Part shown: positions 1 to 64,000 of the stretch, in pieces
How positions within the stretch are numbered: the first letter of the stretch is position 1
Layout: each line of letters starts with the position of its first letter
Assembly (NCBI RefSeq): GCF_003382365.1
Contig: NZ_QTSU01000001.1
Span: forward strand, 1,054,001 to 1,118,000
From: Lysobacter silvisoli
GTDB taxonomy: Bacteria; Pseudomonadota; Gammaproteobacteria; Xanthomonadales; Xanthomonadaceae
Direction: 5' to 3'
Length of the DNA: 64,000 bases
Translations under genes and position numbers: made by a program
The notes under the pieces: model-generated
Seen by the model: only the letters and a program-made list of their open reading frames with translations
What the model was told of the DNA's origin: nothing
The model's database searches: none

Positions 1-268
1 CCTGCGCGGCCGCGGCCAGCCGGCCCAGGCTGCGGCCCAGCAGCCACAGCGGCACGGTGGGCAGCAGCGCCAGCGCGCTGAGCAGGCCGCGCAGCCAGCG
101 CCGGGTGCGCTGCGCATCGGCGTCGCTGGCCAGTTGCTGCACCACCTGCGCCAGCCAGCCGTCGAGCTGCCACAGCGCCAGCGCGCTCAGCACCGCGATC
201 GCGGCGATGATGCGCAGGCTGCGCCTGCGATAGGCTAGGTCGGCCGGATGGATCTCGATCTCGCGCAT
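1..268 (-). CDS. hypothetical membrane protein, 5' part only
   Basis: An open minus-strand frame begins at the ATG at 266-268 and runs off the left edge without a stop, giving 89 codons. It starts [16 protein letters not shown], followed by two hydrophobic stretches at about residues 20-42 and 68-84, so it looks like the N-terminus of an integral membrane protein. I do not recognise the family from this fragment. It is divergent from the FAD oxidoreductase, with about 75 bp between the two start codons. No strong ribosome binding site is visible. Confidence 0.6.
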
Positions 269-343
269 CCCGTGCCGGCCTCGTCCCCCGTAGCGTTCCA
301 GCCGTATTTCAGCAAACCCCGCCCGCGCCCGCCAACTCCGCCG

Positions 344-1633
344 ATGACCGCCGACAGCTACTACCGCGCCACGCTGCCGCCCATCGACGAACGCCCGGCC
401 TTGCAGGGCCGGCGCGAGGCGGAGGTCTGCGTGGTCGGCGGCGGCTTCGCCGGTCTCAACACCGCCCTGGGCCTGGCCGAGCGCGGCCTGGACGGGGTGG
501 TGCTGCTGGAGGCGCAGACCCTGGGCCACGGCGCCTCGGGCCGCAACGGCGGCTTCGTGTTCGGCGGCTTCTCGCTGGGCGAGGCCGCGCTGCGGCGCGA
601 ACTCGGCGGCGCCAGGGCACGCGAGCTGTACGCCGGCAGCACCGATGCGGTCGAACTGATCCGCGCGCGCATCCACCGCCATGGCCTGGACTGCGACGCG
701 GTCGAGGCCGGCGTGATCTGGGCCAACTGGTTCCGCGACCCGCAGGTGCTGCGCTCGCGCCAGCGCCTGCTGGCCGAGCACTACGGCGTGGATTGGCAAT
801 GGCTGCCGCAGCCGGAGCTGCGCGACCTGATCCGCAGCCACCGCTATCACGACGGCCTGTTCGAGCCGCAGGCCTTCCATTTCCACCCGCTCAAGTACGC
901 CCACGGCCTGGCCGGCTTGGCCCAGCGCGCCGGCGTGGCCGTGCACGAGCGCAGCCCGGCCGTGGCCCTGCGCCGCGAAGGCGCGCACTGGCGCGTGGGC
1001 ACGCCGCAAGGCGAGGTGCTGGCGCGGCAGGTGGTGCTGGCCTGCGGCGGCTACCTGGCCGGCCTGCGCGCGAACGTGGACGCGGCGGTGATGCCGATCG
1101 CCACCTACGTGATGGTCACCGAACCGCTGGGCGCGCGCCTGGATCAGGCGCTGCGCACGCGCGCGGCGGTCTACGACACCCGCTTCGCCTTCGACTATTA
1201 CCGCCCGCTGCCCGATACCCGGCTGCTGTGGGGCGGCCGCATCTCGGTGTTGGACCGCTCGCCGTCGGCGGTGGAACGCTTGCTGCGGCGCGACCTGCTC
1301 AAGGTGTTCCCGCAGCTGGAGGGCGTGCGCATCGAGCAGGCCTGGTCCGGGCTGATGAGCTATGCGCGGCATCAGATGCCGCAGATCGGCGAGGTCGAGG
1401 ACGGCCTGTGGCTGGCGCAGGCCTTCGGCGGCCATGGCGTGGCGCCGACCACGTTCGCCGGCGAAACGCTGGCCGCGGCCATCGCCCATGGCGATACGCG
1501 CTGGCGCGACCTGCAGCGTTACGGCCTGGTCTCGGCGTTCAAGCCGGCCGGTTTGCTGGCGGCGCAGTTGAGTTACACCTGGGCGCAGTTCCAGGACGCG
1601 TGGAAGGATTGGAACGAGAGGAACAGCGGATGA
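344..1633 (+). CDS. FAD-dependent amine/amino-acid oxidoreductase (DAO family)
   Basis: This is a 429-aa protein of the DAO superfamily. A Rossmann FAD motif, [19 protein letters not shown], sits at about residues 28-46, followed by the GASGRNGG segment typical of the PuuB/gamma-glutamylputrescine oxidase branch. The C-terminus has the second FAD-contact region ([17 protein letters not shown]). These enzymes oxidise amines or amino acids with release of H2O2; the substrate cannot be told from sequence. The frame is open back to 248, but that extension is low-complexity Pro-rich and would run into the divergent gene's start region, so the ATG at 344 ([13 protein letters not shown]) is chosen. 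The stop overlaps the next start as ATGA, so the two genes are translationally coupled. Confidence 0.85.
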
Positions 1634-1989
1634 GCGCGGACGATACGGCGGCCGGGCAGGGCGACCTGAGCTGGCAGGAATTCGAGCGGGTGGCGCTGTG
1701 CGCGGGCACGGTGCTGCGGGTGGAGGACTTCCCCGAGGCGCGCAAGCCGGCGTGGAAGCTGTGGGTGGACTTCGGCCCGCATGGCGTGCGCAAGACCAGC
1801 GCGCAGGTGAAGCAGCTCTACAGCGCCGAGGAACTGGTGGGCCGGCAGATCGTCGGCGTGATCAATTTCCCGCCCAAACAGGTCGGCCCGTTCCGCTCCG
1901 AGTTCCTGCTGACCGGTTTCCCCACCGACGAGGGCGTGGTGATCACCGCCATCGAACGCCCGGTCCCCAACGGCACCCGCCTGGCCTGA
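1630..1989 (+). CDS. CsaA-like tRNA-binding-domain protein
   Basis: This is a 119-aa protein made almost entirely of an OB-fold tRNA-binding domain as in CsaA/YgjH and the Arc1p/EMAP C-terminal domain. Features are the segment [20 protein letters not shown] near residues 27-46, then [29 protein letters not shown] and the terminal PNGTRLA. B. subtilis CsaA is described as a secretion-linked chaperone; binding of tRNA-like RNA is the family expectation. The ATG overlaps the stop of the upstream oxidoreductase by 4 bp. The longer frame back to 793 is a shadow of that gene. Repeats begin right after the stop. Confidence 0.85.
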
Positions 1990-2005
1990 CCCGCCTGGCT
2001 GTCGG

Positions 2006-2177
2006 GTAGGAGCGGCGTAAGCCGCGACCGCGACTTCGCAACCACGTCGAACGTTGCGGCCGCCCCCGTAGGAGCTGCGCAAGCTGCGACCGCGAACCCG
2101 CCACTACGACCAAGCCCTCGGTCGGCGCGGGGTCTGTTCTGGCGCCTTGGGGTAGGAGCGGCGTGAGCCGCGATCCG
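2006..2177 (+). repeat. three REP-like units (GGAGCGGCGTAAGCCGCG family)
   Basis: Three copies of a roughly 27-bp element lie at 2006-2033, 2068-2095 and 2152-2177. Each has the form GTAGGAGCGGCGYRAGCCGCGAYCG with an internal small dyad (GCGGC/GCCGC). The second copy has compensating changes (GAGCTGCGCAAGCTGCGAC), so the dyad is conserved rather than the exact sequence. The same family recurs near 14.4, 18.8, 27.8 and 29.6 kb, always between genes. Confidence 0.85.
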
Positions 2178-2253
2178 CTCCGAACTCGCGAAGGTGTTTA
2201 GGTGTGCTGGTTTAAGCAACAGCAACAGCTTCCGTCCGCAAGCGGCCGGGTCC

Positions 2254-2281
2254 CTTTCTTTTGATAAGTGTCAAAAGAAAG
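2254..2281. repeat. 11-bp inverted repeat, AT-rich hairpin
   Basis: CTTTCTTTTGA at 2254-2264 is the exact complement of TCAAAAGAAAG at 2271-2281 with a 6-nt loop. It is strikingly A/T-rich for this genome and is followed by more A-runs. It lies in the 695-bp gap between the CsaA-like gene and the convergent thiolase gene. It may act as a bidirectional terminator or be part of a dispersed repeat. Confidence 0.65.
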
Positions 2282-2488
2282 TAACCAAAGAAAAACGCTG
2301 CCCCAGAGCTCCCGTGCGAGATCGGAGCGGGCGCGCGGATTTTTCGATGGCACATCCCTGTGCCAGCGAAAAACGGCGCACCTCCTGTGCGCCGCCCCCC
2401 GCCTTCGCGGGGGCAGGCTCTACGGGTCTGCTGTTGGCGCGGCGAGTTCGGTGCCCGAGCGAAGATCAAGAGCATTCGCTGCGCTCAT

Positions 2489-2592
2489 CCCCTCACCCTA
2501 GCCCTCTCCCGTAAACGGGAGAGGGGACGCATTCGACGCCTCTGCTGCAGTAGCCCCTCTCCCGTTTCACGGGAGAGGGGTTGGGGTGAGGG
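2489..2592. repeat. composite inverted repeat (CCCTCTCCCG/CGGGAGAGGG family)
   Basis: Two small hairpins, CCCTCTCCCGT/ACGGGAGAGGG at 2502-2525 and CCCCTCTCCCGT/ACGGGAGAGGGG at 2555-2580, sit inside a larger imperfect inverted repeat whose ends are CCCTCACCCTAGCC at 2490-2503 and GGTTGGGGTGAGGG at 2579-2592. It has the form of a small dispersed palindromic element (MITE/REP-like doublet). No coding signal is seen in 1990-2684. Confidence 0.75.
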
Positions 2593-2684
2593 CCCGCGGA
2601 GTCGAAAAATCACCGCGATGCCCGAAACGCATCAGGGCGGCCGTAGCCGCCCTGACGGGTTGGATCAGCGGAGGCCGGGAAGGC

Positions 2685-3893
2685 TTACAGCGCCTCGAAC
2701 ACGCCCGCCGCGCCCATGCCGGTGCCGATGCACATGGTCACCATGCCGTACTTCCGCTGACGGCGCTGCAGGCCGTGGACGATGGTGGCGGTGCGGATCG
2801 CGCCGGTGGCGCCCAGCGGGTGGCCCAGGGCGATGGCGCCGCCCAGCGGATTGACCTTGGACGGGTCCAGATCGCTGTCGCGGATCACCGCCAGCGCCTG
2901 CGCGGCGAAGGCCTCGTTGAGTTCGATCCAGTCGAGCTGGTCCTTGCTCAGGCCGGCCTGCTTGAGCGCCTTGGGAATCGCGGCGATCGGGCCGATGCCC
3001 ATCACTTCCGGGCGCACGCCGGCGACCGAGAAGCTGACGAAACGCGCCAGCGGGGTCAGGCCGTAGTCCTTGACCGCCTGGCCCGAGGCCAGCAGCACCG
3101 CGGCGGCGCCGTCGCTCATCTGCGAGCTGTTGCCGGCGGTGACGGTGCCGCCGAACTGGCCGTTGCGGAACACCGGCTTGAGCTTGGCCAGGCCCTCGGC
3201 CGAGGTATCGGCGCGCGGGCCTTCGTCGTTCTCGACCAGCAGCTTGCGCAGCTTGATCGCGTTGCCCGACAGGTCCGGCACGTGCGAGAGCACCTCATAG
3301 GGGCTGATCTCGGCGCGGAATTCGCCGGCGGCCTGCGCCGCCAGCGCCTTGAGGTGCGAGGCGGCGGCGAACGCGTCCTGGTCCTCGCGCGAGATCTTCC
3401 ATTCCTCGGCGACCTTCTCGGCGGTGATGCCCATGCCGTAGGCGATGGCGATGTGGTCGTCCTTTGCAAACACATTCGGCGACAGCGCGACCTTGTTGCC
3501 CATCATCGGCACCATCGACATCGATTCGGTGCCGCCGGCCAGTACCAGGTCGGCGTTGCCCAGGCGGATTTCGTTGGCGGCCAGGGCCACGGCTTGCAGG
3601 CCGGAGGAGCAGAAGCGGTTGACGGTCTGCGCGGCCACCGTGTTCGGCAGGCCGGCCAGCAGCACGCCGATGCGCGCCACGTTCATGCCTTGCTCGCCCT
3701 CGGGCATGGCGCAACCGATGATGGCGTCGTCGATGCGGTTGACGTCGATGCCCGGCGCCTGCGCGACCACGGCCTTGAGCACGTGGGCGAGCATGTCGTC
3801 GGGGCGGGTGTTGCGGAACACGCCGCGCGGCGCCTTGCCGACGGGGGTGCGGGTGGCGGCGACGATGTAGGCGTCTTGAACTTGCTTGATCAT
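2685..3893 (-). CDS. fadA: acetyl-CoA C-acyltransferase (thiolase)
   Basis: This 402-aa thiolase catalyses the last step of fatty acid beta-oxidation, cleaving 3-ketoacyl-CoA with CoA. The acyl-accepting Cys95 sits in [10 protein letters not shown], His358 in [14 protein letters not shown] and the second catalytic Cys388 in [11 protein letters not shown], all intact. The ATG at 3893 is preceded by GGAG at a suitable distance; the frame upstream of it is not conserved thiolase sequence. It lies 142 bp downstream of the fused dehydrogenase/hydratase on the same strand, forming the two subunits of a FadAB-like pathway. FadA versus FadI assignment is uncertain. Confidence 0.9.
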
Positions 3894-3920
3894 GGAGTGA
3901 CTCCAAATTCGGTTGGGTTT

Positions 3921-3963
3921 GCGGCACATGGCTGTGCCGCCGCGGCATCGCGTGCGATGCCGC
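3921..3963. promoter_or_regulatory. tandem hairpins between the two fad genes
   Basis: Two adjacent perfect dyads lie between the fused fad gene and the thiolase: GCGGCACA/TGTGCCGC at 3921-3940 with a 4-nt loop, and GCGGCATCGC/GCGATGCCGC at 3942-3963. Neither is followed by a T-run on the minus strand. They could stabilise the mRNA or set the ratio of the two proteins. Confidence 0.5.
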
Positions 3964-4035
3964 GCAAGCGGGTGAAAGTCGCGTCTTTCGCCCGCGTTTG
4001 AAAAGTCGCGGCAGGATGCCCGATCTTTTCCACAA

Positions 4036-6411
4036 TCAGTTCCGCAGCGGCTTGCCAGTCTTGAGCATGTGGGCGATGCGCTCCTGGGTCTTGGGCATCT
4101 GCGCCAGCGCCACGAAGTGCTCGCGCTCGAGCTTGAGCAGCCATTCCTCGTCCACCAGTGCGCCGCGGTCGACTTCGCCGCCGCAGATCACGGTGGCGAT
4201 GCGGCTGGCGATCTCGTAGTCGTGCGGCGAGATGAAACGGCCTTCCAGCATGTTGACCAGCATCATCTTGAACGTGGCGATGCCGACGTCGCCGGCGACC
4301 TGGATGCGGCGGCCGGGCAGGGGCGGGCGGTAGCCGCTTTCGGCCAGCGCGCGCGCCTGCGCCTTGGCCACGTGCAGCAGCTCGTAGGCGTTGAACACCA
4401 CCACGTCGCCGTCGCGCGCCAGCTTGAGTTCGCGCGCCTCGAAGGCCGAGGTGGAGACCTTGCCCATGGCCACGCTCTCGAACGCGGTCTTGAGCTGGGC
4501 GAACACGTCGCCGCCCGGGCCGGCCGCGTCGGAGGCGCGCACCGCGAATTCCTTGAGGCCGCCGCCGGCCGGCAGCAGGCCCACGCCGGCCTCGACCAGG
4601 CCGATGTAGCTTTCCAGCGCGAACACGCTCTTGGCCGCGTGCATCTGGAACTCGCAACCGCCGCCCAGGGCCAGCCCGCGCACCGCGGCCACCACCGGCA
4701 CCAGCGCGTACTTGATGCGCTGGCTGGTGGCCTGGAAGTTGGCGACCATGGCCTCGAAGCCCTTGAGGTCGCCGGCCTGCAGCAGGCCCAGCGCGCCGGC
4801 CAGGTCGGCGCCGGCGGAGAAGGGTTCCTTCGGCTGCCAGATCACCACGCCCTTGAACTTGGTCTCGGCGATGGCGATGGCTTCCTGGATGCCGTTGAGC
4901 ACGTGGTCGTTGACCGTGTGCATCTTGGTCTTGAAGCTGATCACGGCGATGTCGTCGCCGTCGTCGGTCCACAGGCGGATGCCTTCGTTCTCGAACACGG
5001 TCTGGCCCTGCGAGAACTTCTCGCCCAGCACCGCGTCGGGGAAGCGCTGGCGCGCGTAGACCGGGTTGGACGAGCGCGCCACCTGGGCCTTGCGGCCGGG
5101 GCTGTAGCTGCCCTTGGCGTCGTGCACGCCGTCGCGGCCGTCGAACACCCAGTTCGGCAGCGGCGCGGCGGCCATGGCCTTGCCGGCCACGATGTCCTCG
5201 GCGATCCAGTCGGCCACCTGCTTCCAGCCCGCGGCCTGCCAGGTCTCGAACGGACCCAGCGACCAGCCGTAGCCCCAGCGCATGGCGAAGTCGATATCGC
5301 GCGCGGTGTCGGCGATGGACTCCAGGTGGTAGGCGCTGTAGTGGAAGCTGTCGCGGAACACCGCCCACAGGAACTGCGCCTGCGGATGGGCGCTGGCGCG
5401 CAGCGCGGCGAATTTCTTGGCCGGATCCTTTTCCTTCAGCATCGCCGCCACTTCGGCATCGAGCTCGCCGGCGGACACGCGGTAGTCCTGGGCCTTGAGG
5501 TCCAGCACCAGGATGTCCTTGCCCTTCTTGGTGTAGAAGCCGGCGCCGGTCTTCTGCCCCAGCGCGCCCTTCTCGACCAGCGCGGCCAGCCACTTGGGCG
5601 CCTTGAAGTAGCCGTGCCAGGGGTCGTCGGGCAGGGTGTCGGCCATGGTCTTGATGACGTGGGCCATGGTGTCCAGGCCGACCACGTCCGCGGTGCGGTA
5701 GGTGGCCGACTTGGGCCGGCCGATGGCCGGGCCGGTCAGCGCGTCGACCGTGTCGAAGCCCAGGCCGAACTGCTCGGTGTGGTGCATGGCGGCCAGCATC
5801 GAGAACACGCCGATGCGGTTGCCGATGAAGTTCGGGGTGTCCTTGGCGATCACCACGCCCTTGCCCAGGGTGGTGGTGAGGAAGGTTTCCAGGCCTTCCA
5901 GCACCGCCGGGTCGGTGCTCTTGGCCGGGATCAGCTCGGCCAGGTGCATGTAGCGCGGCGGGTTGAAGAAGTGCACGCCCAGGAAGCGGTGGCGCAGCTG
6001 CTCGGGCAGTACCTCGGCCAGCTTGTTGATGCCCAGGCCGGAGGTGTTGGAGGCCAGCACCGCGTGATCGGCCACGAACGGGGCGATCTTCTTGTACAGG
6101 TCCTGCTTCCAGTCCATGCGCTCGGCGATGGCCTCGACGATCAGGTCGCAGCCGCGCAGCTGTTCCAGGCCGGTCTCGTAGTTGGCCGGCACGATGCGCT
6201 CGGCCAGGCCCTTGGCGGCCAGCGGCGCGGGGCTGAGCTTGCCCAGGTTGGCGATGGCCTTGGCGACCACGCCGTTGGGGTCGCCGTCCTTGGCCGGCAG
6301 GTCGAACAGCACCGTGTCGACGCCGGCGTTGGTCAGGTGCGCGGCGATCTGCGCGCCCATGACGCCGGCGCCCAGGACCGCGGCCCGACGGACAAGCAAT
6401 TTGTTAGACAT
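4036..6411 (-). CDS. fused 3-hydroxyacyl-CoA dehydrogenase / enoyl-CoA hydratase
   Basis: This is a 791-aa bifunctional beta-oxidation enzyme in the FadN-like order: NAD-binding 3-hydroxyacyl-CoA dehydrogenase first (AAVLGAGVMGAQIAAHLTNAG near residue 10) and crotonase-type hydratase last (ALVPVVAAVRGLALGGGCEF near residue 570). This is the reverse of E. coli FadB. It hydrates enoyl-CoA and oxidises the 3-hydroxyacyl-CoA for the adjacent thiolase. The ATG at 6411 (MSNKLLVRR) is preferred over a TTG three codons upstream because AAGGAG lies about 9 nt before it. The TetR gene upstream on the same strand is a likely regulator. Confidence 0.9.
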   Translation of the reverse strand: MSNKLLVRRAAVLGAGVMGAQIAAHLTNAGVDTVLFDLPAKDGDPNGVVAKAIANLGKLSPAPLAAKGLAERIVPANYETGLEQLRGCDLIVEAIAERMDWKQDLYKKIAPFVADHAVLASNTSGLGINKLAEVLPEQLRHRFLGVHFFNPPRYMHLAELIPAKSTDPAVLEGLETFLTTTLGKGVVIAKDTPNFIGNRIGVFSMLAAMHHTEQFGLGFDTVDALTGPAIGRPKSATYRTADVVGLDTMAHVIKTMADTLPDDPWHGYFKAPKWLAALVEKGALGQKTGAGFYTKKGKDILVLDLKAQDYRVSAGELDAEVAAMLKEKDPAKKFAALRASAHPQAQFLWAVFRDSFHYSAYHLESIADTARDIDFAMRWGYGWSLGPFETWQAAGWKQVADWIAEDIVAGKAMAAAPLPNWVFDGRDGVHDAKGSYSPGRKAQVARSSNPVYARQRFPDAVLGEKFSQGQTVFENEGIRLWTDDGDDIAVISFKTKMHTVNDHVLNGIQEAIAIAETKFKGVVIWQPKEPFSAGADLAGALGLLQAGDLKGFEAMVANFQATSQRIKYALVPVVAAVRGLALGGGCEFQMHAAKSVFALESYIGLVEAGVGLLPAGGGLKEFAVRASDAAGPGGDVFAQLKTAFESVAMGKVSTSAFEARELKLARDGDVVVFNAYELLHVAKAQARALAESGYRPPLPGRRIQVAGDVGIATFKMMLVNMLEGRFISPHDYEIASRIATVICGGEVDRGALVDEEWLLKLEREHFVALAQMPKTQERIAHMLKTGKPLRN

Positions 6412-6536
6412 CGTCTGCAACTCCTTGGATTAATTGCATTTAGTGCTGCGGCGCACGGGCGGTTCGGAGCCGGAAACGGCAGAGCGGCGGCCGATGGGGT
6501 CGCCCGGGCGCGGTAGGAAAGGGGGGCTTTAGCGGC

Positions 6537-7157
6537 TCAGCTCTTGAAGCCGGCCGCGGCGAAACGGATCAGCTCGCGCCCCGCACGTTCGCGGTGGGCG
6601 GCCTCGGACACGCCGGCCGGGCGCTTGATCAGGCCGAAGTCGGCCATGGCATAGGTCAGCGCGCCGGCCAGGAAGTCCAGGCGCCAGTACAACTCCTCCT
6701 TGCTCAGGCCCGGCACCGCCGCGGCGATGGCCTTGGCGAATTCGCGCAGCACGTGGCCGTAGTGGTCGGACAGGAACTTGCGCAGGCTGTCGTTCTTCTC
6801 GGCGTAGGCGCGGGCGACCACGCGCACGAAGGCGGCGCCGCCGTGGCGGTCCTGGGCCAGGGCCAGGGCCGGCTCCACGAACGCGGCCAGGATCGGCTCC
6901 AGCTCGCCCGGGCGGTCCTGGATCGCGGCCTGCAGGGCGCTCAGGCGCTGCCGGCTCATGTCGTCCATGCGGCGGCGGAAGACCTCGTTGACCAGGTTTT
7001 CCTTGCTGCCGAAGTGGTAGTTGACCGCGGCGATGTTGACGTCGGCACGGCTGGTCACCTGGCGCAGCGAGGTGCCGGTGAAGCCGAACTGGGCGAACAG
7101 CTCCTCGGCGGCGCCGAGAATGCGGTCCTTGGTGGAGAAGTGGGCGGTGGCGGCCAT
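6537..7157 (-). CDS. TetR-family regulator, PsrA-like
   Basis: This is a 206-aa TetR regulator with an N-terminal helix-turn-helix (TKDRILGAAEELFAQFGFTGTSLRQVTSRADV, shown here in part as AEELFAQFGFTGTSLRQV). The following INAAVNYHFGSKENL-type segment (here NIAAVNYHFGSKENLV) is typical of the CerR/PsrA branch. PsrA of Pseudomonas senses long-chain fatty acids and represses beta-oxidation genes. Position directly upstream of the fused fad gene on the same strand, and a palindromic CAAAC-N4-GTTTG site in its own promoter, support that role. Autoregulation is inferred. Confidence 0.85.
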   Translation of the reverse strand: MAATAHFSTKDRILGAAEELFAQFGFTGTSLRQVTSRADVNIAAVNYHFGSKENLVNEVFRRRMDDMSRQRLSALQAAIQDRPGELEPILAAFVEPALALAQDRHGGAAFVRVVARAYAEKNDSLRKFLSDHYGHVLREFAKAIAAAVPGLSKEELYWRLDFLAGALTYAMADFGLIKRPAGVSEAAHRERAGRELIRFAAAGFKS

Positions 7158-7169
7158 GGCAGGTCCTGA

Positions 7170-7187
7170 ATCAAACGCTTGTTTGAT
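7170..7187. promoter_or_regulatory. PsrA-type operator, ATCAAAC-N4-GTTTGAT
   Basis: The perfect dyad ATCAAACGCTTGTTTGAT lies 13 bp upstream of the TetR start codon. It matches the G/CAAAC-N2-4-GTTTG/C motif described for PsrA in Pseudomonas. No second copy was seen immediately upstream of the fused fad gene. Confidence 0.75.
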
Positions 7188-7283
7188 CGTAGACCCGGGC
7201 CGGCGGGATCGTCAACGGATTTTCCGACCGGCCGTGCAAATCGGCTGACCGATCCGGTAGAATTACCGTAGCCATATTGGCTA

Positions 7284-7305
7284 AACCCGCGTCCTGTCGC
7301 GGGTT
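7284..7305 (+). terminator. hairpin with T-rich tail ahead of ndk
   Basis: AACCCGCG (7284-7291) pairs with CGCGGGTT (7298-7305) and is followed by TTCTGTT. It has the form of an intrinsic terminator but lies upstream of ndk with no plus-strand gene before it. A TAGAAT -10-like box at 7258-7263 and a small dyad AGCCA/TGGCT at 7270-7282 precede it. It may be a leader attenuator or the end of a short RNA. Confidence 0.45.
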
Positions 7306-7367
7306 TTCTGTTATTCTCGGGCCCCTCGCAAGGAAGCAGCAGCGGCCCGCCTACCCGGAGAATTCCC

Positions 7368-7793
7368 ATGGCGCTGGAGCGCACCCTGTCCATCATCAAG
7401 CCCGACGCCGTCGCCAAGAACGTCATCGGTGAGATCTACTCGCGTTTCGAGAAGGCCGGCCTCAAGGTCGTCGCCTCGAAGATGAAGCACCTGTCGAAGC
7501 AGGAAGCCGAAGGTTTCTACGCCGTGCATCGCGAGCGTCCGTTCTTCGCCGCGCTGGTCGAGTTCATGATCAGCGGCCCGGTGGTGATCCAGGCGCTGCA
7601 GGGCGAGAACGCCGTGCTCAAGCACCGCGAGCTGATGGGCGCCACCAATCCGAAGGATGCTGCGCCGGGCACCATCCGCGCCGACTTCGCCGACAGCATC
7701 GACGCCAACGCCGTGCACGGTTCGGACAGCCTGGAGAACGCCGCGATCGAAATCGCGTACTTCTTCCCGGCCACCGACGTGTACCCGCGCTGA
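7368..7793 (+). CDS. ndk: nucleoside diphosphate kinase
   Basis: This 141-aa enzyme transfers the gamma phosphate from ATP to NDPs through a phospho-histidine. It is full length for the family. The N-terminal [12 protein letters not shown] and the catalytic HGSDS motif with His117 are intact. GGAG lies about 8 nt before the ATG. It heads the conserved block ndk-rlmN-pilF-rodZ and is followed 10 bp later by the rlmN start. Confidence 0.97.
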
Positions 7794-7803
7794 GATCGAC
7801 GAC

Positions 7804-9081
7804 GTGAGCGATCCGCGCGCCAACGCCATCGATATCGTGCTCGCCGGCTCCGCGCCTGCGGCCGATGCGGACGTGCGTGCGGGCGCCGCCGCGACGCAGC
7901 CGGCTACGGCCGGCTCCGTCGTGGCCGATACTGTCAAGCTCGACCCGAACAAGACCAACCTGTTCGATCTCGACCGCGTCTCGCTGGAAAATTTCTTCGA
8001 GCAGACCCTGGGCGAGAAGCGCTTCCGCGCGCATCAGGTGATGAAGTGGATCCACCACCGCTACGTCACCGACTTCAACGACATGACCGACCTGGGCAAG
8101 GCGCTGCGCGCCAAGCTCGAGCAGCACGCGCAGGTACGCGTGCCGCAGGTGGTGTTCGACAAGGCCTCCACCGACGGCACCCATAAGTGGCTGCTGGGCA
8201 TGGACCCGAAGAACGCCATCGAAACGGTGTACATCCCCGACAAGGGCCGCGGCACCCTGTGCGTGTCCTCGCAGGTGGGCTGCGCGCTGAACTGCCAGTT
8301 CTGCTCCACCGCCACCCAGGGCTTCAACCGCAACCTGTCCACCGCCGAGATCATCGGCCAGGTGTGGGTGGCCGCACGCCACCTGGGCAACGTGCCGCAT
8401 CAGCAGCGCAAGCTCACCAACGTGGTGATGATGGGCATGGGCGAGCCTCTGGCCAATTTCGACAACGTCGTGCGCGCCATGAGCATCATGCGCGACGACC
8501 TGGGCTACGGCCTGGCCAACAAGCGCGTCACCCTGTCCACCGCGGGCATGGTGCCGATGATCGACCGCCTGGGCGAAGAGAGCGACGTCTCGCTGGCGGT
8601 GTCGCTGCACGCGCCCAACGACGAGCTGCGCAGCGAACTGGTCCCGCTCAACAAGAAGTACCCGATCGCGGTGCTGATGGACGCCTGCGTGCGCTACGCG
8701 CTGCGCAAGCGCGGCACCTCGGTCACCTTCGAATACACCCTGATGAAGGGCGTCAACGACCAGCCGCAGCACGCGCGCCAGCTGCTGCGCCTGCTGCGCC
8801 AGTTCGACAACGCGGTGCAGATGAAGGACGCGGCCAAGGTCAACCTGATCCCGTTCAATCCGTTCCCGGGCACGCGCTTCGAGCGCCCCGACGACGCGGC
8901 CATCCGCGCGTTCCAGAAACTGCTCAACGACGCCGGCATGATCGCGCCGGTGCGCCGTACCCGCGGCGACGACATCGACGCGGCCTGCGGCCAGCTCAAG
9001 GGTCAGGTCATGGACCGCACCCGCCGCCAGGCGGAGTTCCGCAAGACGCTCGAATCGCAGGGGCTAGGCGATGCGGCATGA
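7804..9081 (+). CDS. rlmN: 23S rRNA/tRNA adenine-C2 methyltransferase
   Basis: This is a radical-SAM enzyme that methylates C2 of A2503 in 23S rRNA and A37 in some tRNAs. With the GTG start at 7804 it is 425 aa. The three cluster cysteines are C160, C164 and C167 in [15 protein letters not shown], and the C-terminal active-site cysteine region (DIDAACGQL) is present. The frame is open further back to 7657, but that part overlaps ndk and is not RlmN-like. The N-terminal ~40 residues are Ala-rich and poorly conserved, so the start could be a little downstream. The stop overlaps the pilF start. Confidence 0.95.
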
Positions 9082-9925
9082 ACGGCAGGGCGGGGCGCGT
9101 GCGTGCGCGTCGTGGACGCTGCGTGCGGCGCTGCTGCTGGCCGCACTGGCCGCCGTCGCCGGCTGCAGCCGCCTGACCTTCGTCCGCCCCGACTTCGATA
9201 AGGTCAAGTACGAGGACACCGGCCCGCACATCGAGGTGCGCGACGACAAGCGCAGCAAGGACGCCAACAGCGCCCGCAACCGGGTCCAGTTGGCCAGCGC
9301 GGCCTTGCGCAGCGGCGACCTCGACGGCGCCGAGCGCGACGCCCGCACCGCGCTCAAGGCCGACCCGCGTTCGGCCGATGCGCATACCCTGCTGGGCGCG
9401 ATCGCGGCCCGCCGCGGCAACGCCGCCGTGGCCGGCGAGCACTACAAGAAGGCCGTGGAGCTGGCGCCCGAGCGCGGCGCCTTCCTCAACAATTATGGCG
9501 TTTGGCTGTGCGGCAACGGGCGTGCGGCCGAATCGCTGTCCTGGTTCGACCGGGCCTTGAACGACAGCACCTATCCCACGCCGGGCGCGGCCCTGGCCAA
9601 TGCCGGCAGCTGCGCCGACAGCGCGGGCCAGCGCGAGCGCGCCGAGCGCGACCTGCGCGCGGCCGTGGCTCTGGACCCGGCCAACGCGCTGGCGCTGGGC
9701 AGCCTGGCCCGGATCGAGTTGGGCAAGGGCAATGCCTTCGAGGCGCGGGCCTTTTCTGAACGCAGGCTGGCTGCCGCTCCCGCGGACGCCGAATCGCTTG
9801 TGCTTGCGTCACAAATCGAACAAAAACTCGGCGACACGGCAGCCGCCGCAAGATACGTTCAGCGTCTAAGGGCGGAGTTCCCTGACGCGCAGGGCTCCGG
9901 GACAGGGGATGACGGTAAGCGATGA
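9071..9925 (+). CDS. pilW: type IV pilus biogenesis/stability lipoprotein PilF/PilW
   Basis: This is a 284-aa protein with a signal sequence and lipobox ending at Cys32 (AVAGC), then several tetratricopeptide repeats (for example [20 protein letters not shown] and [20 protein letters not shown]). PilF/PilW is an outer-membrane lipoprotein needed for assembly of the PilQ secretin multimer. Location between rlmN and rodZ is the standard order in gammaproteobacteria. It overlaps rlmN by 11 bp and the next gene by 4 bp. Confidence 0.9.
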
Positions 9926-10731
9926 TGCTTTCGAATCAAGTCGCGCCTGACGGCGGGGGTAGCCTCGGCGCGCGTCTGAAATCGGCTCGCGAGCGGGCGG
10001 GTTTGAGCCATGCCGACGTGTCGGCGCGGCTGAAAATGCCGACCCGCGTGCTGCAGGCCTTGGAAGCCGACGATCTGCAACAGATCGGCGCGCCGGTGTT
10101 CGTGCGCGGCCAGCTGCGCAGCTATGCGCGCCTGCTCGGCGTCGACCTGGAGCCGGAGCTGGACCGCGTGGCGGTGGCCCAACTGGCGCCGTCGCAGCTG
10201 GTCAGCCATACCCATACGCCGCGCTACCGCCGCGTGTTCGAACAGGCCACGCGCCGTGCCATCTACATCGTGCTGACCGCCGCCATCGCCGTGCCGGTGT
10301 GGCTGGCCACGCGTCCGCACCTGGGCAGCAACCTGGCGGTGCAGTCGCTGGAAGTGCCGGCGAACTTGGCCGCCGCTCCGGCCGCCGACGCCGCGCCTGC
10401 GGCCGCGCCGCAGCGCACCCCGCTGGTGGCGTCGATCGCGCCGCTGCCTTCGGCGCCGGCCGCGCAGCCGGCGTTGTCGCTGACCTTCACCGGCGACAGC
10501 TGGGTGCAGATCTACGCCGCCGACGGCAGCACCCTGGAACAGGGGCTGCTGGGCGCCGGCGAGCGCCGCAGCTACGCCGCCGGCGAAGCCGCGCGCGTGG
10601 TGCTGGGCAACTCCTCCGCGGTGCAGGTGCTGCAGGCGGGCCAGCCCGTCGATCTGGCGCCGTTCAGCCGCGCGAACGTCGCGCGCTTTACGCTATCCTC
10701 TGACGGTTCCCTCGCGCCGGTCGCAGACTGA
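9922..10731 (+). CDS. rodZ: RodZ-like helix-turn-helix membrane protein
   Basis: This 269-aa protein has an N-terminal HTH_25 domain (GARLKSARERAGLSHADVSA near residues 13-32), one membrane segment at about 113-132, an Ala/Pro-rich linker and a C-terminal DUF4115 beta domain (LSLTFTGDSWVQIYAADGST). RodZ links MreB to the membrane in cell-shape control. It overlaps pilF by 4 bp. In E. coli rodZ is followed by ispG and hisS; here yfgM follows directly. Confidence 0.88.
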   Translation: MMLSNQVAPDGGGSLGARLKSARERAGLSHADVSARLKMPTRVLQALEADDLQQIGAPVFVRGQLRSYARLLGVDLEPELDRVAVAQLAPSQLVSHTHTPRYRRVFEQATRRAIYIVLTAAIAVPVWLATRPHLGSNLAVQSLEVPANLAAAPAADAAPAAAPQRTPLVASIAPLPSAPAAQPALSLTFTGDSWVQIYAADGSTLEQGLLGAGERRSYAAGEAARVVLGNSSAVQVLQAGQPVDLAPFSRANVARFTLSSDGSLAPVAD

Positions 10732-10760
10732 CCCGCGACGCGGGTCCGACAGCATCCCTT

Positions 10761-10783
10761 ACTGGCCCGCGTTGCGGGCCAGT
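10761..10783. terminator. 10-bp stem hairpin between rodZ and yfgM
   Basis: ACTGGCCCGC (10761-10770) pairs with GCGGGCCAGT (10774-10783) around a 3-nt loop, followed by TCCATTCCTTT. A smaller CCCGC/GCGGG dyad just precedes it at the rodZ stop. It is probably a partial terminator at the rodZ end. Confidence 0.6.
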
Positions 10784-10827
10784 TCCATTCCTTTGGGCTC
10801 CAGCCGGCTGGCGGGGCGAGACTAGCG

Positions 10828-11457
10828 ATGGCGATCGACGATCTGCTTGACGAACACGAACAAAGCGAACGCGTGCGCGAGTGGCTGCGCCGCAACGGCG
10901 CCGGCCTGATCGGCGGCATCGCCCTGGGCCTGGCCGCGATCGGCGGCTGGAAGTGGTACCAGAACCACCAGGCGCAGGAGCAGGGCAAGGCCGCCGGCCA
11001 GTACCAGGCCGCGCTGGACGCCATCGAAGCCAAGGACAAGAGCGCCGAAGCCAAGGTCAAGGCGCTGGGCCAGAACACCTACCACACCCTGGCCGCGCTG
11101 CGCCTGGCGCAGTCGCAGGTGGCCGCCAACCAGCGCGACGCCGCGATCGCCACCCTGCGTTCGATCCAGACCCAGGACCCCTCGTTGAGCGAGGTGGTGA
11201 ACCTGCGCCTGGCGCGCTTGCTGATCGAAGCCAAGCAGGCGCCCGAAGCGCTGAAGCTGGTGGCCAACGCCAGCTCGCCCACCGCCTTCGCGGTGCGCGG
11301 CGACGCGCAACTGGCCCTGGGCCAGCGCGCCCAGGCCCAGGAGGCCTACCGCCAGGCCATGGCCAAGCTCGACGTGGCCTCGCCGCAGCGCCGCCTGATC
11401 GAACTCAAGCTCACCGAAGCCGGCGGCACGCCGGTCAAGCCCGAGGCCAAGTCTTGA
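10828..11457 (+). CDS. yfgM: YfgM/AncM-like tetratricopeptide membrane protein
   Basis: This 209-aa protein starts MAIDDLLDEHEQSERVREWL, followed by one membrane helix (about residues 24-42) and TPR-like repeats in the periplasmic part, as in YfgM (TPR_21). YfgM is an ancillary SecYEG/PpiD partner in E. coli. The stop codon TGA shares an A with the bamB ATG. Start chosen at the ATG matching the conserved N-terminus. Confidence 0.9.
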   Translation: MAIDDLLDEHEQSERVREWLRRNGAGLIGGIALGLAAIGGWKWYQNHQAQEQGKAAGQYQAALDAIEAKDKSAEAKVKALGQNTYHTLAALRLAQSQVAANQRDAAIATLRSIQTQDPSLSEVVNLRLARLLIEAKQAPEALKLVANASSPTAFAVRGDAQLALGQRAQAQEAYRQAMAKLDVASPQRRLIELKLTEAGGTPVKPEAKS

Positions 11458-12692
11458 TGAAGTTTGCAGCCATGACCCCCAGCCGCACCGCGGTTCGCGC
11501 CACTGCCGTCCTGCTGTGCGCCTTCGCGCTGGCCGGCTGCTCCACCGTCAAGGGCTGGTTCGGCGGCAAGAAGGACGACGGCAAGCCCAACGAGCCGGTC
11601 GAACTGAGCGAGATCAGTCCCAGCGTCAGCGTGGCCAAACTGTGGTCGGCGCGCGCCGGCAAGGGCGAAGGCCGCATGGGCGTGCGCCAGGGCCCGGTCA
11701 TCGCCGACGGCCGCGTCTACGCCGCGGCGATCGAGGGCGGCGTGCACGCCTTCGACCTGCAGACCGGCAAGGCGGTGTGGGATTACCTGCCCATGCGTCA
11801 GGGCGAGGACAGCGGCAAGAAGGACAAGGACATCCGCCTGTCCGGCGGTCCCGGCGCAGGCGAAGGCCTGGTCGTGGTCGGGGGCATGGACGGCGAAGTG
11901 ATCGCGCTGGACGCGTCCAGCGGCGCCGAGAAGTGGCGCGCCAAGGTCGGCAACGAAGTCATCGCTGCGCCGGCCGTGGGCCTGGGCATGGTGTTCGTGC
12001 GTTCCAACGACGGCCGGGTGACCGCGTTCGACGCGGCCAGCGGCGAGCGCCGCTGGTTCTGGACCCGCGAAGTGCCGATGCTGTCGGTGCGCGGCAACGA
12101 TTCGCCGGTGCTGGGCCCGGGCTACGTGTTCGTCGGCAGCGACGACGGCAGCGTGGTCGCGCTGTCGGCCACCGACGGCCGCCCGCTGTGGGAACAGGCG
12201 GTGGCGCAGGCCGAGGGCCGCACCGAGCTGGACCGCATGGCCGACATCGACGGCACCCCGATCCTGGACGGCAGCACCCTGTACGCCAGCAGCTTCAAGA
12301 AGCAGACCCTGGCCATCGACGCGCCCAGCGGCCGTCCGATGTGGAACAGCGAGCACGGCGGCGCCGGCCGCATCGGTATGGGCGCCAGCCGTCTGGTGGT
12401 CAGCGACCCCAACGGCACCGTGTTCGGCCTGGACAAGGCCGGAGGCAGCGCGATGTGGCAGCAGGCCGGCCTGCAGCGCCGCAACCTGACCGGCGCGGCG
12501 GTGCAGGGCGACTACGCCGTGGTCGGCGATTTCGACGGCTACGTGCACTGGCTCAAGCTCGACGACGGCCAGTTCGCCGCGCGCGAGCGCGTGGGCGGCA
12601 AGGCGCTGCGCGCCGCGCCGGTGGTTTCCTCCGACGGCATCCTGGTGGTGCAGAACGTCGAAGGCGAGCTGACCGCGTTCAAGCTGCAGTAA
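11457..12692 (+). CDS. bamB: outer membrane assembly lipoprotein BamB
   Basis: This 411-aa lipoprotein belongs to the BAM complex that inserts beta-barrel proteins into the outer membrane. A signal sequence ends in LAGC with Cys28, and the rest is an eight-bladed PQQ-like propeller with repeats such as GVHAFDLQTGKAVWDY, EVIALDASSGAEKW and RVTAFDAASGERRW. The ATG at 11457 overlaps the yfgM stop; a second in-frame ATG at 11472 is possible. Confidence 0.93.
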   Translation: MKFAAMTPSRTAVRATAVLLCAFALAGCSTVKGWFGGKKDDGKPNEPVELSEISPSVSVAKLWSARAGKGEGRMGVRQGPVIADGRVYAAAIEGGVHAFDLQTGKAVWDYLPMRQGEDSGKKDKDIRLSGGPGAGEGLVVVGGMDGEVIALDASSGAEKWRAKVGNEVIAAPAVGLGMVFVRSNDGRVTAFDAASGERRWFWTREVPMLSVRGNDSPVLGPGYVFVGSDDGSVVALSATDGRPLWEQAVAQAEGRTELDRMADIDGTPILDGSTLYASSFKKQTLAIDAPSGRPMWNSEHGGAGRIGMGASRLVVSDPNGTVFGLDKAGGSAMWQQAGLQRRNLTGAAVQGDYAVVGDFDGYVHWLKLDDGQFAARERVGGKALRAAPVVSSDGILVVQNVEGELTAFKLQ

Positions 12693-12890
12693 TACCGCGG
12701 GCGGGCCGGGCAGGTCCCGGCGCCGCCCCGCCGCATTCCCGTCGCGGCCCGGACCGGTGCAAGCCGGCCCGGGCCGTTGCGTTGACGGGCGCCGCCAGGG
12801 CCGCTCTGGCACACTGTCCGCTGTTTCGCCCCGCAATCGGCCCCGTCCGGGCGCGGCGTACCCCGATACCTTTCTTCCGGTTCCGTACCC

Positions 12891-14291
12891 ATGCTTCCGC
12901 TAGTCGCCCTCGTTGGCCGCCCCAACGTAGGAAAATCCACCCTGTTCAACGCGCTCACGCGCAGCCGCGACGCCCTGGTCCACGACCAGCCCGGCGTGAC
13001 CCGCGACCGTCATTACGGCGTGTGCCGTCCGCTGGAGCTGCGCCCGTTCGCCGTGGTCGACACCGGCGGCATCGCCGGCGAGGACGAGGGCCTGGCCGGC
13101 GCCACCGCGCGCCAGGCGCGCGCCGCGGCCGAGGAAGCGGACCTGGTGCTGTTCATCGTCGACGGCCGCGAAGGCGCCTCGGCGCTGGACGACGACATCC
13201 TGCGCTGGCTGCGCAAGACCGCGCGGCCGACCCTGCTGGTGGTCAACAAGACCGACGGCATCGACGTGCAGGCCGCGCTCAACGATTTCGCCCGCTATGG
13301 TTTCTCCGACCGCGTTGCGATCTCCTCGGCGCACCGCACCGGCATCGACCAGCTGATCGCGGAAGTGCTGAAGCGGCTGCCGGAGCAGGGCAGTCAGGCC
13401 GAGCTGGATCAGGACCCCAACCGCATCCGCGTGGCCTTCATCGGCCGCCCGAACGTGGGCAAGTCGACCCTGGTCAACCGCCTGCTCGGCGAGGAACGCA
13501 TGATCGCCTCGGAGGTGCCCGGCACCACCCGCGATTCGGTCGCCATCGACATGGAGCGCGACGGCCGTCTGTACCGCCTGATCGACACCGCCGGCCTGCG
13601 CCGCAAGGCGCGGGTGGAGGAAGCGGTGGAGAAGTTCTCCATCGTCAAGACCCTGCAGGCGATCGAGCAGTGCCAGGTCGCGGTGGTGATGCTGGACGCG
13701 GGCGAGGGCGTGACCGACCAGGACGCCAGCGTGCTGGGCTATGCGCTGGACGCCGGCCGCGCCCTGGTGATCGCGGCCAACAAGTGGGACGGCCAGACCG
13801 ATTACCAGCGCCAGCAGACCGAGGCGCTGCTGACCCGCAAGCTGTCGTTCGTGGAGTGGGCCGAGGCGGTGCGCATCAGCGCCAAGCACGGCTCGGGCCT
13901 GCGCGAACTGTTCCAGGCGATCCACCGCGCGCACGAGTCGGCCACCCGCGAGTTCGGCACCAGCGAGGTCAACAAGGCGCTGGAAATCGCCTACGAAACC
14001 AATCCGCCGCCGACCGTGCGCGGCCATGTCGCCAAGCTGCGCTATGCGCACCCGGCGGCCAGCAACCCGCCGACCTTCGTGGTCCACGGCACCCGCCTGC
14101 GCACCCTGGCCGACAGCTACAAGCGCTACCTGGAGAACTTCTTCCGCAAGCGCTTCAAGCTGGTCGGCACCCCGGTGCGCTTCATCTACAAGGAAGGCGC
14201 CAACCCCTACGAGGGCAAGAAGAACGTGCTGACCGAAAAGCAGGTGGCCAAGAAGCGGCGCCTGATCCGGCACGTCAAGCGGAAGAAGTGA
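12891..14291 (+). CDS. der: ribosome biogenesis GTPase Der (EngA)
   Basis: This 466-aa essential GTPase for 50S assembly has two tandem Era-type G domains and a KH-like C-terminal domain. The P-loops are GRPNVGKST at residues 9-17 and again from residue 185. [16 protein letters not shown] and NKWD motifs are all visible. The C-terminus is basic ([13 protein letters not shown]). It closes the conserved yfgM-bamB-der block, 198 bp after bamB. Confidence 0.97.
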
Positions 14292-14330
14292 CGCACCGGC
14301 CCGCGCTTCAGCGCGGCTTTGCCGGTGCGT
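14291..14330. terminator. long hairpin at the der stop
   Basis: ACGCACCGGC (14291-14300) pairs with GCCGGTGCGT (14321-14330), and an inner stem CCGCGC/GCGCGG extends it. There is no T-run, so it may work as an mRNA 3'-end stabiliser or with Rho. Confidence 0.6.
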
Positions 14331-14331
14331 C

Positions 14332-14574
14332 ATCCCCGCGAAAGCGGGGATCCAGCGCGCCTGCGTAGCCGCGCGTCATCGCGGCTCACGCCGCTCCCAC
14401 AGCCAGCACAGCCTTGGGGCAGGAGCGGCATAAGCCGCGACCACATACCTTCGGCCCCTGCGCAGGTCGCGGCTCACGCCGCTCCTACCCCAGAGCAGAT
14501 CGTGCCCACGCCGCTCCCACGGCCGCCACGATGCAACGATGCCCCCCGTAGGAGCGGCGCAAGCCGCGACCGCG
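14332..14574. repeat. REP-like cluster between der and mobA
   Basis: An ATCCCCGC/GCGGGGAT hairpin lies at 14332-14351. Four units of the GGAGCGGCNNAAGCCGCGACC family follow, in alternating orientation, at about 14379-14401 (minus), 14415-14442 (plus), 14464-14491 (minus) and 14545-14574 (plus). The pair at 14415-14491 forms a large stem-loop. The 352-bp gap 14292-14643 holds no other feature. Confidence 0.85.
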
Positions 14575-14643
14575 CTAGTCATTCGCCCACGCAAGCCGCG
14601 GCTCGCACAACGCCACCCCCGCATCGGCGTACAGTGCACCCGC

Positions 14644-15234
14644 ATGTCCGCTCCCGCCATCCTCCCTCACGCCCTGACCCTGGGCCTGCTAGCCGGCGGC
14701 CGCGCCACCCGCCTGGGCGGCCTGGACAAGGCCTGGCTGCTGCACGACGGCCAGCCGCAGGTGCTGCGCCTGGCGCAACGCTACGCAAAGCACACCGCTG
14801 CTGTGCTGATCAGCGCCAATCGCGATCTCGACCGCTACGCCGCGCACGGCCTGCGCGCGCTCCCCGACCCGCGCAGCGATCGGGGCCCCTTGGGCGGCCT
14901 GGAGACGTTGAGCGCCGCCTGCGCCACGCCTTGGCTGCTGACCCTGCCGGTGGACGCGCTGGCGCCGCCAGCGGACTTGATCGAACGCCTGGCCGCGGGC
15001 GGCGATCGCGGCGCCTGCGCCGTGGACGACGACGGCGTGCAGCCGCTGTTCGCACTGTGGCACGTAGACAGCTTGCGCACGCCGCTCACCCGCGCGCTGG
15101 ATCATGACCGCCTGGCCGTGCAGGCGCTGCAAACCGAACTGGGCATGGCGCACGTGCGCTGCGATGGCCTACGCTTCGGCAACCTCAACACCCCCGACGA
15201 ACTGGCCGCGGCCGGCATCGTCGCGCAACGCTAG
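14644..15234 (+). CDS. mobA: molybdenum cofactor guanylyltransferase MobA
   Basis: This 196-aa nucleotidyltransferase attaches GMP to molybdopterin to make the guanine-dinucleotide cofactor. The motif LAGGRATRLGGLDKAWL near residues 16-32 is the GTP-binding signature, and the DPRSDRGPLGGLE segment follows. Start is the ATG at 14644 (MSAPAILPHAL); the longer frame upstream reads through a repeat and is not credible. It lies 13 bp before moeA, so the two are probably co-transcribed. Confidence 0.92.
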   Translation: MSAPAILPHALTLGLLAGGRATRLGGLDKAWLLHDGQPQVLRLAQRYAKHTAAVLISANRDLDRYAAHGLRALPDPRSDRGPLGGLETLSAACATPWLLTLPVDALAPPADLIERLAAGGDRGACAVDDDGVQPLFALWHVDSLRTPLTRALDHDRLAVQALQTELGMAHVRCDGLRFGNLNTPDELAAAGIVAQR

Positions 15235-15247
15235 ATCGATAGCCCCT

Positions 15248-16474
15248 ATGCATGCCTTCCCCACCGGCCTGAGTTTCGACGAAGCCCTGGCGATCGTCGC
15301 CGAGGTCGCGGCCGAACACCGGCTCGAGCACGAAAGCCTGGCCCTGGCGCGCTGCCACGGCCGCGTGCTCGCGCAAGACCTGGACGCGCCGCTGGCGCTG
15401 CCGCCGTTCGACAACAGCGCGATGGACGGATTCGCCTTCCGCCACGCCGACCTGTCGGCCGCCGAAGCCGGGCAGGGCGCGCGCCTGCGCCTGGCCGGCG
15501 AACAATTCGCCGGCGCGGCCCTGGCCCCGGCGCTGATGCCGGGTCAATGCCTGCGCATCACCACCGGCGCGGCCATGCCGGCCGGCGCCGATACCGTCGC
15601 GATCAAGGAGCACGTGAGCCTGGACGGCGACACGGTGCTGATCCCCGCCGACACCGCGCCCGGCGCGAACGTGCGCTATGCCGGCGAGGACGTGCGCGTG
15701 GGCGAGCGCGTGCTGCACGCGGGCCAGGTGCTCACGCCGCCGCGCCTGTCGCTGGCCGCGTCGCTGGGGCAGCCCGCGCTGAGCGTGGCGCGGCGGCCGA
15801 CGGTGGCGGTGTTCACCAGCGGCGACGAACTGGTCGAACCCGGCCTGCCGCTGGGCCCGGGCCAGATCCACGACAGCAACCGCGAACTGCTGATGGGCCT
15901 GCTGCGCGCCGACGGCCTGGAACCCACCGCCTGGCCGCGCCTGCCCGACGATCCGCGCCAGGTGGAGATCGCGCTGCGCGACGCCGCCTGCGCCTTCGAC
16001 CTGGTGCTGACCTGCGGTGCGGTCTCGGCCGGCGAGAAGGATCACATCCCGGCGGTGCTCGAACGCTTCGGCCGCGTGCATTTCTGGAAGGTGCGGATGA
16101 AGCCGGGCATGCCGCTGCTGTTCGGCAGCCTGGATCAGGCCCGCGTGCTCGGCCTGCCGGGCAATCCGGTCTCGGTGCTGGCGACCTATCTGGGCGTGGC
16201 CCGGCCGCTGATCGACGGCCTGCAGGGCCGGCGCGATCCGCGCCCGCGCTGGCGCGCGCGCCTGGTTGCGCCGATCGACAAGCGCCACCCGCGCCGCGAA
16301 TTCCTGCGCGCCAAGCTCAACGCCGACGAGCAGGGCGTGCTCTGGGCCGATCCCAATCCGGCCACCGGGTCGCACCGCCTGCGCGCGGCGGCCGACTCCA
16401 ACGCCCTGATCGTGATCGGCGACGGACTGCAGCAACTCGAGGCCGGCGCCGTGGTCGAGGTGCTGCCGTACTGA
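15248..16474 (+). CDS. moeA: molybdopterin molybdenumtransferase MoeA
   Basis: This 408-aa enzyme inserts molybdate into adenylated molybdopterin. Conserved blocks are LPPFDNSAMDGFAFR, ITTGAAMPAGADTVAIKEH, GQIHDSNRELL, TCGAVSAGEKDH, KVRMKPGMPLLFG and GLPGNPVSVLATY, all in family order. Start at ATG 15248 (MHAFPTGLSFDEAL) matches the usual N-terminus. It sits between mobA and the rhodanese-MoeB gene. Confidence 0.95.
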   Translation: MHAFPTGLSFDEALAIVAEVAAEHRLEHESLALARCHGRVLAQDLDAPLALPPFDNSAMDGFAFRHADLSAAEAGQGARLRLAGEQFAGAALAPALMPGQCLRITTGAAMPAGADTVAIKEHVSLDGDTVLIPADTAPGANVRYAGEDVRVGERVLHAGQVLTPPRLSLAASLGQPALSVARRPTVAVFTSGDELVEPGLPLGPGQIHDSNRELLMGLLRADGLEPTAWPRLPDDPRQVEIALRDAACAFDLVLTCGAVSAGEKDHIPAVLERFGRVHFWKVRMKPGMPLLFGSLDQARVLGLPGNPVSVLATYLGVARPLIDGLQGRRDPRPRWRARLVAPIDKRHPRREFLRAKLNADEQGVLWADPNPATGSHRLRAAADSNALIVIGDGLQQLEAGAVVEVLPY

Positions 16475-16538
16475 ACGCGCAACGCTGCATCGCCCCTCGC
16501 GGCGGCACAGCGTCGCCGCGAAGGCGGATAATCGCGGC

Positions 16539-17672
16539 ATGACGTCCCGCATCGAACGCATCACCCCGGCCGAGGCGCAGCGGCGGCAACGCGCCGGCGC
16601 GATCCTGATCGACGTGCGCGAGGCGCACGAACGCGCCGCCGGCCGCGCCGAGCACGCGCTGGGCGTGGCCCGCACCGAGCTGGAAACCGACCCGGCCGCG
16701 ACCGTGGCCGACCGCGACGCCCAGGTGCTGCTGATCTGCCAATCCGGCGCGCGCTCGCTGCTGGCCGCGCAGGCGCTGCTGGACGCGGGTTATGCGCGCG
16801 TGGCCTCGGTCGACGGCGGCACCGTGCGTTGGATCGCCGAAGGCCTGCCGCTGGCGCCGCGCGAAGCCGATGCCGATTTCTACGAACGCTATTCGCGCCA
16901 CCTGCGCCTGCCCGACGTGGGCGAGGCCGGCCAGCGCCGTCTGCAGGCCGCGCGCGTGGTCGTGATCGGCGCGGGCGGCCTGGGTTCGCCGGCGGCCTAT
17001 TACCTGGCTGCGGCCGGCGTGGGCACCCTGGTCCTGGCCGACGACGACGTGGTCGACCGCAGCAACCTGCAGCGCCAGATCCTGCACACCGAGGACCGCA
17101 TCGGCGTGGCCAAGGTGGACTCGGCGCGTACCGCGCTGCAGGCCCTGAACCCCAGCGTGCGCGTGCTGCCGTTCCAGCAGCGCGTGACCTCGGCCAATGT
17201 CGAAGCGCTGATCGCCGAGGCCGACGTGGTGGTGGACGGCGCCGACAATTTCCCGGTGCGCTACCTGCTCAACGACGCCTGCGTGAAGCTGGGCAAGCCG
17301 CTGGTCTACGGCGCGGTGCACCGCTTCGAAGGCCAGGCCAGCGTGTTCGACGCCGGCCGCCAGCGCGGCCAGGCGCCGTGCTACCGCTGCCTGTTCCCGG
17401 AGCCGCCGCCACCGGAGGCCGCGCCCAATTGCGCCGAAGCCGGCGTGCTCGGCGTGCTGCCCGGCGTGATCGGGCTGCTCCAGGCCACCGAGGCGATCAA
17501 ACTGATCCTGGGCCTGGGCGAACCGCTGCGCGGACGCCTGCTGCATTTCGATGCGCTGGGCCTGCGCTTCCGCGAGACCCGGCTGCGCCCCGATCCCGGC
17601 TGCGCGGTGTGCGCGCCGGGCCTGCCATTCCCGGGCTATATCGACTACGCCGAGTTCTGCGGCGTGGCTTGA
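16539..17672 (+). CDS. moeB: MoeB/ThiF adenylyltransferase with N-terminal rhodanese domain
   Basis: This 377-aa fusion has a rhodanese-like domain at residues 1-105 with active-site Cys in LLICQSGARS, then a ThiF/MoeB E1-like domain (GAGGLGSPAAYYLAAAG, DDDVVDRSNLQRQILH, DGADNFPVRYLLND). The zinc-binding CYRC and CAVC pairs are present. MoeB adenylates the MoaD C-terminus; the rhodanese can supply sulfur. The rhodanese is at the N-terminus, opposite to MOCS3/Uba4. Activation of another sulfur carrier (ThiS-like) is possible. Confidence 0.9.
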   Translation: MTSRIERITPAEAQRRQRAGAILIDVREAHERAAGRAEHALGVARTELETDPAATVADRDAQVLLICQSGARSLLAAQALLDAGYARVASVDGGTVRWIAEGLPLAPREADADFYERYSRHLRLPDVGEAGQRRLQAARVVVIGAGGLGSPAAYYLAAAGVGTLVLADDDVVDRSNLQRQILHTEDRIGVAKVDSARTALQALNPSVRVLPFQQRVTSANVEALIAEADVVVDGADNFPVRYLLNDACVKLGKPLVYGAVHRFEGQASVFDAGRQRGQAPCYRCLFPEPPPPEAAPNCAEAGVLGVLPGVIGLLQATEAIKLILGLGEPLRGRLLHFDALGLRFRETRLRPDPGCAVCAPGLPFPGYIDYAEFCGVA

Positions 17673-17759
17673 GCCTCGCGCGCACGCAGGCCATGTGAAG
17701 CCGGCCGACACGCGCCGTATGCGACGTTCCTAGCCTACGAGCGGCGAACGGAGGCGGGC

Positions 17760-18761
17760 ATGCGCATAGCGGTGGCGATCCTGTGCTTGTGGGTGGCATG
17801 GTGTGTGCCCGCATCGGCGGGCGAGGCCTGCGTAGTTCCATCCGGCCCCGACAGCTACCCCAAGCGCATCGCCGCGCTGGCCTGCAACGAGAACGCGCTG
17901 TGGTTCGGCGCCTTCATCGACGCCGACGGGCGCCTGGCCAGCACCACCGTGGCCGAAGCCGAGACCGCGCGCCTGCGCGACGGCAGCACGCCGGCCTGGC
18001 GCCGGGTGACCGACTATTGGAAGGGCAGCGGCCTGCTGTGGCAGATGAGCGGCTTCTTCGGCGCCGCCGAATGCGGCTATTCGTCGGCCGCCGATCCCGG
18101 CCAGCTGCGTACGGCCGACGCCGCCTGCCGCGCCTTCGTCATCGATAACCCCTGGTCGGCGGTGTTCGTGTCCTACGTGATGAACCGCGCGGGCGTGCCC
18201 AACTTCCGCGCCTCGGCCAGCCACATCGACTACGTGCGCGACGCCTATCGCAGCCCCGACAGCCCGTACCTGTTCGCCGATCCCGACACCACCGCGCCGG
18301 CGGTGGGCGACCTGCTGTGCTTCGTGCGCTCGTCCAGCGCGGTCTACGGCTACCAGGGCCTCAAAGCCTTCCTGGATCGCGACGAGGGCGCCTTGAACAT
18401 GCATTGCGACATCGCCGCTTCCATCGACGGCGGACGCCTGTATCTGATCGGCGGCAACGTGCTGCAAGGCGTGACCCTGCGCGAGCTCAGCCTCAATCGC
18501 AGCGGCCTGCTATGGGCGCTGCAGCGTCGCGGCAGCGTGCCCGCCGATTGCCGCCCGGGCCACGAAGCCGGTTGCAGCTTCAGCCGCCAGGACTGGGCGG
18601 TGCTGCTCAAGCTCAAGCCGATGGCGGTCAGCACGCCGGCGCCGCAGCTGATGCCCGCGCGCGATTGCTGCGACGTGTGTCCGCTGCCGCTGCCGGAGGG
18701 TCTACGTCGTTGCCCGGCGCAGCACGCTCCGGCTTCGCCCGTACCCACGCCCGGAAGTTAG
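17760..18761 (+). CDS. secreted DUF2272 protein
   Basis: This is a 333-aa protein with a cleavable signal peptide (MRIAVAILCLWVAWCVPASAG). The middle region carries the DUF2272 signature: YWKGSG, then PWSAVFVSYVMNRAGV and SHIDYVRDA, with HCDIAASIDGGRLYLIGGNV later. The layout resembles NlpC/P60 or CHAP amidases, but the PWSA position carries Ser where a catalytic Cys might be expected; Ser is usual for DUF2272 as I know it. A cell-wall role is inferred. The C-terminus is Pro- and Cys-containing and unmatched. Confidence 0.7.
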   Translation: MRIAVAILCLWVAWCVPASAGEACVVPSGPDSYPKRIAALACNENALWFGAFIDADGRLASTTVAEAETARLRDGSTPAWRRVTDYWKGSGLLWQMSGFFGAAECGYSSAADPGQLRTADAACRAFVIDNPWSAVFVSYVMNRAGVPNFRASASHIDYVRDAYRSPDSPYLFADPDTTAPAVGDLLCFVRSSSAVYGYQGLKAFLDRDEGALNMHCDIAASIDGGRLYLIGGNVLQGVTLRELSLNRSGLLWALQRRGSVPADCRPGHEAGCSFSRQDWAVLLKLKPMAVSTPAPQLMPARDCCDVCPLPLPEGLRRCPAQHAPASPVPTPGS

Positions 18762-18793
18762 CATCCGCTTGCAGCGATGCGGCGGTTCCCCCC

Positions 18794-18985
18794 GTAGGAG
18801 CGGCGCAAGCCGCGACCGCGCCATCTCGGCGACCGGCGCCTGCCGCAGCCGATCGAACTGTCGCGGTCGCGGCTTGCGCCGCTCCTACCCCAAAGCAGTT
18901 CGCCGCGGTTTGACTGTGGGAGCGACGTGAGTCGCGATGCCTTTTGACGCGCTGCAGTGCAATCGCGGCTCACGCCGCTCCCACA
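18794..18985. repeat. REP-like cluster, two inverted pairs
   Basis: Four units of the genome repeat family lie at 18794-18820 (plus), 18861-18891 (minus), 18916-18939 (plus, variant GAGCGACGTGAGTCGCGATG) and 18962-18985 (minus). They fill the gap between two convergent genes. Confidence 0.85.
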
Positions 18986-18988
18986 CGC

Positions 18989-19825
18989 TCAGCGCTGCGA
19001 CAACACCGCCGACGCCTTCGCCGGCGGCGCCGCATCGTCGCCGCCCAGAAACGTTCGCAAGGCCTGCTCGAACTCCGGCGCCGCGCCGATGCTGCCGTGA
19101 TCGGCGTCGGCCAAGGCCACCACGCGCGGCGGCTTGGCGAACGCCGTCAGCAAGCGGTCGGTGTGGCTGGGCGGCACCACCTGGTCGCGGCCGGCGCGCA
19201 GCACCAGCACCTCGCCCTGGTAGCGCGCCAGCCAGCGCACCGAATCGAATCGGTCCTGCACCATCCAGCCCACCGGCAGCAGCGGGTAGTGGCTCTGCGC
19301 GACCGCGGCCAGGCTGTCGAAGGGCGTGATCAGCGCCAGCCGCGCCACCGGCCGCTGCGAGGCCACGTGGCTGGCCACGCCGCTGCCCAGGCTGCAGCCG
19401 ATCACGTCGATGGGCTGACCCGGGTGGCGTTCGCGCACGTGGTCGTAGAAGGCCAGGGCATCGCCGAACAACGCCGCCTCGCTGGGCGTGCCGTCGCTGG
19501 CGCCATAACCGCGGTAGGCCAGCAGGTAGATGCTGCGGTCGGGGAACAGGCGCTGCAGTTGCTCGCGGCGCAGCTCGATGCGCTCGGCGTTGCCGCCGAA
19601 GTACAGGATCGGCCGCGGCGCCTGCGGCTGCACCGCCCAGCCGCGCAGGCGCAGGCCCTCGCGCTGCAGGACGAAGTCGGTGGCGTCGGCCGACAACCGC
19701 GTCTGCTGGCCGAAATAGATCAGATCGCGCTGCTTGGCGTAGAGGTAGCTGCAGATGCCGCCATAGACCAGCGCCGGCACGCCGAACACGGCTAGCCAGG
19801 CGGCTCGTGACAGTATCTTGGCCAT
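18989..19825 (-). CDS. membrane-anchored alpha/beta hydrolase
   Basis: This is a 278-aa serine hydrolase of the ABHD13/YfhR type. One N-terminal membrane segment (about residues 8-28) anchors it, the oxyanion segment is YFGGNAERIE, the nucleophile elbow is GCSLGSG, and a late HGSI segment offers the histidine. The substrate is unknown. It ends in a repeat cluster that separates it from the convergent DUF2272 gene. Confidence 0.85.
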   Translation of the reverse strand: MAKILSRAAWLAVFGVPALVYGGICSYLYAKQRDLIYFGQQTRLSADATDFVLQREGLRLRGWAVQPQAPRPILYFGGNAERIELRREQLQRLFPDRSIYLLAYRGYGASDGTPSEAALFGDALAFYDHVRERHPGQPIDVIGCSLGSGVASHVASQRPVARLALITPFDSLAAVAQSHYPLLPVGWMVQDRFDSVRWLARYQGEVLVLRAGRDQVVPPSHTDRLLTAFAKPPRVVALADADHGSIGAAPEFEQALRTFLGGDDAAPPAKASAVLSQR

Positions 19826-19907
19826 CGCATCGCCCCCTGGGTGTCGCCGCGGCCTCCACTATGACTAACGCGGTTCGGCGCGCGCAACGGGCGCGCGGGG
19901 CAGGGGC

Positions 19908-20219
19908 TCAGCGCGGGTGCGCGCGTTGCGCGGCCTCGAACGCGGCCAGCTGCTGCGGCGTGGCCTCGCTCTGATGCTGCGCCTTCCATTGCGCGAACGG
20001 CTGGCCGTAGACCGCCTCGCGCGCCTCGTCGCGGGTCATGACGATGCCGCGCGACTCGGCGGCCTCGCGGTACCAGTCGGCCAGGCAGTTGCGGCAGAAG
20101 CCGGCCAGGATCATCAGGTCGATGTTCTGCACCTCGGGGCGGTCCTGCATCAGGTGCTGGCGCAGGCGCCGGAACGCGGCGGCCTCGATGGCGATGGTGT
20201 CGTGGTCGGTTTCGTTCAT
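19908..20219 (-). CDS. DUF1244 family protein
   Basis: This 103-aa protein has the DUF1244 core: [12 protein letters not shown], then [15 protein letters not shown] with its CRNC pair, and [15 protein letters not shown]. Start is the ATG at 20219 ([12 protein letters not shown]); upstream frame is not conserved. It is divergent from folD with 70 bp between starts. The function is unknown. Confidence 0.85.
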
Positions 20220-20289
20220 GGCGGCTCGGTCCGGACGCGGGGGTTTGGGCGATAATGCGCGGCCCCGACCCCGACGCCAATCCCGCCCC

Positions 20290-21165
20290 ATGACGTCCGC
20301 CACCGCTCCGGCCCGCATCCTCGACGGCAAACGCATCGCCGAGGACCTGCTCGACAACCTCAAGGCCCGGGTCGACGCGCGTGTGGCTGCCGGTCTGGCG
20401 CGGCCGGGCCTGGCGGTGGTGCTGGTGGGCAACGATCCGGCCTCGGCGGTCTACGTGCGCAACAAGCGCCGCGCCGCGCAGAAGGTCGGCATCCGCGCGA
20501 TCGACTACGACCTGCCGGCCACCACCAGCGACGCCGAACTGCTGGCCCTGGTCGACCGCCTCAACGCCGATCCGGAAGTGCACGGCATCCTGGTGCAGCT
20601 GCCGCTGCCGGACCGCCGCGACGGCACCCAGCTGATCCACCGCATCGATCCGAAGAAGGACGTGGACGGCTTCCATCCCGAGAACGTCGGCCACCTGGCC
20701 CTGCGCCAGTTCGGCCTGCGCCCGTGCACGCCGCGCGGCATCACCACGCTGCTGGCCTACACCGACCGCCCGGTGCGCGGGCAGAGCGCCACCATCGTCG
20801 GCGTCAGCAACCACGTCGGCCGGCCGATGGCGCTGGAGCTGCTGATCGCCGGCTGCACCGTCACCAGTTGCCACAAGTTCACCCCGCCCGACGTGCTGGA
20901 ATCGGCGGTGCGCGGCGCCGACATCCTGGTCGTCGCGGTGGGCCGCCCGCAGCTGATCCCGGGCGAATGGGTCAAGCCGGGCGCGGTGGTCATCGACGTG
21001 GGCATCAACCGCCTGGACGACGGCCGCCTGGTCGGCGACGTCGGGTTCGAGGCCGCCGCCCAGCGCGCCAGCTGGATCACCCCGGTCCCCGGCGGCGTCG
21101 GCCCCATGACCGTGGCCACCCTGATGCAGAACACGCTGGAAGCGGCCGAGGCCGCGGGCGCCTGA
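20290..21165 (+). CDS. folD: methylenetetrahydrofolate dehydrogenase/cyclohydrolase
   Basis: This 291-aa bifunctional enzyme interconverts methylene-, methenyl- and formyl-tetrahydrofolate with [18 protein letters not shown] carries the catalytic Lys, LPLPDRRDG and [13 protein letters not shown] follow, and the NADP domain has [15 protein letters not shown]. Start ATG 20290 ([14 protein letters not shown]). The one-carbon product feeds purine synthesis, consistent with guaB and guaA downstream. Confidence 0.96.
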
Positions 21166-21214
21166 GGGCTCGGCTTCGGCGGCGCCCACCCCGCATTTCG
21201 TGCCCGCGGCCTGA

Positions 21215-22789
<1,575 letters not shown>

Positions 22790-22852
22790 GCGTTATCGCA
22801 GAAGGGGAACGTCAGGTTTCCCTTCTTCGTTTCAGGACCTACGAATACCGCC

Positions 22853-24417
<1,565 letters not shown>

Positions 24418-24421
<4 letters not shown>

Positions 24422-24460
24422 GCGGCCTGCTTGCGAGCCACTGGCTCGCAGGCCGCTCAC
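24418..24460. terminator. long inverted repeat overlapping the guaA stop
   Basis: GTGAGCGGCC at 24418-24427 pairs with GGCCGCTCAC at 24451-24460, with an inner TGCGAGCC/GGCTCGCA stem. It begins inside the guaA stop codon. It may terminate guaA and the convergent MFS gene, or mark an att-like junction. Confidence 0.65.
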
Positions 24461-24555
24461 TGACCGGCCATGGATGGCCGGGCCGGACCAGCCGAAGCTG
24501 AGAAGTCGCGCCATGGACGGCAGCCGCGTCGCTGCCTAAGCAGCGTCTCCGAGCG

Positions 24556-26082
24556 CTACGGAACAGGCTCAGCCGCCGCCAAACAAACCCGCTTCCCCGG
24601 CCCAAACACCAGCAAGCTCAGCACCGCCAGCACACACGCGCCCAAACCTCCGAACAACAACACCCAGCCGAACCCTTGCACCAGGGCGGCTTGGCTGATC
24701 GCGTCCATAGCCCCACCCGGCAACGTCCCCGACTGCCCCGCCGCGATCCTCTGCGCCATCGCCTGCACCCCAGACGCGCCGACCGAAGCCGGCAGCACCT
24801 GCCGCAAATACGACGCGATCCCCGCCAGCAAAATGAACCCCATCAGCGCGATGTTGATCGCCAGGGTGATCAAACGCGCGCTCATGTCGATGCCCGAGGC
24901 CATACCTGCGCGATCGCTGGAAACAGCGCCGGTGGCGGTGTTGGTCACCGGCGTATTGGTCAGGCCCAGGCCGAAACCGGCGAGCAGCGCGCCGGGCAGC
25001 ATGCTCAGCCAGCTCGGGTGCTCGACCGCGCTGCCGTAACGCATCGCCAGGAAGCCCAGGCCGATCGCGAACAGGCCGGCCGGAATGATCAGGCCCGGGC
25101 GGTAGCGCAGGGCAAGACGCTCGGCCAGCGGCGGCACTACCAGGGTGGGCAGGGTGTAGGCGAGCAGGGCCAGGCCGGTGGCCACCGCGTCGTAGCCCAA
25201 CGCCCCCTGGAAGTAGATCGGCAGGTAGATCATCAAGGGCCAGAAGCTGAAATTCATGCCCACTGAGCCGATCATCGCGCCGGAGAACTCGCGCGACTTG
25301 AACACCGAAAAATCGAACATCGGATGCGGCGTGACCCGCTCGATGACCAGGAAGGCGACGAACGACGCGAGCGTGACCGCGACGATGCCGATCGCGGCAG
25401 GGCTGGCGTAGCCCAGCTCCGGCCCCTGGGTGATGTAGTAGGTCAGCCCGAGCACCGACAGCGACAAAGTCAGGATGCCGGGCAGGTCCAGCCGCTGCGC
25501 CTGGGTATCGCGCGATTCGACGATGCCGGCCACGGCCAGCGCCATCGTCAGCAGGCTCAGCGGGGCGTGGACCAGGAACACCCATTGCCAGTTCGACAGC
25601 GCCACGATCGCGCCGCCGATGATCGGCCCGAACCCCAGGCCGATGCCGAACACGATGCCCCACACCGCGAAGGCCTTGCTGCGTTCCGGACCCGGCCGGA
25701 ACTGGTGCGACAGCACCGCGGTCTGGCAGATCAGCATCGCGCCCGCGCTCATGCCCTGGGCGAAGCGCGCGACGATCAGCAGCGGCGCCTCGCGCGCCAG
25801 GCCGCAGATCAGCGAGGTCGCACCGAACAGCAGCAGGCTGATCAGCAGCATGCGCCGGCGGCCGCAGCGGTCGGCCAGGGTGCCGGCGGCCATCAGCACC
25901 GTGGTGCAGGCGATGGTGTAGGCATTCATGATCCACTGCAGGTCCTTGAAGTCGGCGCGCAACAGGGTTTCCAAGGTCGGCAGGATCACCGGCACGCTGG
26001 AAATCTCCAGGCCGAACATCAGGGCCGACAACGACACCGCGGCCAGCGCGGTCGCGTTCTTGCTCGTAGCGGATGGAGGCAT
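24556..26082 (-). CDS. MFS drug exporter, DHA2/EmrB type
   Basis: This 508-aa membrane protein has about 14 hydrophobic segments and MFS motif A (GTLADRCGRRRMLL) after the second, plus the motif C-like GLGFGPIIGGAI, as in EmrB/QacA-type drug:proton antiporters. ATG 26082 is chosen because GAGAG precedes it; a GTG ten codons upstream has no ribosome binding site. It is divergent from a LysR gene that probably controls it. The exported compound is unknown. Confidence 0.88.
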   Translation of the reverse strand: MPPSATSKNATALAAVSLSALMFGLEISSVPVILPTLETLLRADFKDLQWIMNAYTIACTTVLMAAGTLADRCGRRRMLLISLLLFGATSLICGLAREAPLLIVARFAQGMSAGAMLICQTAVLSHQFRPGPERSKAFAVWGIVFGIGLGFGPIIGGAIVALSNWQWVFLVHAPLSLLTMALAVAGIVESRDTQAQRLDLPGILTLSLSVLGLTYYITQGPELGYASPAAIGIVAVTLASFVAFLVIERVTPHPMFDFSVFKSREFSGAMIGSVGMNFSFWPLMIYLPIYFQGALGYDAVATGLALLAYTLPTLVVPPLAERLALRYRPGLIIPAGLFAIGLGFLAMRYGSAVEHPSWLSMLPGALLAGFGLGLTNTPVTNTATGAVSSDRAGMASGIDMSARLITLAINIALMGFILLAGIASYLRQVLPASVGASGVQAMAQRIAAGQSGTLPGGAMDAISQAALVQGFGWVLLFGGLGACVLAVLSLLVFGPGKRVCLAAAEPVP

Positions 26083-26291
26083 GCGCACACTCTCGATGGC
26101 CGGCGCGGGCACGCGGCGATAGCGCGCGAGTCGCGTCGGAGCTTCAGGACAGGGAAGGGCGCTCGCGGAGCGAGCGGAGGCGACGGCGGGCGCGATCGAC
26201 GCCTGCCGTCCGGGCCACGCCGCCGCGGGCGGTCGTGACGGCCGCGACAGCCGGCCGGTGCAGTCATTCTCGGCGCGCCGGTCTCATGATG

Positions 26292-26332
26292 GAAATGATT
26301 TAATTTTGTAGAATTAATTAGCTCAATTCATA
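26292..26332. promoter_or_regulatory. AT-rich divergent promoter with LysR-type dyad
   Basis: This ~40-bp AT-rich island in otherwise GC-rich DNA lies just before the LysR start. It contains GAATT-N9-AATTC at 26311-26329, which includes the T-N11-A form of LysR sites. It probably serves both the MFS and LysR genes; the 263-bp gap holds no gene. Confidence 0.5.
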
Positions 26333-26345
26333 GGTGTCCGGCACC

Positions 26346-27774
<1,429 letters not shown>

Positions 27775-27781
27775 CCGCTTT

Positions 27782-27905
27782 GGGGTAGGAGCGGCGTAAG
27801 CCGCGACCACGAAACTCCGCCGGTTAGCGCGGGTCGCGGCTCACGCCGCTCCTACCCCAAGGCAACGGCTTGGGCTTCAGGCCTTCTGTGGGAGCGGCCG
27901 CAGCC
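27782..27905. repeat. REP-like inverted pair plus partial unit
   Basis: A plus unit (27782-27808) and a minus unit (27831-27858) begin and end with GGGGTAGGAG and CTCCTACCCC and form a large stem-loop between convergent genes. A degenerate unit, GTGGGAGCGGCCGCAG, is at 27887-27905. Confidence 0.85.
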
Positions 27906-27907
27906 CC

Positions 27908-28393
27908 TCACTCCACCGGCAACTTCCGCCCATCCCGATCGAACTCGCGCTTGAGCTCCGCGTCCAGCATGGTCACGCTCATGCGCGCCTCGCGGCCCAG
28001 GTTGATCGAAGCGGCCAGCACCAGCAGCACGCCCAGCATCGCCAGCGCGGTGGGCACGCCGTGCAGGCGGTAGTCGCTGAACTGGTCGATGCCGATCGAC
28101 AGACTGGTGGCGACGAAGGCGCTCATCGCCGCGTACAGCAACTGCAAGCAGGTCAGGATCAGCCGCACCCGGCGCCGGTGCTGGATGATGCGCGCCTCCA
28201 GGTAGGCACGCGCCTCGTCGCCCGGGGTTTCTTCCAGCAGCTTGAGTTGCTGGCGCATGCGGTCGACCACGCGCGCCAGACGGTTGTTCGACGACACCAG
28301 CAACGAAGCGGTGGCGGTCAGGAAGAACGCCGGCGTGATCATCGCCGACACCACGGCGTAATGGCCGGCGGCCATGTTCAGCACGTCGCTCAT
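27908..28393 (-). CDS. DUF2721 membrane protein
   Basis: This 161-aa protein has three hydrophobic segments and the DUF2721 signature [20 protein letters not shown] followed by RLARVVDR. A charged helix at residues 45-75 separates the first and second membrane segments. A paralogue lies just upstream on the same strand. The function is unknown. Confidence 0.85.
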   Translation of the reverse strand: MSDVLNMAAGHYAVVSAMITPAFFLTATASLLVSSNNRLARVVDRMRQQLKLLEETPGDEARAYLEARIIQHRRRVRLILTCLQLLYAAMSAFVATSLSIGIDQFSDYRLHGVPTALAMLGVLLVLAASINLGREARMSVTMLDAELKREFDRDGRKLPVE

Positions 28394-28450
28394 GCGCTGC
28401 GGTTTCCTGCGGAGGGCCAGCGCCTATGATGCCGCCTGACGCGTCGCGCG

Positions 28451-28948
28451 TCAGGCCCCGCCGCGCGGGCGGCGCACGCTGGCGCGGCGGTGGCCGTGGT
28501 CCATTTCCTCGTTCACCGCTTCCACCGCCAGCGAGGATTCGCGCGCCAGCAGCAGGCTGGCGGCGAACATGGCCAGCACGCCGAACACCGCCAGGATGGT
28601 CGGCAGCGAGGCCAGGCGGTAGCCCAGGAAGGCGTCGCCGGCCACGGTCAGGCTGGTGCCGACGAAGAAACTGATCGCGGTGTACAGCAGCTGGCTGCCG
28701 CGCAGGATGATCTTGCTGCGCTTCTTCTGCCGCGCGATGTGGCTTTCCAGCATCGCCCGTTCTTCCTCGTCCTCGGTCTCGGCCAGTTCCTTGAGCAGCA
28801 CGCGCGCGCGGTCGATCACCCGCGCCAGGCGGTTGTTCGCCGACAGCAGCAGCGAAGCGGTCGCGGTCAGGAAGAACGCGGGCGCCAGCATCGCGGTCAG
28901 GATCGCGTAATGAGCAAAACTAGGCGCGGCTGCGGCGGTCTGCGACAT
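28451..28948 (-). CDS. DUF2721 membrane protein, paralogue
   Basis: This 165-aa protein shares [20 protein letters not shown] and [16 protein letters not shown] with its neighbour, as well as membrane layout. Start ATG 28948 ([11 protein letters not shown]) is chosen over longer frames. The pair suggests a local duplication. It is divergent from orn with about 77 bp between starts. Confidence 0.85.
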
Positions 28949-29025
28949 GGTACGGGCGGGGCAGGGGGCAACGTGGGCTATCATGCCTGCAACGGAGCAC
29001 CGCGGCGAGGACACCCAGCGACCCC

Positions 29026-29604
29026 ATGACAGCGAAGAACGGCCACGACCAACGCTTGGACCAGCGCTTGATTTGGATCGACCTGGAAATGACCGGGCTC
29101 GACACCGACAACGACGCCATTCTGGAAATCGCCACCGTCGTCACCGACGCGCAGCTGCAGGTGCTGGCCGAAGGCCCCGAGCTGGCCATCGCCCAACCGC
29201 TGGAGCGCCTGCAGGCCATGGACGAATGGAACCGCAACCAGCACGGCAAGTCCGGGCTGTGGCAGCGCGTGCTCGAGCAGGGCGTGGACATGGCCGAAGC
29301 CGAGGAGCGCACGCTGGCCTTCCTGGCGCAGTGGCTGGGCCCGAAGCTGTCGCCGATGTGCGGCAATTCGATCTGCCAGGACCGCCGCTTCCTGCACCGG
29401 CAGATGCCGCGGCTGGAGAAGTACTTCCACTACCGCAACCTGGACGTCAGCACGGTCAAGGAACTGGCGCGGCGCTGGGCTCCGGACGTACTCGCCGGCC
29501 TCAACAAGGACGCCAAGCACACCGCCCTGAGCGACGTGCACGACTCCATCGCCGAGTTGCGCCACTACCGCGCCGCGATGGGCAAGCTGGGCGGCTTGGG
29601 CTGA
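29026..29604 (+). CDS. orn: oligoribonuclease
   Basis: This 192-aa DEDDh 3'-5' exonuclease degrades 2-5-nt RNAs, including pGpG from cyclic-di-GMP turnover. The residues are in [10 protein letters not shown], the [13 protein letters not shown] segment and [11 protein letters not shown]. It is standard length and essential in many gammaproteobacteria. Confidence 0.96.
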
Positions 29605-29623
29605 GCCGCGCATTCATAGCTTC

Positions 29624-29700
29624 GGGGTAGGAGCGGCGTAAGCCGCGACCGCGAAGCTTCGGCTGCTTGCGCAGGTCGCGGCTCACGCCGCTCCTACCCC
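29624..29700. repeat. REP-like inverted pair
   Basis: A plus unit beginning GGGGTAGGAG at 29624 and a minus unit ending CTCCTACCCC at 29700 form a long stem-loop between the convergent orn and mscS genes. Confidence 0.85.
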
Positions 29701-29718
29701 AAAGCAATTCGCCGCGGA

Positions 29719-30663
29719 TCAGGCCTTGGGCTTCACCGGCTTGGCCACGTCGCCATCGTCGGCGACGGATTGAACCAAGACATCCGACAACGGACGCCCG
29801 TCGGCATCGTGGTGATACACGTGCAGGTCGCGCTGCGGGTAGGGAATGCTCATGCCCTGGCCGATGATGTCGTTGCGCACCGCTTCGTTGAGGTCGCTGC
29901 GCGTGCGCAGCACGTCGCCGGTCTTGGCCCAGACCCGCAGCTCCAGGTTCACGCTGCTCTCGCCCAGGCCGATCACCAGCACCTCGGGCGCCGGCTCCCT
30001 GAGCACCTTCGGATGCGCCGCGGCCGAGGCCAGCAAGGTCGCACGGGCGCGCTGCAGATCGTCGTCGTAGCCCACGCCCACGGCGATGTCGATGCGCCGG
30101 CGCGGGTTGGCGGTGAAGTTCACGATCGGCGCGGTGGTGATCAGGCTGTTGGGCAGCACCACGGTGCGGTTGTCGATGGTGCGCAGCCGGGTCTGGAACA
30201 CCCGGATCTGGTCCACCGTGCCTTCCACGCCCGCCGCCTGCACGTAGTCGCCGACGCGGAACGGCCGCTGCATGATCAGCATCACGCCCGAGGCGATGTT
30301 CGACAGCGAATCCTTCAGCGCCAGGCCGATGGCCAGGCCGGCCGCGCCCAGCACCGCCAGCACCGAGGCCGGGGGCACGCCCATCGCGAACAGTGCCGAG
30401 GTGGTGACCACCACCACCATGGCCGCATAGCTGATGTTGCGCAGGAAGCCGCGCAGGGTGGCCTCGGTATGGGCCCGGGCCATGGCCCGGTCCAGCGCGT
30501 TGGCCAGCCGCCGCGCGATCCACAGGCCCAGCAGCAGGACGGCCAGGCCGCCCAGCAGCTTCAGGCCCAGGCCCTGGGCCATGCCCAGCCAGTCGATGCC
30601 GCGGAACTCCGCCAGCGTGGTGGGGAGCTCGACCTGCACCGCGGGCTTGGCCGGGGCCGTCAC
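29719..30663 (-). CDS. mscS: small-conductance mechanosensitive channel (MscS)
   Basis: This 314-aa membrane protein has the MscS pore helix region (LGAAGLAIGLALKDSLSN, then IASGVMLIMQRPFRVGDYV) and beta/alpha-beta C-terminal domains. It releases osmolytes on hypo-osmotic shock. The GTG at 30663, 5 bp after the ppsA stop, is the likely start; an internal ATG 27 codons later is possible. It is probably in the ppsA operon. Confidence 0.88.
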   Translation of the reverse strand: MTAPAKPAVQVELPTTLAEFRGIDWLGMAQGLGLKLLGGLAVLLLGLWIARRLANALDRAMARAHTEATLRGFLRNISYAAMVVVVTTSALFAMGVPPASVLAVLGAAGLAIGLALKDSLSNIASGVMLIMQRPFRVGDYVQAAGVEGTVDQIRVFQTRLRTIDNRTVVLPNSLITTAPIVNFTANPRRRIDIAVGVGYDDDLQRARATLLASAAAHPKVLREPAPEVLVIGLGESSVNLELRVWAKTGDVLRTRSDLNEAVRNDIIGQGMSIPYPQRDLHVYHHDADGRPLSDVLVQSVADDGDVAKPVKPKA

Positions 30664-30667
30664 CGGA

Positions 30668-33043
<2,376 letters not shown>

Positions 33044-33183
33044 GGCACTCTCCGAGGGGGGATCGGCGCGTCCGGCCGCGCCAAGCGGATATGATCGCCG
33101 CTGCGTCGGGTGCATACAAGCTTGATCCGATGGGGTTTTTCGTATTGGGCGCCCGGTTCGGGCGGGTTTTGACGGGGTAGGCG

Positions 33184-34005
33184 ATGGCAGGCATGCGACC
33201 GGTTTTCTACGTTTCCGACGGCACCGGCATCACCGCCGAGACCATAGGCCACAGCCTGCTGACCCAGTTCACCGACACCCGCTTCGTCACCGACCGCATC
33301 CCCTTCGTCGACAGCGTCGAGCGCGCGCGCGAGGTGGCCGAGAAGATCCGACTCGCCGGCGAAACCCATGGCGTACGCGCCGTGGTCATCAATTCCTGCA
33401 TGGACGGCGACGTGGGCGCGGCCCTGGCCGAGAGCGGGGCGCTGATGCTGGACGTGTTCGCCCCGTTCATCGAGCCGCTGGAGCGCGAACTGGAGCAGAC
33501 CCGCCAGCGCCACATTGGCCGCGCCCATGGCCTGGTCGATTTCGACACCTACCACCGCCGCATCAATGCGATGAACTTCGCCCTGACCCACGACGACGGC
33601 CAGAGCGTGGATTACGCCGAAGCCGACCTGATCCTGGTCGCGGTATCGCGCGCGGGCAAAACCCCCACCTGCGTTTATCTGGCGTTGCATTACGGCATCC
33701 GTGCGGCCAACTACCCGCTGACCGAGGAAGACCTGGAGCACGACCGCCTGCCGCCGCGCCTGCGCCAGCACCGCGGCAAGCTGTTCGGCCTGACCATCGA
33801 CCCGGTGCGGCTGCAGCAGATCCGCCAGGAGCGGCGGCCGAATTCGCGCTACGCCCAGTTCGAGACCTGCAAGCGCGAGGTCGCCGCGGCCGAGGCCATG
33901 TTCCGCGCCGAGCGCATTCCCACGCTCAGCACCACGCATACCTCGATCGAGGAGATCTCGAGCAAGGTGCTCACCACGCTGGGGATACACCGCGAGATGT
34001 TCTGA
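33184..34005 (+). CDS. ppsR: PEP synthase regulatory protein (kinase/pyrophosphorylase)
   Basis: This 273-aa DUF299 protein phosphorylates and dephosphorylates the catalytic region of PEP synthase. The N-terminus [19 protein letters not shown] and the P-loop-like [16 protein letters not shown] are characteristic. It is divergent from ppsA (140 bp between starts), matching the functional link. Confidence 0.95.
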
Positions 34006-34137
34006 AGGCCCGGGAGGGCAGGGCGGAAAGCGTTTTTTCCGGCCCGCGGGCGTTGCGGCGTGAACCCTTAACTTAGGCCTGTCGGCGCGATGCGTCAACG
34101 CTGCCGCGCGACGCTGCGCGCGTGTAGCATCGGCCGC

Positions 34138-34644
34138 ATGACATCGTTAGTCGCCCACCCCGCACGCATCCCCCGGCTCACCCGCTTCGGCTGGCTGATG
34201 GGGCTGTACGCCGAGAACTACCGCCGCCTTACGCGCCTGTTCGCGCCGGCCGATCTCGCGCCCGGCATCTACCGTTCCTCGATCGGCGACGGCCTGGATC
34301 TGCAGCTGGACGTGATCGAGCAGCACCGCTACACCACCGAACTGCGCCTGACCTACGCGCTGCTGGACCCGGTCACCGGCGAGCCCGATCCCTCCGCCTG
34401 GCTGCGCCTGTACAACGACGCGCACCAGCTGGAAGCCACGAACTGCTATGTGGGCCGCCGCTGGCAGGACGTGATCGGCATGTACCCGCCGCCGGCGGAA
34501 CTGATCGGCCACCGCATGCGCATGAACACTTTTCTCGGAAAGTGGCTCGAGTATCTAGCGGAGCGGGGCCATGGCATGGCAACATTGCGCCCCGTCGAGA
34601 TTCGAACGCCGGAAACGCCTCTCCTGGAGGCTGCCCTCACATAG
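34138..34644 (+). CDS. DUF1249 (YqiB-like) protein
   Basis: This 168-aa protein has the DUF1249 blocks LMGLYAENYRRL, LDLQLDVIEQHRYTTELRL and ATNCYVGRRWQDVIGMYPPP. The ATG at 34138 is chosen; the longer frame from 34090 is not conserved. Its function is unknown, although E. coli yqiB lies beside cpdA. It ends 40 bp before the tRNA promoter. Confidence 0.85.
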   Translation: MTSLVAHPARIPRLTRFGWLMGLYAENYRRLTRLFAPADLAPGIYRSSIGDGLDLQLDVIEQHRYTTELRLTYALLDPVTGEPDPSAWLRLYNDAHQLEATNCYVGRRWQDVIGMYPPPAELIGHRMRMNTFLGKWLEYLAERGHGMATLRPVEIRTPETPLLEAALT

Positions 34645-34684
34645 GGGGTCCGGCGGGGGGGCAAAAAAATTTAGCGATGAACGC

Positions 34685-34714
34685 TTGACGACATCGCTGA
34701 ACGCCCGCTAGAAT
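34685..34714 (+). promoter_or_regulatory. sigma-70 promoter of the tRNA operon
   Basis: TTGACG (34685-34690), an 18-bp spacer, and TAGAAT (34709-34714) lie 19 bp before tRNA-Ala. It is the clearest consensus promoter in the window. Confidence 0.8.
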
Positions 34715-34733
34715 TTTCGTCTTTCCAGCACGT

Positions 34734-34809
<76 letters not shown>

Positions 34810-34861
34810 CTCTTCGGAACTGAAAGGGTTTCCGCGGGGTGTTTGCAGGAACACCAGTTTT

Positions 34862-34937
34862 GTCCCCATCGTCTAGAGGCCTAGGACATTACCCTTTCAC
34901 GGTAGCGACCGGGGTTCGAATCCCCGTGGGGACGCCA
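34862..34937 (+). tRNA. tRNA-Glu (anticodon TTC)
   Basis: This is a 76-nt cloverleaf with acceptor GTCCCCA/TGGGGAC, anticodon loop CTTTCAC with TTC, T arm CGGGG-TTCGAAT-CCCCG-type pairing and a GCCA end. It lies 52 bp after tRNA-Ala and is probably in one transcript ending at the terminator at 34948. Confidence 0.97.
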
Positions 34938-34947
34938 ATTGAACAAG

Positions 34948-34985
34948 CACCTAGGGCTCGGGAAACCGGGCCCTAAGTGTTTTTG
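34948..34985 (+). terminator. intrinsic terminator after tRNA-Glu
   Basis: The stem CACCTAGGGCTCGG / CCGGGCCCTAAGTG with a GAAA loop is followed by five T. It is a typical Rho-independent terminator for the tRNA operon. Confidence 0.85.
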
Positions 34986-35625
34986 GCGTTTCGCACTCCG
35001 CAATGTTGCGGATGGCAGCCAGAGGTCGGTGGCCCGGGAATCTTGCAGGCGGCGCTGAAGGCAGATGTCGCCAGAGCAGCAGCTCACTCGTGCCCAAGGG
35101 CACCGCCTCAGCTTCAGGACGGCGCCTGTGCACGTTCCTTCGGAACAATTGCCGCAACGGTCAACAGCGAACTTCGGTCTCGAACCCGTCTGTTCGGCGC
35201 AAGCGGCGCGGGTGGTGCTTGGCGAATAGGGCCACGCCCAATTCCGATCTGTTGATGATCGATTGATACACGCGCGCACCGATGCGAGTGCACTCGTCGC
35301 CGCCCGCTTTAGCCGCGATCAGTGCGCACTACGCCCAAGTCGTTATCGACAGAATTCGGCACAGCAAAAGTGCCCCTATTCGTCACTGTCGAGCAAATAC
35401 TACTTAGCGAATGCACGGCTGTTGTTTACGCGATGCGCGGCGTGAAAAATGATCGTCGAAAAGCGGGGATTTCGTGTTTACCATCGGCTGCGAACTCAAC
35501 GGCAACCGCGTTTTCTCCAAGCAGCTGGTGCGATCCGCAAGTCCAGGCGTCATGCGCAGTCCGACGTGCAAATAACCGCAAGCCTTTTCGCCGCTGTGGG
35601 CGCACAAAGCCCAGCAGGTGAAACC
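34986..35625. other. low-GC non-coding gap after the tRNA operon
   Basis: These 640 bp between the tRNA terminator and the next gene have visibly lower GC than the flanks and no credible ORF: the short frames present lack conserved sequence or a ribosome binding site. It may be decayed insert DNA beside a tRNA gene; no integrase, IS end or direct repeat of the tRNA 3' end was seen. Confidence 0.5.
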
Positions 35626-36591
35626 ATGGTGCAAAGAGCGCTTCTTCGTGCTTCGATCTTCGCGCTCGGGCTAATCCTGGCGCCCTACCAGGTGGCTGGA
35701 GCGCAGGAGCCCCTCGTAGACACGTATGCCGCCATGCTGGCCGAGTTCTCCGATCGAGGTATCACCAACGAGCAACGGCATGATCGCCTGCTGGAGCACT
35801 ACGCGCTTGCGTCTGCAACGCTCGGGAAGGCGGGGTCCGCTTCAGATGAAGCGTTGCGGTCCGCCTTTTCCATGAGCGAAGCCATGCTCATTGCCGAACT
35901 CGGCTACAGCCTGCCGGATGCGCAGCGTTACGTCGACGATATGAGCGCCGTGTTCAAGGAGCTCGCGCGACGTGGCGAGGCTACAACCGAACAACGCGAC
36001 GCCATGATGGGTGCGCACCTTTCGGTGTGGCAGGTCGAAGCGGCGATGCGTTTGGCGACCGGCAAAACCAGGCTCAAGGGCAATGAAATCGTTGCGCTCA
36101 AGCGTTCCGGCAACTTCGATCCGTCCATTCCCGCCGTAGTCGACGTTTCGGGTAAGGACAGGGTTGCGCGTGTGGAATCGTTCGAGCCGAAGAAGGGTCC
36201 GCTGGTGATTGTTTCCGCCGGTTGCCATATCGCGCTCAAGTCGGCGGAGACGATCTCCGCCGATCCTGCTTTGAGCGCAGCGCTTCGCCGGGCGAATGTG
36301 CTTTGGTTGTCTCCTGCATCCGTCACTCTGAGTGTGGCGACGATCGCGGAGTGGAATGCACGCTTTCCCGACGCCAGGATGCATGTGGCATTCGACAACT
36401 CCAGATGGGCCGGCGTCGATTTCGCGCGGCTGCCGTCTTTTCATTTCTATCTGGATGGCCGTTTGGTGACGAAGATCAACGGCTGGAGCAGCGACGGCGA
36501 AGCGACGATGAAGCGCATCGAGCAGGCGCTTAAAACCATCGGGGTGGAGGTCATGCCGGCAAACGGGCCGACGACCATCGGTGGCGATTGA
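35626..36591 (+). CDS. secreted protein with thioredoxin-fold-like C-terminus
   Basis: This is a 321-aa protein with a signal peptide (about residues 1-28, ending VAGAQ). The central part is helical and charged. The C-terminal ~110 residues have a pattern like a thioredoxin fold: KKGPLVIVSAGCHIALKS, a later FPDARMHVAFDNS strand, then LPSFHFYLDGRLVTKINGWS. There is a single Cys where TlpA proteins have CxxC, so redox activity is doubtful. ATG 35626 is chosen for the signal peptide; the frame continues upstream to 35449. GC and codon use differ from neighbours, suggesting transfer. I do not recognise the family. Confidence 0.65.
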   Translation: MVQRALLRASIFALGLILAPYQVAGAQEPLVDTYAAMLAEFSDRGITNEQRHDRLLEHYALASATLGKAGSASDEALRSAFSMSEAMLIAELGYSLPDAQRYVDDMSAVFKELARRGEATTEQRDAMMGAHLSVWQVEAAMRLATGKTRLKGNEIVALKRSGNFDPSIPAVVDVSGKDRVARVESFEPKKGPLVIVSAGCHIALKSAETISADPALSAALRRANVLWLSPASVTLSVATIAEWNARFPDARMHVAFDNSRWAGVDFARLPSFHFYLDGRLVTKINGWSSDGEATMKRIEQALKTIGVEVMPANGPTTIGGD

Positions 36592-36639
36592 TCCGATAGG
36601 TCCGTAGGCGCGGCGCGTTCGGCGTTGCGCGATTCCGAT

Positions 36640-37041
36640 CTATTCGATGTGCTCAATGCTGCTTTGCTTGAGGCGTTCGAGATGATCGCGCATTTCTTGG
36701 AGCTGTTCGGCCGTGTGGCCTTGCCATTCGTCTACCTCACCGATCACACGGAACGGCTCGCGCGAGCGATATGACTTGGTCGGATTGCCGGGAAAGCGCT
36801 TGTCGGTGAGGTTGGGGTCGTCTTCGATGGCGCCGGTGGGTTCGACGATGTAGATGCGGCCGCGGCCTTCGCCGACGGCGAGTTCGGCGCCCCAGGTCGC
36901 GGCGTCCAAGGTGGCGCTCAGGTAGACGAAGGCGGCGTTTTTGCGCTGGCCGTAGTTGGAGGCGTAGCCGGGGGCGATGAGGTCGCCGGCTTTCAGGTCG
37001 GCCTTGGTGCCGTGGTAGTAGGTGGGCGCTGGGGTCGTCAT
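36640..37041 (-). CDS. arr: rifamycin ADP-ribosyltransferase (Arr)
   Basis: This 133-aa protein matches Arr, which inactivates rifamycins by ADP-ribosylation using NAD. Recognisable blocks are YYHGTKADLKAGDLIAPGY, NYGQRKNAAFVYLSATLDAA, WGAELAVGEGRGRIYIVEPT and FPGNPTKSYRSREPF; the His in YHGT, the Tyr in VYLS and an Asp in the PTGAIEDDPNLTDK block fit the fold. GGAG lies 8 nt before the ATG. It is alone in orientation with a structured leader upstream. Environmental Arr proteins may act on other substrates. Confidence 0.93.
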   Translation of the reverse strand: MTTPAPTYYHGTKADLKAGDLIAPGYASNYGQRKNAAFVYLSATLDAATWGAELAVGEGRGRIYIVEPTGAIEDDPNLTDKRFPGNPTKSYRSREPFRVIGEVDEWQGHTAEQLQEMRDHLERLKQSSIEHIE

Positions 37042-37062
37042 GGCGTCGCTCCGGTGGGCTGT

Positions 37063-37160
37063 CGTGTCGACAGGCCGGCGATGCTGCAGCAGGCCTGGGG
37101 CCTTGCCGCAAGCCCCCAGGCGTTATATAAATTGGTTGTGGGAGGCGCCGGGCGCCTCCC
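37063..37160 (-). promoter_or_regulatory. arr leader: -10-like box and hairpins
   Basis: On the minus strand the 142-bp gap before arr contains the -10-like TATATAAC at about 37122-37129. Downstream of it come a near-perfect hairpin at 37094-37120 (CCTGGGG..CTTGC / GCAAG..CCCCAGG) and a small CTGTCG/CGACAG dyad at 37063-37077. A further GGGAGGCGCC/GGCGCCTCCC dyad at 37140-37160 probably terminates the upstream LysR gene. Confidence 0.45.
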
Positions 37161-37183
37161 ATTTTCGTTTCTGGGGCCGCGAG

Positions 37184-38089
37184 TCAGGGGTCCAGGTGGG
37201 GCCGGATCAGGCCCTCGAACCAGTCGACGAAGGCGGTCAGGCGGCGCGAGCGCTGGCGGCGGTGCGGGTACAGCGCCGACACCGCCATCGCTCCCGCGCG
37301 GTAGGCGGGCATGACCTCGACCAGTTCGCCGCGGTCGAGCAGGTGCTGCACGTCGAAGCGGGGCACCTGGATCAGGCCCAGACCGGCGCGACAGCTGGCG
37401 ATGTAGCTTTCGGCGTTGTTGACCAGGACGCGGCTGGGCAGGGCGACGGTGTGCGTGTGGCCGTCCTGTTCGTATTCCCAATGCAGCTCGCGCCCGGTGG
37501 TGGGCGAGGCGTAACCCACCGACCAGTGCCCGCGCATCAGATCTTCGGGCGAGTCGGGTAGGCCGAACTCGCGCAGGTAAGCGGGGCCGGCGCAATTGAT
37601 CAGGGCGATGCGGCCCAGCGGACGCACCACCAATTGGCTGTCCTGCAAGTCGCCGACGCGGATCGCGCAGTCCACGCCCTCGTGCACCAGGTCGATCATG
37701 CGGTCGCTGGAGCCCAGCGCCAGTTGCAGGCGCGGATAGCGGCGCAGCAGGCCGGGCAGGGCGGGTGCGATCAGGCGGCGGGCGATGCGGCTGGGCACAT
37801 CCACGTTCAGGCGGCCGGCGACTTGGCGCTGGCGGGTCTGGAACAGTTGCTGGATATCCTCGGCCTCGGCCAGCAACGGGCGCACGCGTTCGAGCAGTTG
37901 CGCGCCGTCGGCGGTGAGCCGGACTTCGCGCGTGGTCCGGTGCAGCAGGCGCACGCCCATGGCGCGTTCGAGTTGCTGGATCGCCAACGACACCGTAGCG
38001 CGCGGCAGGTCCAGGGCGTGGGCGGACTTGATGAAACTGCCCATCTCAGCGATCTGCACGAACACGCGGTATTGATCAAGGATGTCCAA
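37184..38089 (-). CDS. LysR-family regulator
   Basis: This 301-aa regulator has the helix-turn-helix VFVQIAEMGSFIKSAHALDL, then RATVSLAIQQLERAMGVRLL, and the substrate-binding domain of the DmlR/AaeR-like group. TTG at 38089 (reads MDILDQYRVFVQ) with GGAG 8 nt upstream fits the family start; the frame extends upstream to a GTG with poor sequence. It lies 88 bp downstream of an SDR gene on the same strand, so the SDR may be its target. Confidence 0.88.
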   Translation of the reverse strand: MDILDQYRVFVQIAEMGSFIKSAHALDLPRATVSLAIQQLERAMGVRLLHRTTREVRLTADGAQLLERVRPLLAEAEDIQQLFQTRQRQVAGRLNVDVPSRIARRLIAPALPGLLRRYPRLQLALGSSDRMIDLVHEGVDCAIRVGDLQDSQLVVRPLGRIALINCAGPAYLREFGLPDSPEDLMRGHWSVGYASPTTGRELHWEYEQDGHTHTVALPSRVLVNNAESYIASCRAGLGLIQVPRFDVQHLLDRGELVEVMPAYRAGAMAVSALYPHRRQRSRRLTAFVDWFEGLIRPHLDP

Positions 38090-38177
38090 GGACGTGGCTC
38101 CGGCCTGGGGTGCGCTGTGCGACGGTGCAGCTCGCCTGCGGCTCACCGCACCCTACCGCAATGGCCGCTGGGTGGCC

Positions 38178-38951
38178 TTACTTAGTGGTGTACCCGCCGT
38201 TGATCAGCAGGGTCTGGCCGGTGATCCACCAGCCGTCGGAGACCAGGAAGCGGATGAAGGGCACCACGTCCTGGATGTCGGTCAGGCCGGTCTTGGAAAA
38301 CGGCGACAGCGCCGCGGCGGTCTGGTGGTAGGCCACCGCGTCGGCGCCTTCGGCCGGGTAGAAGAACGGCGTGTCCATCGGGCCCGGGCCCACGGCGGTC
38401 ACCGAGATGCCGCGCTCGCCGTATTCCTTGGACGCGGCACGGGTGTAGTGCTCCACCGGCGCCTTGGTGCCGGCGTAGGCGGCGTAGTAGGGCGTGAACG
38501 CGCCCAGCAGCGAGGTGACCAGGGTGCAGATCTTGCCGTTGTCGTTGACGTGCTTGCCGGCCTGCTGCAGGAAGAAGAACGCCGACTTCGAGTTCACCGC
38601 CGTCATCTCGTCGTACTCGGCTTCGCTGATGTCGACGAAGGGCTTCTTCAGCACCTTGCCCACGGTGTTGATGGCGATGTCGGGGCGGCCGACCGCGGCG
38701 ATGGTGTCTTCGAACAGTTTGGCTACAGCACCGGCGGTGGTCAGATCCGCCTGCAGTGCCACCGCCTCGGCGCCGGCGGCCTTGACCGCGGCCACGGTAG
38801 CCTCGGCATCGGCGCGCGTGGCCGCACTGTTGTAGTGGACGGCCACGGCCTTGACGCCGTGCTGGGCCAGATCGCGGGCGATCAGGCCGCCCAGGTTCTT
38901 GGCGCCGCCGGCGATCAGCGCGACTTTGCCGTTGAGGGAATGGTCTGCCAT
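38178..38951 (-). CDS. short-chain dehydrogenase/reductase
   Basis: This 257-aa SDR has the nucleotide-binding GGAKNLGGLIARDLAQHG, an NTVG segment, the serine in TLVTSLLGAF and the catalytic YAAYAGTK (Tyr..Lys). The C-terminal GQTLLINGGYT is typical. The substrate is unknown. It precedes a LysR gene on the same strand. Confidence 0.9.
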   Translation of the reverse strand: MADHSLNGKVALIAGGAKNLGGLIARDLAQHGVKAVAVHYNSAATRADAEATVAAVKAAGAEAVALQADLTTAGAVAKLFEDTIAAVGRPDIAINTVGKVLKKPFVDISEAEYDEMTAVNSKSAFFFLQQAGKHVNDNGKICTLVTSLLGAFTPYYAAYAGTKAPVEHYTRAASKEYGERGISVTAVGPGPMDTPFFYPAEGADAVAYHQTAAALSPFSKTGLTDIQDVVPFIRFLVSDGWWITGQTLLINGGYTTK

Positions 38952-39109
38952 GGGCGTCTCCGTTGAGTGGGCGGAGACTGAATTTTAGGTAGCGTTCGCG
39001 TGCCTATTGGCCACCGCAAATTGGATGGATTGTCCAGGAAAGCCGACCAATCGCGGGCATGGAAAAATGCGGCAGACTGGGCGCGTTGGACCAACGACAG
39101 GGGATGCCC

Positions 39110-39793
39110 ATGGACGGAGTGAAGTTCGAACTCGCGCTCAAGCGACTGACGCGCGAGCGCGATGCCTGCCAAGAGCTGGGAATGCGCGCACTGCATCAGG
39201 CCGCGATCGACAAGACGCACGCAGCGGCCCGAATGTATCTGGACTTGACCGCGGCGGGCATTGAAGAGGCCAGGCGCTATTCCGAATGGATGGAGGAAAG
39301 GACACAACGGTTTCGAATCGACGGCGACGCTCTAGAGCGCGAAGTCGATTTGTTGCTGCAACGCCAGCAAGCAGATCCGAAAATCGCAGACACGCCGGAG
39401 TTCAAGATCGATCAAAACTTCTTGTGGCTCCGCAGCATGACGCTGCAAATGCAAGGCGACCACCTTGCGCTCGACGGGCAAATGCATCAGCACACCGCCG
39501 ACGAGGTTGGGCGATTGCTCGCCGCGCTGTTCGACAAGGTGCTGGATCCGGAACCGAACGAATCGACGATTGCGGGGATGAAATCCGCGTTCGGCTTCGG
39601 CGCCGGCATCGCCCTAGGTGCAGTGGTCGACATGCCGGCCAGGGTTTTGGCGTTTTATCGCAGGCATGCCGTCCGTGCCGCGCAGACCGATCTGCACCTG
39701 CGCTACCTGTCGGCCTACCAGACCGCCCTGGACAGATGGATCGCACAGGCGCAAACCATGACCCATCGCTTGCGCGAGGCCATTTACGAATGA
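39110..39793 (+). CDS. hypothetical protein
   Basis: This 227-aa protein is largely helical and charged (DGVKFELALKRLTRERDACQ; then a MTLQMQGDHLALDGQMHQHT segment) with one weakly hydrophobic Gly-rich stretch (FGFGAGIALGAVVDMPARVL) at about residues 165-184. I do not recognise a family. ATG 39110 is chosen because AGGGG lies 6 nt before it; ATGs at 39104 and 39059 are alternatives. GC is lower than nearby housekeeping genes. Confidence 0.6.
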   Translation: MDGVKFELALKRLTRERDACQELGMRALHQAAIDKTHAAARMYLDLTAAGIEEARRYSEWMEERTQRFRIDGDALEREVDLLLQRQQADPKIADTPEFKIDQNFLWLRSMTLQMQGDHLALDGQMHQHTADEVGRLLAALFDKVLDPEPNESTIAGMKSAFGFGAGIALGAVVDMPARVLAFYRRHAVRAAQTDLHLRYLSAYQTALDRWIAQAQTMTHRLREAIYE

Positions 39794-39837
39794 GCTGATC
39801 GGGGCCCCGGCGGGTTCGAACTCGCGCCCGCCGCCGT

Positions 39838-40266
39838 TTAATGCACCGCTTCGTTACCGCCGCTCACCGACTCCAACGACGGGCGCTGGCCCTCGGCCAG
39901 TTCCTTTTCGAACTCGGCCTCGAACTGCTCGAAGCTCAGACCACGGTCCGCCGCTTCCTGCGCGGCGGCGGCGCTGAGGGCCGGGGAGAAGGTCAATCGC
40001 ACCGATTGGCCCTCGCGCTCGTGCAGGGCGGCGGCGCGCTTGAGCATGATCAGCACCTTGGCGGCGCTGTCGGAACCGCCGACGATGCGGCCGTCCAGGC
40101 CCAGGGTCCATTCGCCGTCGCGGCGGACGATGCCGCCCAGCAACTGGCCTTCGCGGCCGCGCAGTTCGGCATGCGGTTCGATCGACGGGGCGGCCGGGGC
40201 TGCGTGGGCGGCTTTGGCGGCCTTACGCTTTTTGGCGTCGCGACGGGCTTTGGAGTGGATCGACAT
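39838..40266 (-). CDS. conserved hypothetical protein, basic N-terminus
   Basis: This 142-aa protein begins with a strongly basic segment (SIHSKARRDAKKRKAAKAA) followed by a compact domain (GREGQLLGGIVRRDGEWTLG, then SAAKVLIMLKRAAAL). I know similar small proteins only as hypotheticals in Xanthomonadaceae. Nucleic-acid binding is a guess from the basic tail. Confidence 0.65.
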   Translation of the reverse strand: MSIHSKARRDAKKRKAAKAAHAAPAAPSIEPHAELRGREGQLLGGIVRRDGEWTLGLDGRIVGGSDSAAKVLIMLKRAAALHEREGQSVRLTFSPALSAAAAQEAADRGLSFEQFEAEFEKELAEGQRPSLESVSGGNEAVH

Positions 40267-40361
40267 GGCGTGGTTCCTGGCGCCGCGACCGGCCCGATGA
40301 CCGCATCATAGCCCGGCCCCGGTCGCGGCGCCGTCACGCGGGCGCCGCGGCCAGGGCGGGT

Positions 40362-42740
40362 TCAGGCCTTGCGTGCGGCGCCCAGGCGCAGGGCGTTGGC
40401 CACCACCGACACCGAGCTCAGGCTCATCGCCAGCGCCGCGATCATCGGGCTCAGCAGCGCGCCCGTGAGCGGGTACAGCGCGCCTGCGGCGATCGGCACG
40501 CCCAGCGCGTTGTAGAGAAAGGCGAAGGCCAGGTTCTGCTTCATGTTGGCCACCGCCGCGGCGGAGATCGAGCGCGCACGCACGATGCCGTTGAGGTCGC
40601 CCTTGACCAGGGTGACCTGGGCGCTGGCCATGGCCACGTCGGTGCCGGTGCCCATGGCGATGCCGACATCGGCCGCGGCCAGCGCGGGCGCGTCGTTGAT
40701 GCCGTCGCCGGCCATGGCCACGCGCCGGCCCTGGGCCTGCAGGCGCCGCACCAGTTCGGCCTTGTCCTGCGGCCTCGCTTCGCCGTGGACTTCGGCTATG
40801 CCCAGCGCGCGGCCGACCGCACGTGCGGTGGTCTCACCGTCGCCGCTGGCCATCACCACACGCACGCCGGCGGCGCGCAAGGCCTCGATGGCGGCGGCGC
40901 TGCTGGCCTTGATCGGGTCGGCCACCGCCAGCACGCCGGCGATGCGGCCGTCCACGGCCAGGAACATGGCGCTGGCGCCGTCCTGGCGCAGCGCTTCGGC
41001 GCGCTCGGCCAAACCTTGCAGATCGACGCCGTCCTGCGCCATCAGGGCGGCGTTGCCCAAGGACAGCGAGCGCTGGCCGATGCGGCCGCGCACGCCCAGA
41101 CCGGTGGCCGAATCGAAGTCCTGTACATGGTCCAAGACCAGCCCATGGCCGCGTGCCGCCGCCACCAGCGCCGCCGCCAGCGGATGTTCGCTGCCCCGGT
41201 CCAGGCTCGCGGCCAGGCGCAGCACTTCGTCGGCCTCGTAGCCGGGCGCGGCCACCGCCTCGCGAAACGCGGGCCGGCCCTGCGTGAGCGTGCCGGTTTT
41301 GTCGACGATCAGCGTATCGATACTGCGCAGGCGCTCGATCGCCTCGGCATCGCGGAACAGCACGCCGGCCTGCGCCGCGCGGCCGCTGGCGACCATGATG
41401 GACATAGGCGTGGCCAGGCCCAACGCGCAAGGGCAGGCGATGATGAGCACCGCCACCGCGTTGAGCACGCCGTAGGTCCACGACGGCTCGGGGCCGAACA
41501 GACCCCAGCCCAGCAGGGTGGCCAACGCCACCGCCAGTACCGCCAATACGAACCAGAACGCGACCCGGTCGGCCAGGCGCTGCATCGGCGCGCGCGAGCG
41601 CTGCGCCTGCGCGACCAGTTGCACGATCTGTGCGAGCACGGTGTCCGAGCCCACGCGCGCGGCGCGCATGACCAGGCTGCCGCTGCCGTTGAGCGTGGCG
41701 CCGATCAGGCGGTCGCCGATCTGCTTGCTCACCGGCACGGGTTCGCCGGTGAGCATGGATTCGTCCACGCTGGAACGGCCGTCCACGACGTCGCCGTCCA
41801 CCGGCACTTTTTCGCCGGGGCGCACGCGCAGGCGATCGCCGACCTGCACCTCGGACAGCGCCACGTCCTCTTCGCTGCCGTCATCGCGCAGGCGACGTGC
41901 ATGCGCGGGCGCCAAGCCCAGCAACTGCTTGATCGCGGCGGAGGTCTTGGAACGTGCGCGCAACTCCAACAGCTGCCCCAGCAGGGTCAGCGAGACGATC
42001 ACCGCGGCGGCTTCGAAGTACACGCCCACGCGGCCGTGTTCGCGGAACGAGGCGGGGAACAGGTCCGGCGCCAGCGTGGCCACCACGCTGTAACCGAATG
42101 CCGACGCCACGCCGATGCCGATCAGCGTCCACATATTGGGGCTGCGGTTGCGGATCGAGGCCACGGCGCGTTCGAAGAACGGCCAGCCCGCCCACAGCAC
42201 CACCGGCGCGCTCAGCGCCAGTTCCAGCCAGGTGCGCAGCTCCACCGATAGCGCGTTCCAGCGGTGGCCGAACATCGCCAGCGCCAGCGTCGCCAGGCTC
42301 AGCGGCAGGGTCCAGGCAAAGCGGCGGCCGAAGTCGCGCAGTTCGGGATTCTCTGCCTCCTCCAGGCTGGGCAGCTCCGGTTCCAACGCCATGCCGCACA
42401 GCGGGCAGGTGCCGGGGCCGACCTGGCGCACTTCGGGGTGCATCGGGCAGGTGTAGATGGCGCCCTCGGGCGCTGCGACGGCGGGTTGGGGCGCCAGGTA
42501 ACGCGGCGGATCGGCGATGAATTTCTCGCGGCAACGCGCCGAGCAGAACGCGTAATCCTCGCCCTGATGATGACTGTGATGCGGCGTCCGGGTGGGATCC
42601 ACGCGCATGCCGCAGACCGGGTCCAGCACCGTGGCCGCGTCGCTGGCGGCGTGCTTGTTGGCGCAGCAGGAATGCGGCGCCGGCGCGTCCGGCTTCAGCG
42701 CGTGAGCGTGACGATCGTGGCCGTGATGGGCGTGGCTCAT
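40362..42740 (-). CDS. copA: Cu(I)-exporting P1B-type ATPase
   Basis: This 792-aa heavy-metal ATPase exports Cu(I) from the cytosol. The N-terminus is His-rich, then a YHS domain ([13 protein letters not shown], with CSARCREKF) and a heavy-metal-binding domain ([20 protein letters not shown]). About eight membrane helices follow, with CPC in [13 protein letters not shown] near residue 436, DKTGTLTQG near 479 and [10 protein letters not shown] near 690. HMBD/YHS N-termini are typical of the CopA2/SilP-like group. The start overlaps the cueR stop (ATGA), so it is co-translated with its regulator. Confidence 0.93.
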
Positions 42741-43141
42741 GCCGCGTCCTCCTCCTGCGCCAGCGCGGCCAGGATCGGGCAGCGCTGCAGGGCGCCGTGG
42801 CCCGGGCAGGCGTCGACCAGCTGGCGCAGACCGTCGCGCACGCGGCTCAACTCGGCCAGCTTGCGCTCCACGTCGGCGAGCTTTTCGTTGGCGGCGGCCT
42901 TGAGTCCGCCCATGTCGTCGTCGCGGCGCGAGGACAGTTCCAGCAGATCGCGGATTTCGGTCAGGGTGAAGCCCAGCGCCTTGGCCCGGCGCAGGAAGCG
43001 CAGGCGGTCGACGTCGCGCTCGTCGTAAGCGCGGTAGCCGGAGGCCTGGCGTTCGGGCAGCGGCAGGATGCCGTTGCGTTCGTAGTAGCGCACGGTGTCG
43101 ATGGCGACGCCGGCGCGTTTGGCGAGTTGGCCGATCTGCAT
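42737..43141 (-). CDS. cueR: MerR-family copper regulator (CueR-like)
   Basis: This 134-aa regulator has the MerR helix-turn-helix ([31 protein letters not shown]), a dimerisation helix and the metal loop [13 protein letters not shown], with two Cys as in Cu(I)/Ag(I) sensors. Start at ATG 43141. A 20-bp perfect palindrome and TTGACT lie 41-64 bp upstream. It is first gene of a two-gene operon with the P1B ATPase. Confidence 0.92.
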
Positions 43142-43181
43142 GGCTGCAGTTCCTTCAGCGATGGAATGGCGGCAGTCTCGG

Positions 43182-43201
43182 CTCTGGACCATGGTCCAGA
43201 G
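43182..43201 (-). promoter_or_regulatory. MerR-type operator/promoter of cueR
   Basis: CTCTGGACCATGGTCCAGAG is a perfect 20-bp palindrome. On the minus strand it directly follows a -35 box TTGACT (43205-43200) with a GAGACT -10-like box 20 bp on (43179-43174). This is the over-long spacer architecture that MerR regulators activate by DNA distortion. Confidence 0.8.
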
Positions 43202-43245
43202 TCAAGCCCTGCATGCGGCGGCGGGCGGGCGCCGCCGCCTGCGGT

Positions 43246-43794
43246 TCAGCCGCCGTGGCGGGCGTAGGCGCGGGTGCCGCCGTCGCGGCCGATCAATTCG
43301 ACCGTGTACGGTTGCACGCGCCCGTCGGGCAACTCCATGCCGGGCGAGCCGGCAGGCATGCCCGGCACCGCCAAACCGCGCGCCTGCGGCTTTTCCCGCA
43401 GCAAGCGGACGATGTCCGCCGCCGGCACGTGGCCTTCGACGAAATAGCCGCCGACCTCGGCGGTATGACAGGAGCCCTTGCCGTACGGCACGCCCAAGCG
43501 TTCCTTGATCGGATGCAGGTTGTCGTGGTCGCGCACTTCCACGGTAAAGCCTGCGGCGCGCACGTGATCCACCCACAGCGAACAGCAGCCGCAGGTGGGG
43601 TTCTTGTGCACGATCATTTTCGGCAGGGCCGCTGTTGCGGTCGCAGGCGCTGCAGCGGCCGTGGGCGCGGTGGCGACGGCCGCAGCGGCTGCCGCCCTCG
43701 GTGCCGCTGCCTGCGCCATCGGGCTCGCGCGGTCGTGGCAGGCCGACAAGGCGAGCGCGCCGGTTAGAACCAGCAGGCCGCGTTCAATGCGCAT
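43246..43794 (-). CDS. DUF411 copper-binding lipoprotein
   Basis: This 182-aa protein has a signal sequence with possible lipobox at Cys19 (ALSAC), an Ala-rich linker and a DUF411 domain: MIVHKNPTCGCCSLWVDHVR, GVPYGKGSCHTAEVGGYFVE, and GMPAGSPGMELPDG. DUF411 proteins occur in copper operons and are thought to bind metal through the TCGCC motif. It overlaps the cytochrome c gene by 11 bp and is last in the cop operon. Confidence 0.88.
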   Translation of the reverse strand: MRIERGLLVLTGALALSACHDRASPMAQAAAPRAAAAAAVATAPTAAAAPATATAALPKMIVHKNPTCGCCSLWVDHVRAAGFTVEVRDHDNLHPIKERLGVPYGKGSCHTAEVGGYFVEGHVPAADIVRLLREKPQARGLAVPGMPAGSPGMELPDGRVQPYTVELIGRDGGTRAYARHGG

Positions 43795-44539
43795 GCTCGT
43801 GCTCCCCGTGAGCTGGCTCGGCCGGCGGCGCGCGCTTGGGCTTGGCTTCGGTCTTCGGCTCGTGCTCGTGCTGTTTGCCGTCGGCATGGCGATGCACGGC
43901 GGGTGAGGGCGCCTTTTCTTGCTCGGCCGAGGGCATGAGGGCGGAATGCTCATGAGCCTCCATCTCCTTGCCTTCGTGACGGCCGTGCCCGCCGCCAGCG
44001 GCCGGCGTTTCTCCGCCGCCGTGCGCGTGTCCGCCGCTTTCGGCGACCAGTTGCCGGTATTGCGCCCCATCCAGCTTGGGCAGCTGCTGCAGCAGCGCCG
44101 CCATGTTCCAGATGTAGTCGTCGCCCATGCTATGGCCCCAGGCCGGCATGCCCGAGGCCTTGATGCCGTGCTTGATCGCCCAGAACGCACGCGCCGCTTC
44201 CACCGGCGTACGGCTGAGATTGGGCGGAGCGGGGTAGAGGCCGCGGCTGAGTTCGCTGCTCTCCACGCCGGGGGCCAGATGGCAGCCCGCGCACATGGCG
44301 TCGTAGTTGCCCGCGCCCTGGCGGATGCGGGCCGGATCGTCGAGGTCCGCTGGCACCTGCAGTTCGCTGGCGCGCGCGTCGATGGAGCGGTCGCGCACCG
44401 TTTCCAGCATGGCGTAGACCGGTCGCGTGTGCGGAGAGTCCGCGCCGACGTCGTAAGCGCCGGACCACACATAGGCGCCGGCCGCTGCAACCGCCGCCAG
44501 GCCCAGGCCGCCGATCAGCAGATAAGTCCGTTTGCTCAT
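43784..44539 (-). CDS. cytochrome c with His-rich tail
   Basis: This 251-aa protein has an N-terminal membrane anchor (YLLIGGLGLAAVAAAGAYVW), a single heme c site CAGCH (Cys83, Cys86, His87), and the Met-ligand region SGMPAWGHSMGDD. The last ~75 residues are rich in His and Glu (for example VHRHADGKQHEHEPK, HGEHEHAH), a probable metal-binding tail. It may carry electrons for the multicopper oxidase. Start at ATG 44539 (MSKRTYLL). Confidence 0.88.
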   Translation of the reverse strand: MSKRTYLLIGGLGLAAVAAAGAYVWSGAYDVGADSPHTRPVYAMLETVRDRSIDARASELQVPADLDDPARIRQGAGNYDAMCAGCHLAPGVESSELSRGLYPAPPNLSRTPVEAARAFWAIKHGIKASGMPAWGHSMGDDYIWNMAALLQQLPKLDGAQYRQLVAESGGHAHGGGETPAAGGGHGRHEGKEMEAHEHSALMPSAEQEKAPSPAVHRHADGKQHEHEPKTEAKPKRAPPAEPAHGEHEHAH

Positions 44540-44549
44540 GGCCGCGCCC

Positions 44550-45662
44550 TCAGAACCAGACCCGCACGCCAGCGACCACACGGTTGTCGCTGACGGCTTC
44601 GCCCTCGTCGCGACGCAGATCGGCGGTGGCGCCGAAGCTGCGTTCGTGGACCACGCCCACGTAGGGCGCGAAACGGCGGTGGAATTCGTAGCGCAGGCGC
44701 AAGCCGGCTTCGAGCTTGCTGAAGCCCTGGCCGACGCCGCGTGCGATGTCGTCGCGGCTGTTGAACTCGGCCTCCACCACCGGCTGCAGGATCAGGCGAT
44801 TGGTCAGCAGCACGTCGTACTCGGCCTCGATGTTCGCCGCCACCCGGCCGGATGCGCCGATGTAGGCGGTGGCCTGCACTTCGAACTTGTACGGCGACAG
44901 GCCTTGCACGCCCACCGCGATCCAGTCCTGCGAGCCGCCGGGCTGGAAGTCGTGCTTGGCGCCCACCACCACGTCCCACCACGGCGACACGCTGCGGCCG
45001 TACAGCACCTCCAGGTCGGCCGATTCGGTACGCCCGTCTTCGCGTTCGCCTTCGCTGCGCAACCACAGCCGGTTGAGGTCGCTGCCGAACCAGGCACCGG
45101 CTTCCCAGGCCTGGCTGCGGCCATGGTCGGCGTCGCCGGTTTCCAGACGGTCGAGCAGCACGTAGCTGGTGAACTCGCGCGCGTGCTCCATGTGCTGGCT
45201 GATCGGCGGGAACGCGGCGGCGCGGTCGGCGTCGGTGATCGGCGGAATCGGCTCGCGCGGTTGCTGCGGCGCGTCCGGGCCGTGACCCATCTTGGAATGG
45301 TCCATCTGCGAGTGGTCCATGCCGGCGTGCGGATCGTCTTTCGCGGCGGCCGGCGCGTGGCCCATCTTCGAATGGTCCATGCCCGAGTGCCCTTCGTCCT
45401 TCGCGGGCGCGGGGCCATGGTCCATTTTGGAATGGTCCGTCTTCGAGTGGTCCATCGCTTCGGGCTGCGCCTCGTCTTTGACCGGCGCGGCATGCCCCAT
45501 CTTCGAATGGTCGTGCGCGTCCTGCGCCTGCTGGGTTTCGGCCGTCTTCGACGGATCGGGCGGCGTGTGGCCGGCGTGGTGCTGGGCCTGGGCGGCGCCG
45601 GCGAAAACCAGCATCAGCGCGGCCGCCAGCGCGGCGCGTTGCGGGGTGCGAAGAGCGCTCAT
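44550..45662 (-). CDS. copB: copper resistance protein CopB
   Basis: This 370-aa outer-membrane protein has a signal peptide (ending AGAAQA), a Met/His-rich N-terminal part with many MDHSKM and MGH repeats, and a C-terminal beta-barrel (GLRLRYEFHRRFAPYVGVV, ending VVAGVRVWF). CopB is thought to sequester or pass copper at the outer membrane. The ATG at 45662 overlaps the copA stop by 4 bp; the frame beyond it is a shadow of that gene. Confidence 0.93.
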   Translation of the reverse strand: MSALRTPQRAALAAALMLVFAGAAQAQHHAGHTPPDPSKTAETQQAQDAHDHSKMGHAAPVKDEAQPEAMDHSKTDHSKMDHGPAPAKDEGHSGMDHSKMGHAPAAAKDDPHAGMDHSQMDHSKMGHGPDAPQQPREPIPPITDADRAAAFPPISQHMEHAREFTSYVLLDRLETGDADHGRSQAWEAGAWFGSDLNRLWLRSEGEREDGRTESADLEVLYGRSVSPWWDVVVGAKHDFQPGGSQDWIAVGVQGLSPYKFEVQATAYIGASGRVAANIEAEYDVLLTNRLILQPVVEAEFNSRDDIARGVGQGFSKLEAGLRLRYEFHRRFAPYVGVVHERSFGATADLRRDEGEAVSDNRVVAGVRVWF

Positions 45663-47455
45663 TCTTCCACCCTCACTTCGCGCATCATGCCCGCTTCCAT
45701 GTGGTAGAGCAGATGGCAGTGGTAGGCCCAGCGGCCCAGCGCGTCGGCACGCACGCGATAGCTGCGGCGCGTGCCAGGCGGCATGTCGATGGTGTGCTTG
45801 CGCACCAGGAACTCGCCGTTCTCGTCCTCCAGGTCGCTCCATAGACCATGCAGGTGGATGGGGTGGGTCATCATGGTGTCGTTGATCAGGGTGATGCGCA
45901 TGCGCTCGCCGTAGTTCAGGCGTAGCGGCTGCGCGTCCATGAACTTCTTGCCGTCGAACGACCAGGCGAACTTCTCCATATGCCCGGTCAGGTGCAGCTC
46001 CAGGGTGCGGCCTGGCTCGCGGCCGTCGGGGTCCTCGAACAGGCTCTTCAGGTCGGCGTAGCGCAGCACGCGGCGGCCGTTGTCGCGCAATCCGATGCCG
46101 GGGTCGTCCAGGCGCGGCGTGGGGCTCATGGTCTGCATGTCGATGAGCGGATTGCCGTTCTCGCTGGCCGGATGCGCGCCGCCCTGCGCGCTACCGTGCG
46201 CGCTGTGGTCCATGCCGGCCATGTCCGCCATGCCCATGTTGGCGCCGCAGCCGCCTTCGGCCATGACCTTGCCGCCGCCGTGCGCGCCGTGACCCATGCC
46301 GCCGTGGCCCATGTCGTCCATGGTCAGGATGGTGCGCGGGTCCGGCGCGGGCACGGGCGCCTGCAGGCCTTCGCGCACGGCCAGGGTGCCGCGCGCATAA
46401 CCGGTGCGGCCCATGTCCTGGGCATAGATAGTGTAGGCGTCCTGGCCGGAGGGCTCGACGATCACGTCGAAGGTCTCCGCCACCGCGATGCGGAACTCGT
46501 CCACCGTGACCGGATGGATGTATTGGCCGTCGGCCGCCACCACGGTCATCTTCAGGCCCGGTATGCGCACGTCGAAATAGCTCATCGCCGAGCCGTTGAT
46601 GAAGCGCAGCAGCACCTTCTCGCCGGAGCGGAACAGGCCGGTCCAGTTGCCGGCCGGTGCGGCGCCGTTCATCAGGTAGGTGTAGGTGTTGCCGTTGACG
46701 TCCGACAGATCGGTCGGCGTCATCCGCATGCGTCCCCAGTCGCCGCGGTCGCGCAGCGTCGCCGACAGGCCGTTGGCGCTGACGTCACGGGCGAAGTCGC
46801 CGACCGTGCGCTTATACGTGTTGTCGTAGTCCGACATCTTCTTCAGGCGCCGGAACAGCGCGGCCGGATCCAGGTCGGTCCAGTCCGACAACAGCACCAC
46901 GTGCTCGCGGTCGAAGCGGTACGGCGGCGGCGTGGCCGGGTCGATCACGATCGCGCCGTACAGGCCGGACTGCTCCTGGAACAGCGAATGGCTGTGGTAC
47001 CAGTAGGTGCCGGACTGGTTGAGCTGGAAGCGGTAAGCGTAGGTCTCGCCGGGGCCGATGCCGTCGAAGCTCAGGCCGGGCACGCCATCCATGTTGGCCG
47101 GCAGGATGATGCCGTGCCAATGAATCGAACTGGTGTCGCGCAGGCGGTTGGCCACGCGCAGGGTCACGATCTCGCCCTCGCGCCAACGCAGGATCGGCGC
47201 GGGCAGCGAGCCGTTGACGGTGATGGCCGAACGCACCCGGCCGGTGAAGTTCACCGGCGCGGCGTCGATGGCCAGGTCGAAGTCGCGGCCGCGCAGTTCC
47301 TGCGGAGCGCGCGCCAGCGTGGGCGCGGCGAACGCGGGGCTGCGCCAGCCGCCCAGTCCGGCGGCGACGCCGCCGAGGGCCAAGCCGGTGACGAAACGCC
47401 GGCGCTGGGGCTGCGCCGGACGGTCCGGCCGGAAGCCGGAGGAATCGAAAGACAT
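45659..47455 (-). CDS. copA: multicopper oxidase CopA (copper resistance)
   Basis: This 598-aa periplasmic multicopper oxidase has a Tat signal (RRRFVTGLALGG near residue 18), three cupredoxin domains and copper ligands in SIHWHGIILP, TYWYHSHS, HPIHLHGLW and YHCHLLYHMEAGM. A Met-rich insert (DDMGHGGMGHGAHGG and NMGMADMAGMDHS) lies near residues 375-435. It oxidises Cu(I) and binds copper in the periplasm. The ATG at 47455 is chosen for the Tat motif. It follows copL. Confidence 0.95.
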   Translation of the reverse strand: MSFDSSGFRPDRPAQPQRRRFVTGLALGGVAAGLGGWRSPAFAAPTLARAPQELRGRDFDLAIDAAPVNFTGRVRSAITVNGSLPAPILRWREGEIVTLRVANRLRDTSSIHWHGIILPANMDGVPGLSFDGIGPGETYAYRFQLNQSGTYWYHSHSLFQEQSGLYGAIVIDPATPPPYRFDREHVVLLSDWTDLDPAALFRRLKKMSDYDNTYKRTVGDFARDVSANGLSATLRDRGDWGRMRMTPTDLSDVNGNTYTYLMNGAAPAGNWTGLFRSGEKVLLRFINGSAMSYFDVRIPGLKMTVVAADGQYIHPVTVDEFRIAVAETFDVIVEPSGQDAYTIYAQDMGRTGYARGTLAVREGLQAPVPAPDPRTILTMDDMGHGGMGHGAHGGGKVMAEGGCGANMGMADMAGMDHSAHGSAQGGAHPASENGNPLIDMQTMSPTPRLDDPGIGLRDNGRRVLRYADLKSLFEDPDGREPGRTLELHLTGHMEKFAWSFDGKKFMDAQPLRLNYGERMRITLINDTMMTHPIHLHGLWSDLEDENGEFLVRKHTIDMPPGTRRSYRVRADALGRWAYHCHLLYHMEAGMMREVRVEE

Positions 47456-47567
47456 GTCGTGCTCCACGATGGGGGCGTTGGCCGGCGGAGGCCGGCGACG
47501 AACGCAGGGGCGCGCGCCGATACGACGCACAGCCGCAATCGCGCCGCGAACGCGGCGCCGGGCGCAC

Positions 47568-47984
47568 TTAGCCGATGGGAGGTCGGATGGGGTAGGGCAG
47601 AGCCGGCGGGGCGTGTCCGGCCGGACGCGGCGGCGCGATCGACGCATGGCCGATCTCGCTGCCCAGCACCGCCACTGCCGCAGCGGCCACGGGCGCCGGC
47701 TGCAGGCAGTCGCAGGTGCAAGTTGAGGTCTGGCAGCAATCCGGCGCGTGGCCGTCGTGCCCCGCAGGCGCCGCTGGCGGTGCGCCGTGGTCCATGCCCG
47801 CCATGCTCATGCCTTCGTGGCAGGGCGGCAGTTCCGCGGCGGCAGCGGCCGCCGCCTGCGCCGCGGCGACGGCGGTGTGCAGATGATTGAGCTGCATCTG
47901 CGTGGACGCAGCCGCGTAGACCGACCCGTTCAGGATCAGGCCCAGGCACAGCAGCAGTCGCAGCAGGATCGCCATCGTGGGCAT
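47568..47984 (-). CDS. copL: CopL-family metal-binding regulatory protein
   Basis: This 138-aa exported protein has the start ILLRLLLCLGLILNGSVYAA and a Met/His/Cys-rich middle (CHEGMSMAGMDHG, CCQTSTCTCDCLQPAP). It is directly upstream of copAB, as in Xanthomonas copLAB, where copL is needed for copper-induced expression of copAB. ATG 47984 has AGGG about 9 nt upstream; ATG 47975 is an alternative. Confidence 0.85.
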   Translation of the reverse strand: MPTMAILLRLLLCLGLILNGSVYAAASTQMQLNHLHTAVAAAQAAAAAAAELPPCHEGMSMAGMDHGAPPAAPAGHDGHAPDCCQTSTCTCDCLQPAPVAAAAVAVLGSEIGHASIAPPRPAGHAPPALPYPIRPPIG

Positions 47985-48011
47985 TTTAGCGCGCCCTGGT
48001 GCCGTGTGCAG

Positions 48012-48029
48012 CCTGAACCATGCTCCAGG
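48012..48029 (-). promoter_or_regulatory. imperfect dyad ahead of copL, like the cueR operator
   Basis: CCTGAACCATGCTCCAGG is an imperfect palindrome whose minus-strand form, CCTGGAGCATGGTTCAGG, resembles the cueR operator core CTGGACCATGGTCCAG. It lies 28-45 bp upstream of the copL ATG. No clear -35 box is seen. Confidence 0.5.
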
Positions 48030-48038
48030 GCGGCGGAA

Positions 48039-48066
48039 GCCTGCCCGCTGATGCCAGCGGGCAGGC
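48039..48066. terminator. 12-bp stem hairpin
   Basis: GCCTGCCCGCTG (48039-48050) pairs perfectly with CAGCGGGCAGGC (48055-48066) around ATGC. It lies 10 bp after the stop of the upstream minus-strand gene and before copL. It has no T-run. Confidence 0.6.
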
Positions 48067-48075
48067 GAATGCGGC

Positions 48076-48621
48076 TTACAGGAAGATGTAGCCCAACACG
48101 CCTTCCGATACCGCGTTCGGATTGCCCTCGCAGTTGGGGCTGTGGGTATCGAAGTGATGCGGCTGCCCTCGGGTGAAGCGGCAGCGGTACAGCGGCACCG
48201 TGCCCTCGATCTGAACCGTGCTCAGGTAGCCGGTGAATCCGTGCCAGGAGTTGGGTATCTGGCCCTCGCAGTTGACGTCCAGGGATGTGAACGGGCTAGG
48301 GTGCTTGCGCGGAACCTCGATCAGGCAGTTGTAGATCGGACGCGAGTTCTCGAACGGCGTCATGGAAACGAAACCCAGCGTCCCCTCCTTGTCGTAATAG
48401 AACTCCCAGGTGTTGGGCAGGTAGAACGCGGAGAAGTGGTAGCCCGAGCCGTTGTTGTGATTGAAGAAGTAGCGGTTCAGTTCGCGCAGCTGCACGCCCG
48501 GCGGCAGGGCAGCCAGGGTCACGTCGTTCGCCGGCTGCTGCGCCGGCACGGCCGCCGCTGGGGCCAGCAACGAGAGGCCCAGCAGAACGGGCAAGGCGAA
48601 GCGCTTGGGGGAGGTAAACAT
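48076..48621 (-). CDS. small secreted protein, DUF5648-like repeats
   Basis: This 181-aa protein has a signal peptide (ending AAAVPAQQ). The mature part holds two related segments: LNRYFFNHNNGSGYHFSAFY, and PLYRCRFTRGQPHHFDTHSP followed by SEGVLGYIFL. These recall the lectin-like DUF5648 repeat, in which an R-x-Y/F strand is followed by HF and a later EG..GY. Three Cys are present in NCEG-type contexts. The role is unknown; it could belong to an extracellular enzyme system. Confidence 0.6.
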   Translation of the reverse strand: MFTSPKRFALPVLLGLSLLAPAAAVPAQQPANDVTLAALPPGVQLRELNRYFFNHNNGSGYHFSAFYLPNTWEFYYDKEGTLGFVSMTPFENSRPIYNCLIEVPRKHPSPFTSLDVNCEGQIPNSWHGFTGYLSTVQIEGTVPLYRCRFTRGQPHHFDTHSPNCEGNPNAVSEGVLGYIFL

Positions 48622-48923
48622 GTATTACTCCTTGAAAATGAGCGTCCAATGCTGCCGGCCCTTCATGGCCGCAGCGTCGGCGACATTAACCAGCCCGTCG
48701 GCGTTTTTCTTCGCGCTGCGCTGCCTTTGCGGCGACACGTGGCTCGATTGCGATGGATCGAACCGTCGTGCAACCGCGACGTGCGGCGAGACCGCGCACG
48801 ATGCGCTTGCAGACGTTATGCGTTCGGCGCCGGGGGCGCTGCGCGGCATCCGAGCCGAGCCAAGGAGCGGGCACGCAGCCCGACCCCGGCCGGAATCGGG
48901 GCCAGGCTGCGGTCTTGTTTCAC
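48622..48923. other. 302-bp gap, no gene seen
   Basis: No ORF with coding character or ribosome binding site is supported on either strand. The part just upstream of the 48621 start is moderately AT-rich (TTACTCC TTGAAAAT) and probably holds its promoter on the minus strand. Confidence 0.5.
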
Positions 48924-49829
48924 CTACTTATGGACCACGCTCTTGCTGGTGTTGTGGCCGTCCGGGTTCTGACTCATGGTCTGCTCGGCCAGGCTGTCCG
49001 TGCCGCGCCCAGCCAGCGTCATCTGCTGCCCCACCGCCAGATTGATGCTGATCGAGGCCTGGCCGATGGCTTTCAGCGCCTCGGTGTGGTTGGGCCCGGA
49101 ATAGATGTTGTAGCCCTGGTTGACCGCGCTGACCACGGTCTCCTTGCCGGCGACAAAGGCGTGCGTAGGCGTGGCGTTGGTCACGCCGGTCAGTTTTAGC
49201 CGGTAGCTCAGTTCGGCGTTGAAGTTGTCGCGCACATGGCTGGCGGTGGCCTGGCGCTGTTCCCCTGGCAGATTCCAGTACGGGGCCGCATCGCGCACGA
49301 AGGTCTTGTCGGCGTCCACCGCCGCGCCCAAGTCCTTGGTGGACAGTTTCAACAAGTCTTCGGCCTTATGGCCGCTCAGCGACAGGAAGCTGCGCGGATT
49401 CGAGAGCAGGGCGTCCAAGTCCTGGCGCACATCCTTGGGATGCTCGTGCGCCGATTGCGAGGGGACACTGCTGCTGGCCCGTGCGGCGTCGTCCTTGCGC
49501 GCCGGCTGGCCGGGAGGGGCTATGCCCGCATCCTTGAGCGCGTCGTGGCCGTTCAGCGACTTGTAGGCCTGGGTCAGCACTTCATGGCGGTGTTGTTCGC
49601 TCATGCCCATATCGCCGGCCAGCGCGGTGATGTCGCGATAGCGATTGACGCGTGCGTCCTTGGTGTCCGGGAACCAGTTCATGTGCTGGCTGTCTTTCCC
49701 GTTGAGGTACCGGTTCATGCCCTTATAGGTGGCGTCGTCCGCACGATCCGAGTCGAACGCTCCGGACAGGTTGTTGACCTTGACTATCAGTTCCTGGGTC
49801 TTGGACTGACCCCCGTTGGCGCTGCCCAT
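48924..49829 (-). CDS. hypothetical protein
   Basis: This 301-aa hydrophilic protein has no signal peptide. It reads MGSANGGQSKTQELIVKVNN, then MNRYLNGKDSQHMNWFPDTK and a helical MGMSEQHRHEVLTQAYKSLN. A long Ser/Ala/Pro linker (about residues 110-140) separates this from a C-terminal half containing LSGHKAEDLLKLSTKDLGAA and GYNIYSGPNHTEALKAIGQA. The two-part build with a linker resembles secreted effectors or toxins of Xanthomonadaceae, but I see no XVIPCD or catalytic motif. ATG 49829 is chosen; function unknown. Confidence 0.6.
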   Translation of the reverse strand: MGSANGGQSKTQELIVKVNNLSGAFDSDRADDATYKGMNRYLNGKDSQHMNWFPDTKDARVNRYRDITALAGDMGMSEQHRHEVLTQAYKSLNGHDALKDAGIAPPGQPARKDDAARASSSVPSQSAHEHPKDVRQDLDALLSNPRSFLSLSGHKAEDLLKLSTKDLGAAVDADKTFVRDAAPYWNLPGEQRQATASHVRDNFNAELSYRLKLTGVTNATPTHAFVAGKETVVSAVNQGYNIYSGPNHTEALKAIGQASISINLAVGQQMTLAGRGTDSLAEQTMSQNPDGHNTSKSVVHK

Positions 49830-50014
49830 GTCTGTCCTCCGTGTGTAGACGGACCGCCCCATGGCGGCCGTGGGTGCCCGATCGATCATCATCGCGCAGC
49901 CGTGCGCAGACCGTGGTCGCGATCACGAAGCCGCAAGCCCGGAGCCAGGCGGCACGCGTTCCGGCCGGACGGTCGATCTCGGGTGCGGCGATCGGGAAGT
50001 CGTACCGGAGGTGT

Positions 50015-51247
50015 TTACAACCAGGCCACGGCGGCCCGCACGAGTTTGCGGTACCAGGGCATGCGCCGCTGGGATTTCCTGACCGCCGTTGGCGTCATCA
50101 GGCCGGCGGTGTCGACGATGTCATGGCGTATCTCCGCAAACTCATTGAGTCGGTGCAATGCCCTCACGCGTTGCGGGTCTACGGCAATCACGTTCTGCAC
50201 CGCCCAATCCGGACTCACTTCGATCTTGCGCCGGCGTCGCGTGCACGGATCGAACAGCCAGATGCAGCTGCGGTGGATGTCGATCGCCGCGTACAGGCCG
50301 CGATCGAGATGCAGCACGTTCTGCAGCCATTCCCCCAAGCCCGCGCGGCTCTCCGCGGGAGCGCAGGCCTCGACCCGCAGCGCCATTTTCATGGTCAGGT
50401 GTTCGTCGAAGAAGATCACCCTGCCGCGACGCGTGTCGGTCACGATGTGGTCGCCCGCCCATCCGGGCTCGAACCCATGTGGATTGAGCAGGCCGCTCAG
50501 CGCCTCGCGCGACGCGCCCGAGCCGCGCTCGACCACGATCGCGCAGCCCTGATGGAACAACGTGACGAAGATGAGGTCGTCATGCCGATAGCAGGCATTG
50601 TTCAGATGCGTGGTCGTCAGGTAGGTAGGAAGCCCGAATCCCCCCCAGTGCTGCGCGTCGTTCACATTGATGCGTTTTCGAGTGTCCGCGCACGGACCCG
50701 ACCGGCAGATGCGGATCCCCGCCGGCGACTTGTCGTAGCCGTGGTCCCATGCCGTCCATGTCCAGGTGAGTTCCCGAAGCCCAAGGTCGAATTCGAGCAC
50801 CGAATCGAAGCCGGTCGAGGCGGTCAGCAGCCGTTGGCCATCAGCGGAGAAGTACACAGAGTGCAGCTGCGCGAACCAGGGGTTGCGGTACACATGCACG
50901 ACTTCCGCACTGGTGTCGTAGACGCGGACCTCGTCGCCGGTGGCCACGGCCAGGCGGTCTCCGGCCTGATCCAGGCCGAACGGCTCTTTCAGTTCGATCG
51001 TTTGCGCGCAGCCATCGCCGAGCCCGTAGCGCACCAGTAACCCTTCGCGGTACGGGCGCGAGGTGCGCCCGCCCAATCCCTTCATCTGGCGTCCGTCGAT
51101 CAGACGTTGTCGCATGATGCGATTGAGCGCCCGCTGCTTCTGGTGCTTGACCGAAAACAGAAGGTCGAGATGATTGCCCAGCGTGTCGTCCAAGCTATAG
51201 TCCGACAGCCGTTGCGTGCGCGATTTCCGCAGGATGCGCTTAAGCAT
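50015..51247 (-). CDS. hypothetical beta-propeller-like protein
   Basis: This 410-aa protein begins LKRILRKSRTQRLSDYSLDD and HLDLLFSVKHQKQRALNRIM, then contains repeated beta segments (RLAVATGDEVRVYDTSAEVV, HSVYFSADGQRLLTASTGFD, YAAIDIHRSCIWLFDPCTRR) spaced as in WD40/NHL-type propellers. No enzyme motif is seen. ATG 51247 is chosen. It is divergent from the metallophosphoesterase (121 bp between starts), near the left border of the PKS cluster. Confidence 0.6.
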   Translation of the reverse strand: MLKRILRKSRTQRLSDYSLDDTLGNHLDLLFSVKHQKQRALNRIMRQRLIDGRQMKGLGGRTSRPYREGLLVRYGLGDGCAQTIELKEPFGLDQAGDRLAVATGDEVRVYDTSAEVVHVYRNPWFAQLHSVYFSADGQRLLTASTGFDSVLEFDLGLRELTWTWTAWDHGYDKSPAGIRICRSGPCADTRKRINVNDAQHWGGFGLPTYLTTTHLNNACYRHDDLIFVTLFHQGCAIVVERGSGASREALSGLLNPHGFEPGWAGDHIVTDTRRGRVIFFDEHLTMKMALRVEACAPAESRAGLGEWLQNVLHLDRGLYAAIDIHRSCIWLFDPCTRRRRKIEVSPDWAVQNVIAVDPQRVRALHRLNEFAEIRHDIVDTAGLMTPTAVRKSQRRMPWYRKLVRAAVAWL

Positions 51248-51368
51248 CGGCGTTGCGCCGGAAGGCACTGGAAAGCCTGGATGCGCACGAGGATCGCGTG
51301 TGTATACTTCCGGGCGCATCGAGTTGGCCGACCGCGCGCCAAACTTGCGGGGTGAGCCGAGGATCGCG

Positions 51369-52130
51369 ATGAAGCTGTTTGCTATTTCCGACATCCATAT
51401 CGATTACCCCGACAATGCCCGCTGGGTCGACAACCTGTCGGACATGGACTACCGCGACGACATCCTGATTCTTGCCGGCGACATCACCGAAGACAGTAGC
51501 CTGCTCGCGTGGTGCCTGGGGCGCTTCGCCGCCAAGTTTCGCCAGGTGCTGTTCGTGCCCGGCAATCACGATCTGTGGGTTCGGCGCGAAGCCGCGGACA
51601 TGTGTTCGCTGCGCAAGTTCGAACACGTGATGGCCATCGCCGAGGATTCCGGTGCGTCCAGTCGTCCCTACAGCTACGGGGACACGCTGGTCGTGCCCTT
51701 GCTCGGCTGGTACGACTATTCCTTCGGCAAGCCCAACAGCGACCTGAGCATGCTGTGGATGGACTTCCGCGCGTGCCGTTGGCCGGACGGCATCGGACCG
51801 GAGCAGGTGACCGAGCACTTCCTCAAGATGAACCCGCAGACGCTTCCTCAGGACGCGCGCCGGAATCGGGTGGTGACGTTCTCGCACTTCCTGCCGCGGA
51901 TCGACCTGATCCCGTTTTTCGTTCCCGCCTCGATGCACTATCTCAACCCGGTGCTCGGCAGCAGCGGCATAGAGGGGCAGCTGCGCGCGCTGGGCGCCGA
52001 TACGCACGTCTACGGCCACAGTCATATCAACCGACGGGTCAGCATCGACGGCGTGACGTACATCAACAACGCGTTCGGATATCCGCAGGAGAGCCTGATG
52101 TCCGTGCGCCGGCTGGTGGAGATCGGCTAA
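51369..52130 (+). CDS. calcineurin-like metallophosphoesterase
   Basis: This 253-aa phosphoesterase has all metal-binding blocks: FAISDIHIDYP, LAGDITED, VPGNHDLW, FSHFLPR and GHSHINRR. The ATG at 51369 (MKLFAISDIHIDY) is the clear start. It converges with the phosphopantetheinyl transferase with a 4-bp overlap of stops. The substrate is unknown; a link to the PKS pathway is possible but only from position. Confidence 0.88.
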   Translation: MKLFAISDIHIDYPDNARWVDNLSDMDYRDDILILAGDITEDSSLLAWCLGRFAAKFRQVLFVPGNHDLWVRREAADMCSLRKFEHVMAIAEDSGASSRPYSYGDTLVVPLLGWYDYSFGKPNSDLSMLWMDFRACRWPDGIGPEQVTEHFLKMNPQTLPQDARRNRVVTFSHFLPRIDLIPFFVPASMHYLNPVLGSSGIEGQLRALGADTHVYGHSHINRRVSIDGVTYINNAFGYPQESLMSVRRLVEIG

Positions 52131-53008
52131 CAGGGCTCCGAACTCCGAAGATGCCGCGCGCTCAGCGGGGCTTCGCCCACCAGGGGAGTGAACTTGCGCA
52201 TCGAGACGCTGGGCGGCGCGCCATCGCCGCGCTCGGCGCAGATCGCCATCAGGTAGTCCGTGGTCGGCCGGTACTGCCACAGGCTCCAGCGCCCGGCGTC
52301 GTCGCTCAGTTCCGGATCGATCTGGATGCGCACCGCGCTGTGATCGGGGAATTGGAAGCTGAATCCATCCAGCGGCAGCGAAAGCCCCATGCTGCGGGCC
52401 TTGATGTAGGACTCTTTGAAGGTCCAGTACTCGAAGAACCGGTCCTGTTGCCGGGCCGGTGCGACGCATGAGAGATCCGCCACCTCGCTGGGCGCGAAGT
52501 ACCGTTGCGCCACGTCGAGGGAGATCTGACGGGTGGAGATGTTCTCCACATCGATGCCCAGGTCGCGATCCCGGCTCACCGCGAGCGCGATCAGGCCGCG
52601 GGTGTGCGAGATGTTGAAGCTCAGACCATGAACGCGATCGTCGGCTTCCAGAGTCGGCGCCGCGATGGTGGGGCGGCCATAGGCGTTCTTCGAGAACTGC
52701 CAGTGCTCAGGGGCGACGCACGCATAGCGCGAGAGCAGGGTGCGCACCATGGCGCGCGTGACCAGGTAGCGCTTGCGATCGTCGGCGAAGTAGAAGCGGG
52801 CTTCCTGCGCCACCTCCTCGCCGCTAAGCAGTTTTCTCAGCTCGAACAAATGGCCGTCATCCACGACCTCGTCGTAGTAGGTGAGCCAGACATCGATGCT
52901 GGAACGGTCTGCTTCGAGGGGGCGCGCTTCGAAGGAGCGGGCTTCGGAGTGCGCTTCGGAAAAGCGCGCAGGCGTAATGGTCGCCGGGACGGACATGGGT
53001 GCAGACAT
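52127..53008 (-). CDS. Sfp-type 4'-phosphopantetheinyl transferase
   Basis: This 293-aa enzyme transfers the phosphopantetheine arm of CoA to carrier-protein Ser. FNISHTRGLIALAVSRD, LGIDVENIS and FFEYWTFKESYIKARSMGLS are the Mg/CoA-binding and W..KE...K motifs of the Sfp group. It is larger than the AcpS type, with an extra N-terminal ~35 residues rich in repeats of EAR/SFEARPLEA. It is divergent from the PKS across 863 bp and very likely activates its ACPs. ATG 53008 or 52996 is the start. Confidence 0.93.
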   Translation of the reverse strand: MSAPMSVPATITPARFSEAHSEARSFEARPLEADRSSIDVWLTYYDEVVDDGHLFELRKLLSGEEVAQEARFYFADDRKRYLVTRAMVRTLLSRYACVAPEHWQFSKNAYGRPTIAAPTLEADDRVHGLSFNISHTRGLIALAVSRDRDLGIDVENISTRQISLDVAQRYFAPSEVADLSCVAPARQQDRFFEYWTFKESYIKARSMGLSLPLDGFSFQFPDHSAVRIQIDPELSDDAGRWSLWQYRPTTDYLMAICAERGDGAPPSVSMRKFTPLVGEAPLSARHLRSSEPC

Positions 53009-53871
53009 GCTTCCTTTCTCGTCTGTGCACGATGGTTGTTCGTGTAACTAATGCGGAGGTATTCCTCACCTCCGGCTTCCGGATCATAGCTGCACATCGA
53101 TCGAAAAATGTGACAAATGCCCGGCTTTTGCTTTTAAACGATCTAAGAGCAGATCTGAGGACATCGCCGCGCCGATTCATTTTTTATCGACGAAGCGACA
53201 AGCGCTTCCATGCAGTTTTCATCCTCTTGCAATGTGCTCAAGTCAAAGTAACGTTGCGTTGACAGTTTGCAGGACACTCTGCTATGAGTGTCCTCGGGGA
53301 TGAGTATCGACACTTTGTGCTTGCGCTACTGCAAGCGTTTTCATCGTCGTCGTCGGTACTCACAAACCGCAACGTAGGGATACCGTTGTGTGCGCCGCAT
53401 GTGTGTATTTTCACGCGTGCCTTGAAGGATCGAGTAGTGGGCGGCCATGTCTGAAGAAGTGTTTTCTCCGGTTCACCGGAATTTTCGGCTTTTCGTTGAT
53501 CCACCCGTAAAAGCTTCCAACTCCGCGTTGGAAACTGCCGTCGATGTTGGCTTGTTGCCCATCGACCCTGTAAGCGAGTGCGAGTTCCGAAGGCCGCTCG
53601 ATGCGTTAGGCATCGTCGTAGGCGACATGCGGCTGCATAACGGCAAGCGAAAGCGCGCTACCGCTACGGCTTCGCGCGCAGCACCCTTGCGCGATCGGAA
53701 CCGATCCGGACGCAGTCGCGGCGCTTGGCCGGAGTTCGGATTGTTTCGCGTCCTACGTCAGCGACGAAGCGGGAGCTGACGCAGCGCTAGACGATTAGGC
53801 GTATCGGAGCAGATCCGGTACTGCCGGAACCACGCAGGATGCACGCACTCTACAGGGAAGTAGCAACGCGC
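53009..53871. promoter_or_regulatory. 863-bp structured intergenic region before the PKS
   Basis: This gap has lower GC than the flanks and no credible gene. It contains three clean dyads: CGGAGGT/ACCTCCG at 53054-53074, AGGACACTC/GAGTGTCCT at 53271-53294 (9 bp, 6-nt loop) and GCTTGC/GCAAGC at 53319-53336. None has a T-run. It must hold the divergent promoters of the phosphopantetheinyl transferase and the PKS, and is long enough for several regulator sites. Confidence 0.6.
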
Positions 53872-56800
53872 ATGAAAGCACCGGGCAAGGCTCCAGCGAT
53901 GCGTCACGCGTCGCCGAAAATCTCCGCCTCCGACTTGCAATCCGCCCAGCTGCCGGCCGATGCCGAGCGCCTGGCCACGGCTATCGTGGCGGCCCAGGTG
54001 CGTGCGTTGTTCGCCGACGCGCAGGGCGAGTACGCGCCGGGCGAACGCCGGGCCACGCTGCGTCCCGCGCACGGCCGCTGGCTGGATGCGCTGCTAGGCC
54101 ATCTTCAGGCGCACCAGCTCATCGCCTCCGATCCGCTCACGGGTCGTTGCCGCTTTCTCATAGACGAAAGCCTCGAGGCGCTGTGGCCGCGCTGGGACGC
54201 GGCGATGCCGGGCTGGTGCGAGAACGCCAACCATCGCGCCTATCTCACCCTGATCGAAGCCTGCCTGCGCCGGCTGACCGACGTCCTGACCGGCGCGCTG
54301 CCCGCCACCGACGTGGTGTTTCCCGATTCGTCGATGCACTTGGTCGAGGGCATCTACAAGCACAACCTGATCGCCGATCACTTCAATCGAGTGCTCGGCG
54401 ATACCCTGCGCGCGGAATTCGCCGCCAAGGCCGAGCGCGGCGAGCGAGGCCTGCGTCTGCTTGAAATCGGCGCCGGCACCGGCGGCACCACCGCGGGGCT
54501 GCTGCCGATGCTGCGCGGTTTCGGCGACCTGGTCGAAGAGTATTGCTACACCGACCTGTCCAAGGCCTTCCTGCTGCACGCGCAGGAAGTCTACGAGCCC
54601 GAGTTTCCGGCGCTGCGCACCGCGATCTTCGATGTCGGCAAGCCGCTAGCGCGGCAGTCGGTCGAGGGCGACCGTTACGACGCGGTGATCGCGACCAACG
54701 TGCTGCACGCCACTACCGACATGCGCGAGACCGTGCGCAACGCCAAAGCGCTGCTCAAGCGCGGCGGTCTGCTGCTGGTCAACGAACTGTGCGCGTGGTC
54801 GTGGCAGACCCATTTCACCTTCGGCCTGCTCGATGGCTGGTGGCTGCACGAGGACCGGAGGCTGCGCCTGCCCGGCAGCCCCTGCCTGTCCCCAACGCAG
54901 TGGACATCGCTGCTGAAGGCCGAGCGCTTCCTCGACATCCGTTTTCCGGCCGACGTGGATCATGGGCTGGGTCAGTTGGTCCTGGCGGCCAGAAGCGACG
55001 GCGTAGTCCGCCAGCGCTTACTGCCGTCGGCCGCGCCCGGCGTTGCAGCGCCCGAGGCCGCGTTCGCGACGGAGACGTCAGCGCCAGCTGCGGTATCCGC
55101 CTCGGCCAGCATCTGCCCGCCGTCCGGCGACGCCGCGCTGCGAGCGGCCTGCTCGCTGCTGTTCCGGGAGATGATCGCGGGGGCGCTGCGGATGGCCCCT
55201 GGTGAGATCGAGACCCATAAGCCCCTGGAGCACTACGGGCTGGACAGCATCCTGGTCGTGCAGCTGACCACGCATTTCCGCAAGCTGTTTCCGGACACGC
55301 GCAGCACCCTGTTTTTCGAAGTGCACAGCGTCGACGGCCTGGTCGACTATTTCCTTGAGCACGACCGGGAAACCGTCGTGCGCGCGGCCTCCGCGCATGC
55401 GGCTGCGGTATCGGCCTCCGCCGCGGCCGCGCCCGGATCGACGCGGTCGCCGGCCGTGTCTGCGCCTGCCGCGCGCGCGCCGGGCAAAGCGCTGGACCGC
55501 TCCGGTCGCCAGCGGCCGGCACCGCGTGGTGACGTATCGCCGGTGCGGCCGGCAGCGGACGCTACGGCTTCCGTCGATGCGCCAGCGCAGCGTGCGGCGC
55601 GCTTCGATGTCGCCATCATCGGCGTCAGCGGCCGCTATCCGCAGGCGCCCGATCTGGATTCGTTCTGGGACAACCTGGCGTCCGGGCGCAGTTGCGCGAG
55701 CGAAATCCCGGCCGACCGTTGGCGCTGGCAGGACTATTACGACGCCGAGCAGGGCAAAGCCGGAAAGATCAACACCCGCTGGGGCGGTTTTCTCGACGAG
55801 ATCGACAAGTTCGATCCGCTGTTCTTCCGGATCGCGCCCAAGGAGGCGAAGAAGATCGACCCGCAGGAACGCCTGTTCCTGGAAACCAGCTATCACGCGA
55901 TCGAGGACAGCGGCTACACGCCCGCGACGCTCGCGCCGGGCGGCAAGGTCGGCGTGTTCGTCGGCGTCATGAACTCGCGCTACACCGTGCAGCCCTTGTA
56001 CTACTCGGTCGCCAACCGGGTCTCGTTCCTGTTCGACTTCTCCGGTCCTTCCTTCGCGGTCGACAGCGCCTGCTCCTCCTCGCTCACCGCGATCCATCTG
56101 GCCCTGGACAGCCTGTACGGCGGCATGTGCGAGGCCGCGATCGCCGGTGGCGTGAGCCTGATCGTCGATCCGCAGCACATGCAGGAACTCACCGCCCTGG
56201 GAATGTTGTCGCAAGGCGCGCAGTGCCGCTCCTTCGGCCGCAATGCCGACGGATTCGTCGATGCCGAAGGCGTGGGTGCGGTGGTGCTCAAGCCGCTGGA
56301 TCATGCCCTGCGCGACGGCGATACCGTTTACGCGGTGATCAGGGGCAGCGCGCTGAACGCCGGCGGCCGTACCCACGGCTACACGGTGCCCAACCCGGTG
56401 GCGCAGGCCGAGGTGGTGTCGTCCGCGTTGGCCCGCGCCAACGTCGATTCCGCCGAAGTGAGCTACATCGAGGCCCACGGCACGGGCACCGCGCTGGGCG
56501 ATCCGATCGAAGTCGCCGGCCTGACCAAGGCGTTCCGTGCCAGCCGCCGCACGCCGGCCGAAGCCGGCGCGCAAGCTCAGCACTGCGCCATCGGCTCGCT
56601 GAAATCCAACATCGGCCACTGCGAGTCGGCTGCCGGCATCGCGGCCCTGACCAAGGTGTTGCTGCAGTTCCGGCACGGGCAGCTGGTGCCCACCCTGCAC
56701 GCGGACGAGGTCAACGACGAGATCGATTTCTCGAAGACGCCGTTCCGCCTGCAGCGTTCCCTGCAGCCGTGGCTGCGGCCGGTGCTGGGCGAGGCCGCTG

Positions 56801-59800
56801 CTGCGCGCGAGGTGCCGCGCATCGCCGGCATCTCGTCCTTCGGCGCCGGCGGTGCCAACGCGCATCTGGTGCTGCAGGAGCCGCTGTCGTTGGCGGCCGA
56901 CGCCGATGGCTCTTCACAAGACGAGGGCCACCGCGCCTACGTGCTGCCCTTGTCGGCGCGCACCCCTGAGCAGTTGCAGCGGAAGATCGAGCGCCTGCTG
57001 GGCTTTCTGCAGCGCGATGCCGCCGGCGCCGCCCTGCGCGACATCGCCTATACCCTGCAGGTCGGGCGCGAGGCGATGGACGAACGCGTCGCCTTCGTAG
57101 CCACGTCGTTGGACGATCTGCGATGTCAACTGCAGGCGCTGTCGGACACCGCGCATCCTGGTCCCGGCGAGTATCGGGGCAGTGTGCGCAAGCACAAGGA
57201 ATTCCTCTCCGTCTGCAATGGCGATCCGGCCTTCAGCGCACGCCGCGATGGCTGGCTGATCGAGCGGGATCTGGCGCGGATCTCGGAGCACTGGGTCAAG
57301 GGCGTCGAGATCGACTGGGTGCGGCTGCATGCCGGTACCCGCCCCCGGCGCATCCGTCTGCCGGCCTATCCCTTCGCACGCGATCGTCACTGGATCGAGC
57401 CGCAACGCACGCTGGGCGACGCCCGGACGGCGGCAACGGCGCATCCGCTGCTGCAGCGGAACACTTCGACCTTGCGCGGCCCGGCCTACAGCGTCGGCTT
57501 GAACGGCGATGAGCGCTTCCTGCTGCAGGACGCGGCCGGCGGGCGCCGCTTGCCGGCGCTACTGTGCCTGGAAATGGCGCACGCGGCGATCGCGGCGGCG
57601 TATCCCCACGAGCTCGCCACACGCGAACTGCGCTTCGAGCACGTGGTTGCCGACGATGCGATCCTGGTCGACGAAGGCTGCGAGCTGCACATTGCGCTGC
57701 TGCCCGGCACCGACGAGGCCCTGGGCTTCGAGATCTACACGACCCGGGGCGGTCTCGAACGCGTGCATTGCCAAGGCCGTGCTTCGTTCACCGCGCAGGA
57801 CGCGCAGGGCAGGGCGGATGTGGCCGCCTTGGCCGCAGGCCTCGCTCGTGGCGCTCCGATCAATGCCGTCCACGACCGGCTGGCGACGCTCGGCCTGCAT
57901 GGCCTGCGCGCTCAGCGCCTCGCGCGTATGGGCCACGAGGTAGTGCTGGAGTTCGCCGCCGACACCGCCGGCACCGACCCATGGACGTTCCCTCCCGACG
58001 TGCTCGCATCCGTGCCGTCCGCCGCCGCCTGGCTGCTGGACGAGCTCGGGCTGACGCCCTCCGTACCGTCCGAGGTTGCGCTGCGCGCGGTGCAGAGCGC
58101 ACGCCTGCGCTCCGACAGCGACCGTCCGGTCTATGTGGTCCTAGGCCTTCGAGATGACCGTTCCGGGCGCTTTGACCTGGCGCTGTACGACGCGCAAGGC
58201 AAACCCTGCCTACGCGCCGACGGCCTGCATCTGGAGTGGACGCGCGCGTTCGAGGACGCGTCCATTTTGCCGGCCGACCGGGGCGATGCAGCTAGGAACG
58301 GCCCGATCCAGGCCGCCGCGGCCGCTCCTGCCGAAACCGCCGCGTCGACGCCGGCCTTGTCCGCGACCGGCACGCGCATCGTCTTCCTGCCGACCGCCGT
58401 GTCCTCGGAAACGCAGGTGCGCGTTGGCGCGGTCACGGCCAAGCCCAGTGCGATGCGCTTGCGCGAGGTTGACGAACTCGATGCGGCGCCGGCGCCGCGC
58501 TCCCTCGGCGCATCCGCGATCGCGCTGTCATCGCCGGATGCCGAGCCGCTGGCGGATGCGCCACCGGCCAGCGTCGAATTGCGCGGACATGGCAGCGGCG
58601 TGTTCTCCATTGTCCTGTTGCAGCCCGAGCTGGATCGCGTCGTCGTCGCGCAATCGCTGCTGGCGCTGGAGCACCTGCGCGAACGCGAAGACACCCGCCT
58701 GGTGCTGTTGGTCGGCCCCCAAGCCGATCTCCTGCACGGCAGCCCGGAAGCGCTCGATGACGACGTCGCGGCCGCGCTGTATCGCGCTGTCGTCGACTTC
58801 CCGCTGCCGACCGTCGCGGTGCTCGCGGGCGGCGCCGACGGCCCCGGCTTCCTGCTGGGCGCGCTGTGCGATTTCATGGTCTGCGCGAACGAATCGCGCT
58901 ACGGCTATGCCGGCACCCAGCGCGCTGTGCCAGTCACGGCGGCGGAGGCTGCATTGCTGGCGGCCCGCTTCGGCGATGCCTGGGCGGAGGATCTGATCTA
59001 TGTCAGCGGCGCTCAGAGAGGGCGTGAGCTGGCGCAGAAGGGCTGGACCGTTCCTGTCGTCGCGCGCGAAGGCGCCATGGCCGCGGCCTTGGCGCTGGCC
59101 GGGTCCATTGCGACCAAGCCACGGGATTCGCTGCACCTGCTGAAGGCGCACCTGTCCTTCGCGCTGCGCGAGGGCGTGTCGCGTCTGGGTTCGCGCGATG
59201 AGTCCGCCGCGGATGCATCCGACGCGCCGCCGTCCGCGACGGTGCCCGTCGTACTGCCGCAGGCGCGGTCCGGAATCGCGATCGAATCCTTGTCCGACAC
59301 GGCCGTTTCTGTGCGCTTGGCCGAAAAAGCCGGGGGCGCCGCCCCGGCCGCCTTGCTGAGCGACTTGCGCGCGACGCTGGCCGAGCTGGCGCAGCATGCC
59401 GGCGCTGCATCGGTCGTGCTGCGCAGCGGCCTGGATGGGTTTCTGCCCGCCATAGGCGACGCTGCCGAGGCGCGGCGGGTCGATGCGGAGCTGGCGGCGC
59501 TGCAGCAGGCTTTATGCGAGCACCCGGCGCCGGTGGTGGTCGCCTTCGAAGGCGATGCCGATGGCGCCGGCTGGTTGCTGGGCTTGAGCGCGGACGCCTG
59601 CGTCCACGCAGAGCGCGCGCGCTATTCGACCGATGCGCTTTGGCACGATCCATCGCTGTTGCGACGTGGGGCAGCGCTGTTAACCCATCGCCTGGGCGCC
59701 AATCGCGCGAAGCGTTGCCTGCTGGAACCGGCGGCGATCGCCGGGGCCGAACTGGCGTCCGCGGGCGCGATCGTGCGCAGCGATGCGGCCGACGTGCTGG

Positions 59801-62800
59801 CGCATGCGTTGGCGCTGGCGGGCGCCTTTCCGCTGCGCGCATCCGCGCTGCGCGCGCGCCGTCGAGCCGCCGTGTCGGCCCGGCTGGCAGAGCCTTCGAC
59901 GGTATCGGCCACGAACGATGCCAGCCCGGTGGCGGCGCGGCGGCCCCTGCCGGAATTTCCCGCCATCGAGACCGAACTGCGCGGCAACGGCGTGCTGCTC
60001 GTGCGCATGGTCGATCGCGAGGCGAAGAACATGTTCTCGCCCGCGCTGGTCCGCGGGCTGGAGCAGGTGTTCGCCCACATCGATGCGTCGGGCGATTACC
60101 GCGCTGTCGTGCTTTGCGGCTACGACACCTATTTCTCCTGCGGCGGCACCCGCGACAGCCTGCTGGCGATCCAGCAGGGCAGCGCCAAGTTCACCGACAC
60201 CAAGATCTACCAGCTGCCGATGAGCTGCAGCGTGCCGGTCGTCGCCGCCATGCAGGGACACGCGATCGGTGGCGGCTGGACCTTGGGCATGTTCGCCGAC
60301 CTGTGCGTGTTCAGCGCCGAAAGCCGCTACATCAGCCCGTACATGCAGTACGGATTCACGCCGGGTGCGGGCTCGACGCTGATCTTCCCGGCCACGCTCG
60401 GCCCCGACCTCGCCAGAGAGACCCTGTTCGCCGCCGTCGAGTACAGCGGCAGCGAATTGCGCGCCAAGGGGCTGCCGCACGCCTGCCTTCCGCGCGAGCA
60501 GGTGTTGCCGCATGCGCTGGCTCTGGCGGACGCGATCGCGGCGCGTGCGCCCGCGGACGTGCGCTGGCTGAAGCGGTATTTCGCCGACCCGGGCCTGGCC
60601 GCGGTCGAGGACACGTATGCGCACGAACTGGCCATGCACGCGCAAAGTTTCGTCGGCAAGGAACACGCGCTGCTGGGCGTGATCCGGCATTTCCAGACCG
60701 AAGAACGCATCGTGCCAGTGTCGGCCGCGACGCAGGATGCCGCGGCGCCGCAGGACATCGCGCAGGCCCTGAAGGACCTGCTCGCGACCGAGCTGCAGAT
60801 GGACGCGGGCCAGATCGACGAGGACACGCAGTTCGTCGACCTGGGCCTGGATTCGATCACCGGGGTGACCTGGGTCCGCAAGATCAACGCCGCCTACGGC
60901 ACCCGGATCGAAGCGACCAAGGTCTATAGCCACCCGACGCTGCGCCGGTTCTGCGACTTCGTCGTCGAGCGCATCGCGCTGCCGGGCGTGGCACGGGCGC
61001 AGGCCGCGGCGGCGCCGACTGAGATGCCGGCGCCGACCGAGGCGAACCAAGCCGTCGCGACGGAGACCTCGGCCACGGAAGCCGAGCTGTCCGCCGCGCT
61101 CCGGCACCTGCTGGCGCAGGAACTGCACATGCCGGAAGAGGAGGTCGATGCGCACCGGCAATTCGTCGACCTTGGTCTGGATTCGATCACCGGGGTGACC
61201 TGGGTCCGCAGGATCAATGCGGCCTACGGCACCCGCATCGAAGCGACCAAGGTCTACAGCCATCCGACCCTGGCCGAGTTCGTGCGCTTTCTCGCCGGCC
61301 TGCTGCCGGCGCGTCCGACCCCGCCACGGCCGTCCGCTGCGCCGGCCGCCGCCGTCGATGCCAGACCGCTTATCGGACCCGCGCGTCCGGCCGGACGCTC
61401 GGCCCGCAGCCTGGTCTCGTGGCGCAACCAGGGCGCACGGCCGGTCAAGGGCGGCGACGCCATCGCCATCATCGGCGTGGCTGGCCAGTTCCCGCGCGCC
61501 GGCGACCTCGATGCGTTCTGGCACAACATCGCCAGCGGCAAGGACTGCATCGACACCGTGCCGCCGCAGCGCTGGGATATCGAACGCTACTTCAGCCAGG
61601 ACATCTCGGTGCCCGGCACCACCAACAGCCGCTGGATGGGCGTGTTGGAGGACTGCGATGCGTTCGATCCGTTGTTCTTCAACATCTCGCCGACCGAGGC
61701 CGAGAGCATGGACCCGCAGCAGCGGCTGATGCTGCAGAACTGCTGGCATGCGGTAGAGAACGCCGCGATCGACCCGCGCCGCCTGTCGGGCAGCCGCTGC
61801 GGCGTGTTCATCGGCTGCGGCGCGACCGACTACCACCAGCGTTCGCGCGAGCACCAGGTCAGCAGCCAGGGTTTCACCGGCGCGGCGATGTCGATCCTGG
61901 CCGCGCGCATCGCCTACTTCCTCAACCTGCAGGGGCCGTGCCTGTCGATCGACACCGCATGCTCGTCCTCGCTGGTCGCGATCGCCAACGCCTGCGACAG
62001 CCTGGCCGCGGACAACTGCGACTTGGCGCTGGCCGGCGGCGTGGCGGTGATGGCCGGCCCGAGCATGCACGTCAAGACCGGCCAATCCGGCATGCTCTCG
62101 GCCGACGGCCGATGTTATGCCTTCGATTATCGTGCCAACGGCTTCGTGCCCGGCGAAGGCGTGGGAGCGCTGATGCTCAAGCGCCTGGCCGACGCCGAGC
62201 GCGACGGCGACATCGTCCACGCCGTGATCCGCGGCTGGGGCGTCAACCAGGACGGCAAGACCAACGGCATCACCGCACCGAACCCGGTATCGCAGACGCG
62301 CCTGATGCGCTCCGTCTACGACCGCTTCGGGATCGATCCCGAAGACATCCAGCTGATCGAAGCCCACGGCACCGGCACCAAGCTGGGCGACCCGATCGAA
62401 GTCGAGGGCCTGACCCAGGCCTTCCGCCACTACACCGACAAGACCGGCTACTGCGCCCTGGGCTCGGTCAAGGGCAACATCGGCCACACCCTCTATGCGG
62501 CCGGCGTGGCCGGCGCGCTCAAGCTGGTGCTGGCGTTGAAGCACCGTCAGCTTCCGCCGGCGGCGAGCTTCGAACGCCTCAATCCGCACATCGATCTGTC
62601 CGACAGCCCGTTCGTGGTCAACACCGCGCTGAAACCCTGGCCCGAGAACGCCAAGGGTGGACGTTCGGCCGTGGTCAGCTCCTTCGGCTTCAGCGGCACC
62701 AATGCGCACCTGGTGCTGGAAGCGGCGCCGGTGCGGGATACGACCGCGGCGGCGGGACGCGATGTCGCCCCGGCGGGTCCGGCGCTGATTCCGTTGTCGG

Positions 62801-64000
62801 CCAGAACTCCCGAGCAGCTGCGGCAACGCGCGCAGTCGCTGGCGGAGGCGCTGGCGCAGGGACTCGCGGCGCGCGTCGGCGACGATGCGCCCTCGCTGCA
62901 CGACGTCGCCTACACGTTGCAGGCAGGCAGGGAGGCGATGGAAGAGCGCTGCGCGCTGGTCGCCCATACGCTGGACGAGCTCGAGGCACGTCTGCGCGCG
63001 TTCGCCGCCGAGCGAGCGCCCGCGGATATATACGTGGGCAGCAGCCTGTCGCGTGGCGGCAAGCTGGCCTTCATCGGACAGGACGCCGAGCTGAAAGCGG
63101 CGCTGATCGACACCTGTCTGCGCGACGGAAAACTCGACAAGCTCGCCGAACTGTGGGTCGACGGCGTCGATTTGCCGTGGGCGAAACTCTATCCGGCGCA
63201 AGACGACCGTGGTCCGCGGCGCGTCGAACTCCCGCTGTATCCGTTCGCGCGGGAGCGCTACTGGCTGGAAGAGGACGCCACGTCCCCGGCACAGCGCACG
63301 GAGGCAGCGGCAGCGGCGATCCACCCGCTGCTGCACGTCAATGCGTCGACCCTGCGCCAACAGCGCTATCGCTCCACGTTCGACGGCAGCGAGGATTTCC
63401 TGCGCGACCATCGCGTGCGTTTCGGCGAGGGACGGGTCGCGCATGTGCTTCCCGGGGTCGCGTATCTGGAGATGGCGGCCGCGGCGATCGCCGATGCACT
63501 GCCGGATGCCTTCGCGGATGCCGCTTCCGGTCTCGCCGCGTCGTCGATGGGGTCGCAGGCGCGCCTGGCGCTACGCGACGTGGTCTGGTGGCAGCCGATC
63601 TTGGTCGACGGACCGGCGACCGTCGAGATCGAGCTGGGCATCGATGACGATGGCGCGATCGCCTTCGCGGTCGTCAGCGGTTCGGGCGACGATCGCATCC
63701 TGCACTGCCAGGGCGAAGCGGACTTCGTCGATTCGGCTGGAGAGCGCATGGCGGACGCCGGGCTGCTGGCATCGGCTCAGCGCGGCGATCGATGGAGCGG
63801 CGACGAGGTCTACGTCGCTTTCGCCCAGATGGGCCTGCATTACGGCCCCTCGCATCGCGGCATCCGCGCGATCTCCCGGGTGGGCGGAAAGCTGGTAGCG
63901 GAACTCGCGCTGGCGACCACGGCTGGCGACGCCTACCGCATGCCGCCGGGGATCATGGACTCCGCGCTGCAGGCGTGCATCGGCTTCCTGCCGTCGCTGC
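53872..64000 (+). CDS. trans-AT polyketide synthase, partial at right edge
   Basis: One frame is open from ATG 53872 (or 53839, in frame) to the window end: 3,376 codons. Visible domains by residue: cMT about 60-420 (SAM motif LEIGAGTGGTT at 197); ACP1 about 425-495 (GLDSI, Ser459, no beta-branch Trp); KS1 about 578-1005 (Cys734, His869, His916 intact); linker without AT; degenerate DH about 1180-1440 (catalytic His lost near 1221); crotonase A about 1566-1763; crotonase B about 1804-1996; crotonase C about 2024-2280 (PksI/ECH2-like GHAIGGGWTLGMFADL, intact); ACP2 (Ser2328, Trp2334) and ACP3 (Ser2438, Trp2444), both DSITGVTW; KS2 about 2528-2953 (Cys2697, His2832, His2872); DH2 from 3151 (His3180, MDSALQA Asp3363), cut by the edge. 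Absence of AT in both KS modules indicates trans-AT loading. AGGGAAG lies 12 nt before the ATG. No frameshift was found. The protein presumably acts in the cytosol in a multi-protein assembly line whose other parts lie to the right. Confidence 0.95.
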   Translation, partial: MKAPGKAPAMRHASPKISASDLQSAQLPADAERLATAIVAAQVRALFADAQGEYAPGERRATLRPAHGRWLDALLGHLQAHQLIASDPLTGRCRFLIDESLEALWPRWDAAMPGWCENANHRAYLTLIEACLRRLTDVLTGALPATDVVFPDSSMHLVEGIYKHNLIADHFNRVLGDTLRAEFAAKAERGERGLRLLEIGAGTGGTTAGLLPMLRGFGDLVEEYCYTDLSKAFLLHAQEVYEPEFPALRTAIFDVGKPLARQSVEGDRYDAVIATNVLHATTDMRETVRNAKALLKRGGLLLVNELCAWSWQTHFTFGLLDGWWLHEDRRLRLPGSPCLSPTQWTSLLKAERFLDIRFPADVDHGLGQLVLAARSDGVVRQRLLPSAAPGVAAPEAAFATETSAPAAVSASASICPPSGDAALRAACSLLFREMIAGALRMAPGEIETHKPLEHYGLDSILVVQLTTHFRKLFPDTRSTLFFEVHSVDGLVDYFLEHDRETVVRAASAHAAAVSASAAAAPGSTRSPAVSAPAARAPGKALDRSGRQRPAPRGDVSPVRPAADATASVDAPAQRAARFDVAIIGVSGRYPQAPDLDSFWDNLASGRSCASEIPADRWRWQDYYDAEQGKAGKINTRWGGFLDEIDKFDPLFFRIAPKEAKKIDPQERLFLETSYHAIEDSGYTPATLAPGGKVGVFVGVMNSRYTVQPLYYSVANRVSFLFDFSGPSFAVDSACSSSLTAIHLALDSLYGGMCEAAIAGGVSLIVDPQHMQELTALGMLSQGAQCRSFGRNADGFVDAEGVGAVVLKPLDHALRDGDTVYAVIRGSALNAGGRTHGYTVPNPVAQAEVVSSALARANVDSAEVSYIEAHGTGTALGDPIEVAGLTKAFRASRRTPAEAGAQAQHCAIGSLKSNIGHCESAAGIAALTKVLLQFRHGQLVPTLHADEVNDEIDFSKTPFRLQRSLQPWLRPVLGEAAAAREVPRIAGISSFGAGGANAHLVLQEPLSLAADADGSSQDEGHRAYVLPLSARTPEQLQRKIERLLGFLQRDAAGAALRDIAYTLQVGREAMDERVAFVATSLDDLRCQLQALSDTAHPGPGEYRGSVRKHKEFLSVCNGDPAFSARRDGWLIERDLARISEHWVKGVEIDWVRLHAGTRPRRIRLPAYPFARDRHWIEPQRTLGDARTAATAHPLLQRNTSTLRGPAYSVGLNGDERFLLQDAAGGRRLPALLCLEMAHAAIAAAYPHELATRELRFEHVVADDAILVDEGCELHIALLPGTDEALGFEIYTTRGGLERVHCQGRASFTAQDAQGRADVAALAAGLARGAPINAVHDRLATLGLHGLRAQRLARMGHEVVLEFAADTAGTDPWTFPPDVLASVPSAAAWLLDELGLTPSVPSEVALRAVQSARLRSDSDRPVYVVLGLRDDRSGRFDLALYDAQGKPCLRADGLHLEWTRAFEDASILPADRGDAARNGPIQAAAAAPAETAASTPALSATGTRIVFLPTAVSSETQVRVGAVTAKPSAMRLREVDELDAAPAPRSLGASAIALSSPDAEPLADAPPASVELRGHGSGVFSIVLLQPELDRVVVAQSLLALEHLREREDTRLVLLVGPQADLLHGSPEALDDDVAAALYRAVVDFPLPTVAVLAGGADGPGFLLGALCDFMVCANESRYGYAGTQRAVPVTAAEAALLAARFGDAWAEDLIYVSGAQRGRELAQKGWTVPVVAREGAMAAALALAGSIATKPRDSLHLLKAHLSFALREGVSRLGSRDESAADASDAPPSATVPVVLPQARSGIAIESLSDTAVSVRLAEKAGGAAPAALLSDLRATLAELAQHAGAASVVLRSGLDGFLPAIGDAAEARRVDAELAALQQALCEHPAPVVVAFEGDADGAGWLLGLSADACVHAERARYSTDALWHDPSLLRRGAALLTHRLGANRAKRCLLEPAAIAGAELASAGAIVRSDAADVLAHALALAGAFPLRASALRARRRAAVSARLAEPSTVSATNDASPVAARRPLPEFPAIETELRGNGVLLVRMVDREAKNMFSPALVRGLEQVFAHIDASGDYRAVVLCGYDTYFSCGGTRDSLLAIQQGSAKFTDTKIYQLPMSCSVPVVAAMQGHAIGGGWTLGMFADLCVFSAESRYISPYMQYGFTPGAGSTLIFPATLGPDLARETLFAAVEYSGSELRAKGLPHACLPREQVLPHALALADAIAARAPADVRWLKRYFADPGLAAVEDTYAHELAMHAQSFVGKEHALLGVIRHFQTEERIVPVSAATQDAAAPQDIAQALKDLLATELQMDAGQIDEDTQFVDLGLDSITGVTWVRKINAAYGTRIEATKVYSHPTLRRFCDFVVERIALPGVARAQAAAAPTEMPAPTEANQAVATETSATEAELSAALRHLLAQELHMPEEEVDAHRQFVDLGLDSITGVTWVRRINAAYGTRIEATKVYSHPTLAEFVRFLAGLLPARPTPPRPSAAPAAAVDARPLIGPARPAGRSARSLVSWRNQGARPVKGGDAIAIIGVAGQFPRAGDLDAFWHNIASGKDCIDTVPPQRWDIERYFSQDISVPGTTNSRWMGVLEDCDAFDPLFFNISPTEAESMDPQQRLMLQNCWHAVENAAIDPRRLSGSRCGVFIGCGATDYHQRSREHQVSSQGFTGAAMSILAARIAYFLNLQGPCLSIDTACSSSLVAIANACDSLAADNCDLALAGGVAVMAGPSMHVKTGQSGMLSADGRCYAFDYRANGFVPGEGVGALMLKRLADAERDGDIVHAVIRGWGVNQDGKTNGITAPNPVSQTRLMRSVYDRFGIDPEDIQLIEAHGTGTKLGDPIEVEGLTQAFRHYTDKTGYCALGSVKGNIGHTLYAAGVAGALKLVLALKHRQLPPAASFERLNPHIDLSDSPFVVNTALKPWPENAKGGRSAVVSSFGFSGTNAHLVLEAAPVRDTTAAAGRDVAPAGPALIPLSARTPEQLRQRAQSLAEALAQGLAARVGDDAPSLHDVAYTLQAGREAMEERCALVAHTLDELEARLRAFAAERAPADIYVGSSLSRGGKLAFIGQDAELKAALIDTCLRDGKLDKLAELWVDGVDLPWAKLYPAQDDRGPRRVELPLYPFARERYWLEEDATSPAQRTEAAAAAIHPLLHVNASTLRQQRYRSTFDGSEDFLRDHRVRFGEGRVAHVLPGVAYLEMAAAAIADALPDAFADAASGLAASSMGSQARLALRDVVWWQPILVDGPATVEIELGIDDDGAIAFAVVSGSGDDRILHCQGEADFVDSAGERMADAGLLASAQRGDRWSGDEVYVAFAQMGLHYGPSHRGIRAISRVGGKLVAELALATTAGDAYRMPPGIMDSALQACIGFLPSL
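60832..61272 (+). repeat. near-identical duplicated ACP segments in the PKS
   Basis: The ACP2 segment 60832-60942 and the ACP3 segment 61162-61272 are about 90 percent identical at nucleotide level over 111 bp and offset by exactly 330 bp (110 codons). A stretch across the GLDSITGVTW codons is identical. This reflects a recent in-frame ACP duplication or gene conversion. Confidence 0.85.

Follow-up and report, generated by a model that had tools for sequence, protein, structure and literature searches.

Two degenerate crotonase domains may complete a single-chain trimer around an embedded ECH2 in trans-AT PKS modules

Introduction

PKSs are homodimers, and free crotonases are dimers of trimers. 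To our knowledge, structural work on embedded ECH2 domains has yet to explain how a homotrimeric enzyme operates within a homodimeric assembly line. A trans-AT PKS module of Lysobacter silvisoli, in the 64,000-nucleotide stretch of DNA analysed here (the window), raises this question directly: three crotonase domains follow one another in it, and it may be asked what the two additional ones are for. The available text of PMC7501309 describes PksH and PksI as trimers, obligatorily so for PksH, with 17% of each monomer surface buried, and that of PMC10006238 describes VirD, and by SAXS also VirE, as trimeric. Trans-AT clusters of unknown product are mentioned in a preprint on Lysobacter genome mining (PMC11451712, available sections).

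Results

The module has the domain order KS-DH*-ECH A-ECH B-ECH C-ACP-ACP, assigned by Pfam together with inspection of the sequence. The features of the gene are as follows.

53839..63999, + strand: trans-AT PKS gene of 3522 aa, the last of the window, running 404 bases past it to G000:C1:1118404 (Pfam domains)
54412..54822, + strand: methyltransferase domain of the first (partial) module, residues 192-328 (PF13489 and PF08242)
55168..55272, + strand: first ACP, Ser470, without Trp flag, core stretch only (PF23297 stretch; motif listing)
55603..56868, + strand, end approximate: KS of the triple-ECH module (start motif; active-site motif DSACSSS at residue 742)
57442..58249, + strand: degenerate DH-like region (by eye from the sequence)
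58573..59181, + strand: ECH A, crotonase without catalytic His or substrate loop (Pfam, PDB match, AlphaFold2 elements, alignment)
59275..59889, + strand: ECH B, crotonase without catalytic His or substrate loop (Pfam, PDB match, AlphaFold2 elements, alignment, profile-profile comparison)
59965..60708, + strand: ECH C, predicted PksI/CurF-type ECH2 decarboxylase domain (Pfam, PDB match, Foldseek, NCBIfam NF005496)
60766..60963, + strand, ends approximate: ACP 1 of the tandem pair, Ser2339, Trp flag at Ser+6 (SITGVTW) (sequence, motif listing)
61096..61293, + strand: ACP 2 of the tandem pair, Ser2449, Trp flag at Ser+6 (Pfam, motif listing)
61459..62571, + strand: KS of the next module (Pfam)

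The boundaries of the three ECHs are approximate and follow the elements of the AlphaFold2 model. Where the DH motif HxxxGxxxxP (PMC6855096, available text) would be expected, the degenerate DH-like region reads LQDAAGGRRLP. Pfam finds two KS, two DH and three PP-binding stretches in the protein; the KS match listed is the second, that of the next module, and the DH match listed is the later one, not 57442-58249. The motifs and coordinates quoted in a sequence-only reading of this DNA were correct, and the ACP doublet that it placed downstream is present.

That reading had also proposed three tandem crotonase segments within one PKS module, and independent lines agree. PF00378 (ECH_1) matches three separate stretches of the protein and, searched on single segments, recovers A (58462-59271) at 4.5e-15, B (59089-59991) at 1.1e-9 and C (59899-60732) at 8.1e-45, so that profiles place even the two divergent segments in the crotonase fold. 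The nearest solved structures are PksI for C (1.3e-58, followed by CurF ECH2 at 3.1e-45) and CurF for both A (3.9e-17) and B (2e-7), and a profile-profile comparison of 38 B with 18 C sequences gave a probability of 99.9 (E 9.2e-32). Structure prediction of the region returned three similar beta/alpha units. Chance similarity or a frame artefact was rejected, given an open frame of 3522 aa and three profile lines.

The third segment is PksI/ECH2-like, as had been suggested: it scores 253.6 bits against NF005496 (cut-off 215), compared with 100.3 for A and 49.7 for B, and it combines the crotonase fold with the catalytic His230 and the oxyanion glycines. By Foldseek, 13 of the 15 PksI chains among the matches listed fit ECH C of the model with a TMt of 0.92-0.97; the remaining two fit poorly (TMt 0.65-0.66, rmsd 20-23). 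ECH C looks to be the only one of the three segments able to do chemistry.

To place these residues in a family, 83 triples were aligned, with PksI numbering counted from the alignment. Histidine occupies the His230 position in 83/83 C domains, 1/83 A domains and 0/83 B domains, and the KFTD substrate loop is a gap in every A and every B (83/83 each). The oxyanion region is less uniform. Glycine stands at the positions of Gly65, Gly66, Gly107 and Gly109 in 78, 40, 76 and 80 of the 83 A domains, and in 7, 1, 49 and 35 of the 83 B domains, while the Gly108 position is mostly Ala in A (51/83) and C (62/83); the window's own sequences read GADGPGF in A and GDADGAGW in B. The expectation that both segments lack the substrate loop therefore held, whereas the stated loss of the Gly-rich oxyanion segment holds only in part. 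The ECH1 catalytic pair of PksH is likewise not kept in the A or B domains of this alignment. The Glu137 position is Asp (34/83) or Asn (14/83) in A, with no Glu among the eight commonest residues, and Gly (32/83) or Glu (8/83) in B; the Asp68 position is Arg in 52/83 A domains, and Asp or a gap in 21/83 B domains each. On these residues, assignment of A and B as ECH1 was rejected. As the best explanation of the alignment, both would be catalytically dead.

The cores of A and B are nevertheless under purifying selection. Across ten pairs, dN/dS was 0.27-0.43 for A, 0.23-0.39 for B and 0.13-0.25 for C; linker 2 (22 codons, hence noisy) reached at least 0.66 in eight of the ten, and linker 1 (0.23-1.12) overlaps the values of A and B. 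Mean column identity over 38 rows was 47% for A vs 32% for B.

The arrangement is widespread. A scan seeded with triples, and thus favouring them, recovered from the best 80 of 113 relatives (33 weaker ones lie outside) 78 loci with 83 triples, under 46 record titles and in seven phyla, and the order was A-B-C in 78/78 loci. A quirk confined to the genus was rejected on this spread. The proposal of a fused beta-branch module retaining two noncatalytic ECHs stands; its being special to one module does not. That annotation usually overlooks B was also considered and dropped, as Pfam at E 0.001 detects 36/38 B and 38/38 A domains (the window's triple and 37 of the 73 available).

A C-seeded search, whose profile combined 17 C domains from triples with one from a doublet, covered 397 genomes of the order, with at most six candidates scored per genome. 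A-C doublets without B occur in the second modules of G000 (the window's genome) and G015, in G703, G777, G779 and G091, in five modules of the Planctomycete G789, and on Nostoc and Ensifer plasmids (L178, L180); single embedded ECH2s occur too. The second module of the window's cluster, in gene B, carries such a doublet, with one truncated ECH directly upstream of ECH2, whereas the triple-ECH module has two ECHs upstream of ECH C.

In a tree of 127 rows, 41 A rows formed one clade (SH-aLRT 99) and 32 B rows another (100). It was built after removal of seven rows, namely both housekeeping ECHs, ECH1, the first ECH of L176 and three doublet A domains (L178, L175 and L180). In an earlier tree of 134 rows the two housekeeping ECHs had fallen at separate places within A and B; of the three doublet A domains, those of L178 and L175 did not join the A group and that of L180 was next to a housekeeping ECH, so that with these three included A is no single clean clade. 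The trees cover 32 triples and relatives, fewer than half of the triples at hand. Since B is one clade and the A rows kept in the tree are one clade, the triple seems to have a single origin. A and B are lineages of their own rather than fresh, decaying copies; a recent tandem duplication inside the module was rejected because they form separate clades. The doublets of sister modules appear to have lost B secondarily. The doublet linkers contained a B remnant in three of five cases, judged by the number of 500 shuffles each that scored as high (G703, 0; G000, 4; G777, 8; but G015, 356, and G779, 87).

The cluster has what looks from its sequence like a complete beta-branching cassette, in which the donor ACP and the Cys-less KS were recognised by eye. 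It comprises an HMGS homologue (PF08540/PF01154 at G000:C1:1145036-1146352), a discrete ECH1 (PksH match 1.8e-95; NF005498 380 bits, cut-off 250), a discrete ECH2 (PksI match 2.1e-96), a candidate donor ACP (from an ACP-like ORF lying in the gap that precedes G000:C1:1148149) and a KS with GGASASG in place of the usual DTACSSS. Trp at Ser+6 marks both tandem ACPs of the triple-ECH module, and three such flagged pairs exist, in gene A after the triple, in gene B after the doublet and in gene C, where no ECH was found. Among triple modules with a readable ACP, 65/81 have at least one flagged ACP (78 loci, best 80 of 113 relatives). The flag is not exclusive to triple modules, being present in 103/136 ACPs after triples vs 18/43 others, a comparison biased by ACP detection because the query was itself a flagged ACP.

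Loosely tethered domains, in general experience, give a far lower pTM than the one obtained here. The AlphaFold2 model of 725 residues (1575-2299; 83 rows) has a pLDDT of 90.2 and a pTM of 0.91, and in it A, B and C are packed in one confident, fixed arrangement; the A-C doublet of the sister module reached a pTM of 0.85. This predicted packing may correspond to that of a crotonase trimer, although pTM alone is no proof of a trimer-like interface.

Discussion

In this study, we examined why a PKS module would keep two degenerate crotonases beside a putatively active one. We propose that the triple acts in cis as the decarboxylase of a beta-branching module of the HMG-CoA-synthase type. The branch would be built and dehydrated on the two Trp-flagged ACPs by the discrete cassette proteins (donor ACP, KS0, HMGS and ECH1), after which ECH C would decarboxylate it, probably yielding an exo-beta-methylene. 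ECH A and ECH B would stand in for the two missing subunits of an obligate crotonase trimer and would be kept for that reason; A-B-C would fold into a covalent pseudo-trimer in which each chain has a single active site, reconciling the threefold symmetry of ECHs with the twofold symmetry of PKSs. Taken as a whole, with in-cis decarboxylation, dead A and B and a covalent pseudo-trimer around an active C, we consider this account moderately probable. Several observations speak against parts of it. As A-C doublets and single ECH2s exist, B and A are dispensable for embedding an ECH2; the oxyanion-region glycines of A exceed the needs of a pure spacer; linker 1 overlaps A and B in dN/dS; and the discrete PksI-like ECH2 of the same cluster could act in trans.

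The glycines of A can also be read differently. Together with its better conservation relative to B (47% vs 32%) and the tandem ACPs directly downstream of ECH C, they would suit docking platforms, with A and B as binding sites for the ACP pair, for the HMGS/ECH1 cassette or for the discrete ECH2, guiding the branch intermediate to C; VirD and VirE are described as binding a flagged ACP (PMC10006238, available text). Docking does not need the fixed packing predicted for A-B-C, however, and we regard it as unlikely. A docking role is compatible with a pseudo-trimer. The same glycines (Gly65 and Gly109 sites, 78/83 and 80/83) might instead point to another catalytic function of A, B or both, such as a double-bond shift by A or an ECH1-like dehydration, and in the labrenzin paper the upstream ECH in modules of the pederin type is interpreted as an ECH1 whose motifs some clusters retain and others have deleted (PMC6855096, available text). 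Against this stand the near-complete loss of His230 and the universally gapped loop, the substitutions at the PksH Glu137 and Asp68 positions (in B, Glu remains in 8/83 and Asp in 21/83), the discrete ECH1 already in the cluster and the ECH2 structures at the top of the PDB ranks for A and B, which together make such catalysis quite improbable. That A and B are role-less, decaying duplicates would fit their faster evolution relative to C and the modules without B, but their core dN/dS of 0.23-0.43, against at least 0.66 for linker 2 in eight of ten pairs, largely refutes free-decaying relics, and both persist in 78/78 loci (best 80 of 113 relatives, in a scan favouring triples); we give this reading very little credence.

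Among known systems, CurF reportedly has a single embedded ECH2. ECH C resembles the CurF ECH2 (curacin) and PksI (bacillaene) in sequence, fold and catalytic His, although PksI is discrete and homotrimeric (PMC7501309, available text) and the triple is embedded. The closest parallels are LasH/LasO of lasonolide and the third module of the pederin family (e.g. OnnB), in which a truncated, presumed inactive ECH lies directly upstream of an embedded ECH2; as in the triple module, these ECHa-ECHb doublets accompany flagged or tandem ACPs, and their modules are described as forming exo-beta-methylenes (PMC9600693 and PMC6855096, available text). Compared by description, the triple differs in having two putatively dead ECHs rather than one, of which B forms its own clade. 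The aurantinin Art21 ECHQ-TE didomain also retains an atypical ECH in a fused protein, but as one copy joined to a thioesterase, with no embedded ECH array in the available text (PMC11425284). Similarly, the 'Tandem ECH' KS class of NaPDoS2 (cylindrocyclophane type) concerns an ECH in a PKS with beta-branching, but there, in the sections available, it denotes an ECH adjoining ER in cis-AT PKSs and not serial ECHs (PMC9582728).

Full-text literature searches, which were not exhaustive, found no description of a triple-ECH module, and 'ECH' is absent from the main text of the transPACT paper (PMC7930024). The arrangement does occur in Aquimarina sp. Aq78 (L035), A. muelleri (L088) and Flavobacteriaceae RHTr2 (L078/L080), strains reported to have the characterised cuniculene trans-AT PKS cluster; no text describing the triple was found in the available parts of these papers (PMC9323603, PMC9860996). 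In Aq78 there is a single HMGS match, and tandem AT genes occur at one locus, two other AT matches being weaker and elsewhere. Because the triple and the cassette of this strain are on separate draft contigs, a link between triple and cuniculene may only be suggested.

In conclusion, we lean, if only slightly, towards a single-chain trimer of two pseudo-enzymes and an active ECH2, of one origin and spread together with its clusters to at least seven phyla, that reconciles a threefold enzyme with a twofold megasynthase. If true, a PKS dimer would hold two A-B-C units and so resemble free crotonases with their dimer-of-trimers architecture, and the truncated 'inactive ECH' upstream of embedded ECH2s in known clusters would be accounted for. 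The presence of A-B-C, A-C or C alone may serve as a sequence marker to predict or re-engineer beta-branching modules, and a widespread module with two apparently dead copies fused to a live one would offer a directly testable answer to the question of how a trimer is held within a dimer.

Results

The window (G000:C1:1054001-1118000 of the 4.54 Mb Lysobacter silvisoli genome; handles in G and L denote genomes and loci) ends in a trans-AT PKS gene, gene A, followed by genes B and C of the same cluster.

53839 to genome position 1118404: gene A, the window's last gene, triple-ECH PKS of 3522 aa; tandem ACPs with Trp at Ser+6 after the triple
58562-60715: interval from the sequence-only reading, containing all three ECH segments (A, B and C)
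G000:C1:1118272-1128000: gene B; tandem ACPs with the same Trp after an A-C doublet
1128060-1140956: gene C; tandem ACPs with the same Trp

By Pfam, residues 1-3387 of gene A carry a methyltransferase, three ACPs, two KS, two DH stretches and three ECH_1 stretches. That the module holds three successive ECH-like segments had been noticed from the sequence alone, and profiles place every one as a crotonase. Given singly, the segments match PF00378 with E-values of 4.5e-15 for A, 1.1e-9 for B and 8.1e-45 for C; in a sample of 38 domains each (the window's and 37 of the 73 at hand), 38 A and 36 B domains match at E 0.001. Profile comparison relates B to C (probability 99.9, E 9.2e-32) and to A (99.8, 1.1e-29), and PksI and CurF ECH2 are the closest solved structures for all three segments.

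Catalytic features were counted in an alignment of 83 triples, the window's included (PksI numbering). PksI is reported to require His230 and not Lys80, and to form its oxyanion hole from the Gly66 and Gly108 amides (PMC7501309). His230 is present in 83/83 C, 1/83 A and 0/83 B domains, and the Lys80-Phe81 loop is a gap in all A and all B. Glycine occupies the Gly65, 66, 107 and 109 sites in 78, 40, 76 and 80 of the 83 A domains and in 7, 1, 49 and 35 of the B domains; the Gly108 site is mainly Ala in both A (51/83) and C (62/83). As a rule, A and B also lack the ECH1 catalytic pair. Based on the His230, loop and glycine counts, C looks like a functional decarboxylase, A like a dead yet pocket-like domain, and B like the most worn of the three.

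Five close orthologues of the module in the window were compared in ten pairs; core dN/dS was 0.27-0.43 for A, 0.23-0.39 for B and 0.13-0.25 for C, which argues that A and B are maintained by selection, less strictly than C. The short linkers gave noisy values, 0.23-1.12 for the first and 0.38-3.12 for the second. Between the Steroidobacter gossypii locus L028 and window positions 58561-60735, dS was 0.35 for the A core, 0.49 for the B core and 0.85 for C, as if C alone had been swapped by recombination or gene conversion.

Full triples occur in five of 20 genomes of the genus (G000, G014, G015, G005 and G006), the window's own counted. A GTDB scan with an alignment of eight triple sequences, keeping the best 80 of 113 relatives, returned 78 loci from 46 record titles, 26 of them with at least two loci; being triple-seeded and restricted in this way, it yields no frequencies. 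The order is A-B-C in all 78 loci (83 triples, including some truncated at the edge of a contig or locus), and Lysobacter sp. ISL-50 (L027) is the nearest named relative in this set. By NCBI names, its titles divide into Pseudomonadota (22), Bacteroidota (16), Acidobacteriota (4), and one each of Myxococcota, Verrucomicrobiota, Planctomycetota and Fibrobacterota. The sequence-only reading, a fused beta-branch module with two ECH copies turned structural or repurposed, holds in outline; its scope was too narrow, the triple being a conserved unit across phyla.

The module is rare, as matches at 1e-60 were confined to 4/369 genomes of the class and 2/398 of the phylum, the window's genome among both. 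A C-seeded search of 397 genomes of the order, with a profile mainly from triples and up to six candidates scored per genome, found at least 12 embedded ECH2s in six genomes: nine in triples, two in doublets and one single. The planctomycete OFTM357 (G789; L054, L158-L164) holds nine embedded ECH2-type matches (five A-C doublets, three triples, one single) in PKS frames as long as 14,104 aa.

On the same strand, 3' of gene A, lie an HMGS, an ECH1 (PksH match 1.8e-95), a discrete ECH2 (PksI match 2.1e-96), two stand-alone ATs and a zinc-type dehydrogenase, together with a small ACP in a gap and a KS-like protein that lacks the Cys motif, both found by eye. Pfam detects no ECH in gene C. On a simple reading of the three tandem ACP sites, two branches would be completed by embedded ECH2s and the third by the discrete ECH2. 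Embedded ECHs with tandem ACPs and the cassette have been linked to exomethylene groups (PMC8262917; PMC9600693), one endo-methyl case also being predicted (PMC9600693). Beyond the window's 3' end, L011 (G000:C1:1153403-1163902) encodes a PKS protein of 3500 aa with an unusual starter region, which comprises an ACP-like motif and LPG_synthase_C and Beta_elim_lyase domains.

Discussion

How the triple arose was approached with a tree of 127 segments from 32 triples plus doublets and singles, seven rows being left out. Single clades are recovered for the 41 A rows (SH-aLRT 99), the 32 B rows (100) and nine ECH2s that are single or discrete (95); the C rows lie on one side of an unsupported branch. 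In a tree that includes the seven rows, the B grouping is unchanged except for one stray housekeeping ECH, and two doublet A domains (Nostoc and genome G091) lie outside A. In this fuller tree, doublets from the second modules of the window's cluster family and from the planctomycete G789 are nested among triples in both A and C. Together with the clade structure, this makes a single formation of the triple, with later loss of B in some modules, most likely. The second module is a triple in G014 and a doublet in G000, G015, G703, G777 and G779; resemblance to the G014 B domain persists in three of the five doublet linkers, with none in the other two. For the doublets of Nostoc, Ensifer and G091, the fuller tree places C outside the triple C clade, and the doublet may therefore be the older form.

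A doublet in another genome of the class (L176 / L106, G216) has a first ECH that stands alone in the fuller tree and scores as C-type (about 140 bits) rather than A-type, possibly reflecting a separate fusion. Module identity of 77-82% among Lysobacter relatives, Steroidobacter gossypii and Pseudomarimonas arenosa (L027, L028, L029 and the window) suggests that the cluster moved between families by transfer.

PKS chains associate as twofold dimers. AlphaFold2, given 83 aligned triples, modelled the 725 residues with a mean pLDDT of 90.2 and a pTM of 0.91, runs of three or more residues below pLDDT 50 being limited to 215-221 and 718-725; this pTM suggests that the three ECH domains are predicted in one arrangement. 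The gene B doublet (45 rows) reached a pTM of 0.85. Among the Foldseek matches listed, TMt to PksI was 0.92-0.97 in 13 of 15 chains, the other two, both from 4q1g, giving 0.65-0.66 with rmsd 20-23. As PksH and PksI (PMC7501309) and VirD and VirE (PMC10006238) are reported trimers, we infer that the predicted arrangement is a crotonase trimer, with A and B as putative pseudo-subunits. A lone embedded ECH2 would need two further copies to trimerise; an A-B-C chain would bring all three subunits, and one active site per chain would be enough for one polyketide chain. Such a role would explain how two copies could lose catalysis with their folds kept under selection, as well as the fixed A-B-C order. 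It explains less well the existence of doublets and single embedded ECH2s.

An embedded ECH2 with an inactive partner is of an already known kind. As far as we searched, in a literature whose subscription part was only partly covered, the triple as a conserved cross-phylum unit of apparently single origin appears to be new, as does the pseudo-trimer reading. Triple-ECH loci are found in Aquimarina sp. Aq78 (L035), A. muelleri (L088) and Flavobacteriaceae RHTr2 (L078/L080), for which the cuniculene cluster is reported (PMC9323603; PMC9860996). In Aq78, the single HMGS match and the single tandem-AT locus share a contig, and the sole embedded ECH2 match is on another. Should these all belong to the same cluster, the role of the triple-ECH module would be apparent from the structure of cuniculene.
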